Shown piece after piece: positions 1-64,000 of a stretch of DNA of 64,000 bases. The DNA is taken from positions 62,001-126,000 of the forward strand of contig NZ_JAJNCZ010000001.1 of assembly GCF_021026345.1 (NCBI RefSeq). The letters are read 5' to 3'. The notes under the pieces were generated by a model that had not been told where the DNA came from, ran no database searches, and worked only from the letters and a program-made list of their open reading frames with translations. Within the stretch, counting starts at the first letter, position 1. The number at the start of each line of letters is the position of its first letter. The stretch comes from Rhizobium sp. GN54 (lineage in GTDB: Bacteria > Pseudomonadota > Alphaproteobacteria > Rhizobiales > Rhizobiaceae). The translations under genes were made by a program, and so were the position numbers.

Positions 1-256
1 CCAGCATCTCGCGCTTGATCTCAAGTCCGACCAGCAGGAAAAAGAGCGCCATCAAGGCGTCGTTGATCCAGTGCTGTAGGCTCATCGGACCGATATAGAC
101 GTGGAGCAGGCGGAAGTAGTCGTCCTGCAGGGCGGAATTGGCAGTGAGGATCGCCAAGGCGGCGACCGTCATGAGTACGATGCCGCCAGAGGCCTCGGCA
201 TCGAGGAACTGGCGGAGTGTGGATTGAATGCGGCCCTTTGATATGGTCGAAGACAC
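1..256 (-). CDS. nhaA: Na+/H+ antiporter NhaA, N-terminal part (cut by window edge)
   Basis: The first 85 codons are present; the gene runs off the left edge. The translation shows the NhaA N-terminus: the FLDAEASGGIVL segment at about residues 18-29, a first membrane helix, and the conserved WINDALMALFFLLVGLEIKRE block near the edge. NhaA exchanges two protons for one sodium ion across the inner membrane. I chose the GTG start at 256 because a GAGGGA element lies about 10 nt upstream and the family N-terminus fits; there is no closer ATG in frame. It points away from the kdp operon, so the two share the 257-811 intergenic region. Confidence 0.82.
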   Translation of the reverse strand, partial: MSSTISKGRIQSTLRQFLDAEASGGIVLMTVAALAILTANSALQDDYFRLLHVYIGPMSLQHWINDALMALFFLLVGLEIKREML

Positions 257-621
257 GGGTTCGCGCTCCCTCGTTTGGAAGGTTGATCGAAGTCTCCGTC
301 GGTTTCGGGGAAGCCCGCGGCGCACGCAGCACACGCCATAGGTGGCTTGTTTAGGCGATCGTTGCGACCGTTTCCAGCTTGCTGAACCGTGTGCACGAAG
401 TGTTGATGCCGAAGTCATCAGGCACAGTTGGCACTGACCTCGGTCGTTTTCACTCTGATGTCGGCAAGCCGACGACATGCCCGTCTGCCGGTAGGGCGAC
501 GACCATGGATTCGTCAGCCCGTCAGAATGCGATCGAAGTGCGGATCGTCCAACGATGAAAGGCGTCCTCGCTCACGCCGCGGCATAGCCGGTATAGGGGA
601 GTGTGAGGCCTCGTTGGACAC

Positions 622-712
622 CCAACGTTGGATCGTTGCGATCAACGCGTTGAATTATAACGATTATTTAAAGAGAAGAAGATTCTATCTTTATAAAATC
701 CTTATTTCTTCT
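622..712 (+). promoter_or_regulatory. Candidate kdp promoter and KdpE-binding region
   Basis: The 257-811 gap holds no convincing gene. Around 648-712 the DNA becomes strongly AT-rich in a GC-rich genome. TTTATA at 690-695, five bases, then CTTATT at 701-706 resembles the E. coli KdpE site (TTTATA-N5-TTTACA). Just upstream are the palindrome CCAACGTTGG (622-631) and CGTTG-N4-CAACG (634-647). This lies about 100 nt before kdpF. Assignment is by similarity and position only. Confidence 0.4.
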
Positions 713-811
713 TCCGTCATTCCGTCTCGAATTCCTATGGTCTTCGCGCGCATAAGCGGTCAGCTCCGGCCTGAAGAAGGCCGCAGTTTCGACACGAACG
801 ACAGGTGCCAC

Positions 812-901
812 ATGATATTCGACTATATTCTCAGCGGCGCGGTAACGGTCTTCATAACCGCATACCTCGCCTACGCGCTCTGGCGGCCGGAACGGTTCTA
901 G
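812..901 (+). CDS. kdpF: KdpF, small membrane subunit of the K+-transporting ATPase
   Basis: A 29-residue single-helix peptide: MIFDYILSGA at the start, an internal hydrophobic helix, and the family-typical ending YALWRPERF. KdpF stabilises the KdpFABC complex in the inner membrane. An AGGTG element lies 5 nt before the ATG. The frame stays open upstream to 428, but that extension has no transporter-like sequence and no good start, so I use the short KdpF start. It is followed by another tiny ORF rather than kdpA. Confidence 0.85.
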   Translation: MIFDYILSGAVTVFITAYLAYALWRPERF

Positions 902-912
902 GAGTGCGAAAG

Positions 913-1065
913 ATGATCCGGCGTTTCTGCCGCCAGTCGGTCTATCCCCGCATCGCCTCGAAGGAGGCCTGCTGCGGATCCAACGTCATATTCGGCTTGG
1001 TCCTGATTGTCGGCGTGGCCGCCACAGCGGCGATGCTGATCTCCCGGCTCGTCGCCGCAATCTGA
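913..1065 (+). CDS. 50-aa predicted membrane peptide between kdpF and kdpB
   Basis: Fifty residues with a basic, Cys-containing N-terminal half (RRFCRQ near residue 3, ACC near residue 19) and one hydrophobic helix at about residues 25-48 ([19 protein letters not shown]). GGAG at 901-904 sits 8 nt before the ATG, immediately after the kdpF stop, so it should be co-transcribed with kdp. I do not recognise the family. It could be an extra Kdp-associated subunit or a spurious ORF, but the ribosome site and helix favour a real product. Confidence 0.5.
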
Positions 1066-1099
1066 TTCAGTCAAAATTCAACGAACTTCGGGGTCTCAT

Positions 1100-3169
1100 A
1101 TGAGCCAGCCCAAGACGTCGAGCATGTTCGATGCTCGCATACTCGTGCCCGCGACAGGCGGTGCCTTCACCAAACTCAACCCGCGAACCCTGGCCAAGAA
1201 CCCGGTTATGTTCGTCGTAGCCGTCGTCTCGCTTCTGACGACGGTGCTGTTCGTCAAAGACCTGGCAACGGGGGCGGATGGCCTCGGCTTTTCCTTCCAG
1301 ATCATTCTCTGGCTATGGTTCACGGTCCTGTTTGCCAACTTTGCAGAGGCCGTGGCCGAAGGCCGCGGCAAGGCGCAGGCCGATAGCCTGCGCAAGACCC
1401 GTACCGAAACGCAGGCCAAGCTTCTCACTTCCGCCGATGGGCGCGAATGGAAGGAAGTCGCCGGCACGTCGCTGAAGGTCAACGACATCGTCCTCGTCGA
1501 GGCCGGCGACATCATCCCCTCCGACGGCGAGATCATCGAGGGCATTGCCTCCGTCAACGAGGCGGCGATCACGGGCGAATCCGCACCCGTCATCCGCGAA
1601 TCCGGCGGCGACCGCTCGGCGGTGACCGGCGGAACGCAGGTCCTGTCCGACTGGATCAAGGTCCGCATCACCGCCGCTGCCGGCTCGACCTTCATCGACC
1701 GCATGATCAAGCTCGTCGAGGGTGCGGAGCGCCAGAAGACGCCGAACGAGATCGCGTTGAACATCCTGCTCGCCGCGATGACCCTGATCTTCGTCATGGC
1801 GACCGCGACCATCCCGGCCTTCGCGAGCTACGCGGGCGGTGCGATCCCGGTCGTCGTTCTCGTTGCGCTGTTCGTCACGCTGATCCCGACCACGATCGGC
1901 GCGCTGCTGTCGGCGATCGGCATCGCCGGCATGGACCGTCTCGTCCGCTTCAACGTGCTCGCCATGTCCGGTCGTGCCGTGGAGGCGGCGGGCGACGTCG
2001 ATAGGCTGCTGCTCGACAAGACCGGAACGATCACGCTCGGCAACCGCCAGGCGACAGAGTTCCGCCCCGTTCGCGGCGTGACCGAAGAACAGCTGGCGGA
2101 TGCAGCACAGCTATCCTCGCTCGCCGACGAAACGCCGGAAGGCCGTTCGATCGTCGTTCTGGCCAAGGAAAAATACGGTATCCGCGCCCGCGACATGAAG
2201 GAGCTCAGGGCCACCTTCGTTCCGTTCACGGCGCAGAGCCGGATGAGCGGCGTTGACTTCGACGGCCACTCGATCCGCAAGGGCGCGGTCGACGCCGTCC
2301 TGAAGCACCTGCAGCTCCAGTCCGTATCCGGCGGCACGGCCGTCTCCGAGGCGTCGATCAAGGAAGGGCAGGCGATCGCCGACGACATCGCCAAGGCCGG
2401 CGGCACGCCGCTGGCGGTCGCCCGCGACGGCAAACTGCTCGGCATCGTCCACCTCAAGGACATCGTCAAGGGTGGCATCCGCGAGCGTTTCGCCGAACTG
2501 CGCAAGATGGGCATCCGCACCGTCATGATCACCGGCGACAACCCGATGACGGCTGCCGCGATCGCCGCCGAAGCCGGCGTCGACGACTTCCTCGCCCAGG
2601 CGACGCCCGAGAACAAGCTGTCGCTGATCCGCGAGGAGCAGGCCAAGGGCAAGCTGGTCGCCATGTGCGGCGACGGCACCAACGACGCGCCGGCGCTGGC
2701 GCAGGCCGACGTAGGCGTTGCCATGAACACCGGCACCGTTGCCGCCCGCGAGGCCGGCAACATGGTCGACCTTGATTCGGACCCGACGAAGCTCATCGAG
2801 ATCGTCGAGATCGGCAAGCAGCTCTTGATGACCCGCGGGTCGCTGACCACGTTCTCGATCGCCAACGACGTGGCCAAGTACTTCGCGATCATCCCGGCGA
2901 TGTTCGTCACGCTTTATCCGGGGCTCGACGCGCTCAACATCATGCGCCTGTCCTCGCCGGAAAGCGCCATCCTGTCGGCCATCATCTTCAACGCGTTGAT
3001 CATCATCGCGCTGATCCCGCTGGCTCTCCGGGGCGTCGCCTACAAGGCGATCGGCGCCGGTCCGCTGCTTCGCCGCAACCTGCTGATTTACGGCCTCGGT
3101 GGTCTGGTGGTGCCGTTTGTCGGCATCAAGCTGATCGACATGATCGTCGCAGCCCTCAATCTCGCCTGA
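1100..3169 (+). CDS. kdpB: K+-transporting P-type ATPase, catalytic subunit KdpB
   Basis: A 689-residue P-type ATPase of the KdpB class, the usual length. The phosphorylated Asp is D306 in DKTGTIT. The TGES actuator motif ([15 protein letters not shown]) and the hinge motif [19 protein letters not shown] are present. ATP hydrolysis here drives K+ uptake through KdpA. The N-terminus ([12 protein letters not shown]) matches KdpB proteins and the ATG at 1100 is used. Its position upstream of kdpA is atypical: kdpA normally precedes kdpB. Confidence 0.97.
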
Positions 3170-3181
3170 TCGGAGAAGATC

Positions 3182-3262
3182 ATGACCATTCTTTATCTCA
3201 TCCTCGGGCTCGTCGTCTTCGGACTGCTCTTCGCCCTGGCCTCTGCGCTTGATCGCGCCTGA
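3182..3262 (+). CDS. 26-aa single-helix peptide between kdpB and kdpA
   Basis: A 26-residue ORF that is almost entirely one membrane helix (starting MTILYLILGLVVFG and ending with ALDRA). CGGAG at 3172-3176 sits a good distance before the ATG. It lacks the PE(R/K)F ending of KdpF and looks instead like a second class of tiny hydrophobic peptide that I believe accompanies kdp genes in some genomes. It lies 12 nt after kdpB and 27 nt before kdpA, so it belongs to the operon. Function is not known; a Kdp accessory peptide is an inference. Confidence 0.5.
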   Translation: MTILYLILGLVVFGLLFALASALDRA

Positions 3263-3289
3263 TGCTGGCCTGATGTTGGAGACATCACA

Positions 3290-4966
3290 ATGACACAAGC
3301 AATACTTTTCGTGCTCTTCATATTGGCCGGCACCGCGCTTCTGTCGTGGCCGCTCGGCCGCTACATGACATGGGCCATGGATCCGGCCAAAGGGCAGGGC
3401 AGACCGAACGGCTTTACCACGCTCTTCCAGGGCGTCGGTGGCTCGCTGGCCCGTCAGGAGCAGGACTGGAAGCGTTATGCCGTTTCCCTTCTCGGCTTCA
3501 ACGTCGTCATGTTCATCGTCGTCTTCTCGGTTCTCGCTCTGCAGCAGTATCTGCCGCTGAACCCGGACGCGAAGGAAGCGCTCGACCCGAGCCTGATCTT
3601 CAACACGGCTGCGTCGTTCACGACCAACACCAACTTGCAGCACTATTCCGGTGAAGTTTCGTTCAGCTACCTGACCCAGCTCGGCGGTCTGATGTGGTTG
3701 CAGTTCGTCTCGGCGGCTGTCGGTCTCTCCGCCCTGGCCGCTCTTGCTCGTGGCCTTTCTGGCCGCAAGCTCGGCAACTTCTTTGTCGACGTGCAGCGCG
3801 CGACCTTCCTGGTCCTGCTGCCGGCTGCCTTCATCGTTGCCGTTCTGCTCGTGCTGACCGGTGTACCGATGACTTTCAACGGCTCCGTCGTAGCCACCAC
3901 GCTGGAAGGCGTGCAGCAGACGATCGCCCGCGGTCCGGTTGCAGCCTTCGTTTCGATCAAGCAGCTCGGCACCAATGGTGGCGGCTTCTTCGGCCCGAAC
4001 TCGACGCATCCTCTGGAAAATCCGACCTTCTGGTCAAACGTTGTCGAGACTGTATCGCTTATCCTTATCCCGATGGGATGCGTTTGGATGTTTGGTCGAA
4101 TCATCGGCCGTCTGAAGCACGCCGGCGTTCTGTTCGCCGTCATGCTCATCTTGATGGGCGCTCGCATTACTGCCTCGGTGGGCTTTGAATCCGTACCGAC
4201 GCAAGCCTTCGTCTCGCTGCCGATCACGCAGGATGTCGGCAACCTCGAAGGCAAGGAGCTTCGCTTCGGCACCTCGGCCGGTCCGCTCTGGGCCGTGCTG
4301 ACGACCTCGACCAGCAACGGTTCGGTCAACGCCATGCATGACAGCCTCAATCCGCTGACGGGCATGATGCCGATGATCGGCATGTGGCTGAACGAAGACT
4401 TCGGCGGCGTCGGCGTCGGCATGGTCAACATGTTCCTCTATATCGTCGTTGGCGTCTTCATTGCCGGCATGATGATCGGCCGCACGCCGGAATATCTCGG
4501 CTGGCGCGTCGAATCCAAGGAAGTGAAGTTCGCGATGATGGCCCTGCTGTCGCATGGTCTCTTCATCCTGGTCGGCACGGCAATCTTCGCGGCAACCCCC
4601 TGGGGCGCCGATACGCTCAACAATGTCGGACCGCACGGCTTCAGCGAAATTCTCTATGAATTCTCGTCGGCTGCCGCCAACAATGGTTCGGGCTTCGAAG
4701 GTCTAGGTGACGCTACAACGCCTTGGAACATCGCGACCGGTATCGTGATGCTGCTTGCCCGCTTCATCCCGATCATCCTGCCGCTGGCAATCGTTGGCTC
4801 GCTGTCGTCAAAACGTCGCGCGACGGAATCGAGCGGCACGCTCTCGGTCGAGGACGGGACGTTCGCAGGCATGCTGACCGCCACGGTCCTCATTGTCGGC
4901 GCGCTGACCTTCTTCCCCGCCGCCACGCTCGGCCCGATCGCCGAACACGTCATGTTCATGAAGTGA
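3290..4966 (+). CDS. kdpA: K+-transporting ATPase subunit KdpA (K+ channel-like subunit)
   Basis: A 558-residue polytopic membrane protein of normal KdpA length. Selectivity-filter-like loops typical of KdpA are visible: FNTAASFTTNTNLQHYSGE near residue 105, KQLGTNGGGFFGPNSTHPLENP near residue 225, and AAANNGSGFEG near residue 460. It binds and translocates K+ in the KdpFABC complex. A GGAG element lies 8 nt before the ATG. kdpC follows after 12 nt. Confidence 0.97.
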   Translation: MTQAILFVLFILAGTALLSWPLGRYMTWAMDPAKGQGRPNGFTTLFQGVGGSLARQEQDWKRYAVSLLGFNVVMFIVVFSVLALQQYLPLNPDAKEALDPSLIFNTAASFTTNTNLQHYSGEVSFSYLTQLGGLMWLQFVSAAVGLSALAALARGLSGRKLGNFFVDVQRATFLVLLPAAFIVAVLLVLTGVPMTFNGSVVATTLEGVQQTIARGPVAAFVSIKQLGTNGGGFFGPNSTHPLENPTFWSNVVETVSLILIPMGCVWMFGRIIGRLKHAGVLFAVMLILMGARITASVGFESVPTQAFVSLPITQDVGNLEGKELRFGTSAGPLWAVLTTSTSNGSVNAMHDSLNPLTGMMPMIGMWLNEDFGGVGVGMVNMFLYIVVGVFIAGMMIGRTPEYLGWRVESKEVKFAMMALLSHGLFILVGTAIFAATPWGADTLNNVGPHGFSEILYEFSSAAANNGSGFEGLGDATTPWNIATGIVMLLARFIPIILPLAIVGSLSSKRRATESSGTLSVEDGTFAGMLTATVLIVGALTFFPAATLGPIAEHVMFMK

Positions 4967-4978
4967 GAGACACAGATC

Positions 4979-5539
4979 ATGGAAACCCTGCTTTCAAGCC
5001 TTCGCATCACCGTCGCTACCATGGCGATCTGCGTTGGCGGCTATTCCGCTGCCGTCTGGGCTATCGGCCAGGCGGTCACCCCGGACACCGCCGAAGGTTC
5101 ACTGATCACCCGCGCCGATGGCACGGTCGTAGGCAGCCGCCAGGTGGCCCAGGCCTTCACCCAGCCGCAGTATTTCTGGCCGCGTCCCTCGGCCGTCGAC
5201 TACAACGGCGCCGGTGCTGGCGGCTCCAACAAGTCGCCGACCAGCACGGACCTGACGGACCGGGCGACGGAAACCGTCGCCGCCTATGGCGCGACGGCCG
5301 CCAATCCGCTTCCGGCGGAACTGGCGGCAGCGTCCGGAGCGGGCCTCGACCCGCACATCACCGAACGTGCGGCGCGCTACCAGGTCCAGCGGATCGCACA
5401 GGCCCGTAACCTGCCGGTCGACCAGGTCGAACGGGTCATCGACCAGAACGCGTTCTCCCCGGGCGGCATGTTCACGCCGGATCGGCTTGTGAATGTGCTG
5501 GAGATGAATCTCGCTCTGGACGAGAATAAGGCCGGTTAA
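4979..5539 (+). CDS. kdpC: K+-transporting ATPase subunit KdpC
   Basis: A 186-residue protein with a single N-terminal membrane anchor (about residues 9-31) and a periplasmic domain. The KdpC motifs QYFWPRPSA and SGAGLDPHI are present, as is the C-terminal NVLEMNLALD. KdpC is a membrane-anchored subunit needed for assembly and activity of the Kdp pump. The gene directly follows kdpA; kdpD starts 61 nt later. Confidence 0.96.
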   Translation: METLLSSLRITVATMAICVGGYSAAVWAIGQAVTPDTAEGSLITRADGTVVGSRQVAQAFTQPQYFWPRPSAVDYNGAGAGGSNKSPTSTDLTDRATETVAAYGATAANPLPAELAAASGAGLDPHITERAARYQVQRIAQARNLPVDQVERVIDQNAFSPGGMFTPDRLVNVLEMNLALDENKAG

Positions 5540-5600
5540 CGGCTGGACGAGCCTGTCGTCGGCGCCGCAGCGGTGCCGACGACATCGGAGGAATGGATGA

Positions 5601-8300
5601 ATGTCGATTGAAATGCAGGACGGCCAGGACAGGCGTCCCTCTCCGGAGGCCCTTCTCGAGCGGGCAGACCAGGAGACCCGCGGGAAACTCAAGATCTTCC
5701 TCGGCGCGGCTCCGGGGGTAGGCAAGACCTACGAGATGCTGATGTCGGCACGGGCGCGCAAGGCCGATGGTGTCGACGTCGTGATCGGCGTCGTGGAGAC
5801 GCACGGTCGGCAGGAGACGGAAGCCCTCGTCCACGGCATGGAGCTCGTCCCGCGCAAGGCCGTCGAATACAAGGGGCAGCAGCTGGACGAGATGGACATC
5901 GACGCCATCCTGGAGCGCCGGCCGACGCTCGTTCTGGTCGACGAACTCGCCCACACGAATGCGCCTGGAAGCCGTCACCCAAAACGCTACCTCGATGTCC
6001 TCGAACTTCTCGCCCACGGCATCGACGTCTATTCCACTTTGAACATTCAGCATGTCGAAAGCCTCAACGATGTGGTCGCCCAGATCACCCGCATCAGGGT
6101 CCGGGAGACCGTGCCCGATTCGGTCATCGACAGGGCCGACGATATCGAGATCATCGACATCACGCCGCAGGACCTGATCAAGCGGCTGCAGGACGGCAAG
6201 GTCTACGTGCCGAAAACGGCGCGCCGGGCGATCGAGAACTACTTTTCTCCGGGCAATCTGACGGCCTTGCGCGAACTCGCCCTGCGCCGCACCGCTCAGC
6301 GGGTGGACGAGCAGCTCCTGAACCACATGCAGGCCCATGCGATTTCGGGTCCCTGGGCGGCAGGCGAGCGGATCCTCGTTTGTCTCGACCACGGCCGCAA
6401 CGGCGCGGCACTGGTGCGGTACGGCAGGCGCCAGGCGGATCGACTGAAGGCGCCATGGACGGCACTGCACCTGGAGACGCCGAAATCGGCCGCCATGCCC
6501 GAGGCCGACAAGGACCGTCTTGCGGGTTGCATGCGGCTCGCAGAACAGCTCGGCGCCGACACGGTCACGCTTCCCGCAGCCGATGTCTCGCGGGAAATCA
6601 TCGCCTATGCGAACGCAAACAACTTCAACCACCTGATCGTCGGCAAGTCGAACAGACCGCGCTGGCGCGAGATCTGGGACGGCTCTATCACCCACGACCT
6701 CATCCGCCATTCCGGTGCGATCAGCGTTCATGTCATGTCCGGCGGAGACGAGACCATTGCGTCCCCGGGTGTGCGGACCGCCGCGCCTGCCAGGCGGTTC
6801 AAGCTCAAGAACTACCTGAGCAGTGTCGCGTTCATGTCTGTCGCTGTCGTGATCGGCACGCTGCTCGACCAGACGCTCAACGTCCAGAACCTCGCCCTGG
6901 TGTTCCTGATGGGCGTGCTTGCCGCCACCGTCCGGGGCGGCATCGGTGCCGGGCTGTTCGCATCCGTGCTCGGCGCGCTGGCCTTCAACTTCTTCTTCCT
7001 CGAACCGCGCTATACGCTGACGATCCGCGACCCTGAAAGCGTGGTCGCGCTCCTGTTCTTTCTCGGGACGGCCTTCGTCGCCAGCAACCTGACGGCCACC
7101 GTCCAGCGACAGGCAGCCGCCGCACGTCAGCGGGCGCGGACGACGGAAGACCTTTATCTCTTCTCCAAGAAGCTTGCCGGAACCGGCACGCTCGATGACG
7201 TGCTCTGGGCAACGGCGTATCAGATCGCCTCCATGCTGAAGGTCCGGGTGGTCATCCTTTTGCCCGAGGACGGCACGATCGCCGTCAAGGCCGGCTATCC
7301 CCCTGACGACAGCCTCGTGGATGCCGACATCGCCGCCGCCAAATGGGCGTGGGAACACAATAGACCGGCCGGGCGCGCCGCCGATACGTTGCCCGGAGCC
7401 CGACGGCTCTACCTCCCGCTCAGGACCGGACGCGGGGCGATCGGCGTCGTCGGGCTCGACAACGATCGGCAGGGGCCGCTCCTGACACCGGAACAGCAGC
7501 GTCTGTTCGACGCGCTGGCCGACCAGGCGGCACTCGCAATCGAACGCATCCAGCTCGTGGCCGATGTGGACCAGGCGCGCCTCGCGGCGGAGACCGACCG
7601 GCTGCGGACTGCACTCCTGACCTCGATATCCCACGATCTCAAGACGCCCTTGGCGGCCATTCTCGGCGCGGCCGGGACGGTCAAGGATTTCGGTGGAGGC
7701 CTGTCGGAGAATGCGCGGGACGAGTTGCTGGCGACAATCATAGAGGAATCCGAGCGCCTCAACCGCTTCATCGTCAATCTGCTTGACATGACCCGGATCG
7801 AGTCTGGCGCGATGCAGCCGAATTTCGCGCTGCACTTCGTCGGCGACGTCGTCGGCTCCGCGCTCAACCGTGCCCGCAAGATCACCGGGAGGCGCAAGGT
7901 CGAGGTTCACATTCCCGATAGCCTGCCGATGATCCGGATCGATGCCGTCCTCTTCGAGCAGGTTCTTTTCAATCTGATCGACAATGCCGCGAAATATTCT
8001 CCTGACGGCTCTACCATCATCGTCAGGGCATGGGCCGAGGAGAGGCAGGTCCGCATTCAGGTCGTCGACGAGGGGCCGGGCATTCCCGAGGGCGACTTCG
8101 AGCGGATCTTCGACAGCTTCTACCGGGTGCGCAAGATCGACCAGGTCAAGGCCGGGACCGGGCTCGGGCTTTCCATCTGCCGGGGCTTCGTGGAAGCGAT
8201 GGGCGGCAGCATAGGCGCGGAGAACCGCCCGGATCGCCAGGGGGCGGTTTTCACTGTATCGATGCCAGCCCCGGCCACGCTCCAAGGAGAGCAAAAATGA
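5601..8300 (+). CDS. kdpD: Sensor histidine kinase KdpD
   Basis: An 899-residue KdpD with the full domain order. An N-terminal KdpD domain carries a Walker A (GAAPGVGKT, 35-43) and VETHGRQET; a universal-stress-like domain spans about 250-380; four membrane helices lie at about 405-505 (DUF4118); then come a GAF-like region, the HisKA box with phospho-His H678 (SISHDLKTPLA) and a HATPase domain with N and G boxes. It senses K+ limitation and turgor and phosphorylates KdpE. GGAGGA lies 9 nt before the ATG. The stop overlaps the kdpE start (ATGA), indicating translational coupling. Confidence 0.96.
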   Translation: MSIEMQDGQDRRPSPEALLERADQETRGKLKIFLGAAPGVGKTYEMLMSARARKADGVDVVIGVVETHGRQETEALVHGMELVPRKAVEYKGQQLDEMDIDAILERRPTLVLVDELAHTNAPGSRHPKRYLDVLELLAHGIDVYSTLNIQHVESLNDVVAQITRIRVRETVPDSVIDRADDIEIIDITPQDLIKRLQDGKVYVPKTARRAIENYFSPGNLTALRELALRRTAQRVDEQLLNHMQAHAISGPWAAGERILVCLDHGRNGAALVRYGRRQADRLKAPWTALHLETPKSAAMPEADKDRLAGCMRLAEQLGADTVTLPAADVSREIIAYANANNFNHLIVGKSNRPRWREIWDGSITHDLIRHSGAISVHVMSGGDETIASPGVRTAAPARRFKLKNYLSSVAFMSVAVVIGTLLDQTLNVQNLALVFLMGVLAATVRGGIGAGLFASVLGALAFNFFFLEPRYTLTIRDPESVVALLFFLGTAFVASNLTATVQRQAAAARQRARTTEDLYLFSKKLAGTGTLDDVLWATAYQIASMLKVRVVILLPEDGTIAVKAGYPPDDSLVDADIAAAKWAWEHNRPAGRAADTLPGARRLYLPLRTGRGAIGVVGLDNDRQGPLLTPEQQRLFDALADQAALAIERIQLVADVDQARLAAETDRLRTALLTSISHDLKTPLAAILGAAGTVKDFGGGLSENARDELLATIIEESERLNRFIVNLLDMTRIESGAMQPNFALHFVGDVVGSALNRARKITGRRKVEVHIPDSLPMIRIDAVLFEQVLFNLIDNAAKYSPDGSTIIVRAWAEERQVRIQVVDEGPGIPEGDFERIFDSFYRVRKIDQVKAGTGLGLSICRGFVEAMGGSIGAENRPDRQGAVFTVSMPAPATLQGEQK

Positions 8301-8989
8301 ACCATCCCGCGGTGAAGATCCTCGTCGTGGACGACGAGCCCGCTATCCGCAAGCTGCTGGACGTCGGCCTGTCTTCCCAGGATTTTCTCGTCCAGGGCGC
8401 GCAGAACGCGAAGGCGGCGATCACCATGGCGGCATCGGAGACACCGGACCTGGTGCTGCTGGATCTCGGGCTGCCGGACATGGGAGGTCATGAACTTCTC
8501 GCCAAATGGCGCGCCGAGGGCGTCTCTTTCCCAATCATCATCCTCTCCAGCCGCACCGATGAGGAGGGGATCGTGAAAGCGCTCGAACTCGGCGCAGATG
8601 ATTACGTCACCAAGCCGTTCAGGATGAACGAACTCGTTGCCCGTATCCGGGTGGCGCTGCGGCATCGCCTGCAGGCAAACGGGGAGCCGCCGGTGCTTCA
8701 ACTGGGCGAATTGTCCGTCGATCTCGTGAAGCGGATCGTCAAGGTCAGGGACGAAGAGATAAAGCTCACGCCGAAGGAATACGACATCCTCCAGCTTCTT
8801 GTCCAGCATCACGGGCGGGTCCTGACCCACCGCTTCATCCTGGACAAGGTCTGGGGTGAATTCACCGACGTGCAGTACCTTCGGGTCTACGTCAGGCAGC
8901 TGCGCCAGAAGATCGAGGAGAGCCCCGATCAGCCGCGCTACATCCTCACCGAGACCGGTGTGGGCTATCGGCTCTCGGAAACGGTCTGA
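8297..8989 (+). CDS. kdpE: Response regulator KdpE (OmpR family)
   Basis: A 230-residue OmpR-type regulator. The receiver domain has the acidic pair in VVDDEP and phospho-acceptor D56; the C-terminal winged helix includes LTPKEYDILQLLVQHHGRVLTHR-type sequence and ends GVGYRL. Phosphorylated by KdpD, it activates kdp transcription. I use the ATG that overlaps the kdpD stop rather than the longer upstream frame, which lies inside kdpD in another reading frame. Confidence 0.96.
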   Translation: MNHPAVKILVVDDEPAIRKLLDVGLSSQDFLVQGAQNAKAAITMAASETPDLVLLDLGLPDMGGHELLAKWRAEGVSFPIIILSSRTDEEGIVKALELGADDYVTKPFRMNELVARIRVALRHRLQANGEPPVLQLGELSVDLVKRIVKVRDEEIKLTPKEYDILQLLVQHHGRVLTHRFILDKVWGEFTDVQYLRVYVRQLRQKIEESPDQPRYILTETGVGYRLSETV

Positions 8990-9013
8990 TCGCCGCATCA
9001 TATGGAGAATTGC

Positions 9014-9457
9014 ATGTATCTGAAGGATTTTCTCCGCGAGGAGAACGTCTTCGTGGGTTTGACCGCGTCATCGAAAAGCCAGTTGATCCGGCTGCTGGCG
9101 GAAAAGGTGGGCGAGAAGACATCGGTTCCGGCCTCTCTCCTGTCGAAGGCGCTGTTCGAGCGCGAGGCACTGGGATCCACCGGGATCGGCAGCGGCATCG
9201 CGATACCGCATGCCGTCGTGAAGGACCTCGAGACGTCGATCTGCATCATCGCACGGCTGTCAAAACCGATCGACTTCCAGGCCGTGGACGACATTCCGGT
9301 CGATATCGTCGTCCTCCTTTTGACCCCGGCAGGGGCACAGAGCGACGCCCTCAACGTGCTTTCCTGCGTTGCACGCCGCTTTCGCGACGACGATCTGGTG
9401 GGCGTGCTCCGGGCCGCTCGCACCCAGGGCGAGTTCTTCGCCCTTCTCCTCGGCTGA
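9014..9457 (+). CDS. PtsN-like EIIA (nitrogen PTS) protein linked to kdp
   Basis: A 147-residue PTS EIIA domain of the Ntr/fructose class. The phosphorylatable His is H66 in GIGSGIAIPHAV. The fold is complete, with the ending FFALLLG. I prefer the ATG at 9014 because GGAG at 9004-9007 lies 6 nt upstream; the in-frame ATG at 9002 has no ribosome site. In E. coli, unphosphorylated EIIANtr binds KdpD and alters kdp expression. The gene follows kdpE by 24 nt and is probably co-transcribed, so a dedicated regulator of KdpD is a reasonable inference. It is probably a paralogue of the housekeeping ptsN near rpoN. Confidence 0.85.
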   Translation: MYLKDFLREENVFVGLTASSKSQLIRLLAEKVGEKTSVPASLLSKALFEREALGSTGIGSGIAIPHAVVKDLETSICIIARLSKPIDFQAVDDIPVDIVVLLLTPAGAQSDALNVLSCVARRFRDDDLVGVLRAARTQGEFFALLLG

Positions 9458-9589
9458 GGTGGCAGCGGATTATGGAAGTGGACCCATAGCAGGACAACAC
9501 CGGCACAGCGCCGTGAATGGGTGTCTCGGGGACAATGCTCGCTGCCCCGGTCTCAAGTCTCGCGAGTACGATGTGTCAAGAGTATAAGC

Positions 9590-10606
9590 CTAGGTCTCAG
9601 GTATGTTCTCGCGAAAGATCACCTGCAGCCGGGGCGGGTGGTAGTCGATCGGAAGGCCCTGGGCGGTCCTCGTCAGCATGGACAGGGCCTCCCGGGCCTC
9701 GACCCTCGGATTCTGGTCGATGACGGCGTCCATCACGCCGCTGAGCAGGAGCTTTCTGGTGTATTCGGTCAGTTCATGGCCGACGAAGATGAGATTTCCG
9801 GCCATCTCGGCCTCGACCAGCGCCCGGCCGATGCCCGAGTTTCCTGCGCCGATGTTGTAGATGCCGGCGAGGTCGGGGTGCCGCCGGAAGAGGGCCGTGG
9901 CTTCCTCGTAGGCGCGGTCGCGGTCGTCGCGAACCTCGCGCAGTTCGACCACCTCGAGATCCGGGAATTCGTCGGCGATGATGTGGCGAAAGCCCATCTC
10001 GCGCTCCTCATGGCCGCGATAGGACAGCGATCCGGCAAAAAGGGCGATCTTGCGCCTGACCCCGCGCCCGAGGAAGCGCCCGAGCAGATAGCCGCCGAGC
10101 CTCCCGGCCGCGCGATTGTCGATGCCGATATAGCCGATCCGCGGCACGTGCAGGATGTCGGAGACCAGCGTGACGACCGGGACGCCGGACGCACAAAGGG
10201 AGCGCATGGCCTCGCGCACGGTCGGGTGGTCCAGCGCGATCACGCCGACGCCCATCGTCTGCCCGTGCAGGTCCTGCAGCGTCCGCGCCAGCGTGTCCGG
10301 ATTGAAGCCCTCGATCGAATGGATGCGGACATCGAGGTCGGAACGCGCCGAGGCCTGGCTCTCCAGTTGCGAAAGCAGGTCGGCGATGAACGTGTTCGTA
10401 CCGGCGGGCAGGACGAAGTCGAGCCGAATTTTTCGGACGGTTTCCGGCATCACGCCGCCGGCGCTCAGATAGCCGAGCCGTTGCGCAGCCTCCATCACGA
10501 TCTCGCGCGTGCGCTCCTTCACGCCGCTGCGGTTGTTGATGACACGATCGACCGTGGCGCTGGAAACTCCGGCGGCCCGGGCGATGTCAATCAAGGTCGA
10601 TCGCAA
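9590..10606 (-). CDS. LacI-family transcriptional regulator
   Basis: A 338-residue LacI/GalR protein. The N-terminal helix-turn-helix and hinge read LIDIARAAGVSSATVDRVINN, followed by a periplasmic-binding-like effector domain. The proposed start is a TTG at 10606, with AAAGGA 6 nt upstream and the family-typical N-terminus; the frame is open much further upstream, but that part has no homology-like sequence. It is divergent from the sugar ABC operon starting at 10904, so it is likely its local repressor, sensing the transported sugar or a metabolite. Confidence 0.9.
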   Translation of the reverse strand: MRSTLIDIARAAGVSSATVDRVINNRSGVKERTREIVMEAAQRLGYLSAGGVMPETVRKIRLDFVLPAGTNTFIADLLSQLESQASARSDLDVRIHSIEGFNPDTLARTLQDLHGQTMGVGVIALDHPTVREAMRSLCASGVPVVTLVSDILHVPRIGYIGIDNRAAGRLGGYLLGRFLGRGVRRKIALFAGSLSYRGHEEREMGFRHIIADEFPDLEVVELREVRDDRDRAYEEATALFRRHPDLAGIYNIGAGNSGIGRALVEAEMAGNLIFVGHELTEYTRKLLLSGVMDAVIDQNPRVEAREALSMLTRTAQGLPIDYHPPRLQVIFRENIPET

Positions 10607-10903
10607 GACGAATCCTTTCTTGAAATGATGTAATTTGATGTAAATCGTCGGCGGCGAGATGCAAGCCCCTGTCGGCGGTTTTCCGCAGCAGAATGTGCAA
10701 TTCCGGCCTGAAAACATGGAGATATAAGCGTTATCATCATGGTCGATCATGTTTCTGTGAGGTCGAGATGTTCTCTGTGATTGTTGATGAAGAATTTTAT
10801 GATGTAAAATGATCTTTTCTGATGTTGACATTGATGGTGTGTCGCCGCAGTATCCCGTCAATTCGGCAGCAGAGGAGGAGTCTGCCGAGGGGGAGGGAAC
10901 ATC
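10607..10903. promoter_or_regulatory. Divergent lacI/ABC promoter region with candidate operators
   Basis: This AT-rich 297-nt gap holds no gene. ATTTTA-TGATG-TAAAAT at 10794-10810 is a perfect 6-bp inverted repeat. The core TGATGTAA recurs at 10626-10633 and 10637-10643 (as TGATGTAAA-like, next to the lacI start) and at 10800-10807. Recurring palindromic cores between a LacI gene and its divergent operon are typical of LacI operators. The assignment to this regulator is an inference. Confidence 0.45.
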
Positions 10904-12520
10904 ATGGCAGAGATATATCGTACGTCGCGGCGTCGTTTTCTCGCGGGCAGCGGGCAGGCCATCGCGCTGACCGCGGCCGCAGGCATTGCGCCGCAATTCA
11001 TTCGCCCGGGGCGTGCCTTCGCCTCGGATGCGCTGGCGCCCGGAATGATCGGCGGGCCGACGGGTTTCGACGGAGCCGAACGCTACCAGTATGGCCCGGA
11101 TACGCCGGAGGGACGCGCCATCGAGGCCGTCAAGGCGCTCAAGGGTGCCGGCAAGGCGCCGGCCCGCATCGTGCTCGGCCTGTCGGACGGCTCGATCGGC
11201 CAGCTGACGCAGCCCTTCCCGCAAGGCGCGCCGTCGATCAAGGCGCTCTGGGAGAAGGAAACCGGCATCACGCTCGACATCGTCGGCGTGCCGAACGGCC
11301 AGGAATTCACCAAGACGATGCAGGACATCTCCACCAAGGGAGGTGCCTTCGACATCTATGCCGTCGAATGGAACCGGCTCGGCGACCTTGCGGAGGCCGG
11401 CGGCATCGTCGCGCTCGACGACTACGTCGCCCAGCACAGGCCCGAGTGGGACGATGCCGAACGGGGCTATGTCAACGGCCAGAAGGGCGTCTCGCTCTTG
11501 AACCAGTATCGCGGCTCGACCTACGGGGTCTCGCTCGACGGCGACTTCCAGACATGGAACTTCCGCACCGACCTCTTCAGCGACGAGGCGGAAAAGAAGG
11601 CCTTCGCCGACAAGAACGGCTACGAACTGGCGCCGCCGAGGACCTGGAAGGAGCTCGACGCGATCGCCGCCTTCTTCCACCGGCCGGACAAGGGCCTGTT
11701 CGGCTGCACCGACCTGCGCAACCAGGGCTGGGGCTACACCAACTGGTACCAGCGCTTCGTCTCGATGGCGTCGCCGAACCAGTTCCTGTTCGACGACGAC
11801 GGCAAGCCGCTGATCAACGGCGAGGCGGGTTTCCAGGCGACCCGGGAATATATCGACAGCCTGTCCTATCACTCGCCCGATGCGATTTCCTGGGGCTGGC
11901 CGGAGCAATACGGCAATTTCGCCGGCGGCGGTGCGGCGATGACCTGCGCCTTCTCGAACCTGCCGAAGTTCCTCGACAATGCCGCAAACCAGGGTTCGAC
12001 GGTGACCGGCAAGGTCGGTTCGATGCTGCCGCCCGGTCGCGAGATCGACGGGCAGCTCGTCCGGCGCTCCGTCCTCTGGCTCAACCTCTCGGCGTCGGTC
12101 TCCTCGCAGAGCCAGCATCCGGAGGCCTGCTACCTGCTGCTGCAGTGGCTGGGTTCCAGCCGCATCTATTCGTGGATGACGGCCAATCCGGGCGGCTACT
12201 TCGATCCGTTCCAGCTGTCGAACTTCGCCGATCCGCTCGTGCGCCAGACCTACCACGACTACCACATGGATGTTGTCCGCGAGACGGTGGCCCGCACCGT
12301 GCCGACGATCAACTATCCGGGTGCCACCGCCTTCCACAATGCGCTCGACGAGAACCTTGTCGCCGCGCTGACGAAGACCAAGAGCCCGGAAGACGCGATG
12401 GCCGACACGGAACGGCAGTGGAACCGGATCGCGCGGCGCATCGGCGAGGACAAGCTCGTGGCCGCCATCAAGTCCAACAAGGAGGCGTGGCCCACCGTGC
12501 TCGATCCGGTGACCGGCTGA
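10904..12520 (+). CDS. Extracellular carbohydrate-binding protein, Tat-exported (ABC importer)
   Basis: A 538-residue solute-binding protein of the large family-1 type. The N-terminus carries a twin-arginine signal (SRRRFLAG at residues 8-15), a hydrophobic stretch and an AFA cleavage region near residue 40. GAGGGA lies before the ATG. Followed by two permeases and two ATPases, it should deliver a sugar or polyol to that importer. The two-ATPase layout and large binding protein resemble rhizobial glycerol/polyol importers (GlpV type), but the substrate cannot be read from sequence. Confidence 0.9.
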
Positions 12521-12537
12521 CCGGCCGTCTCATCGGC

Positions 12538-12567
12538 GGAAGGGGCGGGCAAGACCCCGCCCTTTCC
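12538..12567 (+). other. Hairpin after the binding-protein gene
   Basis: GGAAGGGGCGGG (12538-12549) pairs with CCCGCCCTTTCC (12556-12567), a 12-bp stem with one G-U wobble and a short loop. It sits in the 76-nt gap between the binding-protein and permease genes. Such stems commonly stabilise the highly expressed upstream message or reduce read-through. There is no T-tract, so it is not a strong full terminator. Confidence 0.5.
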
Positions 12568-12596
12568 GAAGACACGCAAACGCTGCAGTTGATGCC

Positions 12597-13457
12597 ATGA
12601 ACCGCTCCTTGCCTTTCGAAGTCTTTCGCTATGCCGCCATCTCGCTGGCGCTTGCGGTCACGCTGGTTCCGACGCTGTGGATGGCCTCCATGGCCTTCAA
12701 GCCCATCGCCGAATGGTCTGCCGCGGGGGCGGATCTCACCTGGTGGCCGAAGAACCCGACGCTCGACAATTTCCGCTTCATCTTCGGCACCTCGACCAGC
12801 GACCTGATCGTGGCGCTCGACCGTACGGCCGGAAAGCCGATCCTGTCGTCGCTGCTGTCGGCCGTCTTCGGCACGCTGATCGCCATGGGCTGCGGAACCG
12901 CCGCCGCCTACGGCTTGTCGCGCTTCGGTTCGGGGAAGAACCTGCCGCTGGCGCTGATCCAGCTTCGGCTCTTCCCGCCGATGGCGGTGATGATTCCGGT
13001 CATGATCATGTGGGCCTTTCTCGGCCTGGTCGACAGCTGGTGGGGGCTGGCGCTGATCTACGGCATCGTCACGCTGCCCTTTGCCTTCTGGCTGATGAAG
13101 ACGTTCTTCGACGACATGCCGCGCGAGATCGAGGATGCGGCACTGGTGGAGGGCTGCTCGCGCAGCCGCGTCTTCATGAAGATCACGCTGCCGATGATGC
13201 GGCCGGCGCTCGCAAGCTCGGCCCTGTTCGTCTTCATCCTCAACTGGTCCGACTATCTGATCGCGCTGCTGCTCACGACGCGCGAATGGGTGACGATCCC
13301 CGTCTACATGGCGTCGCTGTCGTCCTCCATGACCGGCCAGCTCTATGGCGCCAAGGCGGCGCTCGGCCTCATCGCGGCCGTCCCGCCCGTCATCATGGGC
13401 ATCGCCATCCAGCGCCATCTCGTGCGCGGCCTGACCTTCGGAGCGCTGAAGCAATGA
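12597..13457 (+). CDS. Carbohydrate ABC transporter permease (MalG type)
   Basis: A 286-residue inner-membrane permease with about six helices. The cytoplasmic EAA loop, which contacts the ATPases, reads [28 protein letters not shown] in segments from about residue 178. It is the smaller MalG-like partner of the next gene. Its stop overlaps the next start (ATGA at 13454), so the two permeases are translationally coupled. Confidence 0.93.
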
Positions 13458-14410
13458 CCAGCCTCGCAACCCCGGAGAAGGTGTCCATGGCAGACCTGGC
13501 GCAGGGCGATAGCCCGCAGGCGGAGGATGGCGGCCGTCGCCTCGGCTTCCTGCTGACGCTGCCGGCGCAGGTGCTGGTCCTGTTCATCGCCGTCTTTCCG
13601 CTGCTCGTGCAGCTCTATATCAGCCTGACCGACTGGTCGCCGCTCGACGGCATCGGCTGGTGGCAGGCCTATGAGCTGTGGAACGGCTTCGCCAACTATA
13701 CCGACCTGATGGCGGACAGCCGCTTCTGGAGCGCGCTCGGGCGCACCGCACTCGTCATGGCGATCTGCGTTCCGGCCGAGTTCCTGCTCGGGCTCGGGCT
13801 TGCGATCCTGTTCATGGACGATTTCGTCGGCAAGCGCGTGTTCTATTCGATCATGCTGATCCCGATGATGGTGGTGCCCGCCGTCGCCGGTTACATGTTC
13901 TTCATGCTGTTCCAGTCCGGCGGGCCGGTGAACGATATCCTGTCGAGCCTGACGGGGATGGACGTTTCGATCGCCTGGCTTTCAAACCCGACCACCGCGC
14001 TGATCGCCGTGATGATCGCCGATATCTGGCAGTGGACGCCGCTGATGTTTCTGATCCTGCTGGCCGGCCTCGTCGGCGTGCCCGAGGACCAGGTCCGCGC
14101 GGCGACGCTGCTCGGCGCGTCCTGGTGGCAGCGCTTCCGCACGATCGTGCTGCCGAAGATGAAGACCATCATCGTCATCGCGCTCGCGATCCGCGTCATC
14201 GAGAACTTCAAGATCTTCGATACGCTCTACATCATGACCGGCGGCGGCCCCGGCGTCGCGACCGAGACGATCTCCGTCTACATCTACAAGGTGACGCAAC
14301 AGGACCTGATCTGGGGCTATGTTGCGGCCATCGCGCTCGTCATCCTCGTCGCTCTCTCCATTCTCGTCTCGCTGGCGATCAGCCGCATGAATGCCGGAAA
14401 GGAAGCCTGA
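13454..14410 (+). CDS. Carbohydrate ABC transporter permease (MalF type)
   Basis: A 318-residue permease of the MalF/UgpA type with a polar N-terminal tail of about 30 residues and six membrane helices. The EAA-like loop is degenerate ([18 protein letters not shown], about residues 210-227). It pairs with the preceding permease to form the translocation pore. The ATG overlaps the upstream stop. An ATPase gene follows after 3 nt. Confidence 0.93.
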
Positions 14411-14413
14411 GCG

Positions 14414-15508
14414 ATGACTGCGATCCACCTCGAAAACCTGGTCAAGCGCTTCGGGGCCTTCACGGCGCTGAAGACGATGGACCTGGAAATCCGCGACGGC
14501 GAGTTCATGGCGCTGCTCGGGCCGTCCGGCTGCGGCAAGTCGACGACGATGAACATGATCGCCGGCATGGAGAACCCCTCCGAGGGGCGGATCCTGTTCG
14601 ACGGCAAGGACATGAACGGCGTAGCGATGGGCCGGCGCGGCGTCGGCTTCGTCTTCCAGAACTACGCGATCTTCACCCACATGAACGTCTACGACAATCT
14701 CGCCTATGGCCTGCGCATGCGCCGGCTGCCGGAGAGCGAGGTCGATGGCCGGGTCCGGAAGACCGCCGATTTCCTGCAACTGGGCCCGCTCCTGAAACAG
14801 CCGTCGGCGAAGCTCTCGGTCAACATCCTGCAACGGCTGGCGATCGGCCGCTCGGCGATCGTCGAGCCGGCGATCTTTCTCCTCGACGAGCCGCTTTCGA
14901 ACGTCGACGCGGCCTTCCGCGCGGTCATGCGCACGGAACTGAAGCACCTGCAGCGCCAGTTCAGGCAGACGATGGTCTATGTGACGCATGACCAGCTCGA
15001 GGCCATGACCATGGCCGACCGGATCGCCGTCATGGACCACGGCGTGCTGCAGCAGGTGGGCACGCCGCTGGAGGTCTACAACAACCCCGACAATCTGTTC
15101 GTCGCCGGCTTCATCGGGGCGCCGGGGATGAACCTGCTGAAGGGCGAACTCGCCGACTGCGACCGCGGCCTCGTCGTCGACCTCGGCGCGCTCGGACGGT
15201 CCGCCCCGCTCGATCCAGCCCTGGCCGCGGCCGCCCGTGCGAACGGCACCCGCGACGTCGTCTACGGTTTCCGGCCGGAACGCGTGTCGCTGGCGGCTTC
15301 GGGCGAGGGCATGATGATGCCGGTCGTGTTCGTCGAGCGGATCGGCGCCCGCACCATCGTCCATCTCGGCCCGGACGGGCAGCGGATCAAGGCGGTGTTC
15401 GACAACGACGTGGCGGTCGAGGCGGGCGTCTCCGTTGCCGTTGCGGTCGAGCCCGGTTCGGTGCGGCTCTTCGATGCGGCCACCGGCCAATGCATCAGGG
15501 AGGCGTGA
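14414..15508 (+). CDS. ABC transporter ATPase 1, degenerate signature motif
   Basis: A 364-residue MalK/UgpC-type ATPase with a C-terminal regulatory (TOBE-like) domain. Walker A (GPSGCGKST, 36-44), Q-loop, Walker B with catalytic E159 (LLDEP) and H-loop H192 are intact. The ABC signature, normally LSGGQ, is LSVNI at 134-138. It would therefore form one good and one poor ATP site in a dimer. The next gene encodes a second ATPase with the opposite defect, so the two probably work as an asymmetric heterodimer driving the upstream permeases. Confidence 0.93.
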   Translation: MTAIHLENLVKRFGAFTALKTMDLEIRDGEFMALLGPSGCGKSTTMNMIAGMENPSEGRILFDGKDMNGVAMGRRGVGFVFQNYAIFTHMNVYDNLAYGLRMRRLPESEVDGRVRKTADFLQLGPLLKQPSAKLSVNILQRLAIGRSAIVEPAIFLLDEPLSNVDAAFRAVMRTELKHLQRQFRQTMVYVTHDQLEAMTMADRIAVMDHGVLQQVGTPLEVYNNPDNLFVAGFIGAPGMNLLKGELADCDRGLVVDLGALGRSAPLDPALAAAARANGTRDVVYGFRPERVSLAASGEGMMMPVVFVERIGARTIVHLGPDGQRIKAVFDNDVAVEAGVSVAVAVEPGSVRLFDAATGQCIREA

Positions 15509-15510
15509 AG

Positions 15511-16569
15511 ATGGGCTCGATTTCCTTCCGCAACGTCACCAAGCGCTACGGCAAGACCGTCGCTGTGGCCGACGCGACTTTCGACATCCAGTCCGGCGAG
15601 TTCTTCTGCTTCTTCGGTCCACCGCTTTCGGGAAAGTCGACGATCCTGAAGCTCATCCTCGGGCTGGAGACGCCGGACGAGGGCGAGGTGCTGATCGATG
15701 GCCGGCCGGTGACCAGTGTTTCGCCGGCGGGCCGCAACATCGCGATGGTGTTCCAGAACCTGGCGCTGTTCCCGCACATGACGGCGATGCAGAACGTGCG
15801 CTTCCCGCTGGTCGAGCGCCGGGTGCCGGAGCAGGATATCCGCACGCGCGTGGATGCGGTCGCGGCCAAGCTGCATATCGGGCACCTGCTGCACAAGCCG
15901 CCGGCGCAGCTTTCCGGCGGCGAGCGCCAGCGCGTGGCGATCGCGCGCGCGCTGGTGCGCGATCCGGTTGCCTATCTCATGGACGATCCGATCTCGGCGC
16001 TAGACGCGCGCCTGCGCGAGGAGACGCGCGTAGAGCTGAAGCGCATCCAGCGCGATCTCGGCCAGACGCTGGTCTACGTCACCCACGATCAGGAGGAAGC
16101 CATGTCGGTCGCCGACCGGATGGCGATCCTGGAGCATGGCGCGATCCGCCAGGTCGGCACCCCGGTCGACATCTACGACCGGCCGGCGAACCGCTATGTC
16201 GCCCAGCTTCTCGGGGCGCCGATGATGAACATCATGGCGACGGGAGACCGGGACCCGCTGGCTGCGGCGGACGGGACGATCGTCCTGCCGTCCGGCGCAG
16301 TCCCGGCGGATGTCGCGGGGATGGGCATTCGCCCCGAGGATCTCAAGGTGGAGCCCTGGCAGGCGGGACGGCCCGGACGGCCGGCCCGGGTCTACGAGGT
16401 GGAACCGCTCGGCGGCTACACCGTGGTCACGCTGGATACGGGGCACCAGAAGCTGCGCGCCCTTCTGCGCGGGCAGCCGGACATTCTCATCGACAGCGAT
16501 GTGGCGCTGAGCTGCAATCCGGAGAGGATACATTTCTTCGGGTCCGCGGGAGAGGCGCTGCGTCCATGA
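15511..16569 (+). CDS. ABC transporter ATPase 2, Walker B Glu replaced by Asp
   Basis: A 352-residue MalK-type ATPase. Walker A (GPPLSGKST, 36-44), signature LSGGE (134-138), Q-loop and H-loop are intact, but the Walker B ends MDDP, so the catalytic Glu is D159. This is the reciprocal of ATPase 1. I start at the ATG at 15511 because AGGGAGG lies 7 nt upstream; the ATG at 15490 would overlap the previous gene and add seven unlikely residues. Together with ATPase 1 it should power sugar import. Confidence 0.93.
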   Translation: MGSISFRNVTKRYGKTVAVADATFDIQSGEFFCFFGPPLSGKSTILKLILGLETPDEGEVLIDGRPVTSVSPAGRNIAMVFQNLALFPHMTAMQNVRFPLVERRVPEQDIRTRVDAVAAKLHIGHLLHKPPAQLSGGERQRVAIARALVRDPVAYLMDDPISALDARLREETRVELKRIQRDLGQTLVYVTHDQEEAMSVADRMAILEHGAIRQVGTPVDIYDRPANRYVAQLLGAPMMNIMATGDRDPLAAADGTIVLPSGAVPADVAGMGIRPEDLKVEPWQAGRPGRPARVYEVEPLGGYTVVTLDTGHQKLRALLRGQPDILIDSDVALSCNPERIHFFGSAGEALRP

Positions 16570-16595
16570 ACGAACATACGAAATGGGAGGAGACC

Positions 16596-17687
16596 ATGGG
16601 AGAAAACGGGAGCTTCGTGCCGGATCCGCCGGTGCGGGCGAAGGACTACCGGATCGGCTGCATCGGCGCCGGCATGATCATGGCCGAGTGCCATCTCGCC
16701 GCCTACAGGGAGGCGGGCTTCCCGGTCGCAGCCATCGCGTCGCGGACGAAGGACAAGGCGAAGGCCGTCGCCGAGCGCTGGGGCATTCCGACGGTGCATG
16801 ACACGCCCTCGGCGCTGATCGCCGATCCCCAGGTCGAAATCCTCGACATCGCCTTCCCGCCGGACCAGCAGCCGGCGCTGATCCGCGAGGCGCTCAAGGC
16901 GCCGCATATCAAGGGAATCCTGGCGCAGAAACCGCTGGCGCTGACGCTCGATGAGGCCCGGTCGCTCCGCGACGAGGCGGCGAAGGCCGGCAAGATCCTC
17001 TCCGTCAACCAGAACATGCGCTACGACCAGTCGATGCGCGTGCTGAAGCAGATCCTCGACAGGGACGAACTCGGCACCGTCGTCATGGCGACGATCGAGA
17101 TGCGCGCCATCCCGCACTGGCAGACGTTCCTGGAAGACTACGACCGGCTGACGCTGTCCAACATGAGCGTGCACCATCTCGACGTGCTGCGCTTCCTGTT
17201 CGGCGATCCCGACGCGATCACCACGGTGACGCGCACGGACCCGCGCACGACATTCGCCCACAAGGACGGGATCACCGTGTCGACGCTGACATTCCCGAGC
17301 GGCGTTCTTGCCGTATCCATGGAGGACGTCTGGTCGGGCCCGCGCGAGGAAGGCTTCGACAGCGACATCTACATCAAATGGCGCGTCGAGGGCACGGACG
17401 GCGTCGCGCAGGGCACGATCGGCTGGCCGGACGGTTCGCCGTCCACCCTGTCCTATGCCTCGAAGAAGACCACCGGTGGCAAGTGGGTTTCGCCCAAATG
17501 GGACACCATGTGGTTCCCGCACGCCTTCGTCGGCGTGATGGAACAGCTGCAATATGCGGTGAAGTCCGGCGAGCCGCCGGCCCTCTCCGTCGCCGACAAT
17601 GTCAGGACCGTGGCGCTCGTGGAGGCGGGATACCGCTCCATCGAAGAGCGGCGCACGGTCAGGCTTTCCGAAATCGCAATCGACTGA
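16596..17687 (+). CDS. Gfo/Idh/MocA-family oxidoreductase
   Basis: A 363-residue NAD(P)-dependent dehydrogenase. An N-terminal Rossmann motif (IGCIGAGMIMAECH), the EKP-like block (here LAQKPLAL, Gln in place of the usual Glu) and a C-terminal GFO/IDH/MocA domain are visible. The family oxidises or reduces sugars, inositols and derivatives. GGGAGGAG lies just before the ATG at 16596; an ATG at 16566 overlapping the upstream stop is the alternative. The replacement of the usual E in EKP is noted; the Lys is retained. The gene sits in the sugar operon, so it probably acts on the imported substrate. Confidence 0.9.
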   Translation: MGENGSFVPDPPVRAKDYRIGCIGAGMIMAECHLAAYREAGFPVAAIASRTKDKAKAVAERWGIPTVHDTPSALIADPQVEILDIAFPPDQQPALIREALKAPHIKGILAQKPLALTLDEARSLRDEAAKAGKILSVNQNMRYDQSMRVLKQILDRDELGTVVMATIEMRAIPHWQTFLEDYDRLTLSNMSVHHLDVLRFLFGDPDAITTVTRTDPRTTFAHKDGITVSTLTFPSGVLAVSMEDVWSGPREEGFDSDIYIKWRVEGTDGVAQGTIGWPDGSPSTLSYASKKTTGGKWVSPKWDTMWFPHAFVGVMEQLQYAVKSGEPPALSVADNVRTVALVEAGYRSIEERRTVRLSEIAID

Positions 17688-17709
17688 ATTCCAAGGGAGG
17701 ATTTTCATC

Positions 17710-18624
17710 ATGATGCAAACCGGCATTTTCTCCGGATATTTCCCCTACGGCCTCGAGGAGACGGCCCAGAAGATCAGGGGGCTCGGCTTCAACACCGTCC
17801 AGCTCGACATGCACTTCAAGGACGTCGACCTGTCGGCGGGTCAGATCACCAAGGACAAGTGCGTCCGTGTCCGCGAGACGTTCCGTGACCACAACCTGCC
17901 GATCTGCTGCATCTCCGGCTACACCAACATCATCCACCCGGACAAGGCGGAGCGCGAGCGGCGCGTCGGCTACCTGAAGGAGATCATCCGCTACGCGCAG
18001 CATCTCGGCACGCCCTACGTCATTTCCGAGACGGGTACGTTCAACACCGAATCCGACTGGGTCCATCATCCGAAGAACAAGACCGAGGAAGGCTTCGAGG
18101 AATGCCGCAAGGTCATCGCCGACCTGTCGCAGCACGCCTATGACCACGGCGCCGTGTTCCTTCTCGAGACCTACGTCAACAACGTCGTCGGTTCGGTCGA
18201 GGAGACGGTGAAGATGTTCGCGCAGGTCGATCATCCGGGCCTCGGGCTCCTGATGGACCCGACCAACTACTTCGAAAGCCACAACATCGACCGCATGGAC
18301 GCGATCCTCGACCAGGTCTTCGACACGCTCTCCGACAAGATCAGGATCGCTCACGCCAAGGACGTGAAGCGTTCGGGCGACGACAAGACGGAGAAGCATG
18401 CCGACATCGGTGATGCGGACGCTCTGGAAAGCCACACCTTCCGCGGCGTCGGCGAGATCGAGCTGCCGGCACCTGGGCTCGGTTCGCTGAACTACGATCT
18501 CTACCTGCAGCGGCTTTCGAAGAAGCACCCGAACATCCCGATCATCATCGAGCACCTCGATGAAAGCGACGTGCCGCGGGCCAAGAAGTTCCTCGACGGG
18601 AAGCTTCGCGCCAACGGCCTCTGA
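17710..18624 (+). CDS. Sugar phosphate isomerase/epimerase-like TIM-barrel protein
   Basis: A 304-residue AP-endonuclease-2-type TIM barrel (xylose-isomerase-like family). Likely metal ligands are in segments LLETY (about 160), GLLMDPTNYF (about 182-191), IAHAKDV (about 219) and IIIEHLDES near the C-terminus. Relatives interconvert ketoses or dehydrate inositol intermediates (IolE/IolI, tagatose epimerases). AGGGAGG lies 9 nt before the ATG. It is co-directional with the oxidoreductase and DUF4432 genes. The exact substrate is not determined. Confidence 0.88.
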   Translation: MMQTGIFSGYFPYGLEETAQKIRGLGFNTVQLDMHFKDVDLSAGQITKDKCVRVRETFRDHNLPICCISGYTNIIHPDKAERERRVGYLKEIIRYAQHLGTPYVISETGTFNTESDWVHHPKNKTEEGFEECRKVIADLSQHAYDHGAVFLLETYVNNVVGSVEETVKMFAQVDHPGLGLLMDPTNYFESHNIDRMDAILDQVFDTLSDKIRIAHAKDVKRSGDDKTEKHADIGDADALESHTFRGVGEIELPAPGLGSLNYDLYLQRLSKKHPNIPIIIEHLDESDVPRAKKFLDGKLRANGL

Positions 18625-18632
18625 AGCCAACC

Positions 18633-18658
18633 CGGCGGCCGGCATCGTCCGGCCGCCG
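18633..18658 (+). other. Perfect 10-bp GC hairpin in the catabolic operon
   Basis: CGGCGGCCGG, loop CATCGT, CCGGCCGCCG. It lies 9 nt after the isomerase-like gene in an 87-nt gap. No T-tract follows, so an internal attenuator or mRNA-stabilising stem is more likely than a full terminator. Confidence 0.5.
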
Positions 18659-18711
18659 CAATTGAAGACAGGACAGTCCGCAGCGGTCGGGCTCACAACA
18701 GGAATACTCTC

Positions 18712-19890
18712 ATGGTCGAACTCTACGGGAGGGCCATGTCGCGCCGCGACATCGCCGCCAGTGCCGGATCCTTCTCGCAATTTGCCGGCGTGCGCCTGAT
18801 GACGCTCGAAGACGGCGTCGAGCGCGGCATCCGCATGCTGGAGTTTCGCAGCGGCACCGGGCTGCGCTTCACCGTCCTCGTCGACCGTGCCTTCGACATC
18901 GCCGACTGCGACTATCGTGGGCTGGCGATCGGCTGGAACTCGCCGGCCGGCTTCAAGCATCCGGGCCTTGCCGAATATGAGGGCGAGGGCGGGCTCGCGT
19001 GGCTGCGGTCCTTCTCCGGCCTGATGGTCACCTGCGGCCTCGACCACATCCTGTTCATGAACGACGAGCCGGGCGACAGCTATGTCTACGGTCCGCGCAA
19101 GACCATCAGCCATTCCCTGCACGGCCGCATCGGCACCATCCCGGGCAAGCTCACGGGATACGGCGAGGAATGGATCGGCGACGATTGCACGCTCTGGTGC
19201 GAAGGCGTGGTGACGCAGGGAACGGTGTTCGGCGAGCACCTGGAACTCGTCCGCCGCATCGAGATCAAGGCCGGCACCAACGACATCAGGCTGACCGACC
19301 GGGTCGTCAATCGCGGCTTCTACCGGACCCCGCATATGTACTGCTACCACATCAACGTCGGCCATCCGGTGCTGGCGGAGGGATCGCGCTATCTCGCGCC
19401 GATCAGGGAGGTGGTCTGGGCGGCCCATGCGGGCGCCGACTACCGCAAGCAGGAGGTCGGCTACCGCACCATGCCGGCACCGCAGATGAACTTCCACGAG
19501 CAGGTCTGGCAGCACGAGATGGTCGCCGACGGCAATGGCGAAGTGCCCGTCGCGCTCGTCAACGATGCGCTCGGCGTCGGCTTCGAGGTCGTCACCCGCA
19601 AGGACCAGTTTCCCTGCATGTTCGAGTGGCAGAACCTGCAGTCAGGCCAGTATGCGCTCGGCATCGAGCCGTCCACCAACCATGTGCTCGGCCATACTGC
19701 CGCCCGCGAGCGGGGCGAACTGATCTGGCTGGAGCATGCCGAAGAGCGCCGCTACGACACGACCTTCCGCATCCTGCCCGACGCGGACGCCATCGCGGCG
19801 AGCGAGCGGCGAATCCGGAGCCTCTCTGGGCAGCCGGCCGAAGCGTTTCCGGAACCGACCGGCAATCACGTGGCGATCGGGGGGCGTTGA
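18712..19890 (+). CDS. DUF4432 family protein (aldose 1-epimerase-like)
   Basis: A 392-residue protein of the DUF4432 family, which has a galactose-mutarotase-like beta fold. Typical blocks are RSGTGLRFTVLVDRAFDIADCDYRG-type sequence near residue 45, SFSGLMVTCGLDH near residue 99, and CYHINVGHPVL near residue 213. Relatives occur in rhizobial sugar operons and are inferred to handle anomers of sugars or sugar acids. It ends in TGATG, overlapping the next start. No catalytic function is proven for this subgroup. Confidence 0.82.
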   Translation: MVELYGRAMSRRDIAASAGSFSQFAGVRLMTLEDGVERGIRMLEFRSGTGLRFTVLVDRAFDIADCDYRGLAIGWNSPAGFKHPGLAEYEGEGGLAWLRSFSGLMVTCGLDHILFMNDEPGDSYVYGPRKTISHSLHGRIGTIPGKLTGYGEEWIGDDCTLWCEGVVTQGTVFGEHLELVRRIEIKAGTNDIRLTDRVVNRGFYRTPHMYCYHINVGHPVLAEGSRYLAPIREVVWAAHAGADYRKQEVGYRTMPAPQMNFHEQVWQHEMVADGNGEVPVALVNDALGVGFEVVTRKDQFPCMFEWQNLQSGQYALGIEPSTNHVLGHTAARERGELIWLEHAEERRYDTTFRILPDADAIAASERRIRSLSGQPAEAFPEPTGNHVAIGGR

Positions 19891-20684
19891 TGAACATGCA
19901 GCTCTCTCCAAAAGCCGACACGGTCGCCGCGGCGTCGATCGCGGGCAAGGTTATTCTCTACACCGGTGCCGCCGGCGGGCTCGGCACCGAGACGACGCTG
20001 AGCTTCCTGCGATCGGGGGCGAAGGTGGTCGCCATCGACAATGACGAGCGCAAGACGCAGGCGCTGCGCGATGCCGTGGCGGGGGAGGGACTGGCGGGCC
20101 TGACGGTGCGCGCCATCGACCTGTCGGACCTCTCTGCGCTGCGGACCGAACTCGACCGCGTTGCCGCCGAGGTCGGCGGCTTCGACGTCGTCATCAACAA
20201 CGCCGCCATCTACCCGTCGAAGCCCTTCGAGGAGTACAGCATCGAAGATTTCCAGATGGTGCAGCGGGTGAACGTCGATGCCGGCATCGTCTGCGTCCAG
20301 GCGGCCCTGCCGCACATGCGCAAAAAGGGCTGGGGCCGCATCGTCAACATCGCCAGCGTCACCTTCTATGGCGGCTGGGCGAACCTCTCGCCCTACGTCC
20401 AGTCCAAGGGCGCACTCGTCGGGCTGACGCGGGCCTGGGCGCGCGAATTCGGCGCCTATGGCGTCACCGTCAACGCGGTCGCCCCCGGCGCCTTTCCGAC
20501 GGATGCCGAGAAGATCCACCCCGACCCGGAAGGCTATACGCGCTTCGTGCTGGACCATCAGGCCGTCAAGCGGCGCGGCAGCCCGGCCGACATCGCCGCC
20601 GCCCTGTCGTTCCTGATCTCCGATGCCGCGGGCTTCATCACCGGTCAGACGCTGAACGTCGATGGCGGCTGGGTCATGCACTGA
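19890..20684 (+). CDS. Short-chain dehydrogenase/reductase (SDR)
   Basis: A 264-residue classical SDR. The cofactor motif is TGAAGGLG (25-32), NNAA is at 103-106, and the catalytic residues are S156, Y169 and K173. The acidic residue after the second strand (D50 in VVAIDND) suggests NAD preference. It probably oxidises a sugar or polyol in this pathway. The ATG overlaps the DUF4432 stop by one base, so translation is coupled; a second ATG lies two codons on. Confidence 0.92.
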   Translation: MNMQLSPKADTVAAASIAGKVILYTGAAGGLGTETTLSFLRSGAKVVAIDNDERKTQALRDAVAGEGLAGLTVRAIDLSDLSALRTELDRVAAEVGGFDVVINNAAIYPSKPFEEYSIEDFQMVQRVNVDAGIVCVQAALPHMRKKGWGRIVNIASVTFYGGWANLSPYVQSKGALVGLTRAWAREFGAYGVTVNAVAPGAFPTDAEKIHPDPEGYTRFVLDHQAVKRRGSPADIAAALSFLISDAAGFITGQTLNVDGGWVMH

Positions 20685-20715
20685 TCGCCTTTTATTGATA
20701 AGGAATTGAAAGAAA

Positions 20716-21909
20716 ATGGGAATTCTCAGCGGAATTCGCGTCCTCGACTGCTCGATCGCCATGGCCGGGCCGTTTGCCGCGCAAAGGCTCGGCGATCTCG
20801 GCGCGGACGTGATCAAGGTCGAGCCGGTGACCGGCGAATGGCAGCGGCACGTCGCAGCCGGCGGTGCCGGCGGCAACAAGATCAACGTCTCGTTCCTGTC
20901 GCTCAACCGCAACAAGCGCTCGCTGGCCGTCGACCTGAAGTCGCCTGACGGCAAGCAGGTGCTGCTCGATCTGGTCAGGACGGCGGACGTCTTCCTGCAG
21001 AACTATCGGCCGGGCGTCGCCAAGCGGCTCAGCGTCGACTACGAGACGCTGTCGAAGATCAATCCGCGCCTCGTCTACGTGTCCATGTCCGGTTATGGCG
21101 AGGACGGTCCCTATATCGACCGGCCGGGGCAGGATCTCGTGCTGCAGGGCATGTCGGGTGCCATGCTTTCGGCCGGTCGCGCCGACGAGCCGCCGACGGC
21201 CGCCGGACAGTATCTCGTCGATGCGATCACCGCCTATAACGCCTTCGAAGGCGCACTCGCGGCACTCTTCCACCGCGAGCGGACGGGCGAAGGGCAACTG
21301 GTGCAGGTCAACATGCTGGACGCGATCACCACGATCCAGATGCAGGAGCTCTCCGTCTTCACCATCGGCAACAAGCCGCAGACGCGCTCGGCCGAGCCGC
21401 ATGCGCATGTCTATATCCGCGCGCCCTACGGTGCGTTTGCCACCAGCGACGGCTTCATCATCGTCGCCTTCCCCAAGCTGAAGACGCTGGGCGAGGTGAT
21501 CGGCGAGGAGAGCTTCCTGACCATGGAGGACGAGGTCGACAGCTGGGCCAGGCGCGACGAGATCTTCGCCAAGACCCGCGAGCGGCTGAAGACGCGGACG
21601 TCGGCCGAATGGCTGGAGCGCATGCGCGCCGCCGACATCTGGTGCGGTCCGGTCTATGGCTATGCCGATGTCGTCGAGGATGCCCAGGTCAAGCACAACG
21701 GCACCTTCGTCGAATACGAGCACCCGACCGAAGGCAAGGTGAAGACCCCGGGCTTTCCGATCAAGTTCTCCAAAACGCCGTCGGCGATCGACCGCGGCGC
21801 GCCGATCGTCGGCCAGCATACGCGCGAGATCCTCAAGGAGGCCGGCTACGACGATGCCCGTATCGCCGGGCTGGAGCAGGCCGGTGCCGTAGCCGCCGGG
21901 GAGCTTTGA
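20716..21909 (+). CDS. CaiB/BaiF-family (class III) CoA-transferase
   Basis: A 397-residue CoA-transferase. The N-terminus (GIRVLDCSIAMAGPFAAQRLGDLGADVIKVE, read in segments) and the catalytic Asp, D140 in RPGQDLVLQGMSG, match the family, in which an acyl-aspartyl intermediate carries the acid to CoA. It suggests that a carboxylic acid is activated in this pathway. It is followed by a binding-protein-like gene and a crotonase, a combination seen in other rhizobial gene clusters as far as I recall. Donor and acceptor acids cannot be deduced. Confidence 0.9.
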   Translation: MGILSGIRVLDCSIAMAGPFAAQRLGDLGADVIKVEPVTGEWQRHVAAGGAGGNKINVSFLSLNRNKRSLAVDLKSPDGKQVLLDLVRTADVFLQNYRPGVAKRLSVDYETLSKINPRLVYVSMSGYGEDGPYIDRPGQDLVLQGMSGAMLSAGRADEPPTAAGQYLVDAITAYNAFEGALAALFHRERTGEGQLVQVNMLDAITTIQMQELSVFTIGNKPQTRSAEPHAHVYIRAPYGAFATSDGFIIVAFPKLKTLGEVIGEESFLTMEDEVDSWARRDEIFAKTRERLKTRTSAEWLERMRAADIWCGPVYGYADVVEDAQVKHNGTFVEYEHPTEGKVKTPGFPIKFSKTPSAIDRGAPIVGQHTREILKEAGYDDARIAGLEQAGAVAAGEL

Positions 21910-21910
21910 C

Positions 21911-23059
21911 ATGCAGCGGCTGAAGGCGCTGACGTGGGATCACCCGCGCGGCTACAACGCGCTTGCGGCAGCGGCGAGACGGCCGGAGCTTGCGGAAAGC
22001 GGGCTTTCGATCGATTGGGACAAGCAGCCGCTCGAAGGCTTCGAGTCCCATCCGATCGCAGATCTCTGCGCCCGCTACGATCTGGTCGTGCTCGACCATC
22101 CGCATGTCGGCGAGGCGGTTGCCGGGGATTGCCTGCAATCGCTGGAGAGCGTGTTCGGCGACGCGGCGGTGCAGGCGCTTCAGGCCGAAAGCATCGGCCC
22201 GTCCCTGCGGAGCTACCGGTTTGCCGGTGCCCACTGGGCGCTGCCGCTGGATGCGGCGACGCAGGTGATGGCGGTGCGGGGCGACCTCCTGGGGCGACCG
22301 ATGCCGCTTCTCTGGGACGAGATCGCGGAGATTTCGCGATCGACGGGCAAGGTGGCGCTGTCGCTCGCGGGGCCGCATGCCGCGCTCTCCTTCCTCTCGA
22401 TTGCAGCCGCCTTCGGCGAACCGCCGGCGGAGAAAGATCCCGGCCTGCTGGTCTCGAAGGATACGGGCCGGCAGGTCTACGAGCTGATGGGCGACCTTGC
22501 CGCGCGCAGTCCGCGATCGGTGCGCGAGAAGAATCCGATCGGCATTCTCGGGCACATGGCAAGCCATGACGACGTCGTGCTTTGCCCCCTGGTCTACGGC
22601 TACGTGAACTACGCGGCGCCTTTGGAGGGCCATGCGATTGCATTCCACAATGCGCCGCGCCGGGCCGCCGGCGGCCGGCCGGGATCGACGCTGGGCGGCA
22701 CGGGCATCGGCATTTCTAAGCGATGCGAGGTCACGCCCGCCTTGAAGCAGCACCTCCTCTGGCTGATGGGACGGGAGGCACAGATCGGCTTCATACCCGG
22801 TCACGACGGCCAGCCGTCGCGCCGCGAGGCCTGGCACGATGCCGGGGTGAACGCGCGCTGGGGCAGCTTCTACGAAAACACCGCCGACACGCTCGAGCAG
22901 GCCTATGTCCGCCCGCGCCATGACGGCTACATCGCCTTCCAGGGAAAGGCATCGGCGCTGCTGAGGCAGGCCTTTGAGGAGGGCGCACCGGCCGACGGCG
23001 TGCTCGACAGCCTGCAGGCCCTTTATGCAAGCCACCGCGCAGCCGGCGGCGAAAGGTAG
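21911..23059 (+). CDS. Solute-binding-protein-like protein without signal peptide
   Basis: A 382-residue protein resembling family-1 ABC solute-binding proteins (start LKALTWDHPRGYNALAAA, then YDLVVLDHPHVGEA near residue 56 and ALPLDAATQVMAVR near residue 113). No signal peptide or lipobox is present: the N-terminus is immediately the mature-like domain. The gene begins 1 nt after the CoA-transferase and ends 7 nt before the crotonase, so it is embedded among cytoplasmic enzymes rather than next to a permease. It may be a cytoplasmic sensor or substrate carrier; that is inference. No alternative upstream start would add a signal. Confidence 0.75.
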   Translation: MQRLKALTWDHPRGYNALAAAARRPELAESGLSIDWDKQPLEGFESHPIADLCARYDLVVLDHPHVGEAVAGDCLQSLESVFGDAAVQALQAESIGPSLRSYRFAGAHWALPLDAATQVMAVRGDLLGRPMPLLWDEIAEISRSTGKVALSLAGPHAALSFLSIAAAFGEPPAEKDPGLLVSKDTGRQVYELMGDLAARSPRSVREKNPIGILGHMASHDDVVLCPLVYGYVNYAAPLEGHAIAFHNAPRRAAGGRPGSTLGGTGIGISKRCEVTPALKQHLLWLMGREAQIGFIPGHDGQPSRREAWHDAGVNARWGSFYENTADTLEQAYVRPRHDGYIAFQGKASALLRQAFEEGAPADGVLDSLQALYASHRAAGGER

Positions 23060-23066
23060 GAATGAC

Positions 23067-23837
23067 ATGACAGACGATGTTCTCTTTGCCATCGACGGCG
23101 CGATCGCGACCATCACGCTGAACCGTCCGCAGAAGCTCAATGCGGTGACGCCGGAAATGGCGGATGCGATCGTGGCCGCCGTGGAGGAATGCAACGACAG
23201 CGACACGATCCGCTGCGTCATCCTGACGGGCGCCGGCGAACGGGCTTTCTGCGCCGGCTCCGACATCCGCGAACTCGACACCTACGAGACGCCCTGGCAA
23301 TTCCGCAACCGCCCCGACTATTGCGACGCCTTCCGGGCGCTGCTGAAGCCGACGATCTGCGCCGTCAACGGCTATGCGCTCGGCGGCGGTCTGGAAACGG
23401 CGATGTCCTGCGATATCCGCATCGCGTCCGACAATGCCCAGTTTGCCGCCCCGGAGATCAAGCTCGGCTGGATCGGAGGCGGCGGCATGGCGGCGCATCT
23501 GATGCATTCGATCGGCGCCTCCAATGCGGCGCTGATGCTGATGACGGGCGACGCCATCCCGGCGGAAAAAGCCCTGGCCTGGGGTCTCGTCAGCGAAGTG
23601 GTGGCGCCGGCGGAGCTTCTGCCGCGCGCCCGCGCCATCGCCGAGGTTATCGCCTCGCGGGCGCCGATCGCCGCGGAAACGGCGAAGGCCAACCTGAAGG
23701 CCGCCGTCTCGATGCCGCTCGACAAGGCGATCGAATACGAGCGTGACCTGCAGACGATCTGCTTTGCGACGGCGGATGCCGCTGAGGGCCGCGCCGCCTT
23801 CAAGGAGAAGCGCGCGCCCGTATTCCGGCGGCGGTGA
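23067..23837 (+). CDS. Enoyl-CoA hydratase/isomerase (crotonase) family protein
   Basis: A 256-residue crotonase. The oxyanion-hole segment FCAGSDI (61-67) and both Glu positions of true hydratases, E110 (GGGLETAMSCD) and E130 (FAAPEIKLG), are present, so it can plausibly hydrate an enoyl-CoA. GGTAGGA precedes the ATG at 23067 by 5 nt. Coupled to the CoA-transferase two genes upstream, it suggests a CoA-ester branch. Its stop overlaps the next gene's GTG start. Confidence 0.92.
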   Translation: MTDDVLFAIDGAIATITLNRPQKLNAVTPEMADAIVAAVEECNDSDTIRCVILTGAGERAFCAGSDIRELDTYETPWQFRNRPDYCDAFRALLKPTICAVNGYALGGGLETAMSCDIRIASDNAQFAAPEIKLGWIGGGGMAAHLMHSIGASNAALMLMTGDAIPAEKALAWGLVSEVVAPAELLPRARAIAEVIASRAPIAAETAKANLKAAVSMPLDKAIEYERDLQTICFATADAAEGRAAFKEKRAPVFRRR

Positions 23838-24799
23838 CGGCCATGCAGACCGGTGTCGCCTATATCCGCAGCCTCGGCCGTTATCGCGAAGCCTCCGTGC
23901 TTGCGATGCTCGCCGCCGTCGCCCTCTATCTGTCCTTTGCCAGCGACTACTTCCTGGAGCCGCGCAACCTTCTCAACGTCGGGCGCCAGGCCTCGGTCGT
24001 CGCCATCGTCGCGCTCGGCCAGGCGTTGGTCATCATCGCCCGCGGCATCGACCTGTCGGTCGGCTCGGTGATCGGCCTGTCGGCAGTGGTCGCGGCGGTC
24101 CTGATGCGCGATACGGGGAGCGAGACGATCGGGCTCATGGCGGGCCTCCTGACCGGGCTTGCCTGCGGCCTCGTCAACGGCGTCCTCTATACCCGCTTCC
24201 GCATCAATCCCTTCATCGCCACGCTCGGCACCCTGTCGATCGCGCGCGGCATCGCGCTCCTGATGACCGGCGGCATACCTGTGCCGTTCGGCGGCCTTGC
24301 CGAATTCGTGGGCGCCGGCCGCATCTTCGACATTCCCGTGTCCTTCCTGTTGATGATCGTGCTCGCCATCGTCGTGCATGTCTTCGCAAGCCGCACCGTG
24401 ATGGGCCGGGAGATCTATGCGATCGGTGACAACCCGAAGGCCGCGCGCCTTGCCGGCGTGAACCTCAGGGCGATCCGCCTGGTCGTCTTTGGGCTTTGCG
24501 GCCTTCTTGCGGGCCTCGGCGGGCTGATCCTCGCCGGCAATCTCGCCAGCGCCGATCCCAATCTCGGCATGGGATACGAACTCGACGTCATCGCGGCCGT
24601 CATTCTCGGCGGTACCGCGCTCAGCGGCGGCCGCGGCTCGATCCTCGGCGTCGTCATCGGCGCGCTGCTGATGGCGCTGCTCAACAACGCCTTCGTGCTC
24701 CTCGGCATCTCCGCCTACTGGCAGGTGGTGACGAAGGGGCTGGTGATCATTTTTGCCGTCGGGCTGGACGGACTCCAGCGCCGCGGCGACGACGACTGA
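23834..24799 (+). CDS. Ribose/xylose-type ABC transporter permease (RbsC family)
   Basis: A 321-residue permease with eight to ten helices, including GQALVIIARGIDLSVGSVIGLSA (read in segments, about residues 59-81) and DVIAAVILGGTALSGGRGS near residue 254, both characteristic of RbsC/XylH. I use the GTG overlapping the crotonase stop (GTGA); ATG at 23843 is the alternative. It forms a second importer with the next two genes. Confidence 0.93.
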   Translation: MTAMQTGVAYIRSLGRYREASVLAMLAAVALYLSFASDYFLEPRNLLNVGRQASVVAIVALGQALVIIARGIDLSVGSVIGLSAVVAAVLMRDTGSETIGLMAGLLTGLACGLVNGVLYTRFRINPFIATLGTLSIARGIALLMTGGIPVPFGGLAEFVGAGRIFDIPVSFLLMIVLAIVVHVFASRTVMGREIYAIGDNPKAARLAGVNLRAIRLVVFGLCGLLAGLGGLILAGNLASADPNLGMGYELDVIAAVILGGTALSGGRGSILGVVIGALLMALLNNAFVLLGISAYWQVVTKGLVIIFAVGLDGLQRRGDDD

Positions 24800-24824
24800 C
24801 AACGGACAAGTGGAGGAGACCATC

Positions 24825-25799
24825 ATGTTGCTGAAGAAGATCAGGATGACCGCGATGGCGGCAATTGCCGCGACGGCGGTCGCATTTCCCGCAATCGCCG
24901 CCGAGGCCCCCGAAGGCGGCAGCGTGGCCGCGGTGGAAAACACCAAGGGACCGGTCCGCATCGCCTTCCTGTCGTTCCAGAACAATCCGTTCTGGACGCC
25001 GGTGACCGAAGGCGCGAAGGCGGCGAACGACTATCTGACCAAGTTCGACGCCACGGTCGACTTCGTCGATCTCGGCGACGAACTTTCCGCCGAGGCCGTC
25101 GTCGCCGGCATCGAGGGCGCGCTTGCCAAGAAATATGACGGCATCGTCGTGGTGCCGATCTTCGACGGCACGGCGCGCATCATCAACGAGGCGACCGACG
25201 AGGGCGTGCCGGTCTTCAACATCGTCGCCGAGGGCGCGACGGAATCGAAGCGCCTCGCCTTCATCGGCCAGGATGCGACCTCGGCCGGCAAGCAGATCGG
25301 CGAGTACATCGCCAAGGAGATGGACGGCAAGGGCAAGCTTGGCGTGATCACCGGCTATTTCGGCGCCACCCAGCATACCCAGCGCATGAACGGCGCAGTC
25401 GATTACCTCAAGGCGAACTTCCCCGATATCCAGATCGTCGGCCCGTTCGAGAACAAGGACAAGGCGGAATCGGCCTATTCGCTGGTGCAGGACATGATGA
25501 CCGCCAATCCGGATCTCTCGATGGTCTATGTGACTGCCGGCGGGCCGTTCGGCGCGGCCAAGGCGGTGAAGGACCTGAACCTCACCGGCAAGGTCGGCGT
25601 CGTCGGCTTCGATCACACACCTGATAACATGCAGTATCTGAAGACCGGCGAGATGGTCGGCCTGCTCGACCAGGCGCCCTACCAGCAGGCGCTCGATTCC
25701 AGCGTGATGCTCTACAATTACATCGTCGCCGGCCAGGAACCGCCCGCCAAGGTCATCCCGGTGACCGGCAAGCTGCTGACGCCTGACGATGCGAAGTGA
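24825..25799 (+). CDS. Sugar ABC transporter periplasmic binding protein (RbsB family)
   Basis: A 324-residue periplasmic-binding protein with a Sec signal peptide of about 25 residues (basic start, then AAIAATAVAFPAIAA). The mature domain starts with VRIAFLSFQNNPFWTPVTEG, the RbsB-type first strand. TGGAGGAGA lies before the ATG. It feeds the RbsC/RbsA-like pair. Its 3' end overlaps the ATPase start by 11 nt. Confidence 0.93.
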   Translation: MLLKKIRMTAMAAIAATAVAFPAIAAEAPEGGSVAAVENTKGPVRIAFLSFQNNPFWTPVTEGAKAANDYLTKFDATVDFVDLGDELSAEAVVAGIEGALAKKYDGIVVVPIFDGTARIINEATDEGVPVFNIVAEGATESKRLAFIGQDATSAGKQIGEYIAKEMDGKGKLGVITGYFGATQHTQRMNGAVDYLKANFPDIQIVGPFENKDKAESAYSLVQDMMTANPDLSMVYVTAGGPFGAAKAVKDLNLTGKVGVVGFDHTPDNMQYLKTGEMVGLLDQAPYQQALDSSVMLYNYIVAGQEPPAKVIPVTGKLLTPDDAK

Positions 25800-27336
25800 C
25801 AGCCTGAAGGAGGCGGCCGTACCCGGCGCGGTCGCCTCCTCTTCGCCGCCGCCGCTCGTCCGCGTACGGGGCATCGCCAAGAGCTTCTCCGGCAATGCGG
25901 TGCTCCATTCGGTCGATCTCGATCTCCGTGCCGGCGAGGTGGTCGGGCTTCTGGGAGAAAACGGCGCCGGCAAGTCGACGCTCATGCACATCCTGTCGGG
26001 CGGCCTGCAGCCCGACGCCGGCACGCTCGAAATGGAGGGGGCGCCGGTGCGCTTCGGCTCCGTCGCCGACGGCATCGAGGCGGGCGTCAGCTTCGTGCAC
26101 CAGGAACTGTCGGTGGTGGGCGCGCTCAGCGTTGCCGAGAACCTGCACCTCGGCCGGATGAGCCGGAGCCGGGCGGGTCTCGTCGATTTCGGGCTGATGG
26201 AGGAAGCGTCGCGTGCGCTTCTCGAGCGGGTGGGCGCCGGCCACATCGAGCCGCGCCGCGAGGCGGCGACCTTGCGCGCCGGCGAACAGCAACTGGTCGA
26301 GATCGCCAAGGCGGCCGCACGCAAGCCACGGCTGCTGATCCTCGACGAACCGACCTCCTCGCTGACGCCGCACGAGGTCGGCGGCTTCTTTTCCTACGTT
26401 CGCGAGGCGCGGGCGGCGGGTGTGGCCATCATCTTCATCACGCACCGGCTGGAAGAGGCGATGGCGCTCTGCGACCGGGTCGTCGTGCTGCGCAACGGCG
26501 CGATCGTCAGCGAACGGCGCCCCGCCGAAACCAGCCGTCAGCAACTGATCACCGACATGACGGGAAAGCCCGCGATCTACGAGCACCGGCCACGGACCAT
26601 CAACGGTGACACGATCGCCCTTTCGATGAAGGGCGTGTCCGACGGCCGCCTGCTCGCCGGCATCGACCTCGACGTGCGCAAGGGGGAAATCTTCGGGCTC
26701 TTCGGCCTCGTCGGCGCCGGACGCACGGAATTGCTGGATCTCATCCACGGCGTCCATCGTCCGACCGCAGGCACGATCTCGCTTTTCGGCGAGGGGCTTT
26801 GCCTGCGTGATCCGAGCGAGGCGGTGCGGGCCGGAATCGCGCTCGTGCCGGAGGGGCGCAAGACCGCCGGCATCCTGCCGCAGCATTCCGTGCGCGACAA
26901 TGCGGCGATCAGCAGCCTGCGGCGCTTTTCCCGCGGTCTGTTCTCGGATCGCGGCGGGGACCCGCGGCGCATGGCATCCTATCGCCAGAGCCTCGGCATC
27001 CGCATGGCGACGGATACGCAGGCGATTTCGACGCTGTCGGGCGGGAATCAGCAGAAGGTGATCTTCGCCCGCGCGCTGATGGCCGAGCCGCGCCTGCTGC
27101 TGCTCGACGAACCGACGCACGGCGTCGACGTCGGCGCCAAGGCCGATCTCTACGACATCGTCACGCGCGAGGCCGAGAAGGGGCTGACGGTCGTCATCGC
27201 CTCTTCGGAAGTACCGGAGATACTGGCGCTCTGCGACCGGGTCGCGATCCTCTCCAAGGGACGGCTCGCCGGGATCCTCGACCGGGCGGCGATGACGGAA
27301 GACACGATACTGACCATGGCATTCAAGGAGCATTGA
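25789..27336 (+). CDS. Sugar ABC transporter ATPase, two domains (RbsA family)
   Basis: A 515-residue duplicated ATPase. The first half has Walker A GENGAGKST and Walker B LLILDEPTSSL; its signature is LRAGEQQ. The second half has the family-typical modified Walker A (GLVGAGRTE), signature LSGGNQQ and LLLLDEPTHGVDVG. This pattern is normal for RbsA/XylG proteins. The ATG lies inside the binding-protein gene, indicating coupling. Confidence 0.93.
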   Translation: MRSDSLKEAAVPGAVASSSPPPLVRVRGIAKSFSGNAVLHSVDLDLRAGEVVGLLGENGAGKSTLMHILSGGLQPDAGTLEMEGAPVRFGSVADGIEAGVSFVHQELSVVGALSVAENLHLGRMSRSRAGLVDFGLMEEASRALLERVGAGHIEPRREAATLRAGEQQLVEIAKAAARKPRLLILDEPTSSLTPHEVGGFFSYVREARAAGVAIIFITHRLEEAMALCDRVVVLRNGAIVSERRPAETSRQQLITDMTGKPAIYEHRPRTINGDTIALSMKGVSDGRLLAGIDLDVRKGEIFGLFGLVGAGRTELLDLIHGVHRPTAGTISLFGEGLCLRDPSEAVRAGIALVPEGRKTAGILPQHSVRDNAAISSLRRFSRGLFSDRGGDPRRMASYRQSLGIRMATDTQAISTLSGGNQQKVIFARALMAEPRLLLLDEPTHGVDVGAKADLYDIVTREAEKGLTVVIASSEVPEILALCDRVAILSKGRLAGILDRAAMTEDTILTMAFKEH

Positions 27337-27339
27337 GAC

Positions 27340-28494
27340 GTGAGCACGCAGCAGCATCCCATCGGCACCGGCACATTCGTCGGACGCGTCTGGAACCCCG
27401 GGGCGGCGGGGCCGAGCCTGGTCGCGGTCCGGGACGGCCAGATCGTCGACATCACCTCCAGAGTCGTCCCGACCATGCGCGACCTGCTCGAGCGCGACGA
27501 TGCGGCAGCCTATGCGACCGAGGCCGAAGGCCCCGTGCTTGCGCCCCTGCAGGCGCTGCTCTCTGCCGACGTCGGTTCGTTCGACGGGGACAGGCCGCAC
27601 CTCCTTGCGCCGAACGACCTCCAGGCGGTGAAGGCCTGCGGCGTGACGTTCGCCCGCTCGATGATCGAACGCGTGATCGAGGAGCGCGCGGCGGGCAATC
27701 CGGACCTCGCCGAGAAGGTCCGCGAGAAGGTGACTGCCATCATCGGAGACAGTCTGCGTGACCTCAAGGCCGGTTCGCCGGCCGCAGAAAAGGTCAAGCA
27801 GGCGCTCATCGAGGAAGGCGTCTGGTCGCAGTATTTGGAGGTCGGCATCGGGCCCGATGCCGAGGTCTTCTCCAAGGCGCAGGTCCTGTCCTCCGTCGGT
27901 CATGCCGCCGATGTCGGGTTGCATCCGATCTCGAAGTGGAACAATCCCGAGCCGGAGATCGTGCTCGCGGTCAATTCGCGGGGCGTCGTGCAGGGAGCCA
28001 CGCTCGGCAACGACGTCAACCTGCGCGACGTGGAGGGTCGCTCGGCCCTCCTTCTCGGCAAGGCCAAGGATAACAACGCCTCGTGCTCGATCGGCCCCTT
28101 CATTCGCCTGTTCGACGCAGGCTATACCATCGACGACGTGCGCAATGCGGAACTAACCCTGCGCGTCGAGGGCGAGGACGGCTTCGTCCTGAACGGCCGC
28201 AGTTCGATGAAGGAGATCAGCCGCGATCCGCTCGACCTCGTCGCCCAGACGATCGGCCGCCACCATCAGTATCCGGACGGCTTCATGCTTTTCATGGGAA
28301 CGCTCTTCGCGCCGACGGAGGACCGCGACGTGCCGGGGCAGGGGTTCACCCACAAGGTCGGCGACATCGTCACGATTGCAAATGACCGGCTCGGGGCGCT
28401 GACGAACCGCGTGCGGCTTTCGACCGAGTGCCCGCCCTGGACATTCGGCGTCTCGCACCTGATGCGCAACCTCGCCGCACGACATCTCATCTGA
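27340..28494 (+). CDS. FAH-family protein, XylX-like 2-keto-3-deoxy-pentonate dehydratase
   Basis: A 384-residue fumarylacetoacetate-hydrolase-fold protein. Metal ligands include E204 and E206 (NNPEPEIVLA). The segments SQYLEVGIGPDAEVF, GNDVNLRDVEGRSALLL and KAKDNNASC closely resemble, from memory, the Caulobacter XylX dehydratase that converts 2-keto-3-deoxyxylonate to 2-oxoglutarate semialdehyde. That reaction fits a non-phosphorylating pentose route next to an Rbs-type importer. GTG start at 27340 with AAGGAG 9 nt upstream. A hydrolase role is the alternative. Confidence 0.82.
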   Translation: MSTQQHPIGTGTFVGRVWNPGAAGPSLVAVRDGQIVDITSRVVPTMRDLLERDDAAAYATEAEGPVLAPLQALLSADVGSFDGDRPHLLAPNDLQAVKACGVTFARSMIERVIEERAAGNPDLAEKVREKVTAIIGDSLRDLKAGSPAAEKVKQALIEEGVWSQYLEVGIGPDAEVFSKAQVLSSVGHAADVGLHPISKWNNPEPEIVLAVNSRGVVQGATLGNDVNLRDVEGRSALLLGKAKDNNASCSIGPFIRLFDAGYTIDDVRNAELTLRVEGEDGFVLNGRSSMKEISRDPLDLVAQTIGRHHQYPDGFMLFMGTLFAPTEDRDVPGQGFTHKVGDIVTIANDRLGALTNRVRLSTECPPWTFGVSHLMRNLAARHLI

Positions 28495-28507
28495 AGGCAG
28501 GTGCTGT

Positions 28508-28525
28508 GCCCGGAGCGATCCGGGC
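28508..28525 (+). terminator. Candidate terminator after the catabolic operon
   Basis: GCCCGGA-GCGA-TCCGGGC forms a perfect 7-bp stem with a 4-nt loop, 13 nt after the last gene. It is nested in a longer imperfect inverted repeat (GGCAGGTGCT near 28497, AGCACCCTGCC near 28549). There is only a weak T-rich stretch downstream. Confidence 0.5.
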
Positions 28526-28626
28526 GCGGCCCATTTCTGGCAGCCTGAAGCACCCTGCCTGGCCCGGCGCGGCCCGGCGGGTCGTATCTGCGCGTGAATT
28601 TCCGGCAACCAATCTGAATTGACGCA

Positions 28627-28676
28627 TGACGAGTTTCGAGTTATGACTGACGAAATTTAAAAATCGTCACTCGTCA
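28627..28676. promoter_or_regulatory. Nested palindromes upstream of tetR, candidate operator
   Basis: TGACGA-N10-TCGTCA at 28648-28669 is a perfect inverted repeat. An outer perfect pair, TGACGAGT (28627-28634) and ACTCGTCA (28669-28676), flanks it. It ends 11 nt before the TetR start, so autoregulation and control of the downstream pump genes is likely. Confidence 0.5.
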
Positions 28677-28687
28677 GGAATGCGCTC

Positions 28688-29299
28688 ATGACCGACACTC
28701 TTCTTCTTGATGACGGACAGGATTCGGTGCGGCAGGAAAACATCAGCCGCATTCTCGATGCGGCCGAGCGTCTCTTCCGGCACTATGGCTACAGCAAGAC
28801 GACGGTCGCTGACATCGCGCGCGACCTCGGCATGTCGACGGCGAACATCTACCGGTTCTTCGCCTCCAAGCAGGACATTCATCAGGCGCTCTGCAGCCGC
28901 ATGCTGCAGGCCGCCTACGATCTCGCCCGCGCGGTCGCCGAAGAACCCGCAAGTGCGGTCGAGCGGCTTCGTCGCTACGCCTCGACGCAGCACAAGATGA
29001 CCGTCGACACCATGCTCGATCAGGAGAAGGTGCACGAGATGGTCGTCGTCGCGATCGAGCGCGACTGGCATGTCATCGAGAAGCACATCATCAGGCTGCA
29101 CGCCATCGTCGCGGAGATCATCGCCGAGGGCATCGCCGCCGGCGAGTTCCGCCCGCAGGATCCCGTCATTGCGTCGAAATGCTTCGGCGCGAGCCTCGTC
29201 ACCCTGTGCCATCCGCAGATGGTCGCGCAGTGCCTGATGAAGGAGAACCAGGCGCGGCCCGAAGACCTGATCGAATTCGCCATACAGGCGCTGCGATGA
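28688..29299 (+). CDS. TetR/AcrR-family transcriptional regulator
   Basis: A 203-residue TetR protein. The N-terminal helix-turn-helix (TTVADIARDLGMSTANIYRFFASKQ, in segments, about residues 39-62) is typical; the C-terminal half is an all-helical ligand domain. It precedes and is in the same direction as an RND adaptor and pump, so it is probably their repressor. Palindromes just upstream support autoregulation. Confidence 0.92.
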   Translation: MTDTLLLDDGQDSVRQENISRILDAAERLFRHYGYSKTTVADIARDLGMSTANIYRFFASKQDIHQALCSRMLQAAYDLARAVAEEPASAVERLRRYASTQHKMTVDTMLDQEKVHEMVVVAIERDWHVIEKHIIRLHAIVAEIIAEGIAAGEFRPQDPVIASKCFGASLVTLCHPQMVAQCLMKENQARPEDLIEFAIQALR

Positions 29300-29355
29300 C
29301 CGGAAGCGCGCTCAGACCGCGTCACGAAGGCCGGATTTTCAGTTGGAGAGCGAAG

Positions 29356-30510
29356 ATGTTTTCGCCGGTGTTTCCCAAGTCGTTTCAAAAGTCCCGTTTC
29401 GCCCCGCTTCTGCTTTTGTCGGTTCTCGCGCTGGCGGGATGCACCGAGGCGGAGACGTCCGAAAACACCGTCGAGGTGCTGCGCCCCGTCAAGGTCGTGG
29501 AAGTGAAGGCGCCGGGCACCACCCGCAGCCTCGACTATTCCGGCCAGGTGCGGGCGCGCCGCGAAATGGCGCTCGGTTTCCGCGTGTCGGGGAAAATCAC
29601 CGAGCGCCTGGTGGATGTCGGCGACCGCGTCGCAACAGGCGACGTTCTGGCGCGTCTCGACACGTCCGACTACGAATTGCAGGTGCGCAGCGCCGAGGCG
29701 AACGTGGCCGCGGCAGAGCGCCAGGTCGAAACCACCGAGCTTTCCTTGAAGCGGGCGCGCGATCTCTTCGCCAAGAACGTGGCATCGAAGTCCAGTCTCG
29801 AACAGGCCGAACTTTCCTACAACCAGGCCGTGGCTGCGCGCGACGATGCGGCAAGCACGCTGGACCAGAGCCGCAACCAGGTGCGCTACACCGATCTGGC
29901 GGCCGCTGAAAACGGCATCGTGACGGCGGCGAGCGGCGAGGTCGGCCAGGTCGTCTCGTCGGGAACGCCTGTCGTGACGGTTGCCGTCGATGGCGAGAAA
30001 GAGGTGCTGGTCGCAGTACCCGAAACGGACATCCTCGCCTTCCAGCCGGGCAAGGCGGTCGACGTCGGGTTCTGGTCCTATCCGGGCCTCACGCTGAAGG
30101 GAAAGGTGCGCGAGGTGGCCGGCAGCGCCGATCTGCGCTCCCGCACCTTCGCGGTGCGTATCGGCATCCCGGCGGACGATCGCGTGCTGCTCGGCATGAC
30201 CGCGGCGGTACGGGCCGCCGCCGATACCGACGAGACGCTGGTCAGCGTCCCCCTTGCCGCATTGGCGGAAAAGGACGACAAGCCGATCGTCTGGACGGTC
30301 GATCCTGCACGCGCGACGGTGCATGCACGCGACGTCGAGGTCGTCTCCTTCGACGCTGACGGCGTTCGCATCGCCAGCGGGCTCTCCGCCGGCGACCTCG
30401 TCGTCGCGGCCGGCACGCAGTTCATGACCGAGGACCTCAAGGTCAAGTTGCCGTCGGAGGTGGCGCAGTCGGCCCTCTCCGCATCCGCCGAACACCTCAC
30501 GATGCGCTGA
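29356..30510 (+). CDS. RND efflux periplasmic adaptor (HlyD/AcrA family), lipoprotein
   Basis: A 384-residue membrane-fusion protein. The N-terminus has a signal with a lipobox (LALAGC, Cys at residue 29). A lipoyl half-motif (GFRVSGKITERLVDVGDRV, in segments), a coiled hairpin (about 105-170) and beta-barrel domains follow. I choose the ATG at 29356 (GGAG 8 nt upstream, ideal signal); the in-frame ATG at 29296 overlapping the tetR stop would bury the lipobox. It links the RND pump to an outer-membrane channel that is not encoded here. Confidence 0.93.
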   Translation: MFSPVFPKSFQKSRFAPLLLLSVLALAGCTEAETSENTVEVLRPVKVVEVKAPGTTRSLDYSGQVRARREMALGFRVSGKITERLVDVGDRVATGDVLARLDTSDYELQVRSAEANVAAAERQVETTELSLKRARDLFAKNVASKSSLEQAELSYNQAVAARDDAASTLDQSRNQVRYTDLAAAENGIVTAASGEVGQVVSSGTPVVTVAVDGEKEVLVAVPETDILAFQPGKAVDVGFWSYPGLTLKGKVREVAGSADLRSRTFAVRIGIPADDRVLLGMTAAVRAAADTDETLVSVPLAALAEKDDKPIVWTVDPARATVHARDVEVVSFDADGVRIASGLSAGDLVVAAGTQFMTEDLKVKLPSEVAQSALSASAEHLTMR

Positions 30511-30531
30511 GCCGGGAAGGGGAGCGGAGCC

Positions 30532-33500
30532 ATGAACACGTCCACCGACGAAAAGCGTTCGTTCAATCTTTCCCGGTGGGCCATCGGCCATCCGAGCATC
30601 GCCCGCTTCCTCTTCGGGCTCATCATCGTCGCCGGCGTTTTCGGCCTGATGCGCATGGGGCAGAAGGAAGACCCCGATTTCACCTTCCGCATCATGGTGG
30701 TGCAGGCGGTCTGGCCGGGCGCCTCCATCGAGGACATGCAGGATCAGGTCGTCAACAAGATCGAGCGCAAGCTGCAGGAGACGCCGCATCTGGACTGGGT
30801 CAAGTCCTATACCCGGGCCGGCAGCGCCATCATCACGCTGCAGGTCGAGGGCGACACGGATGCCCAGGACGTCGCCGATGCCTTCTACCAGGCCCGCAAG
30901 AAGGTCGGCGATATCGCGAGCGAACTGCCCGACGGCCTGCTCGGCCCCTATTTCAACGACGAGTTCGGCGATACCTTCATCACGCTCTACTCGCTCTCCG
31001 GCGACGGCTACAGCTATCCCGAACTCAAGACGTTCGCGATCCAGGCGCGCGACATGCTGCTGACGACGCCGGGCGTCGAAAAAGCGGTCATCATCGGCGA
31101 CCAGCCCGAAAAGATCTTCATCGACGTGTCCTCGAAGGCGCTCGCCGAGCGCGGTCTGACGCTTTCCGATCTGCAGGCCGCCATTGCCGGCCAGAACAGC
31201 GTCGATCCGGCCGGCTCGGTCGACACCGGCCGGCAGTCCGTCCGCATTTCCGTCGAGGGCGCCGTGGACCGGGTGGACGACATCCGCGAACTCCGGCTGC
31301 GCGCCGGCGACCAGGTGACGCGTCTCGGCGATATCGCCACCGTGACGGCGGGTCTGGAGGACCCCTACCAGCGCAAGTACCGCTTCAACGGCCGCGACAG
31401 CGTCCAGGTCGGCGTGGTGATGGCCAAGGGGTTCAACGTGACGAGCGTCGGCACGGCCGTCGCCGAGACCTTCGCCCGCTTCGAAGGCGCACTGCCCTAC
31501 GGTGTCGCCGTGGACCAGATCTCCGACCAGCCGGAAGTGGTGCGCGAGGCGATCGGCGAGTTCATGAAGGCGCTCGGCGAGGCGCTGGCGATCGTGCTCG
31601 TCGTCTCCTTCCTGTCGATCGGCTGGCGTTCCGGCCTGGTCATCGCGATCGCCATTCCGCTCGTGCTGGCTGCAACCTTCGCCATCATGTACGAGCTCGG
31701 CATCGACCTGCAGCGCATCTCGCTCGGCGCGCTCATCATCGCGCTCGGCCTTCTGGTGGACGACGCGATGATCGTCGTCGAGATGATGGAGCGCAAGCTT
31801 GAGGAGGGGCTCGTCAAGATCGACGCGGCGAGCTTCGCCTATTCGTCCACCGCCTTCCCGATGCTGACGGGAACGCTCATCACCATCGCCGGCTTCATAC
31901 CGGTCGGCTTTGCCGAATCGACGGCCGGGGAATATGTCCGCTCGTTGTTCTACGTGGTCGGCATCTCGCTCGTCGTGTCCTGGTTTGTGGCGGTCTATTT
32001 CACGCCCTGGCTCGGCCACATGATCCTCAAGCAGCGCCACCATGCCGGCGGCCACCACGACGTCTTCGACACCCGCTTCTATCGTCGTCTGCGCGCGACC
32101 GTCGGCTGGGCCGTTCGCCATCGGCTGATCGTGCTCGCCTTGACCATCGGCACCTTCGCCGGCAGCCTGTGGGCCTTCCAGTTCATCCCACAGAATTTCT
32201 TCCCGCAGTCCTCGCGGCCGGAAATCCTCGTCGACCTCTGGCTGCCGGAAGGCACCAGCGTCGAGGAGGTCGAGACACAGGCCAAAGCGCTCGAGGCGCG
32301 CATGATGGACGATGAGGACAAGCGGTTCATCGCCACCTATATCGGCGAGGGCGCCCCGCGTTTCTTCCTGCCGCTCGACCAGCAGCTTCGCAATCCGAAC
32401 TTCGCCCAGTTGCTCATCATGGCGAAGGACGAGCCCGCGCGCGAACGGCTGATAGTCAAGCTGCGCTCCATCCTGGCCGCCGATTTCCCGTCGATCCGCT
32501 CCAAGGTCGATCGCCTCTTCCTCGGGCCGCCGACCGGCTGGCCGGTGCAGATGCGCGTGACCGGGCCCGATCGGGACGAGGTTCGCCGCATCGCCGACCA
32601 GGTCAAGGCGAAGTTCCAGGAGAATCCGCAACTGGCGGCCATCCACGACGACTGGCTCGAACCGGTGCCGGGCATGAAGCTCGTCATCGACCAGGACCGT
32701 GCCCGCGCGCTCGGCATCACCTCGCAGCGCATCCGCCAGATGCTGCAGGCAACGATGAGCGGCGCGCCGCTCGGCGACTTCCGAGACGGCGAGGAAACCG
32801 TGTCGATCGTCGCCCGCGAGCCGGACGACAGCCGCCGCCTGCTGACGGCTGTCGGGTCGGTCTACATTCCGACGGACTTCGGCGGCTTCGTGCCGCTGTC
32901 CCAGGTCGCCAGGGTCGTTCCGGTGATGGAACAGGGCATCGAGTGGCGCCGGGACCGCCTGCCGACGATCACCGTGCGCGCGACGCTGCCGGACGGCGTT
33001 CAACCGAACGACGTGGCGCTGAAGCTCTATGGCGAATTGCAGCCCCTACGCGACGGTCTTGCACCCGGCTACCGCGTCGAGATCCAGGGCGGGGCGGAGG
33101 ACGCGGCCGAAAGCCAGGCTTCGATCGCGGCCAAGGCGCCGATCATGCTGCTCGTCATCCTCGTGCTATTGATGATCCAGCTCCAGCACTTCGGCAAGGC
33201 GATGCTCGTGCTCGCCACCGGCCCGCTCGGCATCATCGGCGCGGCGGCAGCACTCCTCATCAGCGGGGCGCCCTTCGGCTTCGTCGCGATCCTCGGCGTC
33301 ATCGCGCTGCTCGGTATCATCATCCGCAACTCGATCATCCTCGTCGACCAGATCGACCAGGATATCGCAGCCGGCATACAGCGGTCCGAGGCGATCGTCG
33401 GGGCGACCGTCCGGCGTTTCCGGCCGATCATGCTGACCGCGCTGACCGCCGTCCTCGCGCTGATCCCGATCTCGCGCGGCGTTTTCTGGGGGCCGCTCGC

Positions 33501-33687
33501 CTATGCGATGATGGGCGGCATCCTGGTCGCAACCGTGCTCACGATCCTCGTCCTGCCAGCCGCCTACGCCCTGTTCTTCGGCCGGGAGCCGAAGACGGGG
33601 ACGCAGGCGCCGGAGCAGGCGGGCGGCGCGGCAACCGAAGCGGGCCGCGAGCATGCCCCCTTCCAACAGCAACTCGCCGCCGAATAG
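30532..33687 (+). CDS. RND efflux transporter inner-membrane pump
   Basis: A 1051-residue AcrB/MexK-like pump with twelve helices in two repeats and two large periplasmic loops. The proton-relay acidic pair D410/D411 lies in LLVDDAMIVVE of the fourth helix. It expels hydrophobic compounds or drugs with the upstream adaptor. It lies 21 nt after the adaptor gene. Substrates cannot be predicted. No outer membrane factor gene is adjacent, so a shared TolC-like channel is likely. Confidence 0.95.
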   Translation: MNTSTDEKRSFNLSRWAIGHPSIARFLFGLIIVAGVFGLMRMGQKEDPDFTFRIMVVQAVWPGASIEDMQDQVVNKIERKLQETPHLDWVKSYTRAGSAIITLQVEGDTDAQDVADAFYQARKKVGDIASELPDGLLGPYFNDEFGDTFITLYSLSGDGYSYPELKTFAIQARDMLLTTPGVEKAVIIGDQPEKIFIDVSSKALAERGLTLSDLQAAIAGQNSVDPAGSVDTGRQSVRISVEGAVDRVDDIRELRLRAGDQVTRLGDIATVTAGLEDPYQRKYRFNGRDSVQVGVVMAKGFNVTSVGTAVAETFARFEGALPYGVAVDQISDQPEVVREAIGEFMKALGEALAIVLVVSFLSIGWRSGLVIAIAIPLVLAATFAIMYELGIDLQRISLGALIIALGLLVDDAMIVVEMMERKLEEGLVKIDAASFAYSSTAFPMLTGTLITIAGFIPVGFAESTAGEYVRSLFYVVGISLVVSWFVAVYFTPWLGHMILKQRHHAGGHHDVFDTRFYRRLRATVGWAVRHRLIVLALTIGTFAGSLWAFQFIPQNFFPQSSRPEILVDLWLPEGTSVEEVETQAKALEARMMDDEDKRFIATYIGEGAPRFFLPLDQQLRNPNFAQLLIMAKDEPARERLIVKLRSILAADFPSIRSKVDRLFLGPPTGWPVQMRVTGPDRDEVRRIADQVKAKFQENPQLAAIHDDWLEPVPGMKLVIDQDRARALGITSQRIRQMLQATMSGAPLGDFRDGEETVSIVAREPDDSRRLLTAVGSVYIPTDFGGFVPLSQVARVVPVMEQGIEWRRDRLPTITVRATLPDGVQPNDVALKLYGELQPLRDGLAPGYRVEIQGGAEDAAESQASIAAKAPIMLLVILVLLMIQLQHFGKAMLVLATGPLGIIGAAAALLISGAPFGFVAILGVIALLGIIIRNSIILVDQIDQDIAAGIQRSEAIVGATVRRFRPIMLTALTAVLALIPISRGVFWGPLAYAMMGGILVATVLTILVLPAAYALFFGREPKTGTQAPEQAGGAATEAGREHAPFQQQLAAE

Positions 33688-33765
33688 CGGGCGAGGCGAT
33701 CGTTCGACGGGCGCCGGCCCGCATCATCGTGGCCGACGCTTTCCGTTCCCGCGGGCGGGGTTTCC

Positions 33766-35142
33766 TCAGCGGCCGAGGACCGCTTCGATCGCCTGGGCTG
33801 TGGCCTTGACGACGGTGTCGGCCTCGTCGCGGGTGAGGCAGAGCGGCGGTGCGAAGCCGAGGATGTCGCCCTGGGGCATGGCGCGGCCGATGACGCCGCG
33901 TTCCAGAAGGGCGGCCGAGACCTGCGGGCCGATCTTGCGGGCGGGGTCGAAGAAGACGCGGTCGTCCTTGTCCTCGACGAATTCGACCGCGGCCATCAAT
34001 CCGTCGCCGCGGACGTCGCCGACATGCTTGTGGCCACTCACGGCTTTTGCCAGTTCGGCGCGGAAATAGGCGCCGGTGGAGCCGGCGTTCTCGACGAGGC
34101 CGAGTTCGTCGACGAGTTCGAGGTTGGCGACACCGGCTGCCGCGCAGATCGGGTGGGCGGAATAGGTCCAGCCATGGCCGATCGCGCCTGCCGCGTCCGA
34201 GCCCTGCACGAGAACCTGCCAGACCTTGTCCGAGACGATCGAGCCGGAGAGCGGCGCATAGGCGGACGTCAGGCCCTTGGCGATGGTGATCAGGTCTGGC
34301 TTGATGCCGTAGTGATCGGAGCCGAACATCGAGCCGAGCCGCCCGAAGCCGGTGACGACCTCGTCGGCGACGAGCAGGATGTCGTATTTCTCCAGCACCG
34401 CCTGGATCTTCTGCCAGTAGCCCTTGGGCGGCGGGACGATGCCGCCGGTCCCGAGGATCGGTTCGCCGATGAAGGCGGCGATCGTTTCGGGGCCTTCGGC
34501 CAGGATCATTTCCTCCAGCTTGTCGGCGCAATATTGCGAGAACTGCTCCTCGCTCATCGCGCGGTCGGGCCGGCGGAAATAATAGGGCGCTTCGGTGTGC
34601 AGGATCGGCGCGCGCGGCAGGTCGAACAGGTTGTGGAACAGTTCGAGCCCGGTCAGCGAACCGGTCATGACGCCGGAGCCGTGATAGCCGCGCCAGCGCG
34701 AGATGATCTTCTTCTTCTCCGGGCGGCCGAGGATGTTGTTGTAGTACCAGATCAGCTTGATGTTGGTCTCGTTGGCGTCGGAGCCGGAAAGGCCGAAATA
34801 GACGCGGCTCATGCCTTCCGGCGCGCGGTCGATGATCATCTTCGACAGGGTGATCGAGGCCTCTGTGCCGTGGCCGACATAGGCGTGGTAGTAGGCGAGG
34901 TTTTTCGCCTGCTCGGCGATCGCATCGGAGATCTTGCGGCGGCCGTAGCCGACGTTGACGCAGTAGAGCCCGGCAAAGGCGTCGAGGCTGGTGCGGCCGC
35001 TGGCATCGGTGATGTGCACGCCTTCGCCGCCGGCGATGACGCGTGTCGGCGTCTCGCCGCGGGCGTGCATGCCCATGTGGGTGGACGGATGGAAGAAGTG
35101 GTCGCGGTCCCAGGCGGTCATTTCATTGCTGTGTTCAGACAT
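33766..35142 (-). CDS. doeD: Ectoine catabolism aminotransferase (DoeD/Atf, class III)
   Basis: A 458-residue class-III PLP aminotransferase with D260 (VADEVVTGFGR) and Schiff-base K289 (ITIAKGLTSAY). In ectoine degraders the enzyme beside ssd converts L-2,4-diaminobutyrate to aspartate semialdehyde; the position in the ehu-eut locus supports that role. Without context it would be called an omega-amino acid transaminase. It is the last gene of the leftward asnC-ssd-atf unit, 41 nt after ssd. Confidence 0.85.
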   Translation of the reverse strand: MSEHSNEMTAWDRDHFFHPSTHMGMHARGETPTRVIAGGEGVHITDASGRTSLDAFAGLYCVNVGYGRRKISDAIAEQAKNLAYYHAYVGHGTEASITLSKMIIDRAPEGMSRVYFGLSGSDANETNIKLIWYYNNILGRPEKKKIISRWRGYHGSGVMTGSLTGLELFHNLFDLPRAPILHTEAPYYFRRPDRAMSEEQFSQYCADKLEEMILAEGPETIAAFIGEPILGTGGIVPPPKGYWQKIQAVLEKYDILLVADEVVTGFGRLGSMFGSDHYGIKPDLITIAKGLTSAYAPLSGSIVSDKVWQVLVQGSDAAGAIGHGWTYSAHPICAAAGVANLELVDELGLVENAGSTGAYFRAELAKAVSGHKHVGDVRGDGLMAAVEFVEDKDDRVFFDPARKIGPQVSAALLERGVIGRAMPQGDILGFAPPLCLTRDEADTVVKATAQAIEAVLGR

Positions 35143-35183
35143 GCTGCTTTCCTTTTTAAAGTTTGGTACCGGCCCGGGAGGTG

Positions 35184-36680
35184 TCAGGCGGCGGTGTCGA
35201 TGCAGAGATACTTGAGTTCGGTGAAGGCCTCGAGCCCATGGCGGGAGCCTTCGCGGCCGATGCCGGACTGCTTCCAGCCGCCGAAGGGGATCGGCCCGCC
35301 GGTGATCTTGACCCGGTTGATCGCCACCATGCCGTATTCCAGCGCGCGGCCGAGCCGCATCTGGCGGGCGCCGTTCTCCGTGACGACATAGGCGACGAGG
35401 CCGTATTCGCTGTCGTTGGCCCGGGCGACGGCGTCGGCCTCGGTGTCGAAGACGGCGACAGCCGCGACCGGCCCGAAGGTCTCCTCGCGCATGATCAGGG
35501 CATCGTCGGGCACCTCGGTCAGGAGCGTCGGCGCGTAGAACAGCGGACCGGCCGCGTGAACCGCGCCGCCGGTGAGGCAGCGGGCGCCGCGGCCGATCGC
35601 GTCCCTGACCTGCTCGTCGACCTTTGCGACGGCACGCGCATGCATCAGCGGCCCGATCTCGACGCCGGGCTCAAGGCCGGCGCCGACCCTCAGGGCCTCG
35701 ATCCGCGCCTTGAAGGCGGCGTTGAAGGCCTCGAGCACCGGGCGCTGAACATAGATGCGGTTGGCGGCGAGGCAGTCCTGGCCGGAGGTTGCGAACTTGG
35801 CATTGACGGCGATGTCCACGGCCCTGTCGATATCCGCGTCGTCGAAGACGATCAGCGGAGCGTGGCCGCCGAGTTCCATCACCAGCCGCTTCATGGTCGA
35901 TGCACACTGGCCGGCGATGATCCTGCCGACTTCGGTCGAGCCGGTGAAGCTGACGGCGCGGATGCGCTGATCCTCGCACATCCGCCCGACGATCGTCGCG
36001 GCGTCGCCGGTGACGACGTTGAAGACGCCGGCCGGAAGGCCGGCCCGCTCGCCCAGTTCCGCCAGAGCCAGTGCGGACAGGGGCGTCTCGGACGAGGGAT
36101 GGGCGACCACCGTGCAGCCGGCGGCAAGTGCGGCTGCCGCCTTGCGGGTGACCATGGCGGAGGGGAAGTTCCAGGGGGTCACGATGCCGACGACGCCGAG
36201 CGCCTCGCGGCGCACGATCATTTCGGCGCCGGGCAGGTGGCTCGTCACGTTTTCGGCGTTCAGCCGCTTGCCCTCCTCGGCATACCATTCGACGAACGAG
36301 GCCGCATAGGCGATCTCGCCTTGCGATTCCGACAGCGGCTTTCCCTGCTCCAGCGTCATGATCAGCGCGAGGTCGTCCCGGGCCGCCAGCATGAGGTCGT
36401 ACCAGCGCCGCAGGATCGCCGCACGATCCTGCGGAAGCATGGCGCGCCATTCGGCAAGGGCGGCCGATGCCGCATCGATGGCGTCTGCTGTCTCGCCGGC
36501 GTCCAGAGCGGAAACCCAGGCGAGCGGAACGGAGGATGCGGGATCGCGCACCTCGAAGGTGCGGTTTGCGCTGTTGGCGACCCAGCGGCCGCCGACATAG
36601 GCCAGCGATTTCAGCAGATGCCTGTCCTTCAGGCGCTCGAGCGCGTCATGGCAGGCAGGTCGTGCGAATATGGCGTTCAT
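35184..36680 (-). CDS. doeC: Aspartate-semialdehyde dehydrogenase of ectoine catabolism (DoeC/Ssd)
   Basis: A 498-residue aldehyde dehydrogenase of the succinate-semialdehyde dehydrogenase type. Catalytic C303 (SGQDCLAANR) and general base E269 (MELGGHAPL) are present. In ectoine catabolism it oxidises aspartate semialdehyde to aspartate. Odd: the cofactor-binding block usually V-x-KP is VVAHPS, so the conserved Lys is H194. The start at 36680 has GAGGAG upstream; the longer frame to 36782 has no supporting site. Confidence 0.87.
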   Translation of the reverse strand: MNAIFARPACHDALERLKDRHLLKSLAYVGGRWVANSANRTFEVRDPASSVPLAWVSALDAGETADAIDAASAALAEWRAMLPQDRAAILRRWYDLMLAARDDLALIMTLEQGKPLSESQGEIAYAASFVEWYAEEGKRLNAENVTSHLPGAEMIVRREALGVVGIVTPWNFPSAMVTRKAAAALAAGCTVVAHPSSETPLSALALAELGERAGLPAGVFNVVTGDAATIVGRMCEDQRIRAVSFTGSTEVGRIIAGQCASTMKRLVMELGGHAPLIVFDDADIDRAVDIAVNAKFATSGQDCLAANRIYVQRPVLEAFNAAFKARIEALRVGAGLEPGVEIGPLMHARAVAKVDEQVRDAIGRGARCLTGGAVHAAGPLFYAPTLLTEVPDDALIMREETFGPVAAVAVFDTEADAVARANDSEYGLVAYVVTENGARQMRLGRALEYGMVAINRVKITGGPIPFGGWKQSGIGREGSRHGLEAFTELKYLCIDTAA

Positions 36681-36801
36681 CTCCGGCTCCTCGGGCTGTC
36701 GTTGGCGGAGAGTCTGGCAGGTTCGGCGCGATAGATGGTCTGTTGTCGCATGCGGCGGCAGAGGATTGGTCCAAGGGAGCAAGGCGCCGCAGAGGAATCC
36801 T

Positions 36802-37299
36802 CTATCGGCCGTTCGCGGGTTCCGGAGCCGGCAGCAGCGCCGTCAGGGGCAGGACGGTTTCCTCCTTCACCGTCTTGGTGACGATGTAGGTGAAGTAGCG
36901 GGCGATGCCGATCTGCCGGTCCAGCAGGCCGTCGACCAGCCGCTGGTAGGCGTCGATATCAGCGGCCATGATCTTGACGATGTAATCGACCCCGCCGCCG
37001 ACCGACCAGCAGGCGACGATTTCGGGGATCGCCGCGACGGCGCGTTCGAAGCGGTCGAAATCGGCCTGGCGATGGTTTTCGAGGGTGACTTCCATCATCA
37101 CGCTTGCGACCGGCGCGACGCGGCGGACCGCGACGCGGGCATGATAGCCCGAAATGATGCCGGCCTTTTCGAGCTTGCGCAGGCGCATCCAGCACGGCGT
37201 AGGCGACAGGCCGACCTCTTCGGCGAGCGCCACCTTGGTGATGCGGCCGTCCCGCTGGACGGCGTCGAGGATGCGCAGGTCGATCGCGTCAAGTTTCAT
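36802..37299 (-). CDS. doeX: Lrp/AsnC-family regulator of ectoine catabolism (DoeX/AsnC)
   Basis: A 165-residue Lrp/AsnC protein: helix-turn-helix (ITKVALAEEVGLSPTPCWMRLRKLEKAG, in segments, about residues 20-47) and a C-terminal RAM ligand domain. Homologues beside ectoine genes respond to intermediates such as diaminobutyrate derivatives and boost expression. It is divergent from enuR across a 104-nt AT-rich gap and is transcribed ahead of ssd and atf. Confidence 0.88.
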   Translation of the reverse strand: MKLDAIDLRILDAVQRDGRITKVALAEEVGLSPTPCWMRLRKLEKAGIISGYHARVAVRRVAPVASVMMEVTLENHRQADFDRFERAVAAIPEIVACWSVGGGVDYIVKIMAADIDAYQRLVDGLLDRQIGIARYFTYIVTKTVKEETVLPLTALLPAPEPANGR

Positions 37300-37394
37300 G
37301 CGGAGGACGGCCTCAAATCGAAATCATGGCAAAGACTATGAAAAAGCCGAGACGAATGCAATTTTGCATTGTCAAATGACCTGAATTTTATCAC

Positions 37395-37410
37395 TGTCAA
37401 ATCATGACAA
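37395..37410. promoter_or_regulatory. Candidate EnuR operator overlapping the enuR start
   Basis: TGTCA-AATCA-TGACA (37395-37409) is a perfect 5-bp inverted repeat, and ATCATGACAA (37401-37410) is the exact reverse complement of TTGTCATGAT found upstream of ehuA. It contains the enuR ATG, so binding would block enuR expression directly. A related TTGTCAAATGA lies near 37370. Evidence is pattern recurrence only. Confidence 0.5.
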
Positions 37411-38789
37411 ATTGGCGCCCCGATCCGCTGCAGCTCCGCCGTCCGGCCTACCTCTCTTTGGCCGAGCAGATCGCCAATGCCATCCACGACGGCAAGCTTG
37501 CCGACGGCGACCGCCTGCCCACCCATCGCAAGCTTGCGGAAGACCTCGGCCTTTCGATCCAGACGGTGAGCCGCGCCTATGAAGAATTGACCCGGCGCGG
37601 CATGGTCGCCGGCGAGATCGGCCGCGGTTCCTTCGTGCAGACCCGGTCGAAGGAGCCCGAGCCGCCCTATCTGCCGGAGCGGCTGGGCGAGGTGATCGAC
37701 CTGTCGATCCTCAAGCCCGTCTGCGAGCAGCTCCATCTCGACCGCATGCGCGAGGCCTTCGGCTGGCTGGCGGAAAACCTGCCGTCCAGTTCGGCGCTCT
37801 CGTTCCGCCCCAACATGGTGTTCCCGCGTCACCGGGCCGTTGCGGCGGAATGGCTGCAGCTTTGCGGGCTGGACGTTTCCCCGCTCAACGTCAACCTCAC
37901 GAACGGCGCCACCTCGGCCATGACGGTCGCCCTGATGAGCGTCGCGCCGCCCGGATCGACGGTCGCGACCGAGGCCATCAGCCATCATACCCTGGTGCCG
38001 CTCTCCACCTATCTCGGCATCCACCTCGAGGGCCTGGCGATCGATGCGGACGGGATGATCCCGGCCGCCCTGGACGCTGCCTGCCGCAAGGGGCCGATCC
38101 GGGCGGTGTTCCTTCAGCCTTCGGTCATCAACCCCAGGGCGACGCTGATGAGCGCCAGGCGACGCGAGGAACTGGCCGCCGTCGCCGCCAGGCACGATAT
38201 CGCGATCATCGAGAACGACATTCTCGGGCCGCTGGTCGAAGACCGGCCGCCGCCGCTGCAGGCCTTTGCGCCGGACCGCACGCTCTATGTCACCAGTTTC
38301 ACCAAGATCACCGTTCCCGGCCTGCGCATCGGCTATCTCGTCGCGCCCGACCGCTATGTCGCAGCCGTCGCCAACCGGCACCTGGTGTCCAACTGGATGG
38401 CCACGCCGGCGATCGTCGAGGTCGCCACGCGCTGGGTCGGCAACGGCACGGCGATGGAGCTGGTGAACTGGCAGAGGCGGGCGCTGGCGCGGCGTCACGA
38501 AATCGCCGCCGAGATGCTTTCCGGGCTCGCCTATAACGCCCACCCGCAGAGCCTGCACGTCTGGCTGCCGCTCACCTGCCAGCATACCGAGGAGGGCTTC
38601 GTGGCGCAGGCGCGGCTGCGCGGCGTGGCGATCGCCCCCGGCGCCTCCTTCCACACCGCAGACCAGGGTCACGCTCCCGCCGTTCGCATCTCGCTCGGCT
38701 CCACGTCCGAGGCGGAACTACGCACGGGGCTCGGCATCGTCGCCTCGCTGGCGCAGGGAAATCCGGAAGCGCTCCTGCTTGCTATTTGA
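37404..38789 (+). CDS. enuR: EnuR, MocR/GntR-type ectoine regulator
   Basis: A 461-residue MocR protein: an N-terminal GntR winged helix (residues 15-80) and a C-terminal aminotransferase-like domain. The PLP-attaching Lys is K301 (TSFTKITVPGLRIGY), matching the Lys near 302 that I recall for Ruegeria EnuR. EnuR represses ectoine genes until an ectoine-derived metabolite reacts with its PLP. It lies between asnC (divergent) and ehuA (same strand, 121 nt on). Confidence 0.92.
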   Translation: MTNWRPDPLQLRRPAYLSLAEQIANAIHDGKLADGDRLPTHRKLAEDLGLSIQTVSRAYEELTRRGMVAGEIGRGSFVQTRSKEPEPPYLPERLGEVIDLSILKPVCEQLHLDRMREAFGWLAENLPSSSALSFRPNMVFPRHRAVAAEWLQLCGLDVSPLNVNLTNGATSAMTVALMSVAPPGSTVATEAISHHTLVPLSTYLGIHLEGLAIDADGMIPAALDAACRKGPIRAVFLQPSVINPRATLMSARRREELAAVAARHDIAIIENDILGPLVEDRPPPLQAFAPDRTLYVTSFTKITVPGLRIGYLVAPDRYVAAVANRHLVSNWMATPAIVEVATRWVGNGTAMELVNWQRRALARRHEIAAEMLSGLAYNAHPQSLHVWLPLTCQHTEEGFVAQARLRGVAIAPGASFHTADQGHAPAVRISLGSTSEAELRTGLGIVASLAQGNPEALLLAI

Positions 38790-38824
38790 CGGTTCCGCCT
38801 GCCATTTGGGCAGGAAAAGAATAA

Positions 38825-38857
38825 TTGTCATGATATTATTTTGATAATTGACATGAT
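38825..38857. promoter_or_regulatory. Paired EnuR-like sites upstream of ehuA
   Basis: TTGTCATGAT (38825-38834) and TTGACATGAT (38848-38857) are direct repeats with 23-bp periodicity, about two helical turns, in an AT-rich stretch. The first copy is identical (opposite orientation) to the site at the enuR start. The second also resembles a -35 element (TTGACA). Likely operator plus promoter for ehuABCD-eutABCDE. Confidence 0.5.
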
Positions 38858-38910
38858 TTCATAAGCTGTTCATCGTTGGGCATCGCTCGTCTCAACAGGG
38901 AGAGACATGC

Positions 38911-39696
38911 ATGGCCTCGCCCATCATTCGCATCGACAACATCACGAAGACCTACGGGCCGCTGACGGTGCTCGACGGTCTGTCGATGAATGTCATGCCG
39001 GGCGAGAAGCTGGCGCTGATCGGGCCGTCGGGATCGGGAAAGACCACCATCCTGCGCATCCTGATGACGCTTGAGAAGATCGACGGCGGCCACATCGAGG
39101 TGGACGGCGATCAGCTTTACCACATGCCGAGGGGCGGCAGCCTGGTCCCGGCCGACGAACGGCATCTGCAGAAGATGCGCGAGAAGATCGGCATGGTCTT
39201 CCAGCACTTCAACCTGTTTCCGCACAAATGCGTGCTCGACAACATCACGCTGGCGCCGATGCTGACCAAGGGCGTGGCGAAGGCGGCGGCCGAAGACCGG
39301 GCGATGAAGCTTCTCGACATGGTGGGCATGGCCGACAAGGCGAAGAGCATGCCGGCGCAACTGTCCGGCGGACAGAAGCAGCGCGTCGCCATCGCCCGCG
39401 CGCTCGCGCTGTCGCCGAAGATCATGCTGTTCGACGAGGTCACCTCGGCGCTCGACCCGGAACTGGTCGAGGAGGTCCTGAACGTCATGCGCAAGCTCGC
39501 CGCCGAGACCGACATGACGATGCTGCTCGTCACCCACGAGATGGGCTTTGCCCACGACTTCGCCGATCGCGTCCTGTTCTTCGACAAGGGCCGGATCGTC
39601 GAGGAGGGCAAGCCGGACGACATATTCCGAAATCCCAGGCAGGAGCGGACACAGACCTTCCTGCGCAAGATAATCGCGGCGGGGCACCGCGTCTGA
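38911..39696 (+). CDS. ehuA: Ectoine/hydroxyectoine ABC transporter ATPase EhuA
   Basis: A 261-residue amino-acid-type (GlnQ/HisP) ATPase. Walker A GPSGSGKTT, signature LSGGQKQR and Walker B MLFDEVTSALDPE are intact. It energises ectoine uptake with EhuBCD. The ATG at 38911 follows GGGAGAG. First gene of the ehu-eut operon, downstream of EnuR-like sites. Confidence 0.94.
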   Translation: MASPIIRIDNITKTYGPLTVLDGLSMNVMPGEKLALIGPSGSGKTTILRILMTLEKIDGGHIEVDGDQLYHMPRGGSLVPADERHLQKMREKIGMVFQHFNLFPHKCVLDNITLAPMLTKGVAKAAAEDRAMKLLDMVGMADKAKSMPAQLSGGQKQRVAIARALALSPKIMLFDEVTSALDPELVEEVLNVMRKLAAETDMTMLLVTHEMGFAHDFADRVLFFDKGRIVEEGKPDDIFRNPRQERTQTFLRKIIAAGHRV

Positions 39697-39757
39697 CCGC
39701 CGGGGCGACCCGACAATGCCTCCGATAAAAAACGGAAAATCCAGAGGAGATAAAACG

Positions 39758-40609
39758 ATGACATTGAAACATTTCATGACGATGGCAGCCGGTGCCACGG
39801 CTTTGATGGCGGCGTTTGCCGCAGCCCCCGCAAACGCCGACGACGCCAAGCTGGAAGAGCTGAAGGCGCAGGGCTTCGCCCGCATCGCGATCGCCAACGA
39901 ACCGCCGTTCACCGCCGTCGGCGCCGACGGCAAGGTCTCGGGAGCGGCTCCCGACGTCGCCCGCGAGGTCTTCAAGCGCCTCGGCGTCGGCGACGTCGTC
40001 GCCTCGATCTCCGAATACGGCGCCATGATCCCCGGCCTGCAGGCCGGACGCCATGATGCCGTCACCGCCGGCCTGTTCATGAAGCCGGAGCGCTGCGCGG
40101 CCGTCGCCTACTCCGAGCCGGTCCTCTGCGACGCCGAGGCCATGCTCGTCAAGAAGGGCAATCCGAAAGGCTTCAAGAGCTATGCCGATGTCGCCAAGGA
40201 CCAGTCGGCCACCATCGGCGCGCCCGGCGGCGGCACGGAAGAGAAGCTGGCGCTGGAAGCCGGCGTACCGCGCGAGCGCGTCATCGTGGTGCCAGATGGC
40301 CAGAGCGGCCTGAAGATGCTGCAGGACGGCCGCATCGACGCCTATTCGCTGCCGGTCCTGTCGATCAACGATCTCGTGATGAAGGCCAACGACCCGAACC
40401 TCGAGGTCATAGCTCCCGTTCAGGGTGCCCCGGTCTATTGCGACGGCGCCGCCTTCAAGAAGGGCGACGAGGCGCTGCGCGATGCCTTCGACGTGGAACT
40501 CGCCAAGCTGAAGGAATCGGGCGAGTTCGCCAAGATCATCGAGCCCTACGGCTTCTCGGCAGCCGCCGCGATGTCCACCACCCGCGAGAAGCTCTGCGCG
40601 GCGCAGTGA
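39758..40609 (+). CDS. ehuB: Ectoine/hydroxyectoine-binding protein EhuB
   Basis: A 283-residue polar-amino-acid-type binding protein with a signal peptide of about 27 residues ending ANA. The mature part contains IAIANEPPFTAVGADGKVSGAAPDVA-type sequence, typical of EhuB. It captures ectoine and hydroxyectoine in the periplasm. I use the ATG at 39758 (GAGGAGA 7 nt upstream); the frame to 39716 has no signal-like start. Confidence 0.94.
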   Translation: MTLKHFMTMAAGATALMAAFAAAPANADDAKLEELKAQGFARIAIANEPPFTAVGADGKVSGAAPDVAREVFKRLGVGDVVASISEYGAMIPGLQAGRHDAVTAGLFMKPERCAAVAYSEPVLCDAEAMLVKKGNPKGFKSYADVAKDQSATIGAPGGGTEEKLALEAGVPRERVIVVPDGQSGLKMLQDGRIDAYSLPVLSINDLVMKANDPNLEVIAPVQGAPVYCDGAAFKKGDEALRDAFDVELAKLKESGEFAKIIEPYGFSAAAAMSTTREKLCAAQ

Positions 40610-40650
40610 TCCTCGGATGTAGCGAAACGGGTAACCGCAGATGACGCGAT

Positions 40651-40733
40651 CGCACCCCTCTCCGTGCAGGGCCAGGCTCCAGCCAGTCTCCCCCCTTGAG
40701 GGGGAGATGCCCGGCAGGGCAGAGGGGGGTGCG
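40651..40733. repeat. Rhizobial-type palindromic intergenic repeat between ehuB and ehuC
   Basis: Outer arms CGCACCCCTCT (40651-40661) and AGAGGGGGGTGCG (40721-40733) enclose an inner hairpin (CTCCCCCCTTGAGGGGGAG, about 40688-40706) and a CCGGCAGGG segment. The layout resembles short palindromic elements dispersed in Rhizobium and Agrobacterium genomes. It interrupts an otherwise tight operon and may lower expression of the permeases relative to ehuB. Confidence 0.7.
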
Positions 40734-40771
40734 TCGCCGACTGCCTATGCTTCCAGCGGGCGGAACACATC

Positions 40772-41431
40772 ATGATCGACTGGACAGGCTATATCGGACT
40801 GATCCTGCAAGGCGCGCTGGTGACGATCGAGCTCACGCTCATGGGTTCGGCGCTGGCGCTCGTCATGGCCTTCGCCGCCGGCCTCGGCCGTCTGTCGCGC
40901 TTTGCCGCGGTCCGGGCGCTGGCCACGACCTATATCGAATTCTTCCGCGGCACCTCGATCTTCGTGCAGCTCTTCTGGGCCTATTTCGTCCTGCCTTTTG
41001 CCGGCATCACGCTGACGCCGCTGCAGGCAGGCGTGCTGGCGCTGGGGCTGAACGTCGGCGCCTATGGCGCGGAAGTGGTGCGCGGTGCGGTGCGGGCGAT
41101 CGGCCGGGAGCAGCACGAGGCCTGCGTCGCCCTCAATCTCGGCCGCTACCAGCGCCTGCGCCACGTGATCCTGCCGCAGGCACTGCCGCTGATGCTGCCG
41201 ACCTTCGGCAACAACGCCATCGAGCTTCTGAAGGGAACGGCCGTGGTCTCGCTGATCTCGCTGACCGACATGACCTTCCAGGCGCAGGTGGTCAGGGCGC
41301 AGACGGGCAATACGCTGATCCCGTTCGCGACCGTCCTCGTTCTCTACTTTGCCATGGCCATGGCCATTTCGGCCGGGGTGCGCTGGCTGGAACGCCGGGC
41401 GGCGCGTGGCCTCGACGGCGTGAGGGTCTGA
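40772..41431 (+). CDS. ehuC: Ectoine/hydroxyectoine ABC transporter permease EhuC
   Basis: A 219-residue HisM/GlnP-type permease with five helices. The conserved cytoplasmic loop GREQHEACVALNLGRYQRLRHVILPQALP (in segments, about residues 111-139) contacts the ATPase. It forms the ectoine translocation path with EhuD, whose gene starts 2 nt after its stop. Confidence 0.93.
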   Translation: MIDWTGYIGLILQGALVTIELTLMGSALALVMAFAAGLGRLSRFAAVRALATTYIEFFRGTSIFVQLFWAYFVLPFAGITLTPLQAGVLALGLNVGAYGAEVVRGAVRAIGREQHEACVALNLGRYQRLRHVILPQALPLMLPTFGNNAIELLKGTAVVSLISLTDMTFQAQVVRAQTGNTLIPFATVLVLYFAMAMAISAGVRWLERRAARGLDGVRV

Positions 41432-41433
41432 CC

Positions 41434-42096
41434 ATGGAATGGGACTGGGCATTCGTCTGGCAGATCATGCCGACCCTTCTCGAAGGGCTGAAGATCACCA
41501 TTCTCGCCACCGTGCTCGGCGCGATCGTCGCCGCCGTCTTCGGCCTGGTGCTGGCCATCGCCCGGCGCTCGCCGAACCCGCTGATCGCACGCCCGGTTGG
41601 CTTCTTCGCCGATTTCATCCGCGGCACGCCGCTGCTCGTGCAGCTCTATTTCATCTTCTACGTGCTGCCCGACATCGGCATCCGGCTGTCGCCGCTGGTC
41701 GCCGGCGTGATCGGGCTCGGCATCCACTACGGCACCTATGCCGCCGAAGTCTACCGCGCCGGCATCGACAACGTGCCGCGCGGCCAGTGGGAGGCGGCCC
41801 GGGCCACCAATCTCAGCATCCGGCAGGCGTGGATCCATGTGGTGCTGCCGCAGGCGATCCCGCCGATGATCCCGGCGCTTGCCAACTATTTCATCGCCAT
41901 GTTCAAGGAGACGCCGCTGCTGTCGGCCATCACCGTTCTCGAACTGATGAACCAGGCCAAGAGTGTCGCCAACAGCAGCTACCGCTATATCGAGCCGATG
42001 ACGCTGGTCGGCGTGTTCTTCCTGGTCATCAGCCTGATCTCCGTCGTTGCGCTGCGCTTCCTGGAAGAACGCTATGCCAGGGTGGACGAGCGATGA
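41434..42096 (+). CDS. ehuD: Ectoine/hydroxyectoine ABC transporter permease EhuD
   Basis: A 220-residue permease partner of EhuC. The loop VPRGQWEAARATNLSIRQAWIHVVLPQAIPP (in segments, about residues 111-141) is the ATPase-contact motif. Starts at 41434; its stop overlaps the eutA start (ATGA), linking uptake and catabolism in one transcript. Confidence 0.93.
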   Translation: MEWDWAFVWQIMPTLLEGLKITILATVLGAIVAAVFGLVLAIARRSPNPLIARPVGFFADFIRGTPLLVQLYFIFYVLPDIGIRLSPLVAGVIGLGIHYGTYAAEVYRAGIDNVPRGQWEAARATNLSIRQAWIHVVLPQAIPPMIPALANYFIAMFKETPLLSAITVLELMNQAKSVANSSYRYIEPMTLVGVFFLVISLISVVALRFLEERYARVDER

Positions 42097-42875
42097 CGCC
42101 GGACGATATCCCCATCGGCACGGCAAGCCGCGCCCCGCGCCTCGACGACCGCCCGCTGGAAAAGCGGGTCGGCCTGATCATCCTGGCGACGGACCACACG
42201 ACCGAGGTCGATTTCCGGTGCATGGTGGCGAGCGAGCGGATCGGCGTCTACGTCACGCGCATTCCCTATGCGAACCCGGTGACGCCCGAGAACCTGATGA
42301 AGATGCAGCCGCAACTGACGGCGGGTGCGGCGCTGATCCTGCCTGACGAACCGCTGGACGCGGTCATGTACTCCTGCACTTCGGCCTCCGTGGTCATAGG
42401 AGACAGGCAAATTGAGGCGGCCGTGCAGGCGGCAAAGCCCGGCGTTCCCGTCGTGACGCCGACTGCAGCTTCCGTGAAGGGTCTGAAGGCCGTGGGCGCG
42501 AAGCGGATTTCGATCCTGACGCCCTACACCGTCGAGACCAGCCGGCCGATGGCGCGCTACTTCGCCGACCTCGGCTTCCGGATCGACCGCTTCACCTGCC
42601 TCGGGTTGACCGACGACCGGGAGATGGCGCGGATCTCGCACGACGAGATCGCAGCCTTCGCCGAAGAGGCGACGGCGCCGCAATCGGATGCGCTGTTCAT
42701 ATCCTGCACGGCCGTTCGCGCCGCCGAGGTCGCCCCGCGCATCGAGAAGACGATCGGAAAGCCCGTGGTCAGCAGCAACCTCGCGACGGCCTGGGCATGC
42801 CTGCGCCTCTGCGGCGATGCGACGGCGCGGCCGGAGCTCGGTACTCTCATGACCAAGCCCTATCTCGAAGGTTGA
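42093..42875 (+). CDS. eutA: EutA, Asp/Glu-racemase-like ectoine catabolism protein
   Basis: A 260-residue protein of the Asp/Glu racemase, arylmalonate decarboxylase and maleate isomerase superfamily. The two active-site-type cysteines are C95 (MYSCTSAS) and C205 (FISCTAVR). With EutB and EutC it is thought to convert 5-hydroxyectoine toward ectoine; its precise reaction is not settled. Overlaps ehuD and is followed by eutB after 4 nt. Confidence 0.9.
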   Translation: MTPDDIPIGTASRAPRLDDRPLEKRVGLIILATDHTTEVDFRCMVASERIGVYVTRIPYANPVTPENLMKMQPQLTAGAALILPDEPLDAVMYSCTSASVVIGDRQIEAAVQAAKPGVPVVTPTAASVKGLKAVGAKRISILTPYTVETSRPMARYFADLGFRIDRFTCLGLTDDREMARISHDEIAAFAEEATAPQSDALFISCTAVRAAEVAPRIEKTIGKPVVSSNLATAWACLRLCGDATARPELGTLMTKPYLEG

Positions 42876-42879
42876 CCCC

Positions 42880-43884
42880 ATGTGCGCGCAACCGGCCTCC
42901 GTCTCGATCGACGACATCCGTGCCGCATCCGCCCGCATCGCCGGGCGGGTCCTGCGCACGCCGATGGTGCCATCCGCCATCCTTCAGGAGAGGACCGGCG
43001 CTCTCGTCCACCTCAAGCTCGAACACTATCAGACGACCGGCAGCTTCAAGCTGCGCGGCGCGACCAACGCGGTCCTGTCGCTGACGCCGGCGCAACGTGC
43101 CCGTGGCGTCGTCGCCGCCTCCACCGGCAATCACGGCCGGGCGCTGGCGCATGCGGCAAAGGCGGAAGGCGCGGTCGCCACCATCTGCATGTCGAGGCTG
43201 GTGCCGGAAAACAAGGTCGCGGAGATCCGCAGGCTCGGCGCCGAGGTCCGCATCGTCGGCAGCTCGCAGGACGAGGCGCAGGAGGAAGTCGACCGGCTGG
43301 TGGCGGAAAAGGGCATGGTCATGGTGCCGCCCTTCGACGATGCCGCCGTCATCGCCGGGCAGGGCACGCTCGGGCTCGAGATCATCGAACAATTGCCGCA
43401 GGTGGCCACCGTGCTCGTGCCGCTTTCGGGCGGCGGGCTCGCGGCCGGCGTGGCCGCGGCCGTCAAGGGCGCGAACCCGAAGGCAAAAGTGATCGGGCTC
43501 ACCATGGAACGGGGTGCGGCGATGAAGGCGAGCCTCGATGTCGGACATCCGGTGCAGGTGGAGGAACTGCCGAGCCTTGCGGATTCGCTCGGCGGCGGCA
43601 TCGGGCTCGACAATGCCCTGACCTTCGCCATGTGCCGCGACCTGCTCGACGATGTGCTGCTGCTTCCGGAAGCTGAGATCGCCGCCGGCATGCGGCATGC
43701 CTATGCCGTCGAGCGCGAGATCGTCGAAGGGGCGGGCGCGGTCGGCATCGCGGCGCTGCTTGCCGGGCGGATCCGGTTTGCCGGGCCTGTTGTCGCGATC
43801 CTGTCCGGCCGCAATGTCGACATGACCCTGCACCGCAGGATCGTCAACGGCGCGACGTCTGTCGAAGAAGAGGTGGCGGCATGA
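42880..43884 (+). CDS. eutB: EutB, threonine dehydratase-like hydroxyectoine enzyme
   Basis: A 334-residue fold-type II PLP enzyme with Schiff-base K57 (TGSFKLRGA) and a glycine-rich phosphate loop (PLSGGGLAAG). In hydroxyectoine users EutB is proposed to eliminate the hydroxyl group. It is highly similar in layout to threonine dehydratases, from which context separates it. Overlaps eutC by 4 nt. Confidence 0.9.
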   Translation: MCAQPASVSIDDIRAASARIAGRVLRTPMVPSAILQERTGALVHLKLEHYQTTGSFKLRGATNAVLSLTPAQRARGVVAASTGNHGRALAHAAKAEGAVATICMSRLVPENKVAEIRRLGAEVRIVGSSQDEAQEEVDRLVAEKGMVMVPPFDDAAVIAGQGTLGLEIIEQLPQVATVLVPLSGGGLAAGVAAAVKGANPKAKVIGLTMERGAAMKASLDVGHPVQVEELPSLADSLGGGIGLDNALTFAMCRDLLDDVLLLPEAEIAAGMRHAYAVEREIVEGAGAVGIAALLAGRIRFAGPVVAILSGRNVDMTLHRRIVNGATSVEEEVAA

Positions 43885-44873
43885 GCCGGATGATCATCCT
43901 GACCGAGGCCGACCTGAGGAAGGTCGTGACACTGGACGCCGGGGCTGTCGCCTGCGTGGAGGATGCCTTTCGGGCGCTCGCCACCAAGGCCGTCGCCATG
44001 CCGCCGATCCTGCGGCTCGACATTCCCGAGCACCGCGGCGAGGTCGACGTGAAGACGGCCTATGTCCCCGGTCTCGACGGTTTCGCCATCAAGATCAGCC
44101 CCGGCTTCTTCGGCAATCCGGAGATCGGCCTGCCGAGCACCAACGGCATGATGGTGCTCCTGTCGGCCAAGACAGGCCTCGTTCAGGCGCTGCTGCTCGA
44201 CAACGGCTACCTGACGGACGTGCGAACGGCCGCAGCCGGCGCCGTCGCCGCACGATACCTGTCCCGGCCGGATTCCGGCGTGGCCGCGATCTTCGGCGCG
44301 GGCATGCAGGCCAGGCTGCAACTGCAGGCGCTGACGCTGGTGCGGCCGATCCGCGAGGCCCGGATCTGGGCGCGCGACGTGGCCAAGGCCGAAAGGGTCG
44401 CGGCCGAGCTCACACGGACACTCGGCATCTCCGTTGCCGCCGTGGCCGATCCGCAAGCAGCCGTTGCCGGCGCGGACATCGTCGTGACCACGACGCCGTC
44501 TGAGGCGCCGATCCTGAAGGCGGCATGGCTGCAGCCCGGCCAGCATGTCACAGCCATGGGCTCGGACGCCGAGCACAAGAACGAGATCGAGCCGGCGGCG
44601 ATCGTCAACGCCGGCCTCTACGTCGCAGACAGCCTCGGCCAGACCCGCCGCCTCGGCGAACTGCATCACGCCATCGAGGCGGGCCTCGTGGCCCCGGACG
44701 CCGCCTTCGCCGAACTCGGCGGGATCGCGGCCGGGCTGGAACAGGGGCGCCGTGACGCGGACCAGATCACCATTGCCGACCTGACCGGGACGGGCATTCA
44801 GGACACGGCCATCGCCACGCTCGCCTTTTCGCGCGCGACCTCGGCCGGTGCCGGCACGCCATTTGAAAGTTGA
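43881..44873 (+). CDS. eutC: EutC, ornithine cyclodeaminase-like hydroxyectoine enzyme
   Basis: A 330-residue ornithine cyclodeaminase/mu-crystallin family protein with a Rossmann region (AAIFGAGMQARLQLQAL, about 136-152) and the segment YLTDVRTAAAGAVAA. EutC is believed to reduce the imine formed by EutB, giving ectoine. The ATG overlaps the eutB stop. Confidence 0.9.
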   Translation: MSRMIILTEADLRKVVTLDAGAVACVEDAFRALATKAVAMPPILRLDIPEHRGEVDVKTAYVPGLDGFAIKISPGFFGNPEIGLPSTNGMMVLLSAKTGLVQALLLDNGYLTDVRTAAAGAVAARYLSRPDSGVAAIFGAGMQARLQLQALTLVRPIREARIWARDVAKAERVAAELTRTLGISVAAVADPQAAVAGADIVVTTTPSEAPILKAAWLQPGQHVTAMGSDAEHKNEIEPAAIVNAGLYVADSLGQTRRLGELHHAIEAGLVAPDAAFAELGGIAAGLEQGRRDADQITIADLTGTGIQDTAIATLAFSRATSAGAGTPFES

Positions 44874-44905
44874 GACCGGCAGATGCCGGAGAATGAGGGA
44901 GAAGC

Positions 44906-46087
44906 ATGACCCAACCGAACCTCAAATTTTCCCTTGGGGAATATGAGACGCGCCTGGCAAAGACGCGCAAGGCCATGGAGGCGAAAGGCGTCGATCTTCT
45001 GATTGTCAGCGACCCGTCGAACATGGCGTGGCTGACGGGCTACGATGGCTGGTCGTTCTACGTGCACCAGGCCGTCGTCGTGCCGCCGACCGGCGAGCCG
45101 ATCTGGTACGGCCGCGGCCAGGATGCCAACGGCGCCAAGCTCACGGCCTATCTCAAGCACGAGAACATCATCGGCTACCCGGACCACTACGTGCAGTCGA
45201 CCGAGCGCCATCCGATGGACTATCTCTCAGCCAGGCTGGTCGAGCGCGGTCTGGACAAGCTGACGATCGGCGTCGAGATGGACAACTACTGGTTCTCCGC
45301 CGCCGCCTTCGCGAGCCTGGTCAAGCACCTGCCGAACGCCCGCTTCGTTGACGTCACGGCGCTGGTCAACTGGCAGCGGGCGGTGAAGAGCGAGACCGAG
45401 ATCAAGTATATGCGCAATGCCGCCCGCATCGTGGAAGGCATGCACCAGCGCATCTTCGACAAGATCGAGGTCGGCATGCGCAAGTGCGACCTGGTGGCCG
45501 AGATCTACGACGCCGGTACGCGCGGCGTCGACGGAATCGGCGGCGACTATCCGGCGATCGTGCCGCTGCTGCCGTCGGGCGTCGACGCGTCCGCGCCGCA
45601 CCTGACCTGGGACGACCGGCCGATGAAGCGCGGCGAGGGCACATTCTTCGAGATCGCCGGCGCCTATAACCGCTACCATTGCCCGCTGTCGCGCACCGTC
45701 TTCCTCGGCAAGCCGACGCAGGAATTCCTCGATGCCGAGAAGGCGACGCTGGAAGGCATGGAGGCGGGGCTCGCCGCCGCCAAGCCGGGCAACACCTGCG
45801 AGGACATCGCCAACGGTTTCTTCGCGGTCCTCAAGAAATACGGCATCGTCAAGGACAACCGCACCGGCTACGGCATCGGTCTCTCCTATCCGCCGGACTG
45901 GGGCGAGCGCACCATGAGCCTGCGCCCCGGCGACCGCACAGAGCTGAAACCGGGCATGACCTTCCACTTCATGACGGGTCTCTGGCTGGAAACCATGGGT
46001 CTGGAGATCACCGAGAGCATCCTGATCACCGACACCGGCGTCGAATGCCTCGCCGACGTGCCGCGCAAGCTGTTCGTCAAGGATTGA
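44906..46087 (+). CDS. eutD: Ectoine hydrolase EutD/DoeA (M24 family)
   Basis: A 393-residue creatinase/prolidase-like (pita-bread) protein beginning with the conserved DoeA block FSLGEYETRLAKTR. It opens the ectoine ring to N-acetyl-diaminobutyrate. Substrate-region segments such as MAWLTGYDGWSFYVHQ and YNRYHCPLSRT are present. Relatives with this role lack the full metal set of peptidases. eutE follows after 7 nt. Confidence 0.94.
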   Translation: MTQPNLKFSLGEYETRLAKTRKAMEAKGVDLLIVSDPSNMAWLTGYDGWSFYVHQAVVVPPTGEPIWYGRGQDANGAKLTAYLKHENIIGYPDHYVQSTERHPMDYLSARLVERGLDKLTIGVEMDNYWFSAAAFASLVKHLPNARFVDVTALVNWQRAVKSETEIKYMRNAARIVEGMHQRIFDKIEVGMRKCDLVAEIYDAGTRGVDGIGGDYPAIVPLLPSGVDASAPHLTWDDRPMKRGEGTFFEIAGAYNRYHCPLSRTVFLGKPTQEFLDAEKATLEGMEAGLAAAKPGNTCEDIANGFFAVLKKYGIVKDNRTGYGIGLSYPPDWGERTMSLRPGDRTELKPGMTFHFMTGLWLETMGLEITESILITDTGVECLADVPRKLFVKD

Positions 46088-46094
46088 GCCTGCC

Positions 46095-47099
46095 ATGAGC
46101 GAAACCGAACTGCGCGCCTCGCCGATCACGCCCACGGTCGATTTTTCGGCCCATGGCATCCAGCACGGCTTCCTCCGGCTGCCCTATAGCCGCGACGATT
46201 CCGCCTGGGGCTCGGTGATGATCCCGATCACGGTCGTCAAGAATGGGGAGGGGCCGACGGCCCTTCTCACCGGCGGCAATCACGGCGACGAATACGAGGG
46301 GCCGATCGCGCTGTTCGACCTCGCGCGCAGCCTGAAGGCGGAGGACGTGTCCGGGCGGGTCATCATCGTCCCCGCGATGAACTACCCGGCCTTTCTCGCC
46401 GGCACCCGCACGTCCCCGATCGACAAGGGCAACCTGAACCGCAGCTTTCCGGGCCGGCCGGACGGTACGGTGACGCAGAAGATCGCCGACTATTTCCAGC
46501 GCGAACTGCTGCCGTTGGCCGACATCGTCCTGGACTTCCACTCGGGCGGCAAGACGCTCGACTTCCTGCCCTTCTGCGCTGCGCACATCCTGCCGGACAA
46601 GGCGCAGGAGCAGCGGTCCTTCGAACTGGTGCAGGCATTCTCTGCGCCTTACTCCATGAAGATGCTCGAGATCGATGCGGTCGGCATGTACGACACGGCG
46701 GCCGAGGAGATGGGCAAGGTGTTCATCACCACCGAACTCGGCGGCGGCGGTACGGCGACGGCAAGAAGTGCGGGGATCGCCAAGCGCGGAGTCATCAACG
46801 TTCTGCGGCAGGCCGGCATCGTGAAGGGCAAGGCGGAGGTCGCCCCGACACAGTGGCTCGACATGCCGGATGGCGACTGCTTCGCCTTCGCCGAGGAAGG
46901 CGGGCTGATCGAGCCGCTGGTGGACATGGGCGACGCCGTGGCCCGGGACCAGGTGGTGGCCCGCATCTACCCGACGGGTCGCACAGGCGCGCAGCCCTCC
47001 GAGATCCGCGCGAAGATGGACGGCATCCTTTGCGCCCGGCATTTCCCCGGCCTCGTCAAGGCCGGCGACTGTGTTGCAGTTCTGGCGGTCACGGTCTAA
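46095..47099 (+). CDS. eutE: N-acetyl-diaminobutyrate deacetylase EutE/DoeB
   Basis: A 334-residue M14/aspartoacylase-like zinc enzyme. Zinc ligands are H63 and E66 (GGNHGDEYEGP) and H149 (VLDFHSGG). It removes acetate from N-alpha-acetyl-L-2,4-diaminobutyrate to give diaminobutyrate for Atf. Last gene of the ehu-eut operon; a palindromic repeat begins 2 nt after its stop. Confidence 0.94.
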   Translation: MSETELRASPITPTVDFSAHGIQHGFLRLPYSRDDSAWGSVMIPITVVKNGEGPTALLTGGNHGDEYEGPIALFDLARSLKAEDVSGRVIIVPAMNYPAFLAGTRTSPIDKGNLNRSFPGRPDGTVTQKIADYFQRELLPLADIVLDFHSGGKTLDFLPFCAAHILPDKAQEQRSFELVQAFSAPYSMKMLEIDAVGMYDTAAEEMGKVFITTELGGGGTATARSAGIAKRGVINVLRQAGIVKGKAEVAPTQWLDMPDGDCFAFAEEGGLIEPLVDMGDAVARDQVVARIYPTGRTGAQPSEIRAKMDGILCARHFPGLVKAGDCVAVLAVTV

Positions 47100-47100
47100 A

Positions 47101-47191
47101 GCATGTCGCGCAAAAGTGCGCAGCGGTTTTGCGACAGCGACATGCAAAAGAACTGGAATTAAAGCGCGCACGAAGGATCGCGACGCGCTTT
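47101..47191. repeat. Palindromic intergenic repeat after eutE
   Basis: GCATGTCGC (47101-47109) pairs with GCGACATGC (47137-47145), and AAAGCGCG (47161-47168) pairs with CGCGCTTT (47184-47191), giving two consecutive hairpins separated by an AACTGGAATT spacer. This double stem resembles a dispersed rhizobial repeat. It may also act as the 3' end of the ehu-eut message. Confidence 0.7.
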
Positions 47192-47231
47192 AGTTCACGG
47201 CATTCACGCCCCACGCAGACTGGACATCGCC

Positions 47232-48131
47232 GTGACGCAGACCGAATTCGCCGCCACGGCACCCGCAGCCCGGAACCGGCTGGCGTTGATGGCGCTGCTG
47301 GCCGGCGCGGTCGCGATCGGCGGCTCGCCGATCTTCGTCCGGCTGTCCGAGATCGGCCCGATGGCGACGGCCTTCTGGCGCGTCGCCCTCGCGCTGGTGC
47401 CGCTCTTCCTGTTCTTCCGCCTGTCGGAGAAGCGTCGGGCCGCGGGGCCTGCGGGGCTGCGCGACATGATCGCGCTCGCGCTGCCGGGTGTCTTCCTCGC
47501 GGCCGATCTCGTTGCCTGGCACGCCGCGATCCATGTGACGACGGTTGCCAATGCGACGCTGCTCGCCAATCTGGCCCCTGTCTTCGTGACCGCGGTCGGC
47601 TGGCTGTTTCTCGGCGCATCGATCAGCCGCGCCTTCCTCATCGGCCTCGCCGTTGCGATCACCGGTATCGTCATCCTGAAAGGCGGGCTGAGCGGGCTTT
47701 CGGCCGGCAATCCGTCGGGCGATGCGCTGGCGGTTCTCGCAGCCCTTTTCTATGCCGGCTACATGCTGGGCGTCGCCCGGTTGCGCGGCCGCTTCGACAC
47801 CGCCCGCGTCATGCTCTGGAGTACGGCTTCGGCGGCGGTCTGCCTGCTGCCGGTGGTGCTTCTGACCGAGAGCCAGTTCGCCCCCGTCACGATCTTCGGC
47901 TGGGCGATGCTGCTGGGGCTGGCGCTGATCAGCCATGCCGGCGGGCAGGTGGCGATCACCTATGCGCTCGCTTTCCTGCCGACGGCCTTCTCCTCGCTCA
48001 CCCTGCTGCTCCAGCCGGTCGTCGCCGCCCTTCTCGGCGTGGTCGTGCTCGGCGAAGCCGTCGGCGTCACGCAGGCGATCGGTGGCGCCATCGTCCTGTG
48101 CGGTATCCTCTATGCACGCAGGAGTGGGTGA
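47232..48131 (+). CDS. DMT superfamily exporter (EamA family)
   Basis: A 299-residue membrane protein with ten helices in two EamA repeats (first about 15-145, second about 160-298). EamA proteins export metabolites or amino acids. Start is GTG at 47232. It follows the ectoine genes but is separated by the repeat, so a link to ectoine is not established. Substrate unknown. Confidence 0.88.
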   Translation: MTQTEFAATAPAARNRLALMALLAGAVAIGGSPIFVRLSEIGPMATAFWRVALALVPLFLFFRLSEKRRAAGPAGLRDMIALALPGVFLAADLVAWHAAIHVTTVANATLLANLAPVFVTAVGWLFLGASISRAFLIGLAVAITGIVILKGGLSGLSAGNPSGDALAVLAALFYAGYMLGVARLRGRFDTARVMLWSTASAAVCLLPVVLLTESQFAPVTIFGWAMLLGLALISHAGGQVAITYALAFLPTAFSSLTLLLQPVVAALLGVVVLGEAVGVTQAIGGAIVLCGILYARRSG

Positions 48132-48231
48132 CAATCTGATCCGTTGTCGGATTGGCCCCCGTCCTCACTCACGCCCGACTCGACTCGGCTGCGGCCAGCT
48201 GCTTCTTTGCCGTCAGGCGAGGAGGAAGCCA

Positions 48232-48360
48232 ATGGCGTATGAATGGGACCACAAGCAGGCGACGCGTGAACGCATATGGAAGCTGGCCTCGATGGTGGCC
48301 GGCACCCTGGTAACGGTCGGGATCCCGACGGCGATCGTCCTGGCGGCGATGGGGCAATAG
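48232..48360 (+). CDS. 42-aa hypothetical membrane peptide
   Basis: A charged N-terminus (YEWDHKQATRERIW) followed by one helix (about residues 18-40). A strong GAGGAGGAAG ribosome site precedes the ATG. It lies 100 nt after the EamA gene. I do not recognise it; expression is plausible from the ribosome site. Confidence 0.5.
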   Translation: MAYEWDHKQATRERIWKLASMVAGTLVTVGIPTAIVLAAMGQ

Positions 48361-48440
48361 ACGGGCATTTCCCGCGGGCCAACGCCATCAAGTTGCCCTC
48401 AATGTCAGGCATAGACCCCCGCAATCAGGGAGGAAAAACA

Positions 48441-48626
48441 ATGCCACAGATGATAGAAGTATCCGCGGTGGTCGCCGGCAGCTGCGTTCCGCTGGGCCTG
48501 CTCACCGTCCGGCAGGCGCTGGACCTGCCGCATCTGACCGCGTTCAGGTTCTGCCAGGCAACAGCCGATGCCAGGCAGGAGCGGTGCCTGTCGCGCCGGG
48601 AGCTCGAGGAACTGGTCCGGCAGTAG
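48441..48626 (+). CDS. 61-aa hypothetical protein upstream of tatA-nap
   Basis: AGGGAGG lies 7 nt before the ATG. The sequence has a hydrophobic first half with two Cys (VAGSCVPLG and FRFCQAT), a third Cys in RCLSRRELEELV and no obvious transmembrane helix. No family recognised. It may be an independent small gene; a chance ORF remains possible. Confidence 0.4.
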   Translation: MPQMIEVSAVVAGSCVPLGLLTVRQALDLPHLTAFRFCQATADARQERCLSRRELEELVRQ

Positions 48627-48762
48627 AACGCACGCGTGGCGCTCCCGGCGAGCGCCACCACCACTCGGGCAGGCCGGGGGCAATCGTCTCGACCGCCCCG
48701 TATCCGGTCAGGCGGCGCACGCGCGCCCGCCACAGCTTCGCGCACGGTGCGCGCCATTCCTC

Positions 48763-48776
48763 TTGATCTAGAACAA
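48763..48776 (+). promoter_or_regulatory. FNR/FixK-type anaerobox upstream of tatA-nap
   Basis: TTGATCTAGAACAA matches the FNR consensus TTGAT-N4-ATCAA at all but one or two half-site bases and has the CTAG centre common in alphaproteobacteria. It lies 60 nt before the tatA start, consistent with activation of tatA and nap under low oxygen. Confidence 0.6.
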
Positions 48777-48835
48777 GGACATCCCGGGCCCTTGCCCCTA
48801 TCCTCGCCGGCATCTGAGTGAGAGAGGCGAAGTCC

Positions 48836-48988
48836 ATGGGTTCCTTCAGTATCTGGCACTGGCTGATCGTTCTCGCCGTCGTGCTGCTCCTGTTCGGGCG
48901 CGGCAAGATCCCGGAACTCATGGGCGATGTCGCCAAGGGCATCCGCGATTTCAGGAAGGGCCTCAAGGACGACGATGCCGCGGCATGA
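48836..48988 (+). CDS. Short TatA-type twin-arginine translocase subunit
   Basis: Fifty residues: one N-terminal helix (about 5-20), the TatA hinge [24 protein letters not shown] (in segments) and a short acidic tail. The usual length is 65-90, so the C-terminal tail is much reduced. It lies upstream of nap and behind the anaerobox; NapA carries a twin-arginine signal, so this may be a dedicated TatA paralogue for its export. The 49-codon window after it to napE (48989-49263) holds no other gene I can support. Confidence 0.85.
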
Positions 48989-49263
48989 CAGCCCGCGCCC
49001 GGAGATCGTTCGCAGGCGAGGACGGCAACGGCCACATTCTTTCGAAGCTGAAATAAAAAGTGAACCGAATCAGGCGTATCCTCTTTGGACCATCGGACTG
49101 GCAATCCTGCAAATCGAGGATACCATTAGTCATTCCGGGAGGTGTTGCGATCGGCGTCGCGCCGAAGGCAACGAAAATGGCGTGTCAGGCGCCCCCGACC
49201 CCCGGCCGCGGTCACGCAATGTGGTCCGTAGCCGGGTTGGTTGCAGTCAGGAGAGGTGAGGAC

Positions 49264-49452
49264 GTGTCTGATCTGTCTGGCGATCACCCCGTTTCCGACA
49301 AGCGTTCGCGGCGCCGTGCCGAACTGATCGCGTTCTTCGTGCTGGCGTTCGGCATCTGGCCGCTGGTCGCCGTCGCCATCGTCGGCGGATACGGCTTCCT
49401 CGTCTGGATGTTCCAGATCATCTACGGCCCGCCCGGGCCGCTCGGTCATTGA
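49264..49452 (+). CDS. napE: NapE, small membrane protein of periplasmic nitrate reductase operon
   Basis: A 62-residue protein with a basic N-terminal stretch (KRSRRRAEL) and a helix (AFFVLAFGIWPLVAVAIVGG in part) followed by FLVWMFQIIYGPPGP, typical of NapE. Start is GTG at 49264 with GGTGAGG upstream. Its role is unclear. It opens the napEFDABC operon. Confidence 0.9.
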   Translation: MSDLSGDHPVSDKRSRRRAELIAFFVLAFGIWPLVAVAIVGGYGFLVWMFQIIYGPPGPLGH

Positions 49453-49461
49453 GGCGTCGAC

Positions 49462-49980
49462 ATGCAGACGGCTTCGCTCTCACGGCGTGAACTCCTGCTT
49501 GGCCGGCCGACGGCTAGGGCGGCCATCCTCTGTCCGCCCGGCGCCACGATCGCAAGCCTCGAGGCCGCCTGCACCGGCTGCGGGCTTTGCGCGGAGCGAT
49601 GTCCCACCGGCATCATCGCGCTTGTCGACGGCGTTCCGTCGATCGATTTCGCGCTTGGCGAATGTACCTTCTGCGGGCAATGCAGTGCCGCCTGTCCCGA
49701 GCCGGTCTTTGCGGCCGAACAGGCGACGTGCTTTCCGCACGTCGCCGCCATCGGCGACGCGTGCCTTGCCCGGCGCGGCGTCTCCTGTCTCTCCTGCGGC
49801 GAGAGCTGTCCCGTGCAGGCGATCCGCTTTCGCCCGCGCATCGGCGGACCGTTCGAACCGGAGCTGAGCGCCGATCAGTGCAGCGGTTGCGGCGCCTGCC
49901 TCTCCGTGTGCCCGGTCAATGCGATCGGCCTTGCACCGCGCGAGACCGAGCTTGGCGAGAGGGAGGCTGCCGATGCCTGA
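49462..49980 (+). CDS. napF: NapF, ferredoxin-type maturation protein
   Basis: A 172-residue protein with four cysteine clusters, CTGCGLCAERCP, CTFCGQCSAACPEP, CLSCGESCP and CSGCGACLSVCP, for 4Fe-4S centres. NapF works in cytoplasmic maturation of NapA. The tail overlaps the napD start. Located 9 nt after napE. Confidence 0.93.
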   Translation: MQTASLSRRELLLGRPTARAAILCPPGATIASLEAACTGCGLCAERCPTGIIALVDGVPSIDFALGECTFCGQCSAACPEPVFAAEQATCFPHVAAIGDACLARRGVSCLSCGESCPVQAIRFRPRIGGPFEPELSADQCSGCGACLSVCPVNAIGLAPRETELGEREAADA

Positions 49981-50260
49981 GCGGCCGCAACGCCATCATA
50001 TTTCGAGCGCCGTGATCGCGACGATGCCCGCCCGCACCGCGGCGGTCCTCGCCGAGATCGCGAAGATGGAGAATGTGGAAGTCCACGGCGAAGGCGGCGG
50101 CAAGATCGTCGTCGTGATCGAGGGAACGTCCACGGGCATGCTCGGGGAATGTTTGACGCACATGTCGCTCCTCGACGGAGTGATCTCTGCAAACATGGTT
50201 TTCGAGCACGTCGAGACAGAGGAGACTGGAAGCGATGACCGGAACACTGACGCGGCGTGA
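49973..50260 (+). CDS. napD: NapD, NapA-specific maturation chaperone
   Basis: A 95-residue NapD that binds the NapA twin-arginine signal to hold back export until maturation. Blocks [14 protein letters not shown] and MVFEHVE fit the family. I use the ATG at 49973 (GGGAGG upstream), not the longer frame. Overlaps napA by 26 nt. Confidence 0.92.
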
Positions 50261-52742
50261 CATCCTGAAGGCCCATGCCGCCGGCATTGCCGCGGCCACG
50301 GCCGGCGTAGCGCTTCCCGCAGCCGCCCAGCCGGTGCCGGGCGGGGTGGAGGCGCTGGAGATAAAGTGGTCGAAGGCACCGTGCCGGTTCTGCGGCACCG
50401 GCTGCGGCGTCATGGTCGGCGTCAAGGAAGGCCAGGTGGTCGCGACCCATGGCGACATGCAGGCCGAGGTCAACCGCGGGCTGAACTGCATCAAGGGCTA
50501 TTTCCTCTCCAAGATCATGTATGGCGAGGATCGGCTGCAGACGCCGCTTCTGCGCAAGCGCAACGGCGCCTACGCCAAGGACGGCGAGTTCGAGCCGGTG
50601 AGCTGGGACGAGGCCTTCGACGTCATGGCCGAGCAGTGCAAGAAGGTGCTGAAGGAGAAGGGGCCGACTGCCGTCGGCATGTTCGGATCCGGCCAGTGGA
50701 CCATCTTCGAGGGCTATGCGGCGACCAAGCTGATGCGGGCGGGCTTCCGCTCCAACAACCTCGATCCGAACGCGCGCCATTGCATGGCGTCCGCCGCCTA
50801 CGCCTTCATGCGCACCTTCGGCATGGACGAGCCGATGGGCTGCTACGACGATTTCGAACACGCCGACGCCTTCGTGCTCTGGGGTTCGAACATGGCGGAG
50901 ATGCATCCGATCCTGTGGACCCGCGTTGCCGACCGCCGCCTCGGCCATCCGCATGTGCGGGTCGCGGTGCTGTCGACCTTCACCCACCGCAGCATGGACC
51001 TGGCCGACATCCCGATGGTGTTCAAGCCCGGAACGGACCTGGTCATCCTCAACTACATCGCCAACCACATCATCCAGACGGGGCGGGTGAACGAGGATTT
51101 CGTCCGCCAGCACGCGAAGTTTGCCCGTGGCGCCACAGACATCGGCTACGGTCTCAGGCCGGACGATCCGCTGGAGACGAAGGCTGCCAATTCGGCCGAC
51201 CCGACAAAGACCGAACCGATCGACTTCGAGGCCTTCAAGGAATTCGTCTCCGAGTACACGCTGAAAAAGACGGCGGAAATGACCGGCGTCGATCCCGGCT
51301 TCCTCGAACAACTGGCCGAACTCTATGCTGATCCGGATCGCAAGGTCATGTCGCTCTGGACCATGGGGTTCAACCAGCATGTCCGCGGCGTCTGGGCCAA
51401 CCAGATGGTCTATAACCTCCATCTCCTGACCGGAAAGATCTCCGAGCCCGGCAACAGCCCGTTCTCGCTGACCGGGCAGCCGTCGGCCTGCGGCACGGCG
51501 CGCGAGGTCGGCACCTTCGCCCATCGCCTGCCGGCGGACATGACGGTGACCAATCCCGAGCACCGCAAGCACGCCGAGGAGATCTGGCGCATCCCGCACG
51601 GCATCATCCCGGAGAAGCCGGGCTATCATGCGGTCCAGCAGGACCGGATGCTGAAGGACGGCAAGCTCAATTTCTACTGGGTGCAGGTGAACAACAACGT
51701 CCAGGCAGGCCCCAATACCGCCAATGAGACCTGGCAGGGCTACCGCAATCCGGACAACTTCATCGTCGTCTCCGATGCCTATCCGACGATCACCGCGATG
51801 AGCGCCGACCTGATCCTGCCGGCCGCCATGTGGGTGGAGAAGGAGGGCGCCTATGGCAATGCCGAGCGCCGCACCCATGTCTGGCACCAGCTCGTCCAGG
51901 CCAAGGGCGAGGCGCGGTCCGACCTGTGGCAGATGGTGGAGTTCTCCAAGCGGTTCACGACCGACGAGGTCTGGCCCGCCGAGACCCTGGAGGCAAATCC
52001 GCAATACCGCGGCAAGACGCTCTATGAGGTGCTGTTCAAGAACGGCGAGGTGGATCGCTTCCCGCTCAGCGAGGTGAATGCGGAGTACGACAACAACGAG
52101 GCCGAGGCCTTCGGCTTCTACATCCAGAAGGGCCTGTTCGAGGAATATGCCGCCTTCGGGCGCGGCCATGGCCACGACCTCGGGCCCTACGACCTGTATC
52201 ACGAGGTGCGCGGGCTGCGCTGGCCCGTGGTCGACGGCAAGGAGACCCTGTGGCGCTACCGCGAAGGCTACGATCCCTACGTCAAGCCGGGCGAGGGCGT
52301 GAAGTTCTATGGCCAGAAGGACGGCAAGGCGGTCATCCTCGCCGTGCCCTACGAGCCGCCGGCAGAGGCACCGGATGAGGAGTTCGACGTCTGGCTCGTG
52401 ACCGGGCGGGTGCTGGAGCACTGGCATTCCGGCTCGATGACGATGCGCGTGCCGGAACTCTACAAGGCGTTCCCCGGCGCCCGCGTCTTCATGAACGCCG
52501 ACGACGCCCGCAAGCGCGGCATCAATCAGGGTTCGGAAGTGCGCATCGTGTCGCGCCGCGGCGAGATCCGCTCCCGCGTCGAGACGCGCGGCCGCAACCG
52601 CATGCCGCCGGGCGTCGTCTTCGTCCCCTGGTTCGACGCGAGCCAGTTGATCAACAAGGTCACCCTCGACGCCACCGATCCCATTTCCAAACAGACGGAT
52701 TTCAAAAAATGCGCGGTCAAGATTCTTCCCGTCGCCGTCTGA
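50235..52742 (+). CDS. napA: Periplasmic nitrate reductase catalytic subunit NapA
   Basis: An 835-residue molybdenum enzyme of normal length. A twin-arginine signal (LTRRDILKA) is at residues 5-13. 4Fe-4S ligands are C50, C53, C57 and C85. The Mo-coordinating cysteine is C183 (ARHCMAS). It reduces nitrate to nitrite in the periplasm with NapB and NapC. Overlaps napD at the 5' end and napB at the 3' end. Confidence 0.97.
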
Positions 52743-53212
52743 GGCGGCCTGAATGGACGGCAATCGCAGCGGGGCTCCTGCTTTTCGTCGCGACGGCCGC
52801 GATTGCCCAGGTGGCGACGAAGACCCCGCCGCAACTGGAGGGGCCGACGCCCTCGATGGCAACCGAAGCGGCGCCGCCCCTGCCGAAATGGGTGGTCGAC
52901 GATCAGCGCAAGATGCGCGCCTATCCCGACCAGCCGCCGATCATCCCACATTCGATCGAGGGCTACGAGCTTTCGGTCAACGCCAACCGCTGCCTGTCCT
53001 GCCACAAGCGGGAGTTCACCCAGGATTCCGGCGCGCCGATGATCAGCGTCACGCACTACATGACCCGTGAGGGCCAGATGCTCGCCGACGTTTCGCCGCG
53101 GCGCTACTTCTGCACCGCCTGCCACGTGCCGCAGGCGGACACGCGCCCCCTGGTGCCCAACGGCTTCAGGGACATGAGCGAGATGGGCGTCAAGCCCGCC
53201 GGAAGCGAGTGA
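52709..53212 (+). CDS. napB: NapB, diheme cytochrome c subunit
   Basis: A 167-residue protein with a signal peptide (about residues 1-33, ending AIAQ) and two heme motifs, CLSCH (95-99) and CTACH (135-139). It passes electrons from NapC to NapA. Start overlaps the napA end by 34 nt. Confidence 0.96.
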
Positions 53213-53216
53213 CGCC

Positions 53217-53915
53217 ATGATCAAATGGATAAAGGGCGTCATCCTCTGGGCCTGGAAGATCATCGCCACCCCGGCCGGCACGCTGGGGCTCGGCTTCCTC
53301 ACCCTTGGCGGCTTCGTCGGCGGCGTGATGTTCTGGGGCGCGTTCAACACGGCTCTGGAACTGACCAACACCGAGCAGTTCTGCACCTCCTGCCACGAGA
53401 TGCGCGACAACGTCTATCAGGAGTTGACGCGAACGATCCATTTCTCCAACCGCTCCGGCGTGCGCGCCTCCTGCCCGGATTGCCACGTTCCCCACCAGTG
53501 GACCGACAAGATCGCCCGCAAGATGCAGGCATCGAAGGAGGTGTGGGGCAAGATCTTCGGCACCATCAACACGCGGCCGAAATTTCTGGCACACCGGCTG
53601 GAGTTGGCGCAGCACGAATGGGCGCGCCTGAAGGCCAACGACAGCCTCGAATGCCGCAATTGCCATTCGTCGGTGGCCATGGACCTGCAGAAGCAGACGC
53701 AACGGGCGGCCGAGATCCACACGCGCTACCTGCTTCCCGGCAAGGCGACCTGCATCGATTGCCACAAGGGCATCGCGCATGAATTGCCCAACATGCAGGG
53801 CATCGATCCAGGCTGGAAGATGCCCGCGGAACTGGAAGGCAACCGGGCGTCGAACATGACCCCGATCGACGACCTCAGCCGCGCCATCAACGAACTGCAC
53901 GCGGAAGTCTTCTGA
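53217..53915 (+). CDS. napC: NapC, tetraheme membrane quinol dehydrogenase
   Basis: A 232-residue NapC/NirT protein with one N-terminal helix and four CxxCH motifs at 56-60, 86-90, 146-150 and 179-183. It oxidises quinol and feeds NapB. Last gene of the nap operon; a hairpin follows at 53961. Confidence 0.96.
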
Positions 53916-53960
53916 CGAAGGCGCCTCCCGTGCTCGCGGGGCCGAACAGACCAGAAGAAT

Positions 53961-53988
53961 GGGCGAGACCGCGCCAACGGTCCCGCCC
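53961..53988. terminator. Convergent terminator between napC and the DUF59 gene
   Basis: GGGCGAGACCG (53961-53971) pairs with CGGTCCCGCCC (53978-53988) with one mismatch; TTCCTC follows on the plus strand. It lies between two convergent operons, so it may serve both. Confidence 0.55.
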
Positions 53989-54017
53989 TTCCTCGATTGC
54001 AGGCCCGATGGCCGGCC

Positions 54018-54302
54018 TCAGCTTGCCATCCTGTCGGGTGTCCATGGCGGATCGTAGGTCAGGGTGACGTCGACGTCGCGGGCGCCTTCGACCCCTGCGG
54101 CGCAATCCCGCACCGCGTCGGTCAGGAATGCGGCCGCCGGGCAGCCGCGCGTCGTGGTCGTCATCGCGATGGCGACCGTTCCCTCGTCGTCGCAGTCGAT
54201 CGAATAGATCAGGCCCATCTCCACGACGTTCTTTCCCAGTTCGGGATCGATGACGATCGTTAGCGCTTCGCGGATGCGCAGGGCGAGGGCGTCGTTCGAC
54301 AT
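54018..54302 (-). CDS. DUF59/MIP18-family Fe-S assembly-type protein
   Basis: A 94-residue DUF59 domain (PaaD/SufT/MIP18 type): IDPELGKNVVEMGLIY near residue 18 and TTTTRGCPAAAFL near residue 48, whose Cys is typical of the family. Relatives help place or repair Fe-S clusters. It is the last gene of a four-gene leftward unit and abuts the tandem DUF2249 gene. Confidence 0.87.
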   Translation of the reverse strand: MSNDALALRIREALTIVIDPELGKNVVEMGLIYSIDCDDEGTVAIAMTTTTRGCPAAAFLTDAVRDCAAGVEGARDVDVTLTYDPPWTPDRMAS

Positions 54303-54815
54303 CTACTTCGCCTTCCCGACGCGGATCATGATGCGATAGGTCGTGCGCGCCTCGTCGAAGTTGCCGACCCATTGATGGCCGCGCTTGGCAAGCTCAGGAA
54401 AGAGCAGCAGCGGCTCGCGCGAAAGCAGGGCGAAGATGACCTCGCCCTCGTCCAGCTTCTCGGCTTCCGAGAGGATCCGCACCATCGGTTCGGGCGGCAG
54501 AAGATCGGTGAGGTCGAGGTCCACGACGGGATCCGCCCAGAGCTCGGGCTCGCCGGCATCCGTGGAGAGCTGGACCTCGGGCAGGGCCTTGGGCGTGAAG
54601 CGGATCTCGAAATCGCCGCCCTCCGTCTCGATCACCTCGTGGTCGAACCCCCTGTTGGACATCACGCCGTAGAGCGGCTGGGGGCGGAAGGGGGCGAGAA
54701 GCTTGAGACCCTGTCCGGGACGCAAGGCATCCACGGCGCTCATGATGGCCTGGAAGGGCTCGCCGCCGTTTTCCAGCATCGGACGGACGTCCAGTTCCGC
54801 AAAGTCTTCGTTCAT
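54303..54815 (-). CDS. Tandem DUF2249 protein
   Basis: A 170-residue protein with two DUF2249 units, one starting LDVRPMLENGGEPF (residues 8-70) and a second from about residue 96 (VDLDLTDLLPPEPM to YRIMI). DUF2249 has a small TusA-like fold and occurs with hemerythrins and nitric-oxide genes; its chemistry is not established. Stop and next start are adjacent. Confidence 0.83.
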   Translation of the reverse strand: MNEDFAELDVRPMLENGGEPFQAIMSAVDALRPGQGLKLLAPFRPQPLYGVMSNRGFDHEVIETEGGDFEIRFTPKALPEVQLSTDAGEPELWADPVVDLDLTDLLPPEPMVRILSEAEKLDEGEVIFALLSREPLLLFPELAKRGHQWVGNFDEARTTYRIMIRVGKAK

Positions 54816-54817
54816 TT

Positions 54818-56164
54818 TTATCTCCGGTGCGTGAGGAAGAGATGAGGGGGCAATACGCCCGAAGGCAGCCGTATGTCAGGCGGCGCGCAGGAGAGCCGGC
54901 GGGCCCTGACGAACTCCGCGATCAGCCCGAGCGTCGCCAGTATCTGCAGAACGCCGGCCGCCGTAAACACCTGACGATCGTGGACGAACAGCGCCAGCGC
55001 GCCAACGCCGACCGTCACGATGTAGAGACCGAACCACCAGATCGCCCGACGCTCGTCGACGAGGTCCTGCACGCGGGGAACGGCGGTCTTGCCGAGCACC
55101 GGCCCGTAGCATTCGAGCCAGGTCAGGAAGGGGATGATCTTGTAGAGCTGTCCGAGGCCCAGGCAGGTCAGCCACCCCATGCCCACGAGCCAGACCAGGA
55201 TGGCGGCGCTCTCCGCAAGCGTTCCCTTGAGCAAGGATGCCGTGAAGAGAACGACCGAAACCATCAGGAAGACCACGGCTGCGAGGCTCAGGAGCGTGTT
55301 CAGTTCGGCCGTCTTGCGCCGGCGCTGGCGAAAGATGGCCGCGACGTCGAATGCGTAGAGGCCGAGGCCGACAAAGCCGATGACGCTCGCCCCGGCGACG
55401 GGCCAGACGCCGTCGATCCCGATGGCCGTCATCGCGATCTGCACCGCAAGCAGCAGGATCGCCGCGATGCTGGCGACGAGCACCATCCGCGACGTGCCGC
55501 GGTCGTGCTCCGGCGACAGCAGGAACATCGACAGCAGCCGGTAGGACACGCCGATCGCGGTGATCGTCATCCAGCCGAACAGTCCCATCGTCGCATGCAG
55601 CCCGACGCCGCCGGCCAGGAGATTGAGCGCGTGGACCTCCTCCACGAACCCCGACAGGCCCAGGGTGAAGCACAGCCCCAGCGCCACGGTCAGCCCCATG
55701 GCGACGAGCCCGGTCAGGACGAAGCGGCCGGGAAGCGCCAGCGGCCGCGCCGACCATATCGTGGCGGCGAGGCTCGCAGCCAGTGCGGCGAAACCGGTGG
55801 CAAGCAGGACGCCGCCGACGGGCAGGGCGAGGGGCGGGACGGGCAGGCGGCCGCTGAGGCCGAGGAACCCCGAAAGCAGGACCAGCAGCCCGCAGACGAT
55901 CAGGATCAGCGCCGGCAGCGCCAGGAACGGCGCCTTCAACGGCTTGGCCACCAGGACGGGGACAAACTGCAAAAGCGCGCCGGAGAAGAGGAGCCCGAGC
56001 CATCCGATTGCGAGCGTGTGGACGATCACCAGCGTCTCGGGAGCCTCGACCGCCAGCGCCGGATAGCCGAAGCCCGCCGCCAGCAGGACCTCGCCGCAAA
56101 GCAGGAACACCAGCGCTGCGGCGAAGTAGGACATCGTCCATCTGGAAAGCGTGGCACCAGGCAT
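54818..56164 (-). CDS. Multi-spanning membrane protein of the NO-associated DUF2249 module
   Basis: A 448-residue protein with about twelve helices. Histidines in or near helices include H49 ([13 protein letters not shown]), H178 ([10 protein letters not shown]) and H190 ([13 protein letters not shown]), giving it a heme-copper-oxidase-subunit-I-like or NnrS-like look, though neither family is certain. The start at 56164 has GAGG 8 nt upstream; ATG at 56170 is too close. I cannot assign a function; heme binding is an inference. Confidence 0.72.
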
Positions 56165-56198
56165 CGTCATCACCTCGGCAGGACAGGGTCTCTTTCGT

Positions 56199-56483
56199 TC
56201 AGTGACCGCAGCAGCAGTCGCAACCCGAACTGTCGTGCCTCTTGATAGAAACCCGCCAGACGGCCGGGCCCTGCTCGAGATAGGTCCACTCGAACTGCTC
56301 GGGATAGCGGGTCTCGATCTGGTAGTGCAGCGGTCGCGGGTCGTGATCGCTGGCGACATGCATCATGCCGCCGGGCGCGAGCGCGGTCAGCATTCCGAAG
56401 ATCCTCGGATGGCGCTCCGGCGGAGCAATCGTTCTGACATCGATCAGCGGTATGTTCTCGGAATTCGACATGTTGTTTTCCAT
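56199..56483 (-). CDS. DUF2249 protein with Cys-rich C-terminal tail
   Basis: A 94-residue single DUF2249 domain beginning [20 protein letters not shown] and ending in [10 protein letters not shown], a four-Cys, one-His tail that looks metal- or sulfur-binding. First gene of the leftward four-gene unit and lies 79 nt downstream of an NnrR-like palindrome. Confidence 0.83.
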
Positions 56484-56561
56484 CGGCCCCGATCCGGAAC
56501 TCGGAGGCCGGGCCGGTGCGCCCCCGATCCTTCAAGACTACCGGCCCGCCGCCCGCATCTT

Positions 56562-56577
56562 TTTGTCGCCGGGCAAA
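56562..56577 (-). promoter_or_regulatory. NnrR/FNR-like site upstream of the DUF2249 operon
   Basis: TTTGTCGCCGGGCAAA has TTTG...CAAA arms in a 16-bp frame, the spacing of the other NnrR-like sites in this window (61434, 62521, 62782). It is imperfect in the inner positions. Confidence 0.4.
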
Positions 56578-56632
56578 CAAGATGACGAAATGGAAAGTGA
56601 ATCAGGTCCGCTGAACCTGCCGGAAAGGGAGA

Positions 56633-56662
56633 GGGCCCGGCACTCCGCCTGATGCCGGGCCC
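56633..56662 (-). terminator. Candidate norD terminator
   Basis: GGGCCCGGCA and TGCCGGGCCC form a perfect 10-bp stem with a 10-nt loop, 44 nt past the norD stop. On the minus strand it is followed by TCTCCCTTTCC. It separates norD from the DUF2249 operon. Confidence 0.6.
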
Positions 56663-56706
56663 CCGAGCGACCGACCTCGTCGCTCATCATCGCGGATTTT
56701 CGCCCC

Positions 56707-58605
56707 CTAAGCTGTCAATCCGCGATAGATCGTGGGCAGCGCCACCGGCAGCTTGGAGATGTCGCCGACTAGCGCGTAGCCGTTCCTGCCGAAGAGCGTC
56801 GGAAGGTAGTTGTTGGCGTCCCGGTCCACCGTGACGGCAAAGACGCTCGTTCCCGCCCGCCTGGCCTCCTGCACGGCCTTGCGGGTGTCTTCCAGCGCGA
56901 ACCGTCCCTCGTAATGGTCGATGTCGTTCGGCTTGCCGTCGGTGAGGACCAGCAGCAGCTTCTTCCGGCTCGGCTGCTTCTGCAGGCCGGCGGCGGCGTG
57001 GCGGATGGCGGCGCCCATCCGGGTATAGTAGCCGGGCTTCAGGCCGGCGATGCGATCCTCCGTCGCACGGCTCATCGTCTCGTCGAACCCTTTCACCGTC
57101 TCGATCCGCACCCACGACCGGCGCCGCGACGTGAACGTCAGGATCGAATGCATGCTGCCGCAGGCGGCAAGGCCGTGCGCCAGCACCAGCAGGGCCTCCT
57201 TCTCGACGTCCAGCACGCGGCGATCGTCGACCCAGGCGTCGGTCGAGAGCGAGACGTCGATCAGGATCGTGGTCGCGAGATCGGGGGCGAGCGGCCGGCT
57301 CATCAGGTGGATCCGGTCGCTGCCCTGGCCGCCGGCGGCAAGGTCTGCCCGCGAGCGGATGACGGCGTCGAGGTCGAGTTCCGAACCGTCCAGCTGCGCC
57401 TTCAGCAGTTCATGGCGCGGCCGCAGGACCTCGAACTGGCGGCGCACCTTGCGCACGAGCGAGCGGGTTTCGTTGTCGAGAACGCCTCTTTCGCCGAGAG
57501 CTTCGGCTGGCGTCGCAAGAACGCTGGTGTAGTTCTCCAGATAGCGCCCCTTGCGGTAGTCCCATTCCGGATAGCTGATCTCGGCTGCCATCTCCGACAG
57601 GTCGATCATCTCCGGCGGCAGATCGAGATCGAACCGGAACTTCGAAGACGGCCGTTCCCGCCGCTGGCCGAGCTTCATCTCGTCCAGGTCGTCGGCCGCC
57701 TTGCTGTCGCTGTCCTCGCTGTCGTCCGTCGGCCGGTCGACATTGACCATCTCGGCCATCGCCAGGATCTTCTCGAAGCGGTTTAGGATGAAAGGGCTGC
57801 GCTCGCCCTTGCGCTCGTCCCTGGCCTGCCGCGTCGCCAGGTAGCGCGCATTGCCGGCAAGCCCCTGGTCCTGCGTGCCGTCTCGCGCCGCATCTTCGAT
57901 CGTCGTATCGGTTTCGGAGCGGACATGGAATTCGGGCCAGAGCGGCACGCCCATCATCGGCTGGTAACCGGCAGGAGCATGGTGCGGGAAGATCGCCGGC
58001 GGCGTGTCGTCCTTGAGGCCCGCTCCCGTCTTCAGGAGCCCGAGAATGCGGTTCTCGACGAGTTGCTCGACCGCCGGCAGGATGCCGCGGGCTCGCTCCT
58101 TCAGCGTCGCGGCGCAAAGGCGGCGGTAGGTCGTGCCGAGACCCGGGAATGCGGCGATCACGCGCAGGACGGTTGCCTGCGTGGTCTCGATCCGGCGAAG
58201 GTCCCGCCGGAGCGGGTCCGTTCCGTCCGGCGCCTCCAGCTCCATCAGCGCCATGGCGGCGGCGAGCCAGATGTAGAGGTCGCGGTTGAGCTGACGGTCC
58301 GGGAAGTGGTCGATCACCGGCGGGAGCATCGCGGTGGCGAGGTCGCGGGTGGCGCCCGCCACCTTCTCCTCCCCGAGCCCGACCAGTTGCCGCAGGCGCA
58401 GCCGGTGCCGCGACGTCTTCGCATGCGCCGGGGTCAGTTGGACCGCGGGCGCGCCGCCGAACCCCCTGAAGCAGGAACCGAGGATCGGCTTCAGGTCCTC
58501 GAAGGATACGGCATGGTCGGGATAGCGCGGCATGCTGGCAGTCGACCCGACCAGCCGATGCCAGAACTTGCCGACCGTCTCTTCCAGTTCGAGAAAATCG
58601 AGCAT
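56707..58605 (-). CDS. norD: NorD, von Willebrand A-domain NO reductase activation protein
   Basis: A 632-residue NorD. The C-terminal vWA domain has a MIDAS motif starting at D450 (DVSLSTDAW) and TDGKPNDIDHYEG further on. With the NorQ ATPase it activates the NorCB complex, probably in metal insertion. Last gene of norCBQD, 9 nt after norQ. Confidence 0.95.
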   Translation of the reverse strand: MLDFLELEETVGKFWHRLVGSTASMPRYPDHAVSFEDLKPILGSCFRGFGGAPAVQLTPAHAKTSRHRLRLRQLVGLGEEKVAGATRDLATAMLPPVIDHFPDRQLNRDLYIWLAAAMALMELEAPDGTDPLRRDLRRIETTQATVLRVIAAFPGLGTTYRRLCAATLKERARGILPAVEQLVENRILGLLKTGAGLKDDTPPAIFPHHAPAGYQPMMGVPLWPEFHVRSETDTTIEDAARDGTQDQGLAGNARYLATRQARDERKGERSPFILNRFEKILAMAEMVNVDRPTDDSEDSDSKAADDLDEMKLGQRRERPSSKFRFDLDLPPEMIDLSEMAAEISYPEWDYRKGRYLENYTSVLATPAEALGERGVLDNETRSLVRKVRRQFEVLRPRHELLKAQLDGSELDLDAVIRSRADLAAGGQGSDRIHLMSRPLAPDLATTILIDVSLSTDAWVDDRRVLDVEKEALLVLAHGLAACGSMHSILTFTSRRRSWVRIETVKGFDETMSRATEDRIAGLKPGYYTRMGAAIRHAAAGLQKQPSRKKLLLVLTDGKPNDIDHYEGRFALEDTRKAVQEARRAGTSVFAVTVDRDANNYLPTLFGRNGYALVGDISKLPVALPTIYRGLTA

Positions 58606-58614
58606 GATGGCCTC

Positions 58615-59427
58615 CTAGGCGATCACGGCCTGGGCGACTTCCCGCAATGCGGCGCGGACGTCCGGCTCGTCGGTCAGGGGCTCGATCAGGGCGGCAAGCA
58701 CGGCCTCCCTGGCCGGCATGCCGCTGTCGATCAGGCAGGCGCAATAGACGAGCAGGCGCGTGGAAACGCCTTCCTCGAGATCGTGCCCCTTCATCGCACG
58801 CAGGCGGTGGGCCAGCTCAACGAGCGGGGCGACCTTTGCCGCCTCGAGGCCGCTTTCGGTCGAGACCACGGCAATCTCCTGTTCCTTCGGCAGGAAGTCG
58901 AACTCGATCGCGACGAAGCGCTGCTTGGTCGAAGGCTTCAGCGCCTTCAGGATGTTCTGGTAGCCCGGATTGTAGGAGACGACGAGCATGAAGCCCGGCG
59001 GCGCATCCAGGATCTCGCCGGTTCGCTCGAGCGGCAGGATGCGGCGGTCGTCGGTGAGCGGATGCAGCACGACGGCGACGTCCTTGCGCGCCTCGACGAT
59101 CTCGTCGAGATAGCAGACCCCGCCGGAGCGCACCGCGCGCGACAGCGGCCCGTCCACCCAGACCGTGTCACCACCCTTGAGAAGATAGCGGCCGGTCAGG
59201 TCTGCAGCGGCGAGGTCATCATGGCAGGAGACGGTCGTCAGCGACAGGCCGAGCCGGGCCGCCATATGGCTGACGAAACGGGTCTTGCCGCAGCCGGTCG
59301 GCCCCTTGAGCAGGAGCGGCAGTTGCCTGACGAGCGCGGTCTCGAACAGCTGGCATTCGTTGCCCTGGGGCACGTAGGGCGGAATGTCCGGCCGGGCCTG
59401 AAACGGGGTCGAAGTCAGTACAGTCAT
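58615..59427 (-). CDS. norQ: NorQ, MoxR/CbbQ-type AAA+ ATPase
   Basis: A 270-residue AAA+ protein with Walker A GPTGCGKT (42-49) and Walker B CYLDEIVEA. It works with NorD in maturing NO reductase. The ATG at 59427 has AAGGA 8 nt upstream; the longer frame from 59484 lacks support. Confidence 0.95.
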   Translation of the reverse strand: MTVLTSTPFQARPDIPPYVPQGNECQLFETALVRQLPLLLKGPTGCGKTRFVSHMAARLGLSLTTVSCHDDLAAADLTGRYLLKGGDTVWVDGPLSRAVRSGGVCYLDEIVEARKDVAVVLHPLTDDRRILPLERTGEILDAPPGFMLVVSYNPGYQNILKALKPSTKQRFVAIEFDFLPKEQEIAVVSTESGLEAAKVAPLVELAHRLRAMKGHDLEEGVSTRLLVYCACLIDSGMPAREAVLAALIEPLTDEPDVRAALREVAQAVIA

Positions 59428-59487
59428 GACGGGATTCCTTCGATGGAGGGGGGAATGCAGCTCCGGCAGGCGCCGGAGCCGCATCCT

Positions 59488-60834
59488 TCATTCGGCCGGC
59501 TGGGCCGTTGCGGAGAGGCTGGGCTTGCGCTCCTTGCCCGGCACGAACAGCGCCCAGAGGAACATCAGTGCCGAGATCAGGACGAACACGCCGGAGCCGA
59601 GCCGGATCCAGTAGAACATCGCCAGCTGGTCCTGAACGTCCATGTAGCCTTCGCCGAGCACGCGCTGGAGGTGGACCTGCAGCACGCCGGCAAAGGTCAG
59701 CGCGAAGGTCATCACCGACATGGCCGTGCACATGATCCAGAAGCTCGCGATCGAGAGCCACTGGTTATAGGGCGCGCGACCGCGGATCTCCGGGACCGCA
59801 TAGGCCATGATGGCGAGGTTCAGCATCACATAGGCGCCGAAGAAGGCGAGGTGGCCGTGGGCGGCGGTGACCTGGGTGCCGTGGGTGTAGTAGTTCACCG
59901 ACGACAGGGTGTGCAGGAAGCCCCAGACGCCGGCGCCGAAGAACGCCATGACCGAGCAGCCGATCGACCACAGCAGTGCCGCGCGGTTCGGATGCTTGCG
60001 GCCCGCCTTCCAGGTCATCACGAAGGTGAAGACGACCATGGTGAAGAAGGGGGCGACCTCGAGCGTGGAGAAGAGCGAGCCGATCCACTGCCAGTAGCCC
60101 GGGGCGCCGATCCAGTAATAGTGGTGGCCGGTGCCGAGGATGCCCGAGAACAGCGCCAGGCCGACGATCACGTAGAGCCACTTCTCGACAACCTCGCGGT
60201 CGATGCCGTTCAGCTTGATCATCAGGAAGGCGAGGATCGAGGCCATGATCAGTTCCCACACGCCTTCGACCCACAGATGGACGACGTACCACCAGTACAT
60301 CTTGTCGAGCGCGAGGTTCGTCGGGTTGTAGAAGGCGAACAGGAAGAAGATCGCCACGCCCCAGAGCCCGAAGACCAGGATGTTGGTCACGACGGTCTTG
60401 CGGCCTTTGAGGATCGTCAGCGTCACGTTGTAGAGGAACATCAGCGCGACGATGACGATGCCGACCTTGATCGCGAAGGGTTGCTCCAGGAACTCGCGGC
60501 CCTCGTGGATGTGGAACATGTAGCCGACGACGGCGATCGCGGCGGCGACGAGGAAGAGCCAGAACTGCACGATGGCGATCCTGGTGCTGTAGAGTTCGGT
60601 CTCCGCTTCCTCGGGAAGCAGGTAGTAGGTTGCCCCCATGAAGCCCATCAGCAGCCAGACGATCAGGGCGTTGGTGTGGATCATGCGGACGATGTTGAAG
60701 GGCAGGAGTTCGGACACCGTGTTCGGCAGGACGTAGATCGTCCCTGCGAGCACGCCGAACAGGACCTGGGCGAGAAACAGGCCGAGCGCGCCGTAGAAGT
60801 ACAGCATCGCAACCTTCTGGGTTTGGTATTTCAT
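59488..60834 (-). CDS. norB: Nitric oxide reductase large subunit NorB
   Basis: A 448-residue cNOR subunit, twelve helices, of standard length and without the N-terminal extension of quinol NORs. His-rich helices include MIHTNALIVWLL, GTGHHYYWIG and AAHGHLAFFGAY; the FeB-associated Glu region WVEGVWELIMAS is present. It couples two NO to N2O using electrons from NorC. Lies 21 nt after norC. Confidence 0.97.
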   Translation of the reverse strand: MKYQTQKVAMLYFYGALGLFLAQVLFGVLAGTIYVLPNTVSELLPFNIVRMIHTNALIVWLLMGFMGATYYLLPEEAETELYSTRIAIVQFWLFLVAAAIAVVGYMFHIHEGREFLEQPFAIKVGIVIVALMFLYNVTLTILKGRKTVVTNILVFGLWGVAIFFLFAFYNPTNLALDKMYWWYVVHLWVEGVWELIMASILAFLMIKLNGIDREVVEKWLYVIVGLALFSGILGTGHHYYWIGAPGYWQWIGSLFSTLEVAPFFTMVVFTFVMTWKAGRKHPNRAALLWSIGCSVMAFFGAGVWGFLHTLSSVNYYTHGTQVTAAHGHLAFFGAYVMLNLAIMAYAVPEIRGRAPYNQWLSIASFWIMCTAMSVMTFALTFAGVLQVHLQRVLGEGYMDVQDQLAMFYWIRLGSGVFVLISALMFLWALFVPGKERKPSLSATAQPAE

Positions 60835-60855
60835 GTCAGCGTTCCTTTCCCCTGC

Positions 60856-61308
60856 TCAACCGGCGTCGTTCGGCGGCCAGTTCTGCGTCTTGATGCGGCT
60901 CGTCCATTCGAGGAAGTCCGCCAGATCGTTCAGTTCCTGCTCGGTGAGGTTGAACTGGGGCATCTGGCGCCGGCCCTCGATGCCGGACGGCTGTGCGGCC
61001 ATCCAGCCCTTGAGCGTGTCGCGGGCGCCGTCCGGGTCGGTGTCTCCGCCCCAGCGCTTCCACACGTTGCCGAGTTCCGGTGCAAAGTAGGCACCTTCGC
61101 CGAGCAGCGTGTGGCAGTTGATACAGGAGTTCTTTTCCCACACGTGCTTGCCGCGGGCGACAGAACTCGTCAGCGTCGTCTCGTCCGTGGATGTCGTGCG
61201 TATGTAGTAGTGGCTATGGGCGGTGAGCCCGATGAAGATTGCGAAGAAGAACGCCGAGCCGCCGTAAAAGACGTTTCGGGCTCCTGTCTTTGTCAGGCGT
61301 TCAGCCAT
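60856..61308 (-). CDS. norC: Nitric oxide reductase cytochrome c subunit NorC
   Basis: A 150-residue membrane-anchored cytochrome with one helix (about 13-31) and a CINCH heme motif (62-66). A Met ligand is in RRQMPQF. It delivers electrons to NorB. The ATG at 61308 follows GGGGA; the upstream in-frame ATG at 61374 is less likely. Confidence 0.96.
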   Translation of the reverse strand: MAERLTKTGARNVFYGGSAFFFAIFIGLTAHSHYYIRTTSTDETTLTSSVARGKHVWEKNSCINCHTLLGEGAYFAPELGNVWKRWGGDTDPDGARDTLKGWMAAQPSGIEGRRQMPQFNLTEQELNDLADFLEWTSRIKTQNWPPNDAG

Positions 61309-61433
61309 TCCGAGGTCCCCTTGCATTGGAGGCCGCACCGGTCCTCGGCTTTGCCGCGAGGATATTCGCGGCAACCGGGCGCGATGTGGCGCATACGACC
61401 TTCAGTTTATTGAGGTCTTTCCGGCCGCCCTTC

Positions 61434-61449
61434 TTTGTGATTTTGCAAA
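61434..61449 (-). promoter_or_regulatory. NnrR-like site upstream of norC
   Basis: TTTGTGATTTTGCAAA keeps the TTTG...CAAA arms with one strong half-site (GCAAA). About 126 nt before the norC start, so norCBQD probably has its own NO-responsive promoter. Confidence 0.45.
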
Positions 61450-61527
61450 CAAGAACGCGGTGGAGGGCGAAAGCCCCCGGGGTGCGGCGGACTGACACGC
61501 CTGCAAGGCGGTCGGCCCTCGTCCGGG

Positions 61528-61634
61528 CTAGAGCAATTCCAGCAAAAGTGGGAACCGGTTTTGCGTCTGGAATTGCGTAAAACCAAGAAGATAGAGCATA
61601 GTCGGCGATTCAATAATCGCCGGCAATGCTCTAG
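61528..61634. repeat. Palindromic repeat between norF and norC
   Basis: Outer arms CTAGAGCA (61528-61535) and TGCTCTAG (61627-61634); inner CAATTCCAG with CTGGAATTG (near 61534 and 61567); third hairpin CGGCGATT-CAAT-AATCGCCG (61603-61622). It matches the layout of a common rhizobial dispersed repeat. The norF stop codon lies inside its end. Confidence 0.75.
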
Positions 61635-61909
61635 AACAGGCCGGGTGCTGCGATCCTTGCCAGGATGGCGATGCAGAACAGGATCGGCCAGGCGAGCAGC
61701 GCCGCCGCCAGCGCCGGACGCTCGCGCAGATGCATGAAATCGAGGATGATGAGGCGGGCCTTGAAGACCGTCAGGGCCAGGATCGAGACCAGGGCTGCGA
61801 CCGGCAGCGCCTCGTGCTTCCATTGCGCCGAGATGACGCCCGATACGACGCCCATCATCAAAATCCAGTTGGTGCTCGCAAACAGCGAGCCGGAGGTCTT
61901 GGGGTCCAT
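61631..61909 (-). CDS. norF: NorF, small membrane protein of NO reductase operon
   Basis: A 92-residue protein with three helices, resembling cytochrome oxidase subunit IV (LRERPALAAALLAWPILF near the C-terminus). NorF supports NO reductase activity in other denitrifiers. ATG at 61909 with GGTGAGG upstream. Follows norE after 5 nt. Confidence 0.88.
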   Translation of the reverse strand: MDPKTSGSLFASTNWILMMGVVSGVISAQWKHEALPVAALVSILALTVFKARLIILDFMHLRERPALAAALLAWPILFCIAILARIAAPGLF

Positions 61910-61914
61910 TGGCC

Positions 61915-62466
61915 TCACCCGAAATAGATCAGCGGGAACATGACGAGCCAGACGATGTCGATCACGTGCCAGACGGTCGTCAGCATGACGATGTTGGATC
62001 GCGACGGCCTTCTGGCGACGATGACGAACAGGCCGGCGACAAAGGCGACATGCGCCAGGTGAAAGCCGGTGATCATGAAATACAACTCGAAGAAGGCCGC
62101 AAACGTCGCGTCGCCCGCGTAGCTCAGTTCGGTGCTGTATTCGAAGAGCTTCAGCCCGACGAAGACGAAGCCCAGTGCGGCGGCGAGAAGCAGCGCGATG
62201 CGTTGCTGCATGATGCTGGCGCCGGCGCGGGCCGCCAGTGCTGCCTGCCAGCCGCTGGCCAGCAGCACGACCGTGTTGAAGCCGGCGATGCGCGCCGACA
62301 GGTGAAGTTTTGCTGCGCCGAAGCTCTCCGGATGAAGCACGGACATGACGAGGAAGCCGCCGAGGAGAATGCCGAAGGCGGCCAGTTCGCTGAAGACGAG
62401 GACCCACAGAAGCAGGTCGCCTCCCTCGTCGGACGCCTCGTCCTGTGATAGCGGCGCCATGGTCAT
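61915..62466 (-). CDS. norE: NorE, cytochrome c oxidase subunit III-like protein
   Basis: A 183-residue protein with five helices of the cytochrome oxidase subunit III family (LWVLVFSELAAFGILLGGF and FHLAHVAFVAGL segments). It assists NO reductase. GGAG lies 7 nt before the ATG at 62466; a second ATG two codons on is possible. Confidence 0.9.
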   Translation of the reverse strand: MTMAPLSQDEASDEGGDLLLWVLVFSELAAFGILLGGFLVMSVLHPESFGAAKLHLSARIAGFNTVVLLASGWQAALAARAGASIMQQRIALLLAAALGFVFVGLKLFEYSTELSYAGDATFAAFFELYFMITGFHLAHVAFVAGLFVIVARRPSRSNIVMLTTVWHVIDIVWLVMFPLIYFG

Positions 62467-62520
62467 TCTGCATCTCCATCTCTGTCCGGCAGAATGCTTG
62501 GCATCTCCACCACCGCCGTT

Positions 62521-62538
62521 CTTTGCGCTTTCGCAAAG
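62521..62538. promoter_or_regulatory. Perfect NnrR-type palindrome between norE and a divergent small ORF
   Basis: CTTTGCG-CTTT-CGCAAAG is a perfect palindrome with 7-bp arms, matching the TTGCG-N4-CGCAA pattern of NnrR sites in alphaproteobacteria. It lies 55 nt before norE and 52 nt before the ORF at 62590, so it could control both. Confidence 0.65.
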
Positions 62539-62589
62539 ACGGAGCTGGCGGGAAGGCTAGGATCGGGGCGATTGACAGGGTTTACCAGA

Positions 62590-62745
62590 ATGTCTGACGC
62601 ACAAGCCGGCCTGCTCGTGGCCACGCCGATCATCATTGTCTTTGCGATCGCGCTCTATCGGATGGGCGTGCTCCAGCGCTACAGCGCCGTCTCCGCCGTC
62701 GTGTTTTCCGTTGCGATCGCAGCAGTGCTGTTCGTGCAGCAATAG
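62590..62745 (+). CDS. 51-aa predicted membrane protein divergent from norE
   Basis: Two short hydrophobic stretches (LLVATPIIIVFAIALY and VSAVVFSVAIAAVLFV) around a basic turn. The NnrR-type palindrome lies upstream. Family not recognised; a weak ribosome site reduces confidence. It precedes the ftr genes. Confidence 0.5.
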   Translation: MSDAQAGLLVATPIIIVFAIALYRMGVLQRYSAVSAVVFSVAIAAVLFVQQ

Positions 62746-62781
62746 AGACGCCTGCGACAGGTCCACGCTCAAAATCGAAGT

Positions 62782-62801
62782 TGTTTGCTCCAGCGCAAAC
62801 A
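62782..62801 (+). promoter_or_regulatory. NnrR-like palindrome upstream of ftrA
   Basis: TGTTTGCTCCAGCGCAAACA has perfect 7-bp arms around a 6-nt centre and contains TTTGC...GCAAA, as in the norE site. It lies 60 nt before the ftrA start. Confidence 0.5.
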
Positions 62802-62860
62802 GCGCACGCCATGATTGCGCATAAACATGACTCGTTATCTCATATTAACGGGGACATCTC

Positions 62861-63406
62861 ATGCGCCTATCTCGATCCCTTTCCCTCGCCGGCATCGGCC
62901 TTCTCGGCCTGTCGCTCCAGTCCGCCATCGCTGCGGAATATCCGATCGGTGAACCGCAACTCGTCAGCGGCATGGAGATCGCAGCCGTCTATCTCCAGCC
63001 GATCGAAATGGAGCCGGAAGGCATGATGGCGCCGGCAAGCGAGACGGACATCCATCTCGAGGCCGATATCCACGCGACGGCCGACAATGCGAACGGCTTT
63101 GCCGAAGGCGACTGGCTGCCGAACCTGTCCATCGACTACCGGCTCACCAGGATCGACGATGGCCAGATGGTCAGCGGCACGCTCATGACCATGGTGGCGA
63201 GCGACGGCCCGCACTATGGCGACAACGTCAAGCTCAAGGGGCCCGGCAAGTACCGCCTCGAACTGGTCGTCAACAGTGGCGGCGAAGGCCATGGCCATTT
63301 CGGCCGCCATGTCGACAAGGAGACGGGCGTCGCCGCCTGGCCCGAACCGGTGACCCTGTCCTACGAGTTCGCCTTCACCGGCACCGGCAAGAAGGGCGCG
63401 TACTGA
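62861..63406 (+). CDS. ftrA: FtrA/P19-type periplasmic iron-binding protein
   Basis: A 181-residue protein of the Tp34/P19/FetP family with a signal peptide (about 24 residues) and metal-site segments such as HLEADIHATADN and GPHYGDN. In FtrABCD systems it captures periplasmic ferrous iron, perhaps with copper. ATG at 62861. Followed 1 nt later by a cupredoxin gene. Confidence 0.88.
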   Translation: MRLSRSLSLAGIGLLGLSLQSAIAAEYPIGEPQLVSGMEIAAVYLQPIEMEPEGMMAPASETDIHLEADIHATADNANGFAEGDWLPNLSIDYRLTRIDDGQMVSGTLMTMVASDGPHYGDNVKLKGPGKYRLELVVNSGGEGHGHFGRHVDKETGVAAWPEPVTLSYEFAFTGTGKKGAY

Positions 63407-63407
63407 G

Positions 63408-63755
63408 ATGCGCCGGTCGGTTGCGGTTCTTCTCGCGACCGTGCTTCCCGTGGCGGCGGCAGTCGGCATTGCCCGCGCCGAAGACGATCCCGTCTTCGTC
63501 ATCGAGTTCAAGGACGGCGCGATCGCGCCGTCCGAACTCGTGGTGCCGGCCGATACGCGCTTCAAGCTCGAGCTTCACAACATCGGCGACAGCCCCGTGG
63601 AATTCGAGAGCATCGTGCTCCGCAAGGAGAAGGTGCTGGGCCCCGGCGCATCCAGCTTCATCGTCATCCGTCGGCTGGATCCGGGCGAATACGAGTTCTT
63701 CGACGATTTCCATCTCGACATGCCGCCGGCCAGGCTGATTGCCCGGCCGGACTGA
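63408..63755 (+). CDS. ftrB: FtrB-type cupredoxin-like protein
   Basis: A 115-residue cupredoxin_1-type protein with a signal peptide (about 24 residues). No clear type-1 copper Cys set is visible, fitting FtrB homologues that assist iron oxidation. It lies between ftrA and the permease gene. Confidence 0.84.
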   Translation: MRRSVAVLLATVLPVAAAVGIARAEDDPVFVIEFKDGAIAPSELVVPADTRFKLELHNIGDSPVEFESIVLRKEKVLGPGASSFIVIRRLDPGEYEFFDDFHLDMPPARLIARPD

Positions 63756-63777
63756 TGGCCAACCAAGGAACCGATTC

Positions 63778-64000
63778 ATGTCAGGCACCATGATCCAGAT
63801 TGCCCTCGTCGTATGGCGCGAGAGCATCGAGGCACTGCTCGTCATCGGCGTTCTCCATGCGTGGCTGCAGCGACAGCCGGCGGAGGCGCGGCGGCGGGGG
63901 CAGGGCTGGCTGCGCGCGGGCATCGTCGCCGGATTTCTGGCGGCTCTTCTGATCGCCTGCGTCATCCTCTTCGTCGGCGAATGGCTCGACGGTGACCGCC
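63778..64000 (+). CDS. ftrC: FtrC, FTR1-type iron permease (cut by window end)
   Basis: Only the first 74 codons are present. The N-terminus has the FTR1 REGxE-like motif (VWRESIEALLVIG) within its first helix and a second helix is starting. FTR1 permeases move iron across the inner membrane with FtrA/FtrB. Completes an ftrABC arrangement; ftrD would lie beyond the window. Confidence 0.86.
   Translation, partial: MSGTMIQIALVVWRESIEALLVIGVLHAWLQRQPAEARRRGQGWLRAGIVAGFLAALLIACVILFVGEWLDGDR

Follow-up and report, generated by a model that had tools for sequence, protein, structure and literature searches.

A conserved DUF2249/DUF59 gene module with a predicted oxidase-fold membrane protein lies among the denitrification genes of Rhizobium sp. 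GN54

The window analyzed here, a stretch of 64,000 nucleotides from Rhizobium sp. GN54, contains a module of four genes on the minus strand at 54018-56483. In gene order, they encode a protein with a single DUF2249 domain (DUF2249a, 56199-56483, 94 aa), a membrane protein that we call MEM (54818-56164, 448 aa), a tandem DUF2249 protein (54303-54815, 170 aa), and a DUF59 / FeS_assembly_P protein (54018-54302, 94 aa); the gaps between them are 34, 2, and 0 nt. The start of MEM was set where its relatives align; its open frame extends further upstream. The norCBQD genes lie upstream of the module, also on the minus strand, and nap, on the plus strand, is convergent with the module and ends at 53915. 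These coordinates and gaps agree with the earlier note on this DNA, which described four close-packed leftward genes between nap and nor.

The four genes form a real, conserved module that is linked to NO-producing and NO-reducing genes. The complete set occurs in the same order in 68 of 80 related loci, and MEM and the tandem DUF2249 protein occur together in all 80. The earlier note held that its reading would fail if the set did not co-occur with NO genes in other genomes; this check did not refute it, as a core nir, nor, or nos gene lies within about 10 kb of the module in 70 of the 80 loci, with none in reach in the other 10. Neighbors seen at these loci include nirKV, norQD, hemN, and ccoNOP-fixI; nnrS is present in 58/80 and hemN in 50/80, and a Crp/Fnr-type regulator gene is found near the module in 68/80. 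The module is also found on pSymA of Sinorhizobium meliloti 1021 (about 687405-689922), and MEM matches 115 plasmid records, mostly from Sinorhizobium and Rhizobium. In Sinorhizobium sp. CCBAU 05631, the genes are annotated as DUF2249, hypothetical protein, DUF2249, and metal-sulfur cluster assembly factor. Literature searches for DUF59 together with nirK and norB, or by six Sinorhizobium locus tags, yielded no publication.

An NnrR/FNR-class box, TTG-N8-CAA, lies at 56563-56576 (no strand assigned), about 80 nt before the first ATG and at a conserved position, as expected from the NnrR-like box that had been noticed there before. Such a box, as expected for a member of the NnrR regulon, is found ahead of the first module gene in 65 of 68 loci, whether 180 bp or 250 bp are searched. 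The same class of box precedes norC (52/52) and norE (52/52); there is none before norB (0/53), norD (0/53), or DUF59 (0/76). Given that a box occurs in only 313 of 3160 280-bp segments drawn at random from these loci, its position before the module is beyond chance. The window as a whole does not hold an unusual number of boxes (6 seen against a Markov mean of 6.6, and 164 against 155 expected when up to one mismatch is allowed); because the count matches chance, only the position and conservation of the box carry weight. NnrR is the candidate regulator rather than the assigned one, since regulators of the FixK2/FNR class can also act through boxes of this type. The conserved box, being of the kind seen before norC and norE, suggests that the four genes would be transcribed as one NO-induced unit. 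A scan of 53000-63000 for promoters returned no sigma-70-like site.

Hairpins flank the module on both sides. Downstream of DUF59, a minus-strand hairpin at 53950-53995 (-31.4 kcal/mol, z -5.6) is probably the module terminator. On the other side, a terminator had been claimed between the module and norD; there is a GC-rich minus-strand hairpin 3' of norD at about 56631-56664 (-28.9 kcal/mol, z -2.9), but its tail is T-poor, making it a possible terminator between nor and the module.

MEM has no Pfam or NCBIfam match over cut-off. Its AlphaFold2 model (pLDDT 92.6, pTM 0.92) contains 12 long helices, and the best Foldseek matches of the model are CcoN (3mk7, 3.8e-7) and NorB (4xyd, 3.0e-6), with TMq of 0.54-0.67 among the 50 matches listed; among viral structures there was no match with an E of 0.001 or better. 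The 12-helix fold of heme-copper oxidases and NO reductases is thus a high-confidence prediction for MEM. Lysine and arginine residues are distributed 15 inside and 1 outside. Comparison of profiles within MEM points to a weak internal repeat (TM2 versus TM10, P 0.0011, probability 21%; four-helix unit 2 versus 3, P 0.028; unit 1 versus 2, P 0.12). The in-helix histidines seen in the membrane protein at the outset prove to be two, H49 in TM2 (codon 56018-56020, minus strand) and H190 in TM6 (codon 55595-55597, minus strand); each is kept in 81/81 sequences and in 17/17 distant relatives, they are the sole invariant histidines of MEM, and both lie close to the periplasmic ends of their predicted helices. 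Because the predicted oxidase/NO reductase fold keeps these two invariant histidines, a heme in MEM is plausible; because the other ligand histidines are absent, MEM cannot form the binuclear center of an oxidase or NO reductase.

The motif H-x4-G-x7-G-x6-P, which we picked after viewing the alignments, is found in 80/80 MEM, 55/55 NnrS, and 6/6 CcoN sequences, compared with 6 of 420 other chosen frames of at least 300 aa and 21 of 5000 shuffles; none of 7 NorB sequences has it. Comparisons of the MEM profile with the NnrS, CcoN, and NorB alignments were not significant (P 0.02, 0.11, and 0.4), so that the aligned stretches serve as leads only. We rejected assigning MEM to NnrS by sequence: there is no PF05940 match up to E 1, and the P of 0.02 is the hhalign value.

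The two DUF2249 proteins differ in their make-up. DUF2249a matches PF10006 at 2.2e-28 and conserves H47 (70/70), H25 (69/70), and Y68 (70/70). Its C-terminal tail, GCDCCCGH (56202-56225, minus strand), is the CxCCCxH tail reported earlier for one DUF2249; such a Cys-rich tail is present in 63 of 70 sequences and missing from seven (loci L048, L056, L064, L066, L067, L073, and L081), and we therefore rejected it as a defining feature of the module. The tandem protein matches PF10006 in two stretches (2e-31), and in its predicted structure an identical strand-helix order occurs twice, giving two domains of TusA-like make-up. Its second half passes the Pfam TusA model PF01206 (3.3e-8, 33.7 bits against a cut-off of 28.6). 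The best named Foldseek matches of the model are the TusA structures 1dcj (E 0.028) and 3lvj_C (E 0.044), none reaching 0.001; TMt is 0.72-0.82 against 1dcj, 3lvj_C, 3lvk_B, and 3hz7, and hmmsearch against 3lvj_C gave E 0.0074. The tandem protein of the window contains no cysteine, and the commonest cysteine column among its relatives is filled in only 14/81.

The fourth protein matches PF01883 (5.8e-18), in keeping with its earlier designation as a DUF59 protein, and its Cys54, within TTTxxGCP, is invariant (77/77). A cysteine in TxxGCP is the mark of the DUF59 / MIP18 family of Fe-S assembly proteins, to which this combination of domain match and motif assigns it. Its scores against the more specific SufT, SUF-associated DUF59, and PaaD equivalog models all fall under the NCBIfam cut-offs (TIGR02945, 87.6 of 143.4 bits; TIGR03406, 62.2 of 202.6; NF041868, 71.1 of 180; TIGR02159, 47.6 of 108.15).

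Our best explanation, which we offer tentatively, is that the module encodes an NO-induced, NnrS-like, and probably heme-binding membrane protein whose cytoplasmic DUF2249 and DUF59 partners protect or repair iron centers. MEM would be a degenerate version of the heme-copper oxidase fold that probably binds a single b-type heme through its TM2 and TM6 histidines; as with NnrS, an oxidase-related protein often encoded nearby, respiration of NO is probably not its function. The DUF2249 proteins, TusA-like and without the sulfur-carrying cysteine, may act together with DUF59 at the cytoplasmic face of MEM, where they would guard iron or Fe-S centers from nitrosylation or help to rebuild them. The gene order, neighborhood, box, fold, and histidines described above speak for this reading, and so does the distribution of MEM. 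In a sample of 297 genomes of the order, including that of the window and leaving out one partial MEM match (E 4.9e-4), NirK is found in 10 of the 12 MEM-positive genomes and in 49 of the other 285 (Fisher 2e-6). Near the distant MEM gene, within about 3 kb, a cluster-1 gene is found in 14 of 17 loci and encodes a hemerythrin in all 6 tested; tblastn found no DUF59 near it. Of 22 distant genomes tested out of 40, 19 have a NirS-type or cNorB gene. Against it stand cNorB, present in only 6 of the 12 MEM-positive genomes (p 0.005), the profile comparisons without significance, the 10 loci with no core denitrification gene in reach, and the genomes described below that have NirK without MEM or MEM without NirK. 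A bolder proposal, which we consider quite improbable, is that the oxidase fold has been reused for a non-respiratory, NO-responsive heme protein, in which the TM2 and TM6 histidines hold one heme between the first two pseudo-repeats, and this heme relays NO, electrons, or a signal to the cysteine-less TusA-like partners and a DUF59 Fe-S carrier. To our knowledge, oxidases carry no heme between the first two pseudo-repeats. If true, this would make the module a membrane-bound complex for Fe-S protection or repair, distinct from NnrS and from hemerythrin-type RIC/YtfE.

Could the module instead be a maturation factor, helping to assemble the metal centers of NirK, cNor, or cbb3 oxidase by inserting copper or heme, the Cys-rich tail of DUF2249 serving as a metal site? 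The neighboring genes listed above and the retention of the tail in 63/70 sequences would fit this role, as would the distribution of NirK, which scores over cut-off in 20 of the 23 genomes that carry the close form of MEM. But 49 of the 59 NirK-positive genomes in the sample of the order have no MEM, which shows that denitrification can do without the module, and in two MEM-positive genomes (G055 and G195) no NirK scores over cut-off and no NorB-like match is seen; their PF02239 matches are weak (E about 1e-6). The tail, moreover, is absent in 7/70. The distant form of MEM also argues against maturation, as it goes with NirS-type genomes (16 of the 22 tested). We therefore rejected a strict tie of the module to NirK or to cNor; since the distant relatives are mostly in NirS-type genomes, what the loci have in common is NO and not NirK. 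Overall, we consider a maturation role unlikely.

We also think it improbable that the DUF2249 pair and MEM act as a sensor reporting nitrogen oxides. This role has been proposed for DrpA and DrpB of Thermus thermophilus, which likewise pair a single with a tandem DUF2249 protein; a mutant without both drpA and drpB no longer grows anaerobically on nitrate, and its nar expression becomes independent of nitrate (PMC6282519). Against a sensor in the module, the operon encodes neither an output domain nor a regulator, most loci (68/80) already have a Crp/Fnr-type regulator gene close by, and the module proteins have no DUF1858 match. Furthermore, we know of no case of DUF59 as a signaling domain. 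Finally, it is very unlikely that MEM is an NO-reducing enzyme in its own right or an electron carrier between quinol and cytoplasmic partners: its predicted NO reductase fold and the nor neighborhood would suit such an enzyme, but two invariant histidines are too few for the heme plus FeB/CuB center known in the superfamily.

Protection or repair of iron centers would matter because denitrifiers produce their own NO, and how their Fe-S and heme enzymes survive is only partly understood. With four deletable genes and a conserved promoter box, the module is open to direct test, and it supplies a hypothesis, drawn from structure and operon context, for DUF2249, whose function is little described.

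Several known systems resemble the module in part. The catalytic subunits of heme-copper oxidases and NO reductases have six ligand histidines; MEM shares their 12-helix fold by prediction, but has neither the six histidines nor a PF00115 match. CcoN of cbb3 oxidase and NorB of cNor likewise share the predicted fold, and CcoN the H-x4-G-x7-G-x6-P motif that NorB lacks, whereas MEM has none of their other ligand histidines. The sulfur carrier TusA has an active cysteine in Cys-Pro-x-Pro; the DUF2249 domains are alike in make-up, the second tandem domain even exceeding the Pfam TusA cut-off, but the tandem protein lacks both the motif and any cysteine. Hemerythrin-type proteins such as YtfE/RIC are linked to iron protection from NO; their genes lie near distant MEM relatives and not in this operon. 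The HCOH proteins of Pei et al. 2014 reportedly have three four-helix units, 12 helices, two conserved histidines, and a denitrification context. Compared with this definition, MEM is alike in its 12 helices, predicted oxidase fold, two histidines, and denitrification neighborhood, and differs in that its operon also encodes DUF59 and two DUF2249 proteins. NnrS (PF05940) is, like MEM, a membrane protein of denitrification clusters with the H-x4-G-x7-G-x6-P motif, but nine NnrS sequences have six invariant histidines to the two of MEM, which has operon partners of its own. Two papers, citing earlier work, state that NnrS shields the iron pool from dinitrosyl iron complexes (PMC11526790, PMC9246220). 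The earlier note knew of no described function for the set; published work nevertheless already connects DUF2249 with denitrification and with the heme-copper oxidase superfamily (PMC6282519; PMC11218638, the latter citing Pei et al. 2014). One such case is that of DrpA, a single DUF2249, and DrpB, a DUF1858 with two DUF2249 domains (PMC6282519): the module likewise places a single and a tandem DUF2249 protein next to nitrate respiration genes, but it has no DUF1858 domain and adds a membrane protein and DUF59.

The four genes of the module lie on the minus strand in the order DUF2249a (56199-56483), the membrane protein MEM (54818-56164), tandem DUF2249 (54303-54815), and DUF59 (54018-54302), with intergenic spacings of 34, 2, and 0 nt and a TTG-N8-CAA box upstream at 56563-56576. 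They are flanked by nap (plus strand, ending at 53915) on one side and norCBQD (minus strand, norD ending at 56707) on the other; a strong but T-poor hairpin lies between norD and the box, and a second hairpin is found 3' of DUF59. A genome search found three DUF2249 domains, every one inside the module, and two DUF59 matches outside it. The nearest named relative among the matches listed is Mycoplana azooxidifex, whose MEM is 93% identical. Antisense to the nor genes runs a 1162-aa open frame (57925-61413, plus strand), most likely a spurious frame of GC-rich DNA.

Searching genome contigs with a profile of 8 sequences yielded at least 541 relatives, and we analyzed the best 80 of these loci, the closest relatives, which are mostly from Rhizobiales and are not independent of one another. 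MEM and tandem DUF2249 are each present in 80 of these 80 loci, DUF59 in 76, and DUF2249a in 70; 68 have the exact order DUF2249a-MEM-tandem DUF2249-DUF59 on a single strand, and one further locus has the full order with the tandem DUF2249 gene split in two pieces. The four genes are a conserved operon. By looser rules, DUF59 is absent from three of the 80 (L053, L061, L076); another small gene family (cluster 72) stands in its place there, near 11850-12000.

We named neighboring families with Pfam through representative sequences and counted nirK, nirV, norB, norC, norQ, norD, nosR, and nosZ as core denitrification genes. Of the same best 80 loci, 70 have such a gene no more than about 10 kb away; counted over all 80, the neighbors include nirK (56), norB (52), nosZ (9), nnrS (58), hemN (50), nnrU (31), hemerythrin (29), and pseudoazurin (29). 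No core gene was found in ten loci (L037, L056, L064, L066, L072, L073, L077, L080, L081, L090), six of which span 4.7 to 14.7 kb and six of which carry nnrS or ccoN. In the window's own genome, nirK is located at C1:138479-139453, 12.5 kb past the window end. The surrounding segment (C1:125001-145000) contains nirV, nirK, and nnrS, together with U32-peptidase-family genes (ubiU/ubiV-like), pseudoazurin, a Crp-type regulator, and a hemerythrin match at C1:129253-129672; a second, divergent NirK-type match lies at C11:9148-10038 (320.7 bits, over the family cut-off).

Across 297 evenly sampled genomes of the order, including the window's own, MEM was matched in 13, or 12 once G209 (partial match, E 4.9e-4) is left out; NirK is over cut-off in 59 and cNorB is found at E 1e-40 in 47. 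NirK occurs in 10/12 MEM-positive versus 49/285 other genomes (p 2e-6) and cNorB in 6/12 versus 41/285 (p 0.005), with related genomes treated as independent in both tests. Among genomes carrying close-form MEM, 20 of 23 have NirK over cut-off; of the exceptions, G055 and G195 lack any NorB-like match at E 1e-8 and show weak PF02239 matches (E about 1e-6) barely above the family cut-off, and G442 has a NorB-like match (1.5e-34). These results show that the module is linked to NO-making genes both by neighborhood and by genome.

In the phylum, MEM was matched in 54 of 398 genomes: 13 close, 40 divergent, and one weak partial match (G374). We fetched the surroundings of 20, 17 of them divergent (L121-L133, L136-L139) and three close (L134, L135, L140); by tblastn, DUF59 is found in the three close loci and in 0/17 divergent ones. 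L134 and L135 carry the whole module in the order MEM, tandem DUF2249, DUF59, DUF2249a. In 14 of the 17 divergent loci, MEM has a member of a single gene family (cluster 1) no more than about 3 kb away; six of these 14 genes were scanned, and all six encode hemerythrins. The L125 hemerythrin has a DUF2249-like N-terminus (26.9 bits, below the cut-off of 29.5), and L131 has the order hemerythrin, DUF2249, MEM, with norC and norB starting 1.4 kb on. In several divergent loci, a gene beside MEM encodes a transglycosylase/solute-binding protein (cluster 2) or a radical SAM protein (cluster 3). Among 22 of the 40 divergent-MEM genomes examined, 16 have PF02239 at E below 1e-100, the level expected for NirS and related proteins, and cNorB is found in 5/19 in one search and 3/3 in another. 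At least one of these two markers is present in 19 of the 22, and G322, G347, and G390 have neither; the figures cover MEM-bearing genomes alone.

Over the whole window, the box total shows no excess versus chance. Within the best 80 of at least 541 loci, 65 of 68 DUF2249a starts have a box in the preceding 180 bp, usually some 85 to 117 bp upstream and with differing spacers, compared to 313 of 3160 random 280-bp segments from the same loci; where MEM was taken as the first gene, 6 of 11 loci have one within 250 bp. The 180-bp test is positive for norC (52/52) and norE (52/52), rarely for MEM (6/80), tandem DUF2249 (11/80), and norQ (4/52), and never for norB (0/53), norD (0/53), DUF59 (0/76), or napD (0/13). 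Because the conserved box precedes DUF2249a, norC, and norE but not norB, norD, or DUF59, the module appears to form a separate transcription unit, with a box of the class seen in nor promoters. Its regulator would presumably belong to the NnrR/FNR class. Boxes of this kind occur on many NnrR-dependent genes of Bradyrhizobium diazoefficiens, in a table pre-selected for a FixK2-type box whose authors call the NnrR consensus undefined (PMC6710368). Table 1 of that paper also lists bsl7085, a DUF1858 gene, with a 29-fold drop in the nnrR mutant. Another box in the window (62785-62798) lies 62 nt 5' of a plus-strand gene (62861-63406) matching PF10634, an Fe2+ transport protein (6.5e-63); this iron-uptake gene may be under shared denitrification control.

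By sequence, MEM has no match in the PDB up to E 1 and none over cut-off in Pfam and NCBIfam. Its AlphaFold2 model, built from 54 sequences (pLDDT 92.6, pTM 0.92), has 12 long helices, and all 50 PDB matches listed by Foldseek are oxidases or NO reductases, including CcoN (3.8e-7) and NorB of Roseobacter (3.0e-6) and Pseudomonas (4.2e-6); a viral structure library gave no match at E 0.001. MEM is predicted to have an oxidase fold. H49 and H190 are its only invariant His or Cys residues (81/81, and 54/54 in the alignment) and are present in all 17 divergent loci and two close outliers. The loops carry 15 Lys/Arg on the inner side and 1 on the outer side, a bias that puts both termini inside and therefore H49 and H190 toward the periplasmic end of their helices (TM2 and TM6), at roughly the depth of the hemes in oxidases. 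The TM2 motif H-x4-G-x7-G-x6-P, chosen post hoc from non-significant alignments of MEM with NnrS and CcoN, is common to NnrS and CcoN TM10 (80/80 MEM, 55/55 NnrS, 6/6 CcoN) and occurs in 0/7 NorB, 6/420 other chosen frames (300 aa or longer), and 21/5000 shuffles. An internal alignment of TM2 with TM10 (P 0.0011, probability 21%) is in keeping with the oxidase-fold repeat.

The tandem DUF2249 model (pLDDT 91.9, pTM 0.60) shows one strand/helix order twice. Foldseek returned nothing at E 0.001; its best rows are TusA (1dcj, E 0.028; 3lvj_C, 0.044), and hmmsearch matched the second domain to 3lvj_C (E 0.0074). TusA is a sulfur carrier, whereas the protein in the window has no cysteine, and the commonest Cys column among relatives reaches 14/81; it therefore cannot carry sulfur in the TusA manner. 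DUF2249a has H47 in 70/70 sequences, H25 in 69/70, and a Cys-rich tail in 63/70, and DUF59 has Cys54 of TTTxxGCP in 77/77.

We propose that NO switches the module on, that MEM would hold one heme, that the soluble proteins may partner with it at the cytoplasmic face, and that together they would protect or repair iron centers. The strongest precedent for such protection, by analogy, is NnrS, which leaves NO in place and prevents dinitrosyl complexes of the iron pool (PMC9246220 and PMC11526790, citing earlier work); the hemerythrin neighbors of divergent MEM point the same way. In the literature searched, no paper treats DUF59 together with nirK and norB. DUF2249 is already linked with denitrification and nitric oxide in PMC6282519 and PMC11218638, which also cover hemerythrin, and the MEM family may already be described in Pei et al. 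2014, said to connect DUF2249 with the oxidase superfamily (cited in PMC11218638). In Haloferax mediterranei, four of four DUF2249 genes are up under denitrification (PMC11218638). The nearest studied DUF2249 pair is DrpA/DrpB of Thermus, in which DrpB fuses DUF1858 to tandem DUF2249; without drpA and drpB together, cells no longer grow anaerobically on nitrate, for which the authors suggest a role in nitrate sensing (PMC6282519).
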